Shown: positions 1 through 64,000 of the stretch, piece by piece
Layout: the number at the start of each line of letters is the position of its first letter
Position numbering within the stretch: position 1 is the stretch's first letter
Assembly: GCA_014871385.1 (NCBI GenBank)
Contig: CM026425.1
Location: 13,149,668-13,213,667, forward strand
Length of the DNA stretch: 64,000 nt
From: Ceratodon purpureus
Lineage: Eukaryota > Streptophyta > Bryopsida > Pseudoditrichales > Ditrichaceae
Direction: 5' to 3'
Notes under the pieces: generated by a model
The model's input: the letters and a program-made list of their open reading frames with translations, nothing else
Told to the model about the DNA's origin: nothing
Databases searched by the model: none
Program-made: the position numbers and the translations under genes

Positions 1-398
1 TGCAAGCTCATGAGATGACCATGTCTGGTTTAGGCATGTTACAATCTGCTTCGGTATGCTTTCTGTAGTCAATTTCCTTCTAAATTCTCACTACCGACAA
101 GTTTTTGTGTGAAGCTGGATATATGTGCATGTGCATAAACATGCAAATTTGTGTCTTGAGTGTACCCTTTCCAAACATTTGGTCTGGGCTAGGTGCTGAG
201 TTTTTGACTTTATTACTTTGCACAATAAGTTGACGAACCTCCCTCATGAGTGGCTTGGTCTTGACGTGAGAGTCGTTCAAAGCTTTGTAGAATTTAACGA
301 AGACTCTGCTCCTGTAATTTTTGGATCACACTTGGAAGCACATATGTAGAAGCCTTGACGGCACTGAGTTTAATTTCTGGTAACTAGAAAGCTCCAAG
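1..398. other. Upstream flank of the first receptor kinase gene
   Basis: I see no convincing coding region here. The stretch most likely holds the promoter and 5' leader of the LRR receptor kinase that starts at 399 or 468. The left edge of the window cuts whatever lies before it. Confidence 0.4.
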
Positions 399-6190
<5,792 letters not shown>

Positions 6191-7380
6191 GGTTTTTGGC
6201 CGTTTGATGATCTGTGCAATTGGAAACACTTCAGCAGGTTTGTCCTGAACTAGTGTCTTATAGATGTGAAAAATGATAGTTTTTCGGACTAAGGGCACGC
6301 AAAAGGGATGAGCCCCGCACAGCTAAAAATGTAAATAATTTTTTGCCATAACAGTGTTAGAGAACGATTTGCACTTTCACACCAAACCATTGCAAACAAC
6401 ATTCTTGAGTAAGTTTCTAAGCTACACTCCTTGAGAAGGCGATTTTGTTTGAGGATGTGGAATTGAGATGTTAACCCCTAAACGTCCCATGGGAATAGTA
6501 GATACGTGGTTGTATAATTCGCATTTCTTTCCAACACAAAGTTCTAAATTGGAATCTCGATAGCTCACTCAAACCGCATTGCATTGATCTCAGCTTTTGT
6601 GTTGAACTCAAACCCAAAAAAGTTCTAAATCCATTCCAAATACTAGAAAAATACACCGTATTCTACTGGCCGCAAAGGCACTTTCAGACCTTTTAGGGGT
6701 TAAATCCTGGCAATTACAGTGTATTTAAGTACACATGAATTGGTGTACTCTGCTGAAATGGGTGTAACTTGAATCCTAGTTAGAAAAGAAAGCAAGCTCC
6801 GATGATCCTAACTTACAAGTAAATTGAAGCATTTTGTTAAAATAACATTGATGGTACTAATGTAAACACATTCAAAGAAATGCACTGAAGTTCATCTCCA
6901 AAATGTAGTAAAAGTTGAATATCAACTTCGACTAGGAAAATCCTTGAAATTTGTTCAGTAGCGTTATATAATACTAAAGCTTTTATTACCACACTGTTAC
7001 CGATTTAATAATTCATTCCCAATCCCAATACAACGGACACATCAAAACTGAAAATTAGTGCAAGTAGCACACACACCATAACTTCCACAAGTTGGTACAA
7101 ACTTAAATACAACTTTGAAACTTCATCCCATGCAAAAATTAGGAAAAATCTAATCAAGAAATGTACCAGTTCCAAACAGAGGTAATGATTCAGGCCACCA
7201 CAATTTAAATCAACCAAATTCTAATTGCACAGTAAAAAAATGAACTTCCACCGGCACACAATCCTCAACTCAAAAGTCTGTAAAAAGCTCACAAACATCG
7301 TGTTTTTCACCGAATGAAATGGCCTCCAAGTCGGAGTGGGGCGTGACTTCGTTGATGTTAGCATAACACGCTGCACATTT
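6191..7380. other. Intergenic spacer and 3' region of receptor kinase A
   Basis: AT-rich DNA following the stop codon at 6190. It probably begins with the 3' UTR. I see no gene, RNA or clear repeat in it; open frames here are short and have no family signature. Confidence 0.4.
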
Positions 7381-7515
7381 TGTCAAATAAATCATAGGAG
7401 TATTAAAAATGAAACCATTGTCAAATAAATCATATTAAAAAATGAGACCATTGTCAAATAAATAATATTAAAAAATGAGACCATTGTCAAATAAATCATA
7501 TAAAAACGGAACCAT
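7381..7515 (+). repeat. Tandem repeat, four units of about 31-38 bases
   Basis: Four head-to-tail units begin with TGTCAAATAAAT and end with a form of GAGACCAT or GAAACCAT. The two middle units are 33 bases each; the first is longer and the last shorter. It lies in the spacer between the two receptor kinase genes. Confidence 0.85.
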
Positions 7516-7904
7516 TGTCTGGCCCAGTCAAGCCAACCTCAGCCCAGGTGCGGAATAAAATACCATAAAGCGGCTCACCGGATAGAGCCCCAGAAACTGC
7601 AAATTGCAAATTGCAGCCCCAAGAGACTTCCGGGGCCTTGCACCTCCACAAATGGTCACAAAAGTCTCCCCACCTTGCTGAGTAATCTGACGTGTTCCAC
7701 CACACCTCCATCATAACCCAAACTTAACCAATACTAAAACAATACCCATTCCGATGCCGCAATCATAAGAATCCTAAAAGACCAACAGTGTCGGTATAGA
7801 TATCTACCTTAAAAATAATTCCTGCAGATAAAACTAAAAATATCCCAGATTCCTTCCTCCACTACCATCCCTTCCTCAGCCCAATGGTTGCCGTTTCTCA
7901 TCAC

Positions 7905-8410
7905 CGCACCCAGTCATGGACTCAGTCCCAACTACCGTCTACCCATTCCTTAAAAACTCAAAAAAACTCAAAAAAAATAAATTAAAAAAACTCAAAAAAA
8001 TAAAAATAAAAACAAACAAAACAACTTCTGGAAAACGAAAAAAAAATCTTAAAAAATCTTTTTTTTTTCAAAAACAATTTAGAAAAAAATGTGGCCTGAA
8101 GGTGAAGCCTTGAAGGTCTGGTTGAAGGTTGAATATTGAAGTTTGCAGGTTGAAGGTTGAAGATTGAAATTTGCAGTTTGAAGATTGAAATTTGTAGGTT
8201 GAAGGTTGAAGGGTAAGTTAGTCCCAACTACCGTGTAACCATTTTAAAAAAACTCAAAAAAATAAAATAAATTCATAAAACCAACTTCTGAATAGCCAAA
8301 AGAAATCTTTAAAAAACCATTCTTTCTTAAAAAAGTCAGAAAAAAATGTGGTAGATGGAGCCTTGAAGGTGTGGTTGAAGGTTGAAGTTTTGAAGGTGGA
8401 AGGGTAAGTT
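7905..8410 (+). repeat. Duplicated block with GGTTGAAG minisatellite
   Basis: Two blocks share the same order: GTCCCAACTACCGT, then an A-rich run of AAAACTCAAAAAA type, then GAAATCTT-rich sequence, then a G/T-rich tail built from TTGAAGGTTGAA-like units. The first block is about 7905-8215 and the second about 8220-8405. The tail of the first block (about 8100-8215) repeats variants of GGTTGAAG and ATTGAAATTTGCAG many times. The A-rich runs account for the open frames seen here; I do not regard them as coding. Confidence 0.75.
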
Positions 8411-9128
8411 GGAGACTGGAAACGTGTTGCAGTGGAGCGGGTCTTGCTGAGCCACCACCGATGAACAAGCGGAGGACTACCGGTACAACCAAGTGAAGAA
8501 AACCACTGTCACTACTCTGCAAGACAAACATGTCTTTCCTGGATGTGTAGAAAGTCATCATCTTCACATCATCATTGTAAACCTGTAGATTCATAACTTC
8601 ATCACAACTTCCACCACGCTCCGACTGATGAGCAAACCGTGTGGACTGCCTTGCCACCATCATTTCAATCTCTTCGCACACTCATTGAGCCACTGTTTCG
8701 GTCTTTGCAAGCTCTGACATGCGTTGATTCTGTAGCTCAGTTAGTGGACTGGAGCTCAGTTTTTCTGTTAATCCATGGTGGTGATGTTGATGATGATGTG
8801 TTTTTGTGGCGTTTGGAGTAATTAAGTTGGAATTAGTCTTCCATTGATGTGGAGATGGTGTTGCTGATACTTAGTTTCTAGGTGGGCTGTGTAGAGTACC
8901 ACTGTACGAATTAGGGGAGGCGATGGGACGGCATTAATTTCACTTCTGTGTCCATCTTTTGGTGTTTTTTCTGTGTTTGGGAGTGTTCTAGATTTCGCCT
9001 AAAGTTGGAGTTTTGAGGAGGAAGTTTGGAGTTTTGGAGGAGAGGGTTGTTTGGGAGTTTTGGGCTTTGGAAGCAGCTGATGAAGATAATCGGAAGCCAG
9101 GGGTTACGTTGCTAGGTGGTGTGTTTAC
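8411..9128. other. Spacer and probable promoter of receptor kinase B
   Basis: No gene seen. A short run near 8727-8747 resembles the D-arm (A box) of a tRNA, but no T-arm follows and no cloverleaf forms. The right-hand part probably holds the promoter and leader of the next receptor kinase gene. Confidence 0.35.
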
Positions 9129-15020
<5,892 letters not shown>

Positions 15021-16983
15021 AGTATGGACTCTTGTTGTCCATATCAATCCTTACCCACAAATATAGGGTAAGTGGATTGTTACTGTTTATAAATTTCCAA
15101 ACTATCTAACTTAATCTTAGAGCAGATGGTTACTTTGCCGTGAATCTCGTGGACATGAAGTTTTTGAGTCAGGATCAGCACTACTGTAAGTCCGTAGTTA
15201 AACATTCAAGAAACCTGGATTTCTTATCACACTCTAGACTACAAGTGAAATTCTTGCTCTTAAATCCTTCTCAGTTTTCAACAAATGCTTTCTGGTGTAC
15301 CTTAGAAAATCATTAAACATAGTTAGCTGCGCATAAGTTACTGCAGTTTACGTAGAACTTATGTCCCTGTTCGGATAGAAAACTGTTACAACTATACTGT
15401 TACTTATCGTATAACTGTTCCATTGCCTCTCCAACTAGCAATTCGTTTCCATAACTTACGTCAAAGGACCACAATTATGATGTCCCTTTCGAACGGAATG
15501 ATCTTGATGCACTGTTCGTAAAGCATTCAATAACATTCGGCAATCATGTCGCACTTCACTGGTCCAGGATGGAAATTATTGGAAGTACCGGAGTAGATAC
15601 TTATGAAAAATATGTTTGCATGTATGCCAGATACATAGCTCCTGGATAAACCCCATTAGTTTGAAATATAGTAGCTGAGGTTAGTGTGAATTCACAGATA
15701 CAAGAAATTGCAGTCTCTTGTATTTGCGACATGTAGTGACAGTTGAGTAAGATTATGTGACATGTAGAACGCTTATTCTCTTACAAGGATTTCATCTGAA
15801 GGTCACAACACGAAATAGAAGTATTGATAAACAAAGTTCTGCTGAATCTTGCAATGCGGTGTGAAATGCAAGCATTTGTTGAATCAATTATGAGGTAGAT
15901 AGCATCTTCTTTTTTGATATAATGAGAAGTATCAACTCAAGATCTACCCAAATTTGGCTTTGATTAACATAGAAAAGTGTAATGCATTGAAGTTGTTAAT
16001 CTGGATTCAGTTGGCTGTACTGTACATTGCCCACGCTGACACAAATCTTTGTGCACCGAAATATGGTTCTCAAATCTCCTTCACGCCCAAAGAATCTGAT
16101 TTACTTAACAGCAACGTAGCTATAGCTTCTGAAATTGACGTAGAGCTTGGCTTTAGGCTGAGAGGCTTGTGAATCAACCAAAGTGGGCGAGCAAATTTCT
16201 AGAAGACTTTGATGCAGGACAATATTGTTTTGTACCAGGGAGCACACCAGTGTGCACAAGAGTGTTGCTAAGTGGAAAATATAAGCTTGCGAACATATAA
16301 TCAATAGCATCCATGTAATAAATATGTGCTACTTTACAACCCCGAAAAAGGCCTAATGTTTCTACACTTTGCCACCTCAAGGTTTGCCATTGTAAGAAAC
16401 AATGAAGATACCTCAAGATAAGGCTGCTTGAGCTTCCGATATGTCTTTCCTGAGATACTCCTGAGTCAGTAGTTCCATGTCCAACACTATTTCACGGTTA
16501 CAAGTAGTATACCAGTGAGAAGATTCTTCAACCGCTTCGCTGACTCCTCCTGATAGAAAACATTTCCCACATATATCAATACAATTCACCAATCAAGCAA
16601 GTTATGAATCCAGTTAGCAAAGCGCAAGCTACACTGAAAACCTTAATCAGTGCAGTCCAAAGTAAAATTTCAAAAATGATAATTGCAAAGTCGACGTTTC
16701 ATAGAGGCTACATACATCTGCTTAAACCATGTGCTCAATATCTACACCCCAAAAGCTCGATAACATTACATAAACCCATATTGATGAAAGGTGCAAAGCA
16801 CCTGATATAAGACTTCACAAAAGTTCACAGAATACGAAACTTACAATGAATTACAGCTCAACAACTGCAATGGCCTCCGCCAAAATCTTCTTCAAACAAT
16901 CAGTAGAAAAACGTGTCTATAAAGACACACCATGCCATAAATGCAACTTCAATATCGCCGGGTAAATCCGAAACCAAAGACAC
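15021..16983. other. Intergenic region between receptor kinase B and the organellar exonuclease
   Basis: The two flanking genes converge here, so the stretch should contain both 3' UTRs. One frame near 15954-16172 has a hydrophobic N-terminal run followed by a Cys, but it has no ATG and matches no family I know. I see nothing else that I can support. Confidence 0.35.
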
Positions 16984-18222
16984 CTAAAGAGCGCTCTCCA
17001 TGACGTCCCATCTTTCCCAGAGCTGAGAAGCACGATCTTGAAGCTCCTCCGGAATGGATGAGTCCACATACGCCGACATGGCATTCAAAAGCTTCACGAA
17101 CTGCTCACCATCGTCCTTGGGACTCTGACATTGAAAATCATCCAGACTATAGGGAAGGAAGTGGTGAGGCAAATCTGTCTTCAAACTGAGCAGCTTCTTA
17201 CTCAGCAAAATCCCACCATCATCCGCCATCAAGCTCATCCTCGGCCGCTTCAGCTTCACCTTCTCCCGATTCTCTAGAAGATTCTCCACCGTCCCGAACT
17301 CCTTCACAAGCTTCAGAGCGGTAATCTCTCCAACGCCGGTCAAGCCAGGAATATTATCCACCTTGTCGCCCTGGAGAGCCAGCACCTCGAGGTACTGCCA
17401 GGGCTCAATATCCCCAAACCTCTCCTGAAACTCCTTCACCCCAAAGGGCACAATCCCTGATCCCCTCGGCACGAACCGCAGCAAACGCAGGCTCGGGGAT
17501 ATGATCTGGAAGAAATCCTTGTCCGGGGAGGCGATACTGACATTCATACCTGCATCCACAGCACGCAAAGCGAGCGTCGCAATCACATCATCTGCTTCTA
17601 CACCTGCAACTTCGACCACGTTTATCCCGAGCGAGAGCAGAGCCGGTTTCAAGCATGAGAGGGCTTGGCAAACGGTATCCGGGGTTGGAGGGCGGCCGCT
17701 CTTGTAAGCCTGGTAAATCTCATGCCGGAACGTCAATCCCTTGTAATCAAATGCGGCTGCGACATGGGTTGGCATGATGCCCAGCAGCCGGATGACGGTC
17801 GACAGCGCGGTGAAGACTGTCAAGACCCAATCCGCCTCGGAGCCCATATCTTTTAAACTCCCGTACTGCACCTTCGCCATGATTTTGAAATATGCTCGGT
17901 AAAGGATGGCGTTGCCATCGAGCAGGAGCAAGCTCCGCTGCGACTCGCCGCCCTCCCAGGGGAAGTTGGACTCGCTCGGGAGTTGCACGTTCAAGGGCTT
18001 GTCATCTGGCAGCAGCCGGGAGCCCTTCTTCGCCGCAGCAGGGGCTTCTTCCGAAGAAGCGGCTCTTGATTGTATTCTCATGTGCGAGGATCCAGGTCTC
18101 TGGCGCTTGAGGAAGCTCACAGCGGGTGGCTTGATCGCGAAGAAGGGCCTCTGGTTTGAGACATTGGGCAGCATGGACATGGCCCATTGCAGCGACGACG
18201 ACGACATCCTCAACATCGCCAT
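16984..18222 (-). CDS. Organellar 5'-3' exonuclease (PolI-like exonuclease domain)
   Basis: Intronless 412-residue protein. It matches the 5'-3' exonuclease domain of bacterial DNA polymerase I, as a stand-alone plant protein of the At3g52050 (OEX) type. The domain starts near residue 95 with the metal-binding stretch LLLLDGNAILYRAYF and continues with GVEADDVIATLA, ASPDKDFFQ and LQGDKVDNIPG. A helix-3-turn-helix follows (GLTGVGEITALKLV). About 90 residues rich in Ser, Arg and Ala precede the domain and look like a mitochondrial or plastid targeting peptide. Several in-frame Met codons (residues 1, 3, 6, 15 and 17) leave room for alternative starts. Expected role: removing 5' flaps or primers in organellar DNA replication and repair. 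It converges with receptor kinase B, and its promoter carries teloboxes. Function is by family; dual targeting is inference. Confidence 0.9.
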   Translation of the reverse strand: MAMLRMSSSSLQWAMSMLPNVSNQRPFFAIKPPAVSFLKRQRPGSSHMRIQSRAASSEEAPAAAKKGSRLLPDDKPLNVQLPSESNFPWEGGESQRSLLLLDGNAILYRAYFKIMAKVQYGSLKDMGSEADWVLTVFTALSTVIRLLGIMPTHVAAAFDYKGLTFRHEIYQAYKSGRPPTPDTVCQALSCLKPALLSLGINVVEVAGVEADDVIATLALRAVDAGMNVSIASPDKDFFQIISPSLRLLRFVPRGSGIVPFGVKEFQERFGDIEPWQYLEVLALQGDKVDNIPGLTGVGEITALKLVKEFGTVENLLENREKVKLKRPRMSLMADDGGILLSKKLLSLKTDLPHHFLPYSLDDFQCQSPKDDGEQFVKLLNAMSAYVDSSIPEELQDRASQLWERWDVMESAL

Positions 18223-18324
18223 GACTCCGTCCTCTACTCAATCCTCTTCCAGAAAAATCCTACCATTGCTGCACACAACTGAACCATTCCAACAACATTA
18301 GTGCATTCTTCACACAATCCATCA

Positions 18325-18355
18325 ATCTCTTAAACCCTAAACCCTAACCCTTTAG
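18325..18355. promoter_or_regulatory. Telobox cluster (AAACCCTA repeats)
   Basis: Overlapping AAACCCTAAACCCTAACCC sits about 105-130 bases upstream of the exonuclease start. Related degenerate copies follow near 18500-18535 and 18655-18665. Such teloboxes are known plant promoter elements, frequent in genes for replication, translation and organelle biogenesis, which fits this gene. They are too short and interrupted to be an interstitial telomere array. Confidence 0.65.
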
Positions 18356-18802
18356 CACCACTTCTATGCCATGTCTCCAATTAAATTCCGTCTCAAGATC
18401 ATCTCAATTGAAATCTCTCTTTTCCAACTCACATACTCTCACATTACTGCACAATTGAAGGATTCATACCACATTCTGCACCAAAATCCTCACTGCCTTA
18501 AACCCTAAATCTTGAACCCTGAATCCTGAACCTTGAGATCACTGTGTCATATTACCAATTAAACCCATTTCGGATTATACTCTTATCCATCTCATATGCT
18601 ACCTGCAATTGCCTGCAAGACTAAAAACCCAACCAACAGAACATTCAATAAATCCTAAACCCTAAATGACGAGAGTTGAAATTAATCCACCACTGGTCTG
18701 TTATGTTCCTAATTGAGTTCAATTGAGTTCAAGCTTCAGTTGGGTTCCCGGATTAAGGATTGAGAATACTTCAGTGACCTACCTCAGAGCGAGAATTCTT
18801 CG

Positions 18803-18901
18803 ATGGAGTCAGAAAATGACGACGAGGAAGATTTATTGAAAGGAGTTGAAGGCAGATGGGATGTCAGGTTTAGCTCAAGAGAGGCAAGGCATTGTATCTA
18901 G
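18803..18901 (+). CDS. Possible 32-codon acidic small ORF or first exon
   Basis: An ATG at 18803 opens a 32-residue frame beginning MESENDDEEDLLKG and ending at a stop at 18901. It lies divergent from the organellar exonuclease and could share its promoter. A potential donor (CAG then GTTTAG) lies inside the frame near 18870, so this might instead be a first exon, but I found no convincing second exon downstream. Support is weak. Confidence 0.2.
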   Translation: MESENDDEEDLLKGVEGRWDVRFSSREARHCI

Positions 18902-19861
18902 TTGGTAAGCAAACAGACATGAGAGCATTCAAACGAACTCATATGAAAATAACTTGTTCACCGTTTCATTGTTGCACAATCACCAGCTCCGGGGCTGTAA
19001 CCAACTGTACCTTGTGATCTCATAACAGTTTCAGTTTAGATGACGCATTGCAGTAACAGTTTTTTCTCAACAGAAATTTTTAGCTACTGATTTAAAAAAA
19101 TACATATGAAATAGGGAGAATTTTGGATGTTGGCATGAGAATCTCATGGAGAATATAATTATCTAGATTAAATATCAATGAAGTAAACCAATCCATGATT
19201 CGATTGTTATGAGGGATATCTAAATAGATACAGAGGTACTGTTTTCTACGAGATTTTAGTAATTAGCACCAAAACAAGTGATTTATTCGCTTTTTCCAGG
19301 AGAAAAAGGTTTTGTATCACTCTACTAACAAGAATTGAATTCTATCAATCTGGTCCGGAGTAAGAAATTGGTCTGCAAATGAGAGATTGAAGCTCATGAA
19401 TGCAGAATACAACAAGCAAAAAGATGGACACTAGAAACATTCCACCCTTGAATATATAATTCATAGATTCTACGACTTTCAAATCCAAAAAATAATACCC
19501 CACACATGTTCAAACATCTGGTTCTGGAAGTCAATCCCCTGCACTGGAAGAAAAAAAATTCCAATCACGAGTCCTAATTTCACTCTTTATCAAAGCCGCT
19601 CATCGGAAAGTAAATTCGATTTGCTAATCAAGCATAGTAGTGATGAATTCTGTAATAAGTACTTTTGCAAGTACGTAAATTAACAAGGCCCTTGAATTCA
19701 TACAGCCTTGCTCAGTTCCGAAATTAAGCCTAATTCGGGGTCCAATAGCCTGAGTGTGAATTTTGTTTTCCAGCTTCGAACCAGCGCAAAGACAATGTTG
19801 AGAAGGAAAATCCAGAAATGGGAAACTCAAAGCTTTTTTCTGTCAATACATAACTCAGATG
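18902..19861. other. AT-rich spacer at the 3' end of the DIS3 gene
   Basis: No gene that I can support. The part nearest 19861 is presumably the 3' UTR of the DIS3 gene on the minus strand. Confidence 0.35.
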
Positions 19862-22800
19862 TTACATGATAAGGGTGAGTTGTAGTTTCTGCCGATTTGG
19901 TTGGGGCTCAACAACTTCAATCCGTATACGGACAGTGTTTAACACTTTAAATGTCCGACTTCCATCAGTACTACGTATTATCTGATGTTCGTCATCTACT
20001 TCCCACATTCCATCATTTGAACTCCCGGAGGAGCCTTTCGCTTCCTTCCCAACCAAGTATACGGGACCTTCTATTCCAAACCTGCGATCAACAATTCGGT
20101 GATCAATAAGCTTCATGCAGTAAACAAAGAGTAGATGGAATCATTGCTCGGAACTAGAGTAGTGATTCCTATCACAACATTCACGAAACCATCCATAGAA
20201 TTGCTAACTTTCGATTACATAAACCGGTTTAGACAGAACGAACAAGGATAAAGCGGTGGGTAACTTACTTAGGAATAAAAACTATAAATCCATTAGATCG
20301 TATTTTTACGATTCTGGCCTCCTCATCAGTTGGCCTGCAGATATTCAGTATGCACCCACTTAGTGAAAAACAAGGAGAAATTTTGCAATTCACGGTCACA
20401 ATATCAAAGTGCAGTATCAGACTAGGACTTGGGTTCAGTTCACTTACCGCTTTTTGAAAAAGATAACTGTGTGCAGCTCAACCGAAGCCCGACCTGCCAT
20501 TTGAGCATTGCGGTGCCGGTAATTTAAATCTAGACAATGCACAGGATGCAAATCCGTTAGTTTAACAGCAACCAGCCAAAATATTTACGACGAAAAAGGT
20601 TGTAAGAGGAGAACCACCTATTTACATTCTGTTCGCACACATTGTAGTCTATAATAAAGTGCACTAGAATACATTCTCCAAAAGCACAATCAAGAGCATC
20701 GTGACAGAGAAACTCTTACTATCAGAAAGACTTGTAAGGTGGGGCATATCCCTTAGTTGTTCTGGCAGGCTGCTCAAGCCCAAAGCCGCAGAAAGTAGTC
20801 TGTGAACTACCACATCTGTAACAGAGCAGTCACATGGTTAATTGCTTGAGAATCAACGTAGAATGCTTAGATAAAAGACACACCACGCCGTCCAAAGACT
20901 CATACCAGGACAGCATAACTACGGTTGCTATATTTTCCAGAACTACCTATCCTTCACCTCGGAGTATCTATGCAAAATGACTCCTGAATAAGCTCTAACC
21001 CAGATTAATTTCCAAAAACAATACGAGTAGGCAAGGCTCGAGAACCTGCATATCTTCGAATTGGAGAAGTAAAATGTGTGTACAGCGGCGCAGCCAATCC
21101 GTAATGAAGATATTCAGGATAGCTGAGTTCCCCACTACAAAAGTACACAGCCTGTTTGCCAGGAATTAAGAGGACAATAGGTCATGATTCGCAATTACAA
21201 TGAAGGATAACCAATTGACCAAGCCTCAACTCCGGATCGAATAGACAGAAGCAGAAAATATTTTTTGAGTGCCATTATTTTCCTTTTTGCACGAACAAAT
21301 ACCATAGATATCAGTTCCACATAGTAGAAGTTAAAATAACTCACCTGGGTCATACAACGAGTTGCTAAAATTCGAATGAGCTTGTTGAAATAAGGATCGT
21401 CACCCTACATAGCAAAAAACAATACGATGACCGTCAAAGAGTATTTACATATTATTGTTTATCGTTTAAGAAAGGGAAAAGGGCGAGAGAAAGTATAATC
21501 CGTGGACCTACCACGGCAAGATCCAAGGAGTCAGCAAGTGCCTTGGACGTTGATATGTCCAAATTCACCCCAACAGCAGCTGCTGTTCGTAACAATGGTT
21601 CAAACATTTGAGGTGTAGGCTCTGGATGCCGCCTGCAATCTCAAATATCCATTGATCAATATCGCATGCACTCTATGAAGTTGTTGCTGGCAGAACTATT
21701 GAGCAAGAACCAACTTAACGAACTAAAAGTGATCACATCTACATACCTTCGGTGATTTTTTTGAACAAGAAAAGCAATTTTTGATACCTTATCAGTTCTA
21801 AGCTCATATGCTGAAAACAACATATAAAGTAGTCTCAGTCAACACCAACTTAAATCTTAGCGATTCACTCATTAACATACCTCAGCAATGAGCAGGAAGG
21901 AAATTCCTTCAAGATCTTGCCCGCTACTGACATGTTGGCAGCAAGCATAAATTCCTCAACCATCATATTAGCTTCCCGCACTTGATACATACCTACATTC
22001 TCATTTGCAAGATGAATCTGTCAATATACTGCAGCATCCCTGTAAATGTTCGTTCTACAAGTTATGTATCCTCCAAATTATCACTAGTCAGATAATTTCC
22101 TGCAGGAATGTTGACTCACCAACATCAAGGGGGTCATGTGTCTCTGTGTCAATCTCAAACTTGACCTCGGGTGATGCGAGGGTCAGAGCTCCACGCTCAA
22201 TACGTCGTAGTCTCATGATCTGTATGACCGATATGAATGTCACAGATTGAACTCTATACTAGTGATGTGCTTGCAGGATGGTGATGCAATTCGATTTGAT
22301 TATTCCCATAGAAACAAGTGTTGCATTTAATATACATACATATCCAGTTTTTAATCCAATACTGAAGGTAATATTAAATGAGTAGAATTACTGAAGCAAA
22401 TTGTCATACTCAATTCTACGTTGATGATACAGTTTTTAGCCAGAACGCATGCAAAACCTAACGTAAAAATCACTTTGTGGGTACTTATCGAACATTCATA
22501 CGTACCTTAGCTAGTCTATTCATGTTCCGGAGGTCGGTTGTCAACCCATCCATCATACGACTGCCACATATCACATGAAAAAGGTCAATGACTTCATATA
22601 CGGCCAATATGAGACGCATAACAGATGAAAGCTGGGTACAGCAGAACTAAAAGAGCGTATCTCAATTCAGAGCATCAAGAAACATGTTCTTATGTAAGTG
22701 TAGATTTGAGGGAAAAAACACTATAGCTAGAACAGAAGAAACCTGTCATCCATGCGGGCTTGAGCTTCAGCGTATGAGAGAGCGGCGCACGACTTGATGA

Positions 22801-25800
22801 CACTCTTCGTGAACCTCACTGACTCAATTTCAGCTTCTGAGCTCATAATCTGACATTCCAGCAGTACATATTAAACATCTTAAGGTCCCAGATTCGCACA
22901 CAAGGACAAGTGAAAAAAAGAGGGGCCATTAATTCAAAACTTCACAACAAAGCAGCTCCTTGCAGCTCATCAATCAAAGTGGACGTTTGTGAACAAGACA
23001 AACCATTGACTAAGAATGTCAGAGAAAGGTTCATGGCATACCCAAATGCAGGAGAAGGCGAGTCTTTCAACATCTGCTCGAAGAGAACATATATCTGCAC
23101 ACAACAAAACCATAACCATCAGTAAATACAACCTTTCCTGGTGGTAGAGGAGAGTCACATCAAGATAATTGACATGTCTTGAGCTTTGTAGTGAGAACCT
23201 TCAGTCAGGGGTTTTGGCAACATATCAATGCGCCTCTCAACCATGTACACCGACGTGCCTCGCTGTGATGCTTCCACATCCAGTGGCAAGTTTGGTAGCA
23301 CAAAATTAGTAACGTCTGCAATGTCTGTGATGCGCCCGATCCTTGGTCAAGGAGACTTCTGGTGTATCTATCACTTTGACTCACTAAACTCTTAAATATT
23401 TGTGCTTACATTTTCTGTAACGATACTCAACTAGTAAGATGCAACATTTGCAACCGCAAGAAAGATCCTTGTACGATAAACTAACTTTCTTCGAGCTCAG
23501 GATAACAAAAGGACACAAGAACCTTAATATTTTGATCCAAAGACAGATAAATGCTAAGACTACGAATTCAAGGAGAGCCACTATAACATGTAGTTCAAAA
23601 GGATACGCACTCCAACTTCGAAACGGCCATCAGGCAACGGTGTACAATGAAGTGCATCATCAATGTCCCTGCAGCCTGCAGAACAGTGTCCAGTATTTGT
23701 AAGTTCGTGCTACTTAGTAACTGAGTGGATAACAAAGCACAAGCACAAGAAATAGAAGCAAACCTGGCGGGTCGACGCTGAAAATACGTATGTGGCGTAG
23801 ATCCTCTCGTTTCAAATGTGCATGATTTTTCAGATGCTCCTCTTCTGAGAAAGACCATGGAAGCGGTGGAAGGCATGCCAACACTGCTTCGGAAAATGGT
23901 CGACTATTGATGTCATTCTCAATGAGCAATACCTGCAGAAACAATACACTGTCGTGACCAACATATCTAGATATTCCTAATCCATCGAAGTTAGCTGTAT
24001 TCTCTAAGCAAAACATATTACCACCCATCAAAAATATATGTATTCATATCCGAAAGGACTAGAGATTCACGAAAGAAAACTTACATCACTCTCTGTAGCA
24101 CGGTCCCCAATGTCTCCAATAGTGCGCACATAATGGCCATTCGGATACCTTGACGTGGGCTCCCAGGAGTCAACTGATACCATGATTCGCTTGTCAATCA
24201 AGTTGGCTATTTGACGTGTCTGGATGCGAATCTTGGGGATTCGCCGATCAGCGGAAACAAACAACGCTTGCACGGTACCTCCGCTTCCTCCAGGCATCTT
24301 CATTGGTTCTATAGAACCACAATATCTGGTACAGGACAGAAGTGATTAGATATAGTCTTCAAAAGCATAATGAGTTCCTGAACTTCAACATTGAGAGGAT
24401 AAATCTTACTGGCGCCAGTTGCGTTTGATAATGCCAACAACTCGTCCAGTGGGCCGACCTGCTGCTTTCTTTCCATCCTCCAGCTTGAACTCTCGAGGAG
24501 CATCGTCAGCACTTGCAGGGACCAAGCCCACTTGCTCTTCTTCTTCCTCGTCTGCACAACATTTATTCTTACTTAAACCCCGACTAGCAATTAACAGACT
24601 GCAGCCACAACAAGATAAGTACCATTCACTTACCATCTCTGTCTGCAATCTTTCCCACTTCACTTCCCACCCAGGACGATTGCGGTAACAGCTCCACGGC
24701 AACAACATCGCCATCGAAAGCACGGTTCATGTCTTGTCTGCCATGAATCAGAATTTCTTCCCCCACGCTTTCACTTCCAACATAAGCTTCGAAGGGATTG
24801 TAACGGTTTACCCGTAGTTTTCCCTGGTGAAATCTTCCATTGTGTAGACCAGCAGTGATCTCTGACATAACTTTGTGCTGCCATCAAGTCGTCCAAGCAA
24901 TAAATATCAGCATGCAGAGGGTAGGAACGTTATTTCTAGAAAAAAAGACAAAAAGTGCTGAGTCCATTAATCTCTCAAACAATTCCTCTATCACAAGGAC
25001 TTCTGAAGAAGGCAAATGCATACCTCCCCATAAACAACAGCTTTCTTGTTAGGACGCAAATCCTCCACATCCACATCCATGGCATCAGATCGCGCTACCA
25101 AGTCCAGCAATTCAGGTTTCCCTAATGTCTGCACATAAGAATCAACTGCGGAACAAAAGGTCAGTTTGCGCACTCCATCTGAACAAAAAGCCTAATAGCA
25201 CTTAGACTATCTTCCCTCCACCTGCCTGCACGCTATCAGAAAGACAAACCAGATAGACATAGAATCACTATAAACTTGCAAGCCAGAACATGTCGGATAC
25301 GATTACATTGGATCGTGACCATTGAACCAAGAACAGGCCAAGCGGTACTAAGATGGTGAAGGTTAGCACCTTCAAGGAAAAAAGTGAATACTAGACATGT
25401 ATCTCACGCATCAACACATTAAAAAACAATGTACCTGTCTCAGCAACAATACCATCCTCGCGGGCCTTTCTTCTGTTGTCATTATCGTTCGTAAGCAGCA
25501 ATACTTTCGCAGCTCCAAGATGGTGCTGATACCATTGACTCGCCACTCTAATGGCTGCAACAATAATAAAAGCAACAATTAGTTGTAATTCTTAAACCTC
25601 AGAACAACAAACTCAAGGCACGTAGGGCACAAACACAGAGGCAGAATGAAGAGTGACAACATGCAATACCTCGGTCATTTCGATCATTCGGCGTCTCGGT
25701 TGGCAGTGACTTTATATACGTATCCCTGCACACGCAAGTAAGAGCTGCTGAGTGTGTGAAATTTGAGTGTGTGAAATTGAAACTTAGGATCATAATCATA

Positions 25801-26634
25801 TTAAATATTCTCAATATTTAAACCAGGACATAAAAACTGCAGATGCAATATGATGGACGGGTAACAACATAGAAGAAACCATACTTATGGTTTTCATTCG
25901 AGAACACAAAAAAGTGACGTAGTGGGTTGTCAATAACAGTTCGCAGACGATTATATATACTCAGATTCTTGTTCTTCACTTCTTCCAACACCACCGCGAG
26001 GACCACCACATCACTCATCACCTCGTTCTCCAACAAGTCCATCTGATTCACATCCACAAAGAATAATCAGCACATAGCATATTCTACTTTCGGAGCAGCG
26101 CAATCTCATAAAATTCAAATAGAATATTATAATCCCTAATCTTTATAAATACACCAACTTAGCAAGCCAGAAGTTGTCCAGAATCAACACCTGATGAAGA
26201 GCAACATTGGTATCAATCACGACTATATTGAGAGCCGTGTCTCTCAACTTCGCCCTGGACTTATCACATGTCGGACAGAACAACGCTCCACACGCAATAT
26301 CATCACGTAAATAATGCTCTCGAACCACCTGCACCAACATCAAACCAAAACAGCTCAATTAAAATCCTCAAAAACAAAACCTTACACACAAATCCTTCCC
26401 TCACACCAATACAGTCCGTTTCCTCGACCCAACGACCAACAGACGAGCTCCAGAACCCCGATTACAATCCCAAAACCTCTCCCCTGTCAAAAAACTAGCT
26501 GAATAACCCCAAAACCCCAAACCCTAAAACTCCAACACAGAAAAAAACATCAAACCTTGACAATTCATCGATACACATACCTTGACAACTTTGCCATGGC
26601 GAGTTTTCCGAACGAAGGACTTGTTGGACAGCAT
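19862..26634 (-). CDS. DIS3: Exosome nuclease DIS3/RRP44 (PIN + RNB)
   Basis: Many-exon gene for the catalytic subunit of the RNA exosome, which degrades and trims RNA 3'-5' and also carries endonuclease activity. Exon 1 is 26581-26634, beginning [12 protein letters not shown], like the start of animal DIS3. The next exon (high end 26328) reads [15 protein letters not shown] with the CR3 cysteines, then the PIN start [11 protein letters not shown]. More PIN sequence lies at about 25440-26040 ([18 protein letters not shown]). Cold-shock domains follow (about 24600-24870, [11 protein letters not shown]; 24400-24470, [14 protein letters not shown]). The RNB domain covers about 22100-24300, with [17 protein letters not shown]-like and [16 protein letters not shown] catalytic motifs. 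The S1 end is at 19862-20116. PIN and RNB acidic residues are intact where I could read them. Expected in nucleus and cytoplasm. Exon edges in the 20-23 kb part were not all resolved. Confidence 0.93.
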
Positions 26635-27696
26635 CGTGACAGTAGCGCACCACCCAAATCACCAACCCACGCTCCTCCAACACCAGAAAACGCTGACACC
26701 AAAACTTCCACCAAAAAACAGAAGCAAAAAGGCTCCCACCTGTTAACCCAGTTTCAAATATCGAATTCTCTTACCCACACGGTCTTCAACCCTTCAAACT
26801 CTATTCACCATAGCCAGAATCTCCATTGCAACACAAAGCATAGTCACGACAAGAGAGAGAAACTGAAGCTTATGATAGTTAATCCAGAGTTGATCACTTC
26901 GCCATCATTTGCAAGGTTCTCAGACGGGTATACTTGTGGGTGGTTCGGGTATGTGAGCTCTTCAGTTTTGCGGCGCCACAGGAAGAAGAAGATGGAGGAT
27001 CATGCATGCAATTCTTCCACGACGATGATGGTTTACATTTCGATAGCGATTTAGGTCAATTTGAAGATCAGTTGCTAAGAATTCTTTTACTTCTCTCTTG
27101 GAAGAGCAGGTCGCGGGAGCAAATGGTGTTGTGAAGTGGAGGTATGGTCTCCTCTCTCCTGTTCTTCCCCTGATAACACCCCATGCTCTGTTGTTTGAAG
27201 AATTCGGTTGCAGTCTTCAATCTTTAACCAAGGCTTTGTCTGGAATCTTCTCTTTTAAGTTAGTGTGCGGATTGTTTTTTGAGCTTGAACCCTTTTGGAA
27301 TCGATCAGGAATTGAGTATTCTCTCTGAGCTGAGAGCTAGGTTTTCTGTTTCCCCGTCACTTATGAATGGCGCATTGTGCGTCTGATTGAAAGAGTAGAG
27401 CTTCTGAATGAGCTCGATGGGTTATGCAAGGAAATGGAAGCAGAGCTATGGAAGATCGTCGGGATTTGGATTGTTTTCCTTCGTGGGTTATAAAACCTTG
27501 CAGTCAATTCATTTCAGAAATCTCTATGAGACGAATCGGATATAAGATTTCGAGTATGCATGGTTGAGTTTTCATACTACCAATCAATTCTATTGCGGTG
27601 AATTTGAGTTGGGGTTAAGTTTCCTGGTTTTGTTGGAGCGCAGTCATGTTCATGGAGCTGTAGATCGTGAAGGAGGAGGACATCACCACATCAGCC
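26635..27696. promoter_or_regulatory. Divergent intergenic region between DIS3 and a small membrane-protein gene
   Basis: About 1.06 kb separates the DIS3 start codon (minus strand) from the earliest plausible start of the plus-strand gene at 27697. It must hold both promoters and leaders. I see open frames of up to 165 codons but no protein family in them. No clear TATA box can be assigned. Confidence 0.4.
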
Positions 27697-29304
27697 ATGG
27701 CATCCAGAAACATCTGGGAGGTGAGCATAACCTAACTCCTGCAGTTTATGAATGTCTCAACATGTGAGAATGTGAACGTGGTGTCTTTCACATAAGTGAT
27801 CTGGTGTGGACGAGGACACTACGGATGTTTAAATCTTTCCAGTTTAGAGGTTTTGGATGTTCTGCTGCTGACAAGTGGGTTTCGAGGGTTTGGGTCAGGG
27901 TGTGTTTTCCAGATACAAGCCGGCAAGCTCGTTCTGGGAGATTCGGAAAGTGCAGAGAGGGTTTCGTTACGCAGGGCTTTATGTGCTGTTCGCTGGCGTC
28001 ACCTACTTCTACACAAACATCAGGTAATGTTGCCTGCTTCTTGTCGGCTCTAATTCGAGAGCTGAGCATTCATATCCCTTGCTACATGGTTCTCTTTTCG
28101 TGCGTTTTCATGATGTTGTTCTTACGATTACCGGTTGTGCAATGGACCTTCATCGTTTTCTTTTCTATGATGCAGCACGAGGGCAGGGGTTCCGAGAATC
28201 AACCAAACGTATAGTTCTTATCCCGCTGGGACGGACATCCTATTTGACGCCACAGAGGTTCTCACTCTTCCCTCTCGGGTTTTTCATATCTTGTGGAGTC
28301 ATCGTGGGTATTCTACATGTGCCGGAGACCGTCTTAGCATTCCTTTTGCTTGTGTTCACATAGAAGACTGCTAGTCTTCATGAAAATTGTATGTGTAACT
28401 TCACATGAGAAACAAGTGCTATGGGTTCTGCGTGCCGATGAGGGGTTTTGTTGAAGGGTTTAGGGTTATGTAGCTCTTAGTTTTTCAGGTGGTAGGAGTT
28501 GAATAGGATGCAGTTTCGAATCCATGTTTGAATACGTCCTTCTGTGTTTCATGTACTTTGGAAGAGTTTGGGATCCAGTTTTAACGTTGCGAATCAAACA
28601 CTGGTTGCACATGGAGACTTTGTGCGTGAGGTGTTCGGTTATAAAATTAAACTCGTAATCTGTGTCTGTGTGATCGGCTTGCGTCGGCACAGCTAATTTT
28701 TTGTTGGTGACCTTGTTTTTTCAGCTCTATAAATCAGCGATTGGCAATATTTTTGAGGAGGAAGATTGGGGTCCACTTGAGTATGCCATTATGGCCAAAC
28801 ATTTTGAGCGGCAGGGAAAGAGTCCTTATATGTACCACTCAGTAAGTGTTTCCTGTCTTTTGATAGTAGTGTCTGGGTGTCTATAATTTTGTTGATTTTT
28901 GTCTACTTGCATCTAGGCCGTTTTAGGTTTTCTTATAGATTACGATTTAATTTTCATCGAACCAACGGTACTTGAAATGTTCGATCCATTTCAGTGACAA
29001 TATAGTTCTCTACGAAGTGATATATGTTCTCTCAAGTCATATTGAGTAGTTAGTCGATATTCTGTTACAAGATAGGAATTGCAAGATACTAAAAATTCTT
29101 ATGAAAATGGGAAGGTGGCAGCGTCTTGGTGAAGCTGAAGTTAGCGGATTGTGAGGTTTACGAGGGTCAGTTTTTTGTTTGGGTCAGTTTTTTGTTTGGG
29201 TCAGTATCTGTTAATCACCTGCTGATTGGTTGGCCTGTGTTGGTGGGTTGCAGCAATACATGACACATCTGCTATCAAACGGCCAGCTAAAAGGCCCATC
29301 TTAG
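27697..29304 (+). CDS. Small single-pass membrane protein, unrecognised
   Basis: Assembled from short exons. Firm exons: 27913-28023 (reads SSFWEIRKVQRGFRYAGLY then VLFAGVTYFYTNI), 28176-28257 (TRAGVPRINQTYSSYPAGTD and ILFDATE), 28725-28841 (LYKSAIGNIFEEEDWGPLEY, then AIMAKHFERQGKSPYMYHS) and 29254-29304 (QYMTHLLSNGQLKGPS, stop). Splice sites are canonical and phases agree (2, then 0, then 0). The first part carries one hydrophobic segment, so the product is probably a small membrane protein of about 110-130 residues with an acidic, aromatic-rich tail. A candidate first exon (27697-27720, MASRNIWE) ends in phase 0, which does not fit the phase-2 entry of the next exon, so the N-terminus is unresolved. 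I do not recognise the family and assign no function. The evenly spread, unbroken coding in four exons makes it a real gene. Confidence 0.6.
29165..29206 (+). repeat. 17-base tandem repeat in an intron
   Basis: GTCAGTTTTTTGTTTGG is repeated twice with a third partial copy. It lies in the last intron of the small membrane-protein gene, close to the acceptor. Confidence 0.75.
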
Positions 29305-31316
29305 ATCTAAATTCTGTAGTTTACTCGTTGCTCCATGAATGCTGATCCTCTTTCGTAAACGTCGTCTTGCAACCTATCAGATATCATTTGTGTACGCTAA
29401 TGTTGGAGGTAGCATTCCATCCTGAACTTTCCCGTGGACGGGAAGGTCAAAATGGTCATTAATTATTTTTTGCATATCTTTCATGCTTTAATAAACAATT
29501 TTCCGAATCCCTTGTGCGACCAGATAGTGTCTATGTCTGAGCTGGATGGCAATGTGCTCATGCTTTATATGCAACTAGGGTAATCACATGGAGACCTCTG
29601 TTATCTTGGAATCGCTCGCTCAGTGTTTCCTCTGAGGTTAAAAACTGAAACATGCTCAAAACTTCTGCTTGCAGGCCCTAGTTGCCACGCACGTCGGATT
29701 TGGCAGTTTCTGAAAGACTGTAATTCAAAGCGCAGATTTGAGTGCCCCAGCAGAGATTGAAGTTTGAACTCAAAGGCTCAGCTTATTGAAAAGCTGTCCA
29801 TATCCTGAAGAAACCTGACCCGAATTGAATACAAATGCTCTGAATTGCCTACATTCCGTGCTTATCCTGCCTTGGTCTGGTTTGTCCCATGTAGTTTTCA
29901 AATCCTGAATTGATTGTAAATTGAAGATCCGACAAAAATTACAGCGTGTTTTCGGGATTGCAAAAGTCCAGGGAATTGCGATGCGGCTTCGAACAAGGGT
30001 TTTAATAAAACCAAGGAGGTGTACCCTAGATTCTGGCAGATGTCATCGACAACGACCAACAACATGGCATATGAGTCTACTGGCAGCATTCCGGATGTAA
30101 TTCATGTACGTGTTGGGGGCCAGGCACTCTTTGGTTCGAACCCTCAAACCCTGCCGGTAGTATACCTGATGGACTACTTAGAGATTTAGGTTGACAGTGA
30201 CCTGCTTTCATTAACTGTGGAGTGACAAAGTGGCTGAGATAGATGAAAGAGGAGAGACATTCCGCCCAGAATGAAAGGGTTGACCGGTATTACCGTTATG
30301 GCCTCCTAACCGCTACGCTTCTGGTTCCCCTCGGCTCCTTCGCCTCTCAAAAGTGATTTCTCCAACCCCATTATGCCCCCGAAGTTGCAGCACATTATCA
30401 TGAGATCTATTTCTTTTAGAGCGCCAGAAAATGATTAAACGGAGCATACAACAGCGATGTCCCAGGGGCTGTACTGGCAGTATCAATGAAGTTGGTTCTC
30501 AGCAACCTCATGTAAGCGCTCTTCATCATGGCTTGTAATCTACACGTATCGTGCGGGACATTGTGCTTTATACATTCATGATCTGAAAAGCTCTAGGGTT
30601 CAGTCCTTTGAAGTGCAATTTTAGTCATATGATAGTATTGAATAGTCCAAAAGGTTGAGGTGCATCAAAGCGAACATTTTCATCCTTAACACTTTCCTCC
30701 TGCTTCCACACGGGTTGTGGACGCTTTCATTTGAAGTCATGGAATGCTCCCTGCATAGTAAAATAGCTTGAGTAGTTGGGGTTTTATACCAGTATGGTGA
30801 GCCGGTCTGATTCTTTAATATGCGAGGTAGTGTTTGGGTTATCCTTTAACGTAAGAAATTATAGTAAACCACAAGACTTGTAGCATGAGAATAGGAACCG
30901 ATCCTTTTCGTCCTTGAACGATAATTCGATTTGATAGTGATCTGCTGAGGCTTGCTCTGTTTCTGACTTTAGACCTTACCTTAACAGAAATCTCAATGTT
31001 GCTTGAGCTGAGGAGCTTTGTTAGAGGGTGCCCACTTGGGATTGTGCAAGGTTGCCTACTCAAACAACAAGCATAGGCGGTTCGTATGGTTGAACTGTAA
31101 ACCCGAAGTTTGGAAAAGACTTTTGGAAGGACTTGAAGCAGGGTCTTGCTCTAAAAGCAGTAATATGTGGCTGGCACAATCCATGTGACAAAGATTGTGT
31201 TCTCTGGAACTAAGAGCCTGACATTTCATTTGGCGACTCTCCTGTTGAGTATGATCATCACTCTGTTGTCGAGTTTTTGAGCAGCTTTCAAGATTCAGTC
31301 GTTCAGGAAACCCAGG
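29305..31316. other. Long spacer upstream of the DYRK kinase gene
   Basis: About 2 kb with no gene I can support. It should contain the 3' UTR of the small gene and the promoter and leader of the DYRK gene. A perfect GGTTCGAACC near 30133 looks like a tRNA B box, but the flanking bases do not form a T-stem and no D-arm precedes it. Confidence 0.35.
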
Positions 31317-34300
31317 ATGGGGCGGAAGGATTCGGCCTCCGCTGCCGAAGCCAAGCTCCTAGAGTTCACTGCTCTTATGAATCATCATGATTTTAGTCAA
31401 AGAACAGGTGGGCTGCGAAAAACCCTGCACTCGAGACCAATTAACTCAGCGCTAAGCAAACCGACTGGCACTCTCCGTTCCAACGAAAGGCCAAGGAGAA
31501 TTGACACGGCCAGGGCCGCCTTACCTAATCTCAACCTAGCTAAGGTTCGGCACAATTTATCTGAAGAAGCTGAACTTGCGACCGGTATCTACGATGATGA
31601 TTTGATAATTGATCAGAAGGAGGACATCCCTGTTGATTTGATTGGTGCAAGTGCATTGGTTTCAGCAAGACTTGCGGCAGTCCAAGAGATTGCCAACACT
31701 GACAGGGCCAAGGCTACCAACTCCATACAGCGTTCTCCCAAATTTGGCATATATGGAGAGGAGAAATTTGAGAACACAACGAAGTTGAGTCACGCAGCAA
31801 ACCGCGAGAGGACACCTCTGACTAAGCAATCTGGACTCAACGCACATCAATTTTTGAGTTCATTCCAGTACTTGCCTACATCGGCACAGACTCAACGACG
31901 GCCACAGGTGAAGGCGTCCACTTTGCACAGCTTGAACAAGAGTGGGAGTCTGTCATTCCGAGGAATGACAGCTCCGAGCAATTCTGAATGCGGGCAGCCC
32001 CTACGAGGCCCATTAGAACGAAGCAGTGAGTCACTTGAGCTTGCAGCAGGAGCTTTACTAACGAAACGAGAGGGTAGAACAGAGTCCCGGAAACCACTGA
32101 CTTCTGAAGGAGTTCCAAAAGCAGTTGATGGGCCTTCATGGGCAGAGCCTCGAAAAAGCCAGGGAGGCTTGAGGCAGAATTGGCAACCTGGGAGGGGCGT
32201 CATGAGTGCAGGAAATCCCAGTGCTAGAGGATTTTCGACCGCAGAAAGGATGCAGCTGGAGGAGAAGTTTAAGCTGAAGCTTAAAACTCCCAGACCGCTG
32301 CCAGAAGATATCACTGCGGAGAGCGAGGCATGCCACAGGCAATCTTCCAAAACTTTCTTATACCTTGGCTTATTGATTAAATCTGAAAGATTGTCCTCCC
32401 ATGCCACTTCAGTATGAATAGATCAGAGTACAATTTAAAGGACACTATACAGATGTTTACTGATAGAAATCATGACTACGGTGGCCAGACCGCTCGTTTC
32501 TGTATGTGAGTTAGCTCGCCTTTTAGAATTTGAGAGACAGTGTGTCTGTTCTTTACCCAGTGGGCCTAACCAGTGAGCTCTCTGTTTGAAGATGTTGTAC
32601 TTTAGGCCAAAAAAGGGAAGCAACTTGGTACGTCCAGTGAAAGCTCAGAGGGCTGTTGGGGCAAAAGTAGGTCACAAGGACAATACAGATCGTAACACAG
32701 TTCGAAGGCGCCCTGTCTCACAAAGGTATCACTTGTATAGCCATTGAAAGAAGAATTTATTTTGTGGTTTCTTGCAATAGGCTTCTCTGGCCGTCTCACA
32801 CCTTCCATTGTGGTTATCAATGCCATCAACCAAATCATTAGTGTTAGTTTGTTACACGTGACCCAAGGTTACGTTGTTAGCTGAATACGTCCTGCTATAA
32901 TCTCAGAATGATGAATTGATGATTCTCAATGACATATTCTATGAAAGCGATAGTATTGTCGTACATTTCGTTGTCAGGGTTTAATCCTCAAGCAAAGATG
33001 AGGCTCTTGTTATTGATATTTTTTTTGCGCAGAGGCACGGATGAAGGTCTTGTTGAAGGTAAAATTTTGGATACTGCCACCAACGAGCAGCCGATTGGTC
33101 TAAGTGCACTTGTACAGCAGAGCGGCAAAGCATTAAAGCCACCGAAGCTTACCATCGGCTCATGCCAGCCAGCTGTAGCGCTCGGTACGACATTCTTCCT
33201 CCATCTGCTTGCATCGAGCATTATCTTAACTCGGCAATATATTCTTTACTAATTTTCTCGAAATAGGGAGCGTTATAGGGTGCTTTCTTTACAAGCATAT
33301 TTTTCCGTCGAACAAATCTTCATTTTAGAACCTAGACCTTGAATTTCCTCATAACTTTCCTTAGCAGCGAAAAAAAATTAAATAGTCAGTCTTCTACTGG
33401 AAAGTGCGCTTGATGAACATCATTCTTGGGAATGAGAAACAATTTCATGTGATCATTTCCTTATACGAAATGCAAAATGCAAAAAACAATAGTCTGAAGG
33501 ATCTGCTCGAGATATTTCTGTGCCTTATTTCGAAAAGAACCTTGAGAAATGCGGGATCAAGATATATATCCTGCTGATTGCTGCTCTTAAGTAATAATGC
33601 AGAGCTCAATCATCTTTGCCTTTTCATAGGAAACTACTCTCAATGGTTTTCTCTTAATGAAGGTCAGGTTCATGGTTAGAATTGTCTTATTGTCTGCGAC
33701 TTTCCTCCCAACTGTGGCTTTGGTACTCAAGCCAACGTTTACCTCTTCGTGGACAGATTGTAGATGACAGAATCCATCTCTCTGTGAAGTGTGAAGTGTG
33801 AAATGTCGCCCTGGAATGTGTTGTTTCAGAACATTGCTGAAGATATGCCACGGGTCCACTTTCAGTATCAGTATGTTCCACTCTGCTGCTAAGACAGTCT
33901 TCATCATACGCTATGTGATGTTTTAGGGTAACCGTAGTGATAGAACGATTTAATCGAGGAATTCTTGAAAACTCTAGCAGGTCAAAGAACGTCCTTCATC
34001 TATTCAGCATTAATATTCGCCCCTGGTCCTTCCATGCAACCTTCCTATGTAAACGTTCCCATTCTTACCTCCCGTTTAACACCCCTTTGCTGTCAGAAAC
34101 ATCGGCCTCCATGATTTTCATACGATGATTCATCTGCTACTACTAGCTTATCTCTCATCTCAGTTAGGCGAGAAGTTTTGTGGTCCTATTTAGTGGTTTG
34201 CCATGGTTTACGATGTAGGAAGCTGACAAGGATGACAGGACTTTGCAGGATTTGGCGGAAACCCGATCGACAGTGTCCAAACTTCTCGAACATCTCATAC

Positions 34301-37300
34301 TGTGAGCCTCTCAATTTCCTTCTGCCTTTTTGGTACATATACCTGATGATATTTGGCATCTTATGACGTGCCAGCAAGAACAATATTCTTAACGGGTTAA
34401 CGTAGTAGAATTTATAGTAGTAAGATGTGTTTCATGAGCCATTTACTCCTGTCCCGATTTTTCGTTACGAGATTTGATTTTCCAAGACTTAAATAAGATG
34501 GTACTCTTAAAGTGGCAAGGAAATAGTATGATTTGTTTAATCAGGCATGCTGAGATTGATTCCAATTTGTGATAAGGTGGAAAGGCACACTGCTGCTGAA
34601 GCAAGTCCAAGGTTGGCAATCACCGAAAGGGGCACATCTCGGAAGTCTTCGCTTACATCTGTTACCCAAAGCCGTGACCATGTAAGTCCCTGCTCAAAAG
34701 ATGTTTGCTTCTTACTTTCTTGTTGGTTAGTACCGCCATGTAACGGCTACATCTTAGAGCCGTCAGAATCACTGGTTTGGGACTTGGTTTCTCCAGTTCA
34801 GAATGCTGAGGAGGCACCATTTTGTTAAAAATGAGTAATGTCTAGGATAACATAAGAATGGGAGAGAAAGATATGTCACATGAGCGATGAGAATACAACA
34901 ATTGAAATTATCAGATATGTTGCGCAGAAAAGTGTTGCAGCTGTGCCCGCAGAGGCGAGCCTGGGAGTTAGTGCAACCTCTGAAAGTACTTCCCTCCCTC
35001 TTTCACAACTCACAGAGGTAGTGGTTGCACTTTGTTCGCAATTGTGTCAGTAGCAGAACCTTATTTTCTTGTTGGGTCGTCCTTTCCTTAGCGCCCAACC
35101 AATATCTTTGATCATCAGGCCTACCTTCTGCATATAAATGTGACGAAGAAACAGCCTTGGAACTATCGTCTAATCTTGGAAAGTATACTCTGGGGAATTT
35201 ACCAAGCAACGATTAGTGGCCGATCATTTCTTTAGTGCTTAAATTCATACACAAGCTTTAAATGCGGTCTAATTCAGAAGCAAATGATTTTTGGGCCAAA
35301 TGACCTTTTCAACCATTAGAATCAGAGGGGCAATGACAGCCGGGATTGTGTGAAGCGAAGATCTTTGAATGGTCAATAATTTAAGCTGATAAAGGTGAAT
35401 TCGGTATTTGCAGTGGTTCTTAGGAACTGTGGCCAACACTTGAACGAGTTTGAGCAACGGGAAATCATTCCTTACTCTCAGATATATTTCCTTGGTCTTG
35501 AAAGTCAGAAGATTCAGCCTTCTGCCACCCCTGGCAACTGCAATTTTGGTCAGCCTCTTCTTTATCCTCCAACATCAGAGTGAATTTGCAAATACTAATT
35601 TGCTTGCTTGGTATCTTACTGCGCTGTTTGTATTTAACTTGATGACGCTTAGAGTGCGGGTTGGTATGCCACTTATGAAGCAACCATAGTACAAAATTTT
35701 AGACTTCTCAAAATCTCATACTAGAAACGCCCCTCAGTAGATCTGTAATACCTCCTGTACAAGATACTCCACTGTGTATATGTTGTGGATTGCTGAGTTA
35801 CAAGTATATATACAGTGCTTGCAGACGTTGTATCTCCTAGCTATCATATGCTACGAGTTTTCAAGGAACAAGGAGATACAGTAAGCTTTGCACTATAAAT
35901 CTACGTGCCATTGCATGTAATTGTGGTGCTGGTCCTGTTGCAAACTTCCGACTGAAATAATTGACATGGTGATTAACGGCAGGCTATGATGATGAGAGAG
36001 GCGACTACAACGTGGTGGACCACGATCAACTTGCGTACAGGTACGAGGTGTTGGGAATATTGGGCAAGGGCAGTTTCGGACAAGTTCTTAAGTGTAGTGA
36101 CCACAAGCACAAGGTATTGAGAGCTGTAAAAATGATACGCAATAAGAGGCGCTTCCACCAGCAAGCTCTTGTAGAAGTCAAAATATTGGAGCATTTGCGA
36201 GATAAGGTACGTGAACCATAACCAGAACGTATAGATCTCAGCTTCATCTGTGGTGTGGTTGTTGTAAACTTGAATTTAGTTGGTATGTAACTCCACTGAA
36301 ATCTTTGTTTTTAGTAGTAAGAAAAAGGTTTATGTGCAGGCAAGGGAGGAAACTTCGAGCACTAATATTGTAACAATCTATGAGTCTTTCTATTTCCGTA
36401 GTCATCTCTGCATCACCTTCGCCCTCCATGACATCTCCCTCTACGAACTCATCAAGCGCAATAATTTCCAGGTACTCACCTTCTCTCTGATTATCAACTC
36501 CTCCCCAGGCATGTCGAACTAGTATAACTTACTATCACGTCATGTTTAACACCGGAAAACCTCTGATAAGGGAACGTGATGTTATATATTCGTTTTTCCA
36601 CAAGAAGATAAAATAAACTTGCGAATCCCTGTGGAATTTTCTCTTGCACCTTTGATAATCTTAGTATTTTTCATCTGCTAAACAATTTTTCAAGTGAATT
36701 AACCGTGCCCAAATAGAATGAGCTTCTCGTAGTCACAATCGATATACAACGAATATTTATTGAGGGACTACGTGTAAGTTATCTGGTTTGGTCAGCAACA
36801 ATGGAGCTGTAATCCGGAATTCAGATTCAGTTCCTTCGTCTGTCAAGTTCTTCAATTGAGATAGGTTTACTGATGTGGGAACTTATCATGATGAAAGCTG
36901 AGAAGTGCAGGGAATAAGCCTGATTGTGATAAAGAGCTTTGCAAGCCAGCTGCTGCAAACATTGCGATACTTGCGAAAGCTGCATGTGATTCACTGTGAT
37001 TTGAAGCCTGAAAATATCCTATTGCAGCATCCCGCTATGTCGAAGATAAAAGTCATCGATTTCGGATCCAGCTGCTTCAACCATGAAAAAGGTATCAATC
37101 ATCTTTTTTCATGAAATGTTTTTGGGAGGATTGAAGCATAGAGCCTCAGAGCCAGGAATAAGCTGTCATTGGGGTAGCTGGTGACATGTTTTGAACCAGA
37201 TATATTTCCTTCTGCGTTCAAGGTGTGAACGTGTGAACATTTACAGTTGATCTGTTGCACTGTTCCATCTCTGACTCAGGTGCTTTCACATGTGTAAGAG

Positions 37301-38595
37301 GCAGAATTTGAAGAGAAACTCTTGTCGGTCTGACGATGTTCTCATGTATGCGACCAGCAAGTGTGTAAGCTGCAATGAACATATTTCTCTAACTCTACTT
37401 CAACGGTGTATTTTGTGCAGTTTATACCTACATACAGAGCCGATTTTACCGGTCCCCTGAAGTAATTCTAGGTACACGATAACTCACAAGCCATTAGTAT
37501 GATTCTCATCAGTGTATTCCAACATGTGGAAGTTTAGACTATTGTTATAGCCATGAGTTGTCCTGATTTCTCTGTCCTACCCATGTAAGGATCTAAGGGA
37601 ATAATTTTGAGCTGCAGGGCTCCCTTACGACACAATGATTGACATTTGGAGCTTTGGATGCATTCTTGCTGAGCTTTTTTCGGGTACACTTTTAAATTTC
37701 TGTACTATAGACTTTAACGTACAGACATACACCTTGCGGTATTAATAGAGGTTTTGAAAGAATTGTTAGATGAGACAGAGGGTGCTGGCATGCTATCCAA
37801 GTGCTACAAGTAAATAGAGCTTCTCCGCATTATTTTTATGAGGTTTTATTCGAGGGACATTTCTATACGGGAGGCGAGTCTGAATAGTGACGCGATGCAA
37901 AGAGGATTTCATAAAAGTAGAGCCATCATGTTGAAACTTTCTGCACACATTACATGTTTGATGTACCTCATTACATTCTGGCATCTTGTCCTGTAGTTTT
38001 GAAGACCCTAAGCCTGTCGCTAATTTTTATTTGTACATCACTCAATCACCCTCTTCTCCTAAGACATATTTAGTGTGAGCGTCTGGCGGAGACAGGATAC
38101 CCTCTCTTTCCAGGTGAGAACGAGGTTGAGCAACTGGCGTGCATGATGGAAGTGTTAGGCATCCCTTCAAACACCGTCCTCGAACACGCTTCACGCAAGA
38201 AGATGTTTTTTGGTAAGTCCATCAAACACGAATCCACTCTTCTCAACAATTTCGCATAAACTCTTTACCAATACAACCATTCACCTAGCTCTTCACAGTC
38301 CAGTACTACTAGAATCATATTCCTCCAAATATGGAACCAAATCTCATACTGGAATATCAACTGTTTTGTGTTTGCAGATATCAACAACAATCCAAGGATA
38401 GTTCCAAACTCATGGGGTAAGAAACATTGGCCAGGTACCAAAAGTATGGCAACTGCCATAGGGTGCAATGATCCATTGTTTGTGAACTTTCTGGAGGGTT
38501 GTTTGAGGTGGGACAAGAACGCCCGGTTGGCCCCAGAGGAACTCATGCAACATCCTTGGATGGTTGGCGTCTGCCCTTCAACTCTACCACACTGA
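31317..38595 (+). CDS. DYRK2-type dual-specificity kinase
   Basis: A first coding exon from 31317 (to about 32300-32410, donor unresolved) encodes about 340 disordered residues rich in Ser, Thr, Arg and Lys. Later exons: 33033-33184, 34545-34681, 34928-35017, about 35414-35548, 35983-36206, 36340-36471, 36911-37091, 37421-37471, 37618-37683, 38096-38212 and 38378-38595. The DYRK-homology box is seen as FEQREI and [12 protein letters not shown], then YDDERGDY and [20 protein letters not shown]. Kinase motifs: [13 protein letters not shown] (catalytic Lys), [17 protein letters not shown], the activation-loop [14 protein letters not shown] with the DYRK autophosphorylation tyrosine, and [12 protein letters not shown]. 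The C-lobe ends [18 protein letters not shown], as in animal DYRK2. DYRKs autophosphorylate on that Tyr and then act on Ser/Thr substrates. The joint between 35017 and 35414 is out of phase, so a small exon or another splice site is missing from my model. Confidence 0.88.
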
Positions 38596-39524
38596 GAAAA
38601 CAAAGAACTAAATTTCCTACAATCAACTTATGATCAATTTACTCATAAGAGTCATAAGAGTGAACTTGGGCATGAACAGTGTTTGATGTTGGATTACTCC
38701 TCTCATTTCCCAGCCATTTAGTGATGGGGGTTTAAGTGGTTTCTGTCGCATAAACCATGCCCGGAATGCAGGTCATTGACATGTTGGATTTTGACACTCC
38801 TTTGGTGTTAAGGGGTTCGTATCAACATCTTATGATTTCATGGCTCAAGTCACTATGACAGGTCTTTAGCAAATTAGCAATTTTAACACCATATTCATTA
38901 TATTGGGAGATTATAAACCTCTTAATTTAATGTGTTGCTTTTGAGCTTTAAAATGTAGATTTAGGTGGGGACGAGCTAAATGTTCACTGTATCAAAATCA
39001 TGGAATTTTCAAATACAACAAATATGGTGTTCTAATGTGATTTTTTTTGACAATGTCTAAAGAAAATCTTCTTACAATTGAAAATATTTGTTCTAGAATC
39101 TTCAAAGGTTTGCTACATCCTTCAAAAAATTCTTCTCATTTATAATGACACAATTCACTTTTTTATAATGATTCACAAAGCCTTGTTCTATGGCTAGAGG
39201 TCCTTCGTTTTAAAGATCTAGAAGTGTAAAGTTAAATGAGTATGGATGAAAAATATCTTAAGACAATGACTAATGACCAAAGTAGATGAAAATTGGAGGA
39301 AGTTCACGAATGAGAAAGGTAACAAAAGTAGAATGTAAATTAAGAAAAATTAGTTGAAATGAGAAGGAATGAATGTGAAATACCAAAAAAAGATGAAAAT
39401 TAGACAAGTAATTAGTAGATTGCTTGCAAAACAAGTAACTTAATTCTCAAGTTGACATGGGCATGGTAGAAAAAGGAAACATGCTCTCACCGTTCATTCA
39501 TTCTTCAATGCCTCTCGCTCTCTC

Positions 39525-39556
<32 letters not shown>

Positions 39557-39649
39557 AAACTCTCTCCCATCTTACCATTTTCACCAAATTTCTTCTCGCA
39601 ATTCTCGTGACTGTCAGGCAATTTTTCTTCACAAATTGATTGATCAGCA
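38596..39649. other. AT-rich intergenic spacer
   Basis: It follows the kinase stop codon. No gene seen. It ends in a CT microsatellite just before the next open frame. Confidence 0.4.
39513..39556 (+). repeat. CT dinucleotide microsatellite
   Basis: An almost unbroken run of CT with two CG interruptions, about 44 bases. It sits about 95 bases upstream of the ATG at 39650, in the position of a 5' leader or core promoter, where plant CT runs are common. Confidence 0.85.
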
Positions 39650-40243
39650 ATGGCACGATGGAACTTGCTGCACAAGTGCAAGGATCACAGATGGTGCCTG
39701 CGAAAGGGGCACTATGAGCATACGTTGCCATCCATTCCGGAGGACAGGGAATTTGGGGCCGCCAAGGGCAAGGGTCTCCTCCTCCTCAGGCTTCCTGCAG
39801 GCCCCCGCCTCCTCAAGCTTCCTGCAGGTGGCAAGCTGGCAACTAAGCACCAGCCTGCTGATCAACATCAAGATCAAGCTGATCAAGATCAGGCAGCTGC
39901 ACATCAAGTACACAGTAAGACTTCTACTTGTAAAAGAAAGCTTCTCTCCACATATATTTCGGAGTCCAAACACCAGCGGCACAAGCTGAGGCACAAGAAG
40001 CAGAAGCTGATTGATCAGAAGAACGAGCAGCTGTTAACGTCGTCCACGCTGCCTCCGCGCCCAGCTGGATGCAGCAGCAATATGGCAAATCAATTTTTGC
40101 CGAGGACTAGTACTGGTACTAGCTGCGCAGTGGTGAACGAATTGGCCAACTTGTCGCTCGATTTCCATGCTTGTCGATCCATGCGTGACGAAATCAACAA
40201 AGCTATAAATCTGCAGGTCTTGCAGCAGCAGTCTAAGGCTTGA
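39650..40243 (+). CDS. Orphan 197-residue Gln/His/Lys-rich protein
   Basis: Single uninterrupted frame with an ATG at 39650 and a CT-rich leader. I do not recognise it. Residues 1-35 hold several Cys and His (HKCKDHRWCLRKGHYEH) without a clear zinc-finger spacing. Residues 44-60 carry a short repeat (LRLPAGPRLLKLPAG). Residues 69-85 are a DQHQDQADQDQ low-complexity stretch, followed by a basic His/Lys/Gln region. The C-terminus (NELANLSLDFHACRSMRDEI) looks more ordinary. It could be a lineage-specific gene, or an open frame kept by chance in repeat-rich DNA; possible splice sites near 39910 and 39940 leave the model open. Confidence 0.4.
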   Translation: MARWNLLHKCKDHRWCLRKGHYEHTLPSIPEDREFGAAKGKGLLLLRLPAGPRLLKLPAGGKLATKHQPADQHQDQADQDQAAAHQVHSKTSTCKRKLLSTYISESKHQRHKLRHKKQKLIDQKNEQLLTSSTLPPRPAGCSSNMANQFLPRTSTGTSCAVVNELANLSLDFHACRSMRDEINKAINLQVLQQQSKA

Positions 40244-41105
40244 ATCGAGTGACTCCATACAATATATTAATTTGGGATTCAGACTTAATTATATTCAAGC
40301 CTATTGCAAGCTGGTAATTCCCCTTGAAGATTTCTTGAATGGGATTGCCAAGCTGCAGCTCAGCAGCTGGGAGAAGTAGTAGCACTTGCTACAAATTATA
40401 ATTTTGTCACCCACTGGCCACTGGCCAAGTGCTGGAATTAATAAGTTGCTACAAACCAGTGTAGTCACTGAAGAGTGAGTGAGTCTGGGGGGAAACCATC
40501 ATATGGCCCCTCTTGATCTCAAGATTGCAAGACATTCATGAATGACAAATTCAATCTTGACAGGACTCCTGAATTAAGCAAAAACAAGAATTCAACCCTT
40601 TGAATCTTGACCTGTTGACAAACTGTCTATAAACAATTTTCCAGAATCTGTACATATGCACTAAGTCTTCAATCACAGACAGACTTGCTTAGTAAATTGT
40701 AGTGCATTCAGGCGCCTTCCTGCAGGCAGAGTCTTGAATTGTTACAGTTTCAAGAGAATGTAGACAAAAGCTGAATCCAGGAATTGTAATTGTAGTAACT
40801 GTGAATAATCCAAGTGGGCTTGTAGCCCATGTAAATCACAAAACAATATGATGGTCATTTTGTGGAGCTGAACAACAATTATGGCTGAATTTAAATGTAA
40901 TTACTTCAAACTTTGTTTCTAGTTTGAAATGAAATTGGAGACCGTCCAGGCTTCCAGCTCTCTTTTTCATCTTTGGTGGACCGTGGTTGGTTACTATTAC
41001 CATTTAGAGCTCATGAAGATTGTAAGTTGTGAACTTGTGACCACCCAGGCTCCAGCACTTGGTAATTGGGTGGATTTTAATTGAAGTCGCCATCTCTAAG
41101 TTTAA
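40244..41105. other. Intergenic spacer
   Basis: No gene seen. The first part may be the 3' UTR of the orphan frame. The stretch ends at a MITE. Confidence 0.35.
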
Positions 41106-41369
41106 GAGCATCCCCAGTGAGCTGTAAACCTGTAAGCCTGTAATTATGAGAACGTCGTTCTCCCAAACCTGAGTGCCTTTCCGAAGCAAAACATTCCAAA
41201 ACCGTTTACAGATTTACAGGTTTGCCCCAAATAAACTTCCAAAATGAGGTTTCGACCTGTAAATTACAGACTTACAAGCTCGAATACAGGCTTGGCCTGA
41301 ACCGCAATTCACGTCTTTCTACATCTTTCCGATTACAGGTTTACGGTTCAGGCCTGACTGGGGATGCTC
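41106..41369. mobile_element. Tourist-like MITE (PIF/Harbinger type), 264 bases
   Basis: Terminal inverted repeats GAGCATCCCCAGT and its complement bound a 264-base element. A TAA lies directly outside each end (41103-41105 and 41370-41372), the target duplication expected for PIF/Harbinger insertions. Inside the ends the inverted similarity continues imperfectly for about 30 bases (GTAAACCTGTAAGCCTG against CAGGTTTACGGTTCAGGCC). There is no coding capacity, as expected for a MITE moved by a transposase elsewhere. Confidence 0.85.
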
Positions 41370-42830
41370 TAAGAAGTTCCGCATCCCCAACTTGGTGATG
41401 CTATTCATATCACCTCCCTTGGTAGGAGGCCTGGATTGTGAACAAACCTTCTTATTCTTGTACTCACATTTGCACATATTTGCACTATCTCATTTAATCC
41501 GAAGACTCAGTGTGTGCTTGGTGTTTTCAATTACTTTAGTACCCATGAAAAGGTTCATGTATAATTGAATCTCATAGTGAGGACAAGATTAAAGAAGAGT
41601 GATTGTTTACACCTGTTTTAATTGAATGCATTCCAAATATGTAAATATGTAAAGGTTGCTGTTATGTACTGATACAGTAATATGGAAGAGGTAGCTTTGG
41701 CAAAAAACAAATTCCAAATAAAAATGTCGGATAAAAAAGGAAGTTGCCTGTGTATTGGAATATTATGAAATAAGATTAGATGAATGATGAAAAATCTTGA
41801 AATTGAAAATATAAAATAAATATTAAAATAAACCAGAATTGTTCAGAGTCATGAAGTACATTAAAATAGCAAACATCTAATTAAACTTCATGAATTGTGG
41901 ATGAAAGTCAAAATTAAAGTTATTTATTTCTTGAAAAGTCAATTTCAAAAAATCATTTTCTAAATTATTATTGTTGAACACAAAATTTGAAATTAATTAA
42001 TTATTCAATCAATGGATGATGAAATTGCCCCCAAAGTACATTATTTGAGCGAAATAGTCACTATTGTAATTACACTACAGCACAAGACAACCTAGTTGAG
42101 GCCCCAAAACTACCTAATAGAAGTGTCATGTCTAAAACAAGGATCACAAGGAGAAAAACAATTCTATTTTTTATTTTTTTATTTTTTTATTTTTTGAAGC
42201 AAAGAAAAATCAACTGTAGGGCATCCCCAATAGCCTCGCTAAATTGTTAAATGAATGTTTCGTAGTTAAGAAATCAGGTTTTGATGCTTTATACTTGCAT
42301 GGTAATTTCCTATTATCCAATTAGATGTTGAAATTACCATCATTAGAAGCGCATTAAAATAAACGTGAGATATTTTTTAAGAAAAAAAAATTGCAAAAAT
42401 TTGACAAAGGTGAAATGTCCCATTGAAAACACCACGTATTCAAATTTTAGCGGGAGTGCACCAAATCTTGCTTAAAAATGGAAAGATCCACCTACACTCC
42501 CTCTATATTACTGAGATTTTAGAGGGAGTGGAAATGAGAACCGTACCCGGGTAAGCCATATGACTCCGGGTATCATGATAGCACTGCTCTCGCCTCCGAA
42601 CACCATGATCGCCGCTTGCATTGCTCCGAAGCATTGAATTCTGTTCCGCAGCAGATTGCGGCACCTTCATCACCTGCTGGAGCCTGGGCCGCTCACTTGG
42701 TCTTGGATTGTAGAAGAGCACAAGTTTGGATTGGAATCACGGCGTCGCAGAGGAGTTGTTCCTTCCACAAGGGCCGAAGCTAGCGCACAGGCTCATATTT
42801 CCATTCTTTAGCGTGAAGTAGGTCGACAAA
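41370..42830. other. AT-rich spacer upstream of the NEMF gene
   Basis: No gene seen. At 42219 the sequence GGGCATCCCCAAT resembles the end of the 41106 MITE but has no matching partner, so it may be a MITE half. A perfect 10-base hairpin (CACTCCCTCT at 42495-42504 with AGAGGGAGTG at 42521-42530) follows. The last few hundred bases should be the NEMF promoter and leader. Confidence 0.4.
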
Positions 42831-45800
42831 ATGGTGAAGCTTCGAATGAACACCGCCGATGTGGCCGCCGAAGTGCGCTGTCTTCGGAGACTAATCGGCA
42901 TGCGTTGTGCAAATGTTTACGATTTGACACCAAAAGTAAGCAGCCTCGAAGAATTTGCCGCTAAGTTTGTTTTCAATTGGTTTTCAATCGAAATCGTGCC
43001 TGTGATGGAAATGGTTTGCAATCTGGTGATCAGTTGAGCGGTCTACTTGTTCTAAGCTTGAGCTGGTTTTAGGCAATGGCTTTACCTTCACACAGCATTT
43101 ATACTTTCAATGGAAGCCTTTGAAGGTTGAGAAGCATTGTCCATCTTTTGAATCGGAGCTGGTGGATATTACACTCATCTTGATTAGGGTTTAGATTCTA
43201 ACTTGTGAGAGGGTTTTGCGGAGTTATAAATTTTTCTGCTGCAATTCTGTATGTGCAGACTTATGTTATCAAATTGTCCAAGAGTAGTGGAGTAACGGAG
43301 TCTGGTGAAAGCGAGAAGTCGTTGCTTCTGCTTGAAAGTGGTGTTCGGTTTCACACAACTGAATTCGCCAGGTGAAGCGTAATAGCTATTCGTCACTTCG
43401 TAAAGTGATTCATGCTTAAGAGGAGCCTTTGGTTTAGGGTTTCTCCGAGCTGTAATTCATCTGTCTCACGTGAAAGAGGGACTCGTCTTGCTTATTAATA
43501 AGGGGTAATTCATGGCAGGGACAAGAGTGCAACTCCGTCAGGGTTTACACTTAAACTTCGGAAACACATTCGTACTCGACGACTCGAAGATGTTCGCCAA
43601 CTTGGCATCGATCGGGTATGTTCGTCATACATTGATGTTTCGGACTCGTTGTGCTCCTGCTTGGTATCTCAAGAAAATATGGTACGCTTGGAACGTTTCA
43701 GGTGATCGATTTGCAATTTGGTATGGGCGAAGGTACTCACCATATCATCCTGGAGCTTTACGCACAAGGAAATATATTGTTAACGGATGGTGACTATAAC
43801 GTTCTCACTTTACTTCGTACACACAGGTTTGTTTCTAGACGTCGGACTTTGTTTATCTATCTTTACTTGTTTCACTACCTGGGCTGTGGCTGGCACTTTC
43901 TGTCTGGGTCTTTTGCAAGTATCCTGATATTATGAGTAACGTGCTACGCCACGAGGTAGCTGATAAGCTGAAAATTAGGATTCACAAACCTACGGATATA
44001 GGAAGGCACGCTATGTTTGTGCCCAGAGTGTTTATGGAACTCTGAAGAGATCTTTGTGCATGCTTTTACTCTTGGTTTATTGGTATACTCGCAGGGATGA
44101 AGATAAGGGGTTAGTGATGATGGCTAAGCACGAGTATCCTGTCAATGCCTGCCGTTTGTTTGAGAGATTCTCGCGGGAGAAGTTAGAGGTTGCTATGAGG
44201 GAACAAAAAGCACCGGCAGAGGTGGAAGAAATGGCAGAGGCAAAGGAAGTAGTACCTGAAGAAGTTAAGAAGGGTAAAGGTAAAGCAGAGAAGGTTACCA
44301 AAGAAAAAAAAGTGAAAACTCCCTGGGGCAAGAAGGAAGACACTGGACGCACGCTGAAGTCTGTCTTAGCAGGGAGTCTTGGATACGGACCCGCACTTTG
44401 TGAACACATCGTTTTGGATTCAGGACTACATTCAGGAATGAAAGTATCCGTGGGGGTTGATGGGGTGTTAAGTATAAGCAACGAGGACATTTCTACTTTG
44501 ATGGCAGCTATAACCAGATTCGAGGATTGGCTGCAGAGTGTGGTGAATGGAGATCGAATTTCTGAGGGATTTGTGTACATGCAGAAGAAGAAGATAGGAA
44601 AGAACAAGGGTGAACAACAAGAAGAGGATGAGAAGGTCAATATTATGGATGCATGAATTTTTTGGCATTCTTTATTCTGCTGCCTTCAAGTCATGTAGAA
44701 GCAAGGGTGAAAAATCTTGAAAGCATTTTTAGGGTGCTTGCTGATGTTGTGGCAGGTGTATGATGAATTTTCACCATTACATTTGAAGCAATTTGACGAT
44801 CGACAGCTCATGAAGATGGAAACGTATGATGCAGCTCTGGATGAGTTTTTCAGTAAAATTGAGGGGCAAAGGGCTGATCAGCAGCGAAAGGCTCAAGAAG
44901 ACTCTGCCTTCTCAAAGCTTGATAAAATTCGTGCGGATCAGGTGTTTATGTAGTTCTTACTGTCAGATACTTTGGCTACTGTATGAGTCGTGCTTTTGCT
45001 TTAATGAATTGCACCTATGGTTTAGAGCACTTGCTCATAGAGTAATGTTTGGCATGTTTTACTTTGTACAGACGCAACGTGTGGAAGCACTGAAGCAGGA
45101 AGTTGATCAGACAGTGCGGATGGCGGAATTAATAGAGTACAACTTGGAAGATGTGGACAATGCTATTTTGGCTGTGCGATCCATTTTAGCAAGCGGAATG
45201 GACTGGAAAGATCTTACACGCATGATCAAAGAAGAAAAGAAGGCTGGAAATCCTGTGGCTGGCCTCATTCACAGTCTTCAGCTTGACAAGAATCAGATCA
45301 CCTTACTTTTGAGCAATAACCTGGACGATATGGATGACGATGAAAAAACCCAACCAGTTAACAAGGTGAGTGGATTATGAGTATGACAATGTCTTTTCCT
45401 CTGTCTCACAGGGAAAAGTGTATTGAACGCATAATTTGGTGTCTGCAGGTTGAAGTAGACATAGGAATTTCAGCCCATGCAAATGCCCGTCGTTGGTTCG
45501 AGCAGAAAAAGAAACATGCTATCAAACAAGATAAGACAAAGGCAGCTCATGAAAAAGCATTCAAGGCTGCTGAAAAGAAGACGCTTCAGCAACTGGCTCA
45601 GGTACTATCATGAGATTTATGCATGTACGAGTTGCCTTAGATTATGTGTATGTGGGTGGCTCAGAGTTCTTGGTCGGTTAGGAGGATACTACTGACAATA
45701 CACCATGACAATACTATCTCATCTTCATGGTGTTGTATCTGGAAGCGGCACTTTTGTTGAACACTACTTGCTAGTATAGCTCGGCATACGTCTTTGTTCA

Positions 45801-48554
45801 CGATCATTTGTTACCCTTGGATCAGGCAAAGAGCGTCGCTGCAATTTCACACATGCGAAAAGTACACTGGTTTGAGAAGTTCAACTGGTTTGTGAGCAGC
45901 GAGAATTACCTGATCATCAGTGGTCGAGATGCACAACAGAACGAGCTCGTTGTGAAGCGTTACATGAAGAAAGGAGACTTGTATGTTCTCCACTTGATTC
46001 GTGTCGATTGAATTATGGCAGTAAAGCACTACTTCTTCCACTAAATCTTAAAAATCATGCACCATATAGAATGTGTGCGATGTATCTGACACTGTATCGG
46101 TGCTATGTGGGAAGGTATGTGCATGCAGATTTACATGGAGCTTCAAGTACTGTAATCAAAAATCACAGTCCTGCGAATCCTATACCACCGCTTACTATCA
46201 ACCAAGCTGGGATGTACACGGTAAGTAATGAAGCAAATTTCCGCATCGATTGAAAAAGCTTCCTTTATAGAGTCAAACCATACTGAAGTATACTCTGTGG
46301 CTTCCAATTGCTTCAGGTGTGCAGGAGTCAAGCGTGGGATAGCAAGATTGTGACTAGTGCGTGGTGGGTTGAGGCTCACCAAGTGAGCAAGACTGCACCA
46401 ACTGGGGAGTACCTTACAGTAGGTAGTTTCATGGTTAGGGGCAAGAAGAATTTTCTTCCTCCCAACCCTCTTGTTATGGGTTTTGGTTTGTTATTTAGGC
46501 TTGATGATAGCAGCATAGCAGCACACTTGAATGAAAGGCGAGTCCGGGGAGAAGGAGAAGAAGGGGAGGTCCCCAGTTCTAAAGTGGTAACCGAGGAAGA
46601 TGGACTACTGCCTCCTGGTGAAGGTGAGACGCGAGGGGAAGATGATGACGATACACTGACCCTCGTTACTTCGAGCACCACGACCTCATCCGAAGTCTTT
46701 GATACGGCAGAACTTAATGCCATAAAGGAAGAGGAAGGTCAAGACACACCTGCAAACGAGGAAGAAGGTGATGACTTGAAGCACTCTGATGATGAGGTGG
46801 AAGAGAAAGTGGATTCTGAAGAGATCCAGGATGAGAAAATGAATTCTGGCGAAAATAGTAGTGATGAATTGTCACAACTGGATGCTTTACTTGATCGTGC
46901 ACTTGAGCTGAGGGCTGGGCCAAAGAGATCCGACTCTGGAAGTAAGTATGGATTGGATTCTTTGCCCACTCAAGCACAGGAGGTGGAAGACGATTTGTCA
47001 GTTACGAAAGCATCTCAGAGAGAGAGACCATATGTGTCGAAAGCTGAGCGAAGGAAAGCGAAGAAGGGTGGTAAGGCGGATATAGACGAAGAGCGGAAAC
47101 CATCTGAAGAGACAAATTCAAAAACCAGTTCAGTAAGTTCTAAAGATGACAAAGCATCTGACGAGAAAGTTGGACGAGGACGGAAGGGAAAATTAAAGAA
47201 AATCGAAGGAAAGTATGCCGAACAAGATGAAGATGAACGAGAACTGCGGATGTCGTTGTTGGCTGTAAGTATTTTGTACCCAAATCGTTTCCGAGTGCAA
47301 GTACATGTAGAATCTTCCTGCAGGTTTTGACCTGACAATGATACCTTTTGACAGTCAGCGGGAAGAAAAGACGTGAAGGCAGCTGCATCATCACAAAACA
47401 AGAAGAAAGAAGCCAACATCAATTCCGAAACTGGCATTGAAACTAGCACCAACGAAGGTGCTACTTCTGTTTTGTGTTCTCAAACATTGTGCTTTCTTTC
47501 CTTGTGCTCTTAACTATAGGTTTGTGCAGATATTGTAAGGTTTTGGGTCTTAACTGAATTTGAGCTTTTTGTAGTAGCTGAATAGTCTACTATTTCGTAT
47601 ATTTGCTCATCAGCGAAAGCTTGCAATGTTACAGGAGACGGAGTTGCGTTGGACTCAAAGGTGTGTTATAAATGCAAGAAAAGTGGACATCTTGCCCGAG
47701 ACTGTCCCGAAACAAACGTGGCTGATGGTCGTGAAGCTGAGGCCACTACACCGACTGGTAAGTCTAAATCTGGACTCACAGGTACAACAATACTAGCACT
47801 GAAACAAAGTCCTCACCAACGCACTAATGAGATGAGGTTAAATTCACAAGGCTGCCGAGACTGATGTCTTCTGCAAGCAATTTTTGTCCATTCCTGTTGT
47901 CAGGACAAAGAGCTTGTAAGTCACATGTACTTGTTCTTGTCGTGTTTCAGAGGATGTGGAGGATTCAACAGGAACACACGAAGTAAGAGACGGTCCTACT
48001 TCGGAGACGAGGGAGTCGGGCAAAGTGGAGGGGGGAATGAGCAGAAGGGCACGAGCAAAGGCTGCCGAGAAGGAGATTGCAGTACTCCTGGCAGAGGAGA
48101 ACGTACAAGAACTGGGAGATGATGAAAGGGAGAAGTTAACAGAGCTGGATTCGCTTACTGGATGTCCAACTGCGAATGACGTATTGCTATATGCGGTGCC
48201 TGTGTGTGCACCTTATCAAGCCCTGCAGGGTTTCAAGTATAGGGTGAAGCTAACTCCTGGCAATGCCAAGAAGGGAAAAGGTCAGTACCAGCACAGTCTC
48301 AAACCATTGTTCTTGTTTGTATGGGCTCGTTCTTATATGTATTGTTGGTGGATTTTGCAGCGGCCAAGTTTGCAGTGGATGTGTTCAGCCACATGCAAGA
48401 GGTTTCTCCACGAGAGAAAGAGTTGATGAAAGCAATGACCGACCCTGAGATGGTTGCATGCATGATAGGGAATGTCAAAGTTACTGCGCCTGGTTCCACT
48501 AAGCTCAAACAAGCCCAGAAGAAAGGGAAAAAAGCTAGCAGCAAAAAGGAGTAG
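42831..48554 (+). CDS. NEMF: Ribosome-associated quality-control factor NEMF/Rqc2
   Basis: Fifteen exons: 42831-42935, 43259-43371, 43519-43615, 43702-43826, 44095-44635, 44756-44941, 45072-45365, 45449-45601, 45826-45980, 46115-46220, 46317-47264, 47355-47457, 47635-47757, 47951-48280 and 48361-48554. They sum to 3573 bases, 1190 residues; animal NEMF is somewhat shorter. NFACT-N opens [14 protein letters not shown] and holds the conserved GIDRV Asp-Arg pair near residue 104. A coiled-coil middle follows ([20 protein letters not shown]). NFACT-R reads [20 protein letters not shown] and [13 protein letters not shown]. Exon 11 is long, acidic and disordered. A CCHC knuckle ([14 protein letters not shown]) follows, then NFACT-C ([20 protein letters not shown]). 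The protein binds 60S subunits with stalled nascent chains and, in animals and yeast, directs C-terminal tailing with the Ltn1 ligase. The knuckle matches the plant form (Arabidopsis At5g49930). All splice sites and phases agree. Confidence 0.95.
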
Positions 48555-48969
48555 CTTAGCATTTTTTGCACTACTAGGAATTGAATGTAGAAACTTTCTC
48601 TAAGCTTGATAAGTTCATACTGTAAAGCTTCCCAGGTACGTTACTTTCAGATTGAGTTGTAACGTATTCATGTGCTGCATATTGAAAAGCCGGATTCTAG
48701 TCGTTAGTGGAACTAAGGTAGAGACTGTAGCTCAGGTACCAATATGTAACATGACCATGTTACTTCAATTGGGTTCACTTGCTTTGCCATGTTGCCTCAA
48801 GCTTCTTTTTTTTTAAATTCTATTTTTTTCTTAACAGTACATCTGTTCCATAGCATCTTGATTGAAAACAATACATCTGTTCCATAGTATCACTGTGCTT
48901 GGAGAATCAGCCAACCAATGTTCTAAGGATTTTCCCTTCTATGGGTTGAATTCAAGAGTTGATTCTCAA

Positions 48970-49911
48970 TATCAACTAGACCATGTATAACAAGCTCCTG
49001 ATTCTCCCCACAAGTGTAGCCCAGGTACAAATCGAGAAATATGACAGAGAAAACAACTTGGAAATCATGGCCATACAAACCCCCAACATTTGCAAATGGA
49101 TGGGAAATGTAGATATAGACAATGAACTTTGTAATGAATTTTGGAACAACTTAGCTATCACGGACAAACAAAAATCATGCCTAATCAAATTCCGTATAGA
49201 AACTTACATGGGCCATGCTAGAAAACAAATGTTCTTCGAAAGAGATTGATTCCGGTTTATTACATGCCCCATTTGTAACTCACACGAACTGGATACATGG
49301 TTACATGTATTACTCACATGTCAAGAACAACACACAACAAAGCAGTTTGGGAAAATAGAAATTATTAGTCTCATCCAAAAAATCTTGTTGTTTTATTTTC
49401 ATGAATGTTGGTCCCTAGAAAATACCGTTTCCAATTGGCTACTTTTCTTCACATGCGGGGAGCAAAGATGCTGTTGTAACTCAAGATTTAGACTAGACAT
49501 TCTATGCGTCAAAGGTTTACCATACCAAAGCAACCCTCCCACAGAAATAGACCCCGTCCTTACCATACAATTTATTGAATTTACATACTGCAACGACCGA
49601 TTCTTCCCAGAAACACTTGAAGCAAAAATTAACAAATATAATCCATTCATTGCCAGTATTGTTGTTAAGAGGTGGAAAGTTGACCCCTTATTGTGATTAG
49701 AGCAGGCGCTAGAGCCACTACACACATCCCATCAATGAAACTACTTGACTACCATCAAAAATACTTTTAAAAACATAAACACTATTGCCATACAATATGC
49801 TATGTCTATTCTCCTTCACAAAAAAAACATAGAAAACCACCAACCATTACCCGAAACATTAGACCCCCATAGTCAAAACCCAAAATTAAAATAAAATAAT
49901 TTTTTTTAGTA
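48970..49911 (+). mobile_element. LINE-like 3' fragment with zinc motif and nuclease-like tail
   Basis: Two stretches in one frame (48983-49249 and 49250-49696), parted by a TGA, read as the C-terminal part of a non-LTR retrotransposon protein. After an RT-thumb-like region comes a C-x2-C-x9-H-x4-C motif (CPICNSHELDTWLHVLLTC), then RFRLDIL, then IEFTYCNDRF and KINKY. That order (zinc motif, then a PD-(D/E)xK-like pattern) recalls the restriction-like endonuclease at the end of R2-type LINEs. The DNA ends in A-rich sequence near 49880-49911. No RT core or 5' part is present, so this is a 5'-truncated, inactive copy. Clade assignment is inference. Confidence 0.5.
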
Positions 49912-49971
49912 GCTAGAGCTACTTATTTAATGTTAGCAAATGGGTGTAAAATCTCTTGTCTCGCACGATAG

Positions 49972-50122
49972 GTTGTTGGTTGGCACAACTCATTTCCTAC
50001 TTGCGATTGCTGACTCAGCAATACCAAGCCACTTCATACTCCACATCTGCTCAAACAAGTCTATCTGGGTTCAAATCCGGACCAGGTATATGAGACAAAG
50101 GCTAACCACCAACCAACAATGA
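49972..50122. repeat. Inverted repeat pair, TTGTTGGTTGG arms
   Basis: TTGTTGGTTGG near 49972 is matched by its complement CCAACCAACAA near 50112, enclosing about 130 bases. Inside lies GGGTTCAAATCCGGACC, which resembles a Pol III B box. It could be a small MITE or tRNA-derived SINE remnant, but no target duplication or A box at the right distance is seen. Confidence 0.3.
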
Positions 50123-50297
50123 GCTCGTGGCTTCGTAGCCAAACTCACATTAAAATTTAATTTAAAATGCTACACTATTAAGGTTTTTGTTACTAGATAT
50201 TTTTGACTAAAGTGTCTACTTTCGAAAATGGTGAGTTGATCTTTACTTTCATACCTTTGTCATGTGGGCTTTGGATTAGGGATAGATCGAACAGACA

Positions 50298-50717
50298 CTT
50301 AAGGTATAAGCACCTATAACCGATAACGCACCTATGACAAATAAGTAGACTTCATGGTTACAAAACAATGGAAAATCAGTAACCAATAATTGATGAACAG
50401 TAGATTCAGGATGCATCCTCCAATAGAATGTGTCTGTCATTGCTATGGAATTAGATAGCCTTATATTTGTTCACTACTCTTGTTGTTGTCGGTCATGGGT
50501 GAAGCTATATATTGGTGATGGGCTCTGACCAACTTTTGAACAATTTTTTTTGTAGTAATTCTATTTTTACTTAATTAATTTTGGAAAAATCCTCATTCTT
50601 CATGAACCTTATTTCCCTTTGCACAAAAAATAACTCCTTATCGATAAACCAAGCTCTGAACCAAGCTCTGATACGCTGAAATGCTTAAGTTCTTGGTTAT
50701 GGGTGCTTATACCTTAA
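50298..50717. repeat. Inverted repeat pair of about 24 bases
   Basis: CTTAAGGTATAAGCACCTAT at 50298 is matched, inverted with one or two changes, at 50695-50717. The right arm falls inside the LTR fossil at 50677-51031, so the left arm may be a piece of the same repeat family in the opposite orientation. Confidence 0.5.
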
Positions 50718-51031
50718 TTCACATCAACCTCATCAACCTCTCCGGAGACCGAAGTTTCTCTCTCTAGGGCCAGGTGTAAGCAATCTGTTTCTCACTCACA
50801 GCTTGTTTGTCTTCATTGAAACTTGAAACAAATACAGTATTTGTACTCCCACCATAGCTAAGTTAACCCCCAACACAGGCAGGCTACTGCTTGTCATTCA
50901 TTCCTTTTCCACCCATCTTCCACATATTTCTCATAACTTGTACACATTGAATTCCCATATTTTATATAATATCTCACATATCATTGTTTTCTCAAACAAT
51001 CTTCATTGCACTCTCTGGAACTTCCATTTCA
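50648..51031 (-). mobile_element. LTR retrotransposon fossil (LTR plus primer-binding-site remnant)
   Basis: A 355-base unit at 50677-51031 starts TGAAATG and ends CATTTCA, the short inverted ends expected of an LTR. Read on the minus strand it is followed directly by a TATCAGAGC motif (50648-50672), the usual primer-binding remnant beside Copia-type plant LTRs. No coding region or second LTR is evident in the window, so it is a broken fragment and old. Copia assignment is tentative. Confidence 0.45.
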
Positions 51032-51403
51032 TAACACATCCAAGCTTTGTCAAATGCTGTGAGGTCACAGCTGTTGTTTCCTGAGCTCTTTCAGCCTAGG
51101 TATGGAATTCCATCACATACTCTCACTCACAACCTGCTTCTCACTTTTGGGTATGTTCACTGTCAATTAGAGTTTCTCCATAGAATTTCATGCAAACCAA
51201 CTTCTGGATGTGTTGTGTGTATGAGAAGTGGGTTCTGGGAGTTGGGTTATCTCTCATTGCAATTGAATTGATGGTAAGCTATGTCATACTCTGTAAGATT
51301 GGAGAAACATAGCTCATCATGGGGTTATGTGGAATGGTTTTATGTTACAAGAGGTAGCTAATCCACATGAATGCAATGAACTGAAGTGGTGTGAGAATTA
51401 GGG

Positions 51404-51467
51404 TGATTGATGTTGTTGACAGTTTGCTGATTGATGTTGTTGACAGTTTGCTGATTGATGTTTTTTT
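51404..51467 (+). repeat. 24-base tandem repeat upstream of the omega-amidase gene
   Basis: TGATTGATGTTGTTGACAGT plus TTGC is present twice head to tail with a third partial copy. It lies about 100 bases before the first start codon of the amidase gene, so in its promoter or leader. Confidence 0.85.
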
Positions 51468-51565
51468 GCTTTTGAAATTGCTAGCAAAAAACGGATGTGG
51501 GAGTTGGTGGAATGTTTTTGACAAGGTGGTGAGGATGGTGCAGTTGCAGGTGAAGTGATTGGAAA

Positions 51566-54353
51566 ATGAGGGCGCGGTTGATCGGCAACATAGCGAGCCT
51601 CACAAGCTGTTTGCATCCACGCCTACTACCCCAGAGCTTCGCCTTCACAGCTCCAGTCAGTGTTTGCAGGAAGGAGTTTCTTCTCACTTCAGGGCAGGCT
51701 TTGAGCTTCTCACCATCTGGGTTTCTTCATCACCGAACCGAGTCTCTGTCTCGGAATTTCGTCTCGAGGAGAGGCTACAAAGGGACCACAGTCGCCATGG
51801 CGCCTGAGTTTCAACCCCAGTTGGCTCGACAGCCTCCCTCGGAGCCTCTGCCCAAAGCTCCCAATGGTGGAAAGGTATGGGTATGTGAGTAACTGGAGTG
51901 TAGCTTGAAACCATTTTATGTGATGTCTGGATCTCCTGGATTTATGTAAGCTTGGGAAGAAAGGGTTTTACTCATCATAGATGTGGAATTGATGTAGAAC
52001 ATAGTTTGGAACATGCATAGGTTCTGAGTGGGTTGTGGTGATATCTGCAGTACAAGCTTGCAGTATGCCAGCTTTCTGTTACATCTGACAAGGAGAAGAA
52101 TATTGCTCATGCACGGGAGAAGATCGAGGCTGCAGCTGATAACGGGGCCCAGCTTGTTGTTCTTCCTGTGAGTGTGTGATTTGTTCTTGGGCACGGTTGG
52201 ATGAGAGCATGGTTTGTGATGGTTTTTGGATTTCATGTAGTGTGAAGTGTAATGTTAAGTTTTCTTGAGTGTTTTGTGTTTCTAGTGTTGTGGTTTTGTT
52301 TTTGGAGTCGTGGTAGGGGTAGCTGGTAAGTGCGATTGGTAGATGTTATGGACCTTTTTCTCGTACTTAGGGTAGTGTCTTATGAATTTCTGCGTCTGTT
52401 ATGGTATCAGGAGATGTGGAACTGTCCATACTCGAATGACAGCTTCCCGATCTATGCCGAAGACATTGATGCTGGATTTGATGCATCGCCGTCCACAGCT
52501 ATGTTAGCTGAGGTCGCACGGAAGAAGAAAGTTACCATCGTTGCTGGGTCTATACCCGAGCGAAGCTCTGGTAACTTGTACAACACTTGTTGTGTCTTTG
52601 ACAAGAATGGAGAGCTGAAGGCGAAATTCCGCAAGGTATTGAGACCTCATGAACTTGTCAACTTGCTTTCAACTGCTTGTATTACTGTTTGTTTATGAGC
52701 TGAGAAATAACCTGATTGATGTTGTTGCGTGCGATCAGATTCATCTTTTTGACATTGATATTCCCGGAAAGATCACATTTAAGGAGTCCGATTCGCTAAC
52801 TCCTGGAGAAGGACTTTGTGTTGTCGACACTGGTGAGTATTTGAAGCTGTTGATCTTTTGGCAGAGGTGCTGATTTTGTTTTGCGATGCTGTTTAGTTTT
52901 GGGGGCCTTCTTCAGATGATGCTACTTCAAATGCTTATCAATGCTCTGCTAGTTTTTTGAGATTATCTTACTCCTGTTTATGTTTATTTATATGCAGATG
53001 TAGGGCGAATAGCACTTGGAATCTGCTATGATATTCGCTTTCCTGAGATGGCAATGCTTTACTCTGCTCGTGGTACTCACTCTTTCCCATCTTCTCGATG
53101 CTTACCATGCACACTAAAGTGGGGTATTAGGTCGCCCACATCATATTCAGATATGTGTATTAAATTTTTTTGCAGTTTACAATGATTCCAGGCTCCTTCA
53201 ATAAGTTCCTGGATGTACAGGGGCACACATCATATGTTATCCCGGAGCATTCAACATGACTACTGGTCCACTTCATTGGGAGTTATTGCAGAAGGCCAGG
53301 TTTAGTGCCGACTTTGAACTCCTCTTTGCTTCGTCTCTGTTGGTTTCTCATGGTTAGAACCACATCCTTGTCTGCAACTCTCACGGCAAATGTATTCTAA
53401 TATTTCTTATGTCTGCCTATGCATGGGTGTGCTTCATTTCTACGATCCAGAGCTGTGGACAATCAGGTACCTTTCTGCACTTTCTTAATACGCGCTCCTT
53501 TCATTTTAAATCAGGAGCTAATAGGGCTCTGCAGGATTCTAATAGAACGTCTCAGGATTCTCTTTTTCACATTCAAAAGTTGATGCACTTGAGGATTTTC
53601 AGTTTTTTTCTGTTGGCTTGATCACATTATGACAATTGGCAACATCTGCTACAGATATTTGTTGTGACTTGTTCACCTGCTCGTGATCCTAGTGCTGGCT
53701 ACATCGCTTGGGGTCATTCTACTGTTGTTGGGCCTGTGAGTGTTTCCTTTCCTCGCATCAGATTTACAGATTTATGGCTTTTGCATCTTTGATACGAGTA
53801 TTTCATACATGCTATTTCAACATGTCCTATGGTAATTTAACACTTTATAGTCATGTGTTGGGACCAAAGGGTTTGCTGACATACATTGTCGCTAATTGTG
53901 CAATGGGACAGTTTGGCGAAATCTTAGCTACTACTGAGCATGAGGAAGCTACCATCTTTGCAGACATTGACTACTCTCAACTCGACACAAGAAGGTACGA
54001 GCTTTTCCTTGTCCAATTATTTGTACTGTCTGACCTGTACGAAGTGGATTATGTTATTCAACTTATAATGTGGTAGTATGTTCATAGTCAAATTGGAGAA
54101 AATTCATTATGAATCTGACGCAGCCGTTGTGAATTTGGGATTACAATCTCAGATCGTTTACCTTGATGTCGACTTAGAGCTAGACTCACTTTCTCATGTT
54201 GCATTATCATGTCAACATATTGTTCCTGTTTCAAGGTTGGGTTCTGATTCTTCATTTTCTTGCAGGCAAAATATGCCACTTGAGCTCCAAAGACGCGGTG
54301 ACTTGTACCACCTCACTGATGTAACTAGAAAGGACGTTGTGAAATCCTCCTAA
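51566..54353 (+). CDS. Omega-amidase (NIT2-like nitrilase superfamily)
   Basis: Ten exons: 51566-51874, 52051-52167, 52411-52635, 52739-52832, 52998-53072, 53221-53299, 53451-53466, 53655-53735, 53912-53994 and 54266-54353, total 1167 bases, 388 residues. The nitrilase triad is complete: Glu in [12 protein letters not shown], Lys in KAKFRKIHLFDID, Cys in [11 protein letters not shown]. It should hydrolyse alpha-ketoglutaramate and alpha-ketosuccinamate to the 2-oxoacid and ammonia, clearing by-products of glutamine and asparagine transamination. The first about 77 residues are Ser/Arg-rich and look like a plastid or mitochondrial transit peptide. A second in-frame ATG at 51797 has a strong context (GCCATGG) and would give a 311-residue cytosolic form. 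The 16-base exon at 53451 encodes AVDNQ, a stretch of the family core, so it is needed. The closest plant relative by family is Arabidopsis At5g12040. Confidence 0.94.
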
Positions 54354-55595
54354 ATTTTGGGAAAGCTTGCCTACAAGTCTTCCCACTTATCTGGTGCCTT
54401 CGGTTCGCTAATGAGTATTGTAGTAGCACTTGCGCTCTCTTATGAATAATGACTGCACAGAAACTACATCGTGTTTGGTGGGTAATTGGCTTCATTTAAT
54501 GCTTCCTCTCGACTCTGAGGAAAACTTCTCTTATCTCGAGCTCCTATGCGTTACGCTTTTCTTCGTTTTATTTTCTATAATGCTGCAAAACAGGACTAGA
54601 ACGATCCTCTTTGTGACGAGGCAATCACTTGAGCATATATCTGTCACTGTATGGGTGAGATCATTTCACCAATTTCACTTCAACTGCAGCAATCTCCAAG
54701 TCTGTATACACATTGTGGAATGCTTTTGCACGTAATAAATCTCTCCTGTCATGGCCAACTCAACCTCGATTTCACTCTGTGTATGCTTCTTTCATGAGCC
54801 TACAGTCTGAGTAGCTGCTGGGAGCCCTGCCCTGGACGTTTCAGGGGTCTTCAATTGTCAAGGTCAATTTCTGTCACTGTATGCGACATAATTTTGTTCA
54901 ACGATTACGATAATCAGAGAGAAGGGTTCATCTTCAGATTCAAAACATGTCTACGCCTGGTTAATCACCAACTGTATCTGTGGTTCTGCAACAGTCTATC
55001 ACACAGGAAGATCTGATTCTCCCCGGCCCTACCTGCCGTTCCTCGTCTGTCAACACATCGCCGATGTTAGGTGTAGGGGCGGTTTCATGAACATTCCTAG
55101 AACCTAAGCTACAACAATTCCATCCCAACAATCCCCAGCTCCCAGCAAAACAAAACGAACCCATTCTCCTTACCATAATTACCGCAACTTACTATGACTT
55201 AGTTGAAAGTTATTCTCGGTTGTAAGTTATTCTCTACATCCAAAGGCAGCCTTCAACTCTCGGAAGCTCACTTCAGCAACCAAAAAGCGTTGTCCGTAAC
55301 CTCCATACAGACAATGCTAACATACGCGTTAACATGTTTCTGCCTTGCCTTGCCTTGACCTTCACGCTTGTTTGTCTGTTGACATGTCCAGGTAACATCG
55401 TATTTATCGACAGTTCAGTGCCGGCTATTCCGACATCTTCTTTTAGCCCTTACGAGATACATAAATTAGCATCTAGAGTTTACTCCAATTTCATGTCAAG
55501 TTGTTTTCAGTGATCAGGTTTTGGAGTTTGGTTACTCTTGAGGAAGTTGTTAACTAGAGGGGTCGTCGGTAGCGTACTGGTTGAGCTATCGGAGT
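54354..55595. other. Intergenic spacer between the omega-amidase and F-box genes
   Basis: It should hold the amidase 3' UTR and the promoter of the F-box gene. No gene or clear repeat is seen. Confidence 0.4.
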
Positions 55596-56939
55596 ATGAG
55601 ACAGCTTGCATTGCATTCCGGTGAGTGTTCTTCAACAGCTGTTTCTTGCTGTGATTGTTACCAGACAGTGGGCATAGCGGAAGGGGAGGCAGAGAAGATG
55701 AGCGGGTTCGGGACTGCAGGGATCGCGTGGTCTGAGCTGCCGAAGGATGTCCAACACAAGGTGCTCATGAACTTGGGTATTCAGGATTTGTGCCGAATGC
55801 GATGCGTGTGCAGGGAATGGCGCGATGTCATTCATCGGCGTGACTTCCGTGGCATGTACGATGTGGCCAACAGCTCGCAGGAGCCTCACCCGGTGATTTG
55901 CTACTTGGAGTCATCCTATCCGCTTCGTCTGCAATGCACTGCTTACGATTACGAGGGAAGAATGTGGAAGAAGATGAACAGCTTTCCTTCTGTACCTCAG
56001 CGTTCTCTCACGGCACTTAACACTTGTGCCCATGATGAATTCGGGCCACTTTCTAATGTCGGGCTTTATTCTGTAGGAGGACTACTGTGCCTCCACCATT
56101 GGAGTGACCATCGAAGAAGAGAGTATCCGCGTGGTGTGAGTTCCTGGACGGTGTGGAATCCTTTTCGAAATAGATGGAAGAGGCTTCCTCTCTGGTATGA
56201 AAACAGCGGCCAACTTATAGTGGGGAACTCCTTCGTGCATGCTTTTGTCTCAGATGAACGAACCAAGGCGTATAAGATCTTGATGGCTCATGAAGTCGCT
56301 GTCTACCCGAACAACTCTGAAGCCAGTGCGCGAAAATTGGCGACTAAGATTTATGATTCCAGAACAGGGATGTGGACTGATGGAGCTGAGCATACCCTGG
56401 GGGTTGAGCTAATCTATTCTACATCTTCCGTCAGAGGGGTGCTTTGCAACGGTCTGGTCTACTTTGTAGCCGAAACCAGAGATTTTCTGAATATTGGACC
56501 AACCAGGCCAAGCGTGGTCTTGGCTTACGACATCAGTGAAGATGAATGGATCGAACAGCCGCTTAACTCTTATTTTGTGCTCTTTGAGTGGGACGGTCAT
56601 CTGATGACAGTCGATGTCGACAATGCAGTGCTTGGCTGGGAAGAAGATTTCCTAGAGTGGGAGCCAGTGAGTCGTATGTGGAAGGAGACTGGCATAAAGA
56701 TGCCGGGGAAGATCGGCAAGGTGTTTCTCAGTGATTTGGGAGGATTTTCAATAGTCGCGAGTGGGAACCATCTTGCTGTTACCGGTCACACCAGAAATGA
56801 TGAGTTCCGGATCGCGGTGTACAAGAGAGCAGAGAATTACTGGAGGCTGCCTCCCAACGGAAAATTCTCTGATAAGCTGATGTCTTTTCTCGTGAACGGG
56901 CTTGTACTACACACGCCTAGCTTGGATTGGAGACCTTGA
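55596..56939 (+). CDS. Intronless F-box protein with kelch-like C-terminal part
   Basis: The likely start is either the ATG at 55596 or the one at 55698 (MSGFGTAG); I favour 55698 because it lies just before the F-box. From 55698 the protein is 413 residues. The F-box covers about residues 9-50 (WSELPKDVQHKVLMNLGI, CVCREWRDVIHRRDF). The rest reads as an F-box-associated beta-propeller, with WTVWNPFRNRWKRLP and repeated W-x-EP or W-x-P segments. Such proteins bind SKP1 in SCF ubiquitin ligases and choose substrates through the propeller. Single-exon F-box-kelch genes are frequent and fast-multiplying in plants. The substrate is unknown. Confidence 0.88.
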   Translation: MRQLALHSGECSSTAVSCCDCYQTVGIAEGEAEKMSGFGTAGIAWSELPKDVQHKVLMNLGIQDLCRMRCVCREWRDVIHRRDFRGMYDVANSSQEPHPVICYLESSYPLRLQCTAYDYEGRMWKKMNSFPSVPQRSLTALNTCAHDEFGPLSNVGLYSVGGLLCLHHWSDHRRREYPRGVSSWTVWNPFRNRWKRLPLWYENSGQLIVGNSFVHAFVSDERTKAYKILMAHEVAVYPNNSEASARKLATKIYDSRTGMWTDGAEHTLGVELIYSTSSVRGVLCNGLVYFVAETRDFLNIGPTRPSVVLAYDISEDEWIEQPLNSYFVLFEWDGHLMTVDVDNAVLGWEEDFLEWEPVSRMWKETGIKMPGKIGKVFLSDLGGFSIVASGNHLAVTGHTRNDEFRIAVYKRAENYWRLPPNGKFSDKLMSFLVNGLVLHTPSLDWRP

Positions 56940-57975
56940 TTCGGATGTGTTCATTTTTCCTATTTTCTTGATAAGGAGTTCCTTGAACCCCCTTAGATTT
57001 AGGGTTCGGAGGATTCGGAAGAGTGGTTGAGCAAGTTCTCGATTGTAACGAAATTTGTACAGAGTAGCCGTTAGACCTTAGGAGTGGGTTGAGTCGCACC
57101 AAAAGTTTTGACATAAAGAACGCTACAGATTGCGAGTTTGTAAGGTAGGAGACTTGCAGCTGATCTCTTTGAGCAACCAAGGTTTTGCTCGAGGCACCTG
57201 AATGTGCGCTATGTAATATAATCAGTTTCAAGGTACAAGGAAACATGGAACGATTCCAGACCAACTTGGTAGTTTGCTCTAGAGCGATGCCAATTTCACA
57301 ATATGAATCATTCAGCTTATGTCCTTTCAGCAAATGCATTTTGATTCATTATTTGAAGATGAAGAACCCGCACTTAATGAAGCTAGGTTTTAACGAGTAC
57401 ATGATAACCATAGTTTACAGAACACAGTGGAATATCTTCATGGTCAATAGTGTAAACTCCATCTTTGTAAAAACAATTATCATGTGCACCCTACCTTCAG
57501 ATTTTGCATTTTTCTGAGGCATCCATGGGCTACTTTCAAGAGCAACTCCTCCGGTACCCATCCGGATCTCGGTCTGAAGTTTTCTTTCTCTCGTCTAAAC
57601 CTGTCCATCTCACCCCTCCAAGCCTCCATCGGAGCACTCCCAGTTTGATCCGCAATCCATTTATCATAATCAGACTGCAACAAGAGAGCTCAGGCAACAC
57701 TTTAAATGTTTCAGGCAATTCAATATTGTCGGCTGCTGCTACTCAAGACTTCTCAAGGAAATTGTCTCAGAATCTCTCGTCTACTTCTTCTGAGGCCACA
57801 TCTCGGCGTCCCTCTTCACTTTCTGAACCTGCCTCAGAACAACCTCTGGTATCAAAGTGGCCTTCACGGTCACCTTCCCACATTATACCACACGCAACGA
57901 TCGAGACGCGTATCCATTCAACATCACCACACACCACCTCGGGACGCAGTCACGCAGAAGTCACGCACGCACCCT
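56940..57975. other. Region downstream of the F-box and TNL genes, with a possible exon fragment
   Basis: The F-box and TNL genes converge here. On the minus strand about 57526-57680 reads an exon-like peptide (SDYDKWIADQTGSAPMEAWR, then MDRFRREKENFRPRSGWVPE), preceded by a good acceptor (CTCTTGTTGCAG) and followed by a GT. I do not recognise it. It might be a further exon of the TNL gene or a captured gene fragment. On the plus strand several overlapping open frames are present without family signatures. Confidence 0.3.
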
Positions 57976-60900
57976 TCACTGGATTCCCATGTATCTCGAC
58001 AGCGGCACCTGGGTGGACACAGACTCAAAAAGTTGGGGCAAAGAGGCCACTCGCGGCAGATTCATTAGCAGATCTCCTGTGGAACTGTTTTTCTGTAGGC
58101 AGTTGAATGAGGTTTCCAACATATTGCTACATTTTGTCAACCTACTATTAGTGTCAAAATTGTTCTCCGGCCCCCCGCTGCCCAAGCCGTAGCCTCGCCC
58201 GGCGCTCGCGCCGTAGTACCCCCCGCTCCCGTCCGCCACGGGAAACCCCTCGAAGCCTGCCTGGCCCATCGGACCGCTCTGGAACTCCCTACTACCTATC
58301 ACCGCCTGCATCGACCCCATCCGGGCAGCCAGGAGGATTGCTTGCTCGGTCGACAGCGACGCCGACGAGTCCCCGAGCAACACCTGCGCAATCTCGTCCA
58401 AGATCTGCCTGTTCGAGGCCGACATCCCGCCGCTCCCCGCGTACACGTTCATCGGAGCTGCCTTCATCTCCGGAAACTCGTATGGTACGCCGCCGCAGTA
58501 GAGCCGAGTTGATAACATTTTCGTTATGAGTATCACAGAGCTGATACGAGCCTCGAGACATTGAATAACAGCGGGTAATCTGCGCAATTTACAAAGATCA
58601 ACAATAGAGGTATTTATTAAGTTATCGTGGGCGGGATGTTGGTCAATCCCTGGCAGATGTGAGTCATTGTCTGGCATTGTGGGCTCTTCTGGGAAAAGTT
58701 CAGAGTCCACGTTAGATGAAAAGTCCTGTATGTGTTCTTGATACTCAACCTCCCACTCTTTAGTATGGCTGCATCCAAGATCTCGACGCCATTTCTCATG
58801 CAATTGCAACTCGGTTCTGCCACTAACATTGTCTCTGCTGATGATTCGATTCGGCTTCTTTCTCCAGAAACTCGCTACCCTTGACCGCGACATATACACA
58901 AATGAGGCCTCATCCGAACCGTCTGGAACCTCTGCCAGGTAAGGACATTCGCTAAACAAAATCCCCACGGGAATGGATCTTGTGACCTGAGTAAGTCCCA
59001 AAACCCTCTTCACAGAAAGATTAGCAAGAGTGATAGCCTGCAATTGGCTGCAAAGCCCCAAGCCTTCTAGATTCAGCTCGTCACCGCCACGACCACCATA
59101 GTCGTTGAGTATCCAGAGATAGCGCAATGAACTTAGTGATGTCGCTAAACTCCTGCTTAGTTGTGGACAAAGACGCACATCAGTCTCCAGTGTCCCCAGA
59201 TTCGAGCACCCCTCGATTCTTAGAGGCTCTTTCAAGTTCGAGCAATTTCGTATCGAGATCACACGCAGGAAGGCGCGGAAGGATCCGAAATCAGGCAGAC
59301 GCTTCAGTGATTCGAGTCCCGAAAACAACACAAACCGCAAAGAATCACTCTCTGATGGAAGGGTAAGCGTCTCAAGATTCTTGAGATCGACAAGCTCAAG
59401 ATGACGGAGTCGATCCAGCCCATCCAGATTCAGCTCCCTCACGTGCGTGCAGGATTGCAGCTGTAGCAAAATAAGGGATTCCCACTCCCGTTGTACTCGT
59501 CTTGTTGGAATACGGCCTTCAAACTCAACAATTCGTATCCTGGTCCTTTCATGATTAGGAGGTGCACATTCTCGCACACACCATTCATTCTTCAAGGAGA
59601 CCCCTTTGGTAACAAACCACACCGCAAATTCTTTGTAGAGCTGGTGCATCGTCATCCCCGATCTTATATCCAGCCATTCATTCAAGATGCCCGACCTCTC
59701 CAATCGCTTCAACTGCATGTGCACTCATTTACATTACCGTTAGAGTACATCCATCCAAACACGACTTGCGTAAGCCTGAGTAAAATTGAAAAGTAATGAA
59801 GTCAGCTTCAAAGAAGTGCTTCTGAAAGCAAATAGCCGCCTATGAGTCCCTTGTGTTGAGATGAAACAGATATCGCTCATGAAAACGGCCAACACTGTTG
59901 AAAAAATGAAATCACAGGTACTTACGACTCCCTTCACGAATGCTGGCGGTGAATCCATATGCAATCCTCCGAGCCAAGTGACCCAATCTTCAGCTGACAA
60001 AGAGATAGACACCTTATCTCCGAACAGGGCAATATCCAAGAAGAAGAGCTGCTCGATTTGCTCGAGGCTTTTGAACTGCATCTCCAAAACACCAAATAGA
60101 TCGAGGGAGTAACCTTGGTCAACAGCTTCAAGATACTTCTCCCAAACCGACAAAGATTTCTTGTTGATTGCTTGATTCTGGAAGCAATTTGCCAGTGCTC
60201 GTATGGCCATGGGGTGATATTGTCGTGAGGCCAAGAAATGATACTGTTGGCCCCTGCCCCTTGGAAACCGGCATTGTTCGACACAGAGTGCAAGACCTCG
60301 TCCCTCCTCGCCAGTAAGTGCTGACAGCATCTTCCCTGGTGCAGCCATTTTCAAAAATACAGTTTCTGCTTCCTCTTGAGTCAAACTTGGCACTGGCTTG
60401 CAAAATTTGGAATGAGAGAGTAAACCTTCAACGATATTTTGTCCTCTTGATGTGACTAAGATTCTGCTCTTGGGACAGAATCCCGCCTCGAGGTATGCTC
60501 GGGCTTCATCAAGCGAACGCTGGTCACCAGAAACATTGTCTATAGCCAGAAACACTCCCGATTGCCGCTTTATTCTATCTTGCTCTAGGCAATTTCTCAT
60601 CAAAGTCCTTCCCTGTCATGATTATGCATCAAGTTAACACAATCAGAGGAGGTCATGAAGTCATCAAATTGCATATGACCTAAACAAGTATTAATTGCGA
60701 CAATATTATGTTGTTTCATATTTATCAAAGTCCATGAATATTTTGACAGAAGGTGCCTAGACAACAATGATACGAGCTTAGGGATACTGCACTTCATTAT
60801 CAATCAGCACACATGTTGATATTTCATCTAAGATCTAATCTTAGTCTTTTTCACCACAGCATGGTCAGCTGAGATTGTGAGACCAATGTGTATTACATAA

Positions 60901-62045
60901 ATCCAACCACTTGGATCAGGCTGTATTACCTGATCAACATCCTTCACTCCATCCAGCACATCATTCTTCAAACCCCAAAGCTTCTCCAGCACCTCTTTTT
61001 GCCGCATTAGGGCTTTGGAAGAGTCGCCCAACTCCAAGTGACAGACCCTGCCCATCAACTCCCGATGAAAATAATCATTTAAAGCTTTACACATTGTTGT
61101 CTTGCCGAGGCCGGCCATTCCATACAAACCCAACAGCAACACTCCCGACTTCGTGTCTTCAACAAATAGACTCGACAAATGCTGCAAGAAGCAGAGGAAG
61201 AGGTTTATCAGCATGTAAAATTGTGACACGAGAGAAACACACATCAGTAACAAAAAATCTTGCTTTTCAAAGTTACAGGCTTGATGGAACTGGGATAGCC
61301 CCGTGAAGGAGAGCGGTGTATATGGAGTGAGGGAGAGCAGAATATTCGATATCTTTGAAATGTGAAAACACAGAAACTCTAAAGTGAAAATCAAAGGTTA
61401 CAAAACAGCAAACCTAATGTCTTCACGTACCTCACAAAGTCGATTGTAACCAACCATGCTTTCGGAACTACCATACAGCAAATCTGGAGAGGACAACCGT
61501 AAAATTGCTTGCACGATAGCACTTCTGTACTTCACCTCCGATCGGATTCCAGTACTTGACTTGTGCCGTGCCCTCGGCTTTTCAAAAATGAGACCATTCA
61601 CTTTGGGCAGCGCTAATACGGCATCTCTCCACAGATTCACGTCGATTCTCTTGTCTGTGCTAGCAAACTCTTGCCATTTAGGCATCCAACGCTCGCTTAT
61701 AGACTGCTCATCAAGATCTTCAATTGATAACTTGAAGAACAGAGGGAGCATGTTTAACGATGAATTTTCACTTTTTTTAGCTTCATGAAATTTACCCAAC
61801 TCTATCATTGGCCACTTGGAGGTCAAGAATGTTTCTGACAACACAACAACACCAACATGGCATAGTTTCGCAGCTTCCAAAATCAATGCTGCAAAATCCT
61901 TGCCTTTGGGCAAACTATGACTTCTTTGGTCAAAAAAGGGGAAAGAATAGCCTGTCGCTTCAAGATCCACACACAACTGCTCCACAAAGTTCTTCTCCGC
62001 TCCTGAATGACTTAGGAAAATCTTGTGCTTGGTCTTGTGGAGCAT
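57976..62045 (-). CDS. TIR-NBS-LRR immune receptor with a C-terminal extension
   Basis: Four exons on the minus strand: 61431-62045 (TIR), 60930-61181 (P-loop), 59926-60612 (rest of NB-ARC) and 57976-59712 (end of ARC, LRR, tail); phase 0 throughout, 1096 residues. TIR: KHKIFLSHSGAEKNFVEQL, then SKWPMIELGKF, which keeps the Glu used by NADase TIRs. NB-ARC: GMAGLGKTT P-loop, VFLAIDNV at kinase-2 (second Asp replaced by Asn), SRILVTSRG at RNBS-B, HPMAIRAL in place of GLPLAL, LFFLDIALF at RNBS-D, and TMHQLYKEF in place of MHD. LRRs follow (LRHLELVDLKNLETLTLP and further). From about 58505 down to 58170 the frame enters a GC-rich stretch (MSASNRQILDEIAQVLLG, Gly/Tyr-rich end) unlike the rest. Expected role: intracellular pathogen sensor. 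Whether the tail is truly part of the protein is uncertain. Confidence 0.85.
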
Positions 62046-62153
62046 GAAAAAACTGTAAGAGACAATGTAGTTGGTGAAAGACTGCCTACAAAATCTCTAA
62101 CATGCAACATATTTTATGAGTTAAACCAAACCCAGACACTTAAGGTGTTAGTG

Positions 62154-62184
62154 TATATATATATATATATAGATATATATATTA
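62154..62184 (+). repeat. AT dinucleotide microsatellite
   Basis: A TATATA run of about 31 bases with one G interruption, about 110 bases upstream of the TNL start codon (minus strand), inside its promoter or leader. Confidence 0.85.
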
Positions 62185-62657
62185 AAAAGAGAAGCTAGCT
62201 TAAGCTGTCCATCTGGTTATGGAATTCCATGCTTCAACTGTAGTTCATAACAGATGGCTTACCTCTTTCTCTCCACATGTGCACTTTCGGAAGGCCTTCG
62301 CGAGTCAGCTGGCATGGTTGCCGCGGGGTGACGGCACGAGAATATGGATGGTACTTGCTGCTTATTATTCAGCAACACAACGCCATTTATATCGTCAGAT
62401 ACAAGGTAAAACAACGATCGTTGATTCTCACATGACGACATGTTTACGTGTCTGGTTCATAAAAACAACTAAATCAAATGCCTAAGAGCAGAGCAGATCA
62501 ATTCTCCGCCTCGCAAAACATCAACAAGGGGCAGTGGTCAACACATAGAGTGCTATAGCCTCAGATAAAGGAGCAGTGATCTCACTCAGGACTTCAAGGT
62601 GTCGCTTGATGACACCACAATACAATATATCATAAGCGGAAGACCAACACACTTAAA

Positions 62658-62876
62658 CTAGAGAGTGCGAAAGACAGGAGGATTAGACAGCGCTGCTACC
62701 TCTTCTTCATCGGGCCTCACACTCCGAGCCCGCTTCCTTGAGTCTGAACATGAGTGAGAACCAAGAGCCCGCTTCCTGGAGTCCGAACATAAGTCAGAAC
62801 CATGAGCATCAAGCTTCGGACCTTCAGAACCTGAAACGGTCATAACATTCTCCATCGGTAAAATCAAAGTACACAA
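62658..62876 (-). CDS. Possible 72-codon frame with an internal repeat
   Basis: An ATG-started frame reads MENVMTVSGSEGPKLDAHGS in its first part, then two copies of a CSDSRKRA peptide, then VRPDEEEVAALSNPPVFRTL and stop. At DNA level a unit of about 42 bases is repeated at 62725-62808. It lies upstream of the TNL gene on the same strand. It could be a short lineage-specific protein with a basic nuclear-signal-like motif (SRKRAR), a first exon, or chance. I do not recognise it. Confidence 0.25.
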   Translation of the reverse strand: MCTLILPMENVMTVSGSEGPKLDAHGSDLCSDSRKRALGSHSCSDSRKRARSVRPDEEEVAALSNPPVFRTL

Positions 62877-64000
62877 GTACTACTAGATGGGGCGTCCTTT
62901 ATAAGCGCCACTGCCAGATAAGCTGATGAGGACATTCCACGCCATTAACAACCTATGCACAAAAACGAGAAACGAACGCAACGTCACACATACAGATTCT
63001 TCATGTTGTTATAGTAGCCAATCTTGAGCACGACGTGTACATTAACCCCCTTCGCAGGCAACCTGAAACTAGGATACCGACTTGGAAAAACACTCCTGGT
63101 AGCTCCTCCTCAACGCAAGACTCCAAGTACTCTAGCCATATCCTCCAGCGCGCAAAGCCGGCAATCCGATCCTCGACAATTTCTAACCCTATTCCACTTC
63201 CACACACGTCGAAGACTTTCAACTGTTCCTCCGAAGAAATAAAAACAATGAAAATTGCGAACTAAAAAGTCGGTATCGATCCGCTCACATGCAAGCGCAA
63301 CAATCGTACAGAAGTAGACATACCTGCGCCCCTCCTGGTAGTCCTAAAGATGGGTGCATACCGACACACACGACCAAATTCAGCTCCATTTCTTACAAGC
63401 AAACCCCCACCTTTCGATGATGAAACACACGCTCAATTTTAACAACAGCTCCTCCGTAACCACTCCAAAATGGTCCTGAATTCATATCTCGAGAGACTCA
63501 TGCACACATGTGCAGAAACATGTATCGTGGCTCTGCCCAACAAGCTAGGTCATGCACAGATGAATCAAAGAAGAAATATTTGTCAATTTTGCAGGTGCAT
63601 TCCTGACTCGACGCATTACCGACATTCGGCGTGATCGAAGCTTCTCGGCTATGATGGGTCATGAGTATCGTGATTCGTGACCCTATCGCATATTTTCATG
63701 TTTAAAGTATTTCTCTTTTTAAGTTCAAAATATATATGTTGATATTTGATGATTTCTATTAATCTAAACTGGCTTCTGAGATTGATTTTGATAACTTTTT
63801 ATAAATGTTAAAAGGGATAGAATATAAACATTAGATGTGGGTGAAGGAAATTAACCTCTAAACTTCATGAACTATGTTTCACCAAAAATTGCTCAAGAAT
63901 TGCTATTTTTAATGTAAAAAGCATGAATGAGTACCAGATCATTATTTTTCAATTCTATTTGTAAGATCTTCAATTAGATTATTGTAATAGATAGTTCAAA
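62877..64000. other. Right-hand flank
   Basis: No gene I can support. Two overlapping frames near 63024-63265 lack family signatures. The last 300 bases are strongly AT-rich. The window edge may cut a further gene. Confidence 0.35.

Follow-up and report, generated by a model that had tools for sequence, protein, structure and literature searches.

The stretch of DNA analysed here, referred to as the window, is 64,000 bp of the Ceratodon purpureus genome (C5:13149668-13213667). On its minus strand lies a gene predicted to encode a TIR-NBS-LRR receptor (TNL), and the last exon of this gene runs on in frame into sequence that matches the end of a gene on C12 (Table 1). Three introns interrupt the TNL, and their GT and AG ends are common to the C5 gene and its relatives on C10 and C2. 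When the exons are joined, the 922 TNL residues match the Pfam models TIR_2 (53 bits, cut-off 28) and NB-ARC (28.4 bits, cut-off 23.5). The best LRR model gives 16.2 bits, against a cut-off of 27. The start codon is provisional, as the C2 paralog has ACG at that place.

Other genes lie nearby. Open frames resembling exons at 52330-54353 on the plus strand belong to what we take to be a nitrilase/omega-amidase family gene. An F-box gene at 55000-57707 (Pfam F-box 6e-11) has a copy about 11 kb away at C5:13215515-13218242, with 86% identity. The TNL unit sits between these two F-box copies, the first of which breaks off at 57707.

Table 1. Features of the TNL locus, by position in the window
Feature	Position	Strand	Remarks
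TNL exon 1	61431..62045	-	TIR domain; Pfam TIR_2 6e-14 on joined exons
TNL exon 2	60930..61181	-	P-loop of NB-ARC; GT/AG flanks in all three paralogs
TNL exon 3	59926..60612	-	Rest of NB-ARC and following region
TNL last exon	57976..59712	-	LRR-like 58501-59712 and in-frame donor tail 57979-58500; stop 57976-57978
TNL/donor junction	58497..58500	-	TACT common to donor and C2/C96 TNL paralogs, not C10
Captured segment	57879..58500	-	622 bp, from 3' end of TRF2/HOY1 PH-like family gene on C12
GC-rich coding part of captured segment	58165..58500	-	GC3 0.86
Donor sequence behind donor stop	57879..57975	-	97 bp
Remnant of last exon of HMA-domain gene	57781..57879	-	32 codons and stop
Sequence behind HMA stop	57720..57780	-	Internal deletion of ~105 bp relative to C4 and C96
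Filler	57708..57719	.	12 bp, between F-box 3' flank and HMA remnant (by eye)

A GC-rich tail on the last TNL exon

An earlier note on this DNA had claimed that the last TNL exon stays open through a GC-rich segment that looks foreign. It does. A minus-strand open frame of 582 amino acids (57976-59724) passes through the GC-rich stretch with no stop, and the peptides quoted for the segment are present in it. The GC content at 58170-58505 is 67.3%, whereas that of the whole window is 42.1%, and no other 336-bp stretch of the window is as rich. Only 3 of 3184 such stretches, taken in 20-bp steps, come within 3 GC points of it, and all three overlap it. GC3 falls from the 0.86 of the coding part to 0.49 in the LRR exon. 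The presence of a GC-rich in-frame stretch at the 3' end of the TNL is therefore confirmed. What did not stand is the placing of the foreign segment's borders at 58170 and 58505. The copied segment in fact extends from 57879 to 58500, and its 3' part (57879-58162) has a GC content of 49%.

TNL paralogs were found on C10, C2 and C96. A comparison of 3378 bp showed no difference between the last of these and C2, so C96 is probably a redundant contig. Immediately before the junction, over 500 bp, the paralogs are 93-95% identical to the C5 gene. The match then stops, at 58501 for C10 and at 58497 for C2 and C96. Beyond this point C2 and C10 have a native end in common, which is 26 codons long if unspliced. 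Inside it is a splice-donor-like site (CAG/GTGCGT), and the real native end may thus be a spliced one. This end is absent in the C5 gene. There are instead 174 donor codons in the donor frame, the donor stop and 97 donor bases, the latter taken as the putative 3'UTR of the donor. Since the paralogs match C5 until the junction and then diverge, it is the C5 gene that has lost its native end. Of the segment's three sense frames, the donor's alone stays open over 174 codons, the others stopping after 11 and 68. The predicted fusion protein thus consists of 922 TNL residues and 174 donor residues, ending at the donor stop. In other words, there is an extra tail that is in frame with the NLR, derived from a host gene and absent in the close paralogs.

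The ~130 TNL residues before the junction (58501-58890) are matched only by the C2, C96 and C10 copies among the matches listed. None of the other matches among the 35 listed extends past residue 278. A further TNL paralog, 92% identical, is apparently split between C5:9990868-9991419 and C5:10009031-10009105, 18 kb apart. Its second piece comprises 25 residues within a 3365-residue open frame, which is perhaps a large transposable element.

The captured segment and its donor

A search of the genome (362 Mb) with the GC-rich stretch gave at least three matches, namely C5 itself and two on C12. The captured segment is 99.7% identical to C12:8012192-8012813 (hereafter C12a), with 2 differences in 622 bp, and the limits of this match on C5 are 57879 and 58500. 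It is 99.2% identical to a second copy on the opposite strand (C12:8057119-8057743), with 2 mismatches and one 3-bp gap. The two C12 copies are ~45 kb apart, inside a longer duplicated block (98.2% identity over 3006 bp). Which of them was the template? There are zero substitutions between them inside the segment, and the 3-bp insertion in the second copy is the sole difference that favours the first.

On C12 the counterpart of the segment begins within a 211-codon open frame, takes in its 3' part and continues behind the stop. Open frames resembling exons lie upstream of this last exon. Joined by hand at guessed splice points, the donor exons, whose limits are predicted, match the TRF2/HOY1 PH-like domain of Pfam (PF24818) with an E value of 4e-56 and 188.4 bits (cut-off 24). 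A search of the genome with the PF24818 profile gave four exon matches, all within the C12 pair. The domain sits in the upstream exons, outside the copied piece, and a Pfam search of the donor last exon found no family over its cut-off. The captured tail is the donor's C-terminus. The C12 donor has the domain of its family, whereas the TNL is without it, only the C-terminal tail having been copied. When 192 residues of that C-terminus were searched against the genome as protein, C5 and the two C12 places were found, together with one very weak fourth (C12:4300330; E 0.026, two stops). Both C12 copies have an intact open frame in the donor last exon, so the segment was copied, not cut. The suggestion that a captured gene fragment lies at the 3' end of the TNL thus held up. 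Its source is the last exon of this C12 gene and the bases that follow, and the search for a stand-alone relative led to a host gene pair.

ASG1/AT2G24100 was a guess at the identity of the donor, and a literature search on it returned only work on other genes. A search for literature on HOY1 with TRF2 in Arabidopsis found none, and a looser search also came back without HOY1. Between C12:8011912-8012811 and the copy near C12:8057100-8058000 there are zero substitutions in three consecutive 300-bp bins, including bases behind the stop. Elsewhere in the duplicated block the number per 300-bp bin ranges from 0 to 20. Either recent gene conversion or strong constraint may explain the substitution-free bins.

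Other origins for the segment were considered. A plain repeat is ruled out by the genome matches (at least three), two of which are the donor pair. Horizontal transfer into the TNL is ruled out because the segment comes from a C12 gene of the host, with PF24818 exon-like frames upstream. The reverse direction, in which the C12 gene would have derived its tail from the TNL, is ruled out because the C12 open frame runs on upstream of the junction point.

Comparison with donor and paralogs shows the last exon of the predicted TNL to be a chimera, in which a 622-bp end of a C12 gene was copied to C5 and replaced the native end. How long ago? C5 differs from C12a at 58042 and 58486. The second C12 copy has no substitution relative to the first, and so both differences are confined to C5. 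Neither changes an amino acid (TCG to TCT and GTG to GTA), and the 174 tail residues are 100% identical to those of the C12a donor. Random single changes in the captured coding part would be synonymous in 23.4% of cases, which gives two of two a chance of ~0.05; two changes are too few to show constraint. The divergence of the segment is 0.3% (Poisson 95% range 0.04-1.2%). The Ks of the TNL part is far higher, at 0.077 between C5 and C10 and 0.090 between C5 and C2. From these distances we infer that the capture is recent, much younger than the TNL duplications and long after the split of the paralogs.

The junctions and how the fusion may have arisen

The two ends of the segment are readable to the base. 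At the TNL junction the microhomology is 4 bp provided that the ancestor of the C5 gene resembled C2; had it resembled C10, there would be none. Random joining would give 4 bp or more in 1.6% of cases. At the 57879 junction there is at most 1 bp. No direct repeats longer than 2 bp were found between the 21-bp stretches at both breakpoints, and so there is no target-site duplication. No inverted repeats longer than 6 bp were found in the 60-bp stretches at the segment ends, leaving these without a terminal inverted repeat. No poly(A) was seen by eye at the 57879 junction.

What lies beyond 57879 is the end of yet another gene. The HMA remnant differs from its C4 counterpart at 12 of 99 bases, and 11 of the 12 are in amino-acid-changing codons, which argues that the remnant is decayed and probably older than the capture. 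The 32 residues on C5 alone have no Pfam match. Two C4 exon parts joined by hand match the Pfam HMA model with 35.6 bits (cut-off 24.8). Sequence related to the bases that follow the HMA stop also lies ~2 kb behind the TNL on C2 (C2:21717010-21717190) and on C96, and no match was found in the C10 stretch. The filler that separates the remnant from the F-box flank contains TCAGGCAA, and the same 8 bases occur at 57690-57697.

HMA is known as an integrated domain of rice NLRs. The HMA piece on C5 lies behind the stop codon, outside the fusion frame. At 63851-64993, running past the end of the window, three pieces are 76-78% identical to C4:9872994-9873847. That C4 stretch is 11 kb from the HMA gene, and the match is in the opposite orientation to the HMA match.

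The likely origin of this in-frame NLR fusion is a recent interchromosomal copy-and-paste, probably by templated break repair. A break at the C5 TNL locus would have been repaired with the C12 gene as ectopic template. The 622-bp copy would then have been joined by templated insertion, through microhomology or by blunt joining. This would have placed it between the last TNL codons and the decayed HMA remnant, with loss of the native end. More tentatively, the fusion may then have been transcribed, the tail being carried along, tolerated or tried as a new sensor part. Does the frame itself speak for selection? A random insertion would give an in-frame sense fusion in about 1 in 6 cases, and so the frame is no proof of it.

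Of the marks of templated insertion, the donor is kept and the native end is replaced; microhomology amounts to 0-4 bp at one junction and 0-1 bp at the other. Two points count against break repair: templated insertions are usually described as shorter than 622 bp, and the HMA remnant is shared with C2 and C96 but not with C10. Templated insertions mark polymerase-theta end joining in Arabidopsis (PMC10923293). In the passages of that paper on templated insertions and filler DNA in plants, the insert is likewise a copy with the donor kept, there is little or no microhomology and the target suffers a deletion (PMC10923293). However, the C5 segment is much longer than the small segments described in those passages.

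Could a transposable element have done this instead? A Helitron, a Pack-MULE or an element of some other type might have picked up the end of the C12 gene and carried it to the TNL locus. Three gene 3' parts, all in one orientation, make up a patchwork there, which would suit such an element. Helitrons are marked by a 5' TC, by a 3' hairpin and CTRR, and by insertion between A and T. Transposable elements are known to take up pieces of genes, a matter discussed in the grass study of Bailey et al. (PMC5819176). However, the ends of the 622-bp segment have neither target-site duplication nor terminal inverted repeat, and the native end was replaced, not split. On C2 and C96 the TNL is separated from the HMA-related sequence by ~2 kb, an interval in which C5 contains nothing but the segment and the HMA coding piece. 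The genome search, whose counts are lower bounds, found no copy of the segment beyond C5 and the C12 pair. Break repair with copied inserts appears to fit better than a transposon, which we regard as decidedly unlikely.

An mRNA origin is highly unlikely. According to this explanation, a fragment of donor mRNA was reverse-transcribed and then inserted. Because the segment falls within the donor last exon and what follows its stop, introns do not speak against a cDNA origin, and the sense orientation of the segment counts for mRNA too. Against this, there is neither poly(A) nor target-site duplication, and the copy begins inside the donor last exon. That the assembler made a chimeric join is scarcely credible: although the assembly has an apparently redundant contig in C96, C5 carries two private substitutions absent in both C12 copies, and at the left junction the segment meets a third sequence that has a divergence of its own.

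What the fusion may do and what it means

Break repair would explain how the fusion arose, but is the gene at work? The C5 and C10 TNLs are open up to the junction, whereas the C2 copy has a one-base frameshift and is without ATG at the assumed start. The dN/dS of the TNL part is 0.46 between C5 and C10 and 0.39 between C5 and C2. By exon it is 0.11-0.22 for the TIR exon and the first NB exon (C5 pairs) and 0.61-0.71 for the LRR exon (all pairs). By these ratios the TNL family has been under constraint, although most of the time behind them precedes the capture. Counts of private changes (synonymous/non-synonymous) are 21/35 for C5, 22/36 for C10 and 29.5/31.5 for the frameshifted C2. They do not set C5 apart from the frameshifted copy, whose counts look no more relaxed, and the dN/dS of the TNL says little on present function. 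The most likely product is a predicted TNL with the 174-residue donor tail, and we put the chances that it is expressed as such at about even.

The earlier note had offered an integrated decoy domain as one explanation. The donor, or its C-terminal tail, would be an effector target and the TNL would watch the copy. An open in-frame fusion with the donor stop kept, a tail protein identical to that of C12a and a TNL part that is open, with the dN/dS values given above, speak for such a working receptor. The expansion of NLRs with integrated domains (NLR-IDs) in Ceratodon, which is reported by Chia et al. (PMC11218826), points the same way. However, the folded PH-like domain was left out of the capture, and for this reason an integrated decoy is unproven. 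What was copied comes from a donor last exon that has no Pfam family over cut-off, and the tail is without a solved structural relative (one match, best E 0.99). For the last-exon protein, an AlphaFold model built from a 4-row alignment has very low confidence (mean pLDDT 36.1). The fusion is also too young to show selection. The TNL dN/dS reflects mostly pre-capture time and is of no help in telling C5 from the frameshifted C2 copy. A working decoy is therefore unlikely, and we favour a tail that is tolerated over one that is selected. Perhaps a TNL has been caught at the very outset of acquiring a new C-terminal sensor, through an expressed TNL-TRF2/HOY1 tail fusion, possibly still polymorphic between moss isolates, made by one-step templated repair from a gene of another chromosome. 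This idea is tentative, and we consider it unlikely.

How does the C5 fusion compare with known cases? Among the papers listed by a literature search limited to open-licence work, no earlier description of it was found. The earlier note's further claim, that such a fusion would be a notable NLR novelty in a moss, was overstated, as Chia et al. already report NLR-ID expansion in Ceratodon and Sphagnum (PMC11218826). The same authors place mosses, above all Ceratodon purpureus with more than 315, among the plants of their set with the largest receptor repertoires (PMC11218826). Reshuffling at NLR ends in bryophytes is described in passages of Andolfo et al. (PMC7145615). One of the closest known likenesses is NLR-AP2a on wheat chromosome 5BL, as presented in passages of the grass study (PMC5819176). 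There, too, a C-terminal copy comes from an intact host gene on another chromosome, an older C-terminus is displaced and no clear transposon footprint is seen. The C5 gene differs from it, in so far as those passages describe it, in being a moss TNL joined to its new part in frame and within an exon, with no intron used. The piece it acquired also differs, being a tail without a recognised domain and only 2 in 622 bp away from its donor.

Fusions of NLRs to host domains are known, mosses included, and the C5 case stands out as young and with readable junctions. How NLRs gain foreign domains is an open question. In the passages of the grass study on mechanism, Bailey et al. weigh retrotransposition, transposition and ectopic recombination, having found no clear transposon footprint, and suggest that integrations of the most recent date might reveal which of them is at work (PMC5819176). 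The C5 fusion is a fresh example, with the donor, the unfused paralogs and both junctions all readable and a copy 2 in 622 bp from its donor. The moss gametophyte is haploid. With so much of the event readable and so little divergence since, the mechanism and a possible polymorphism of the fusion would be directly testable in the moss.
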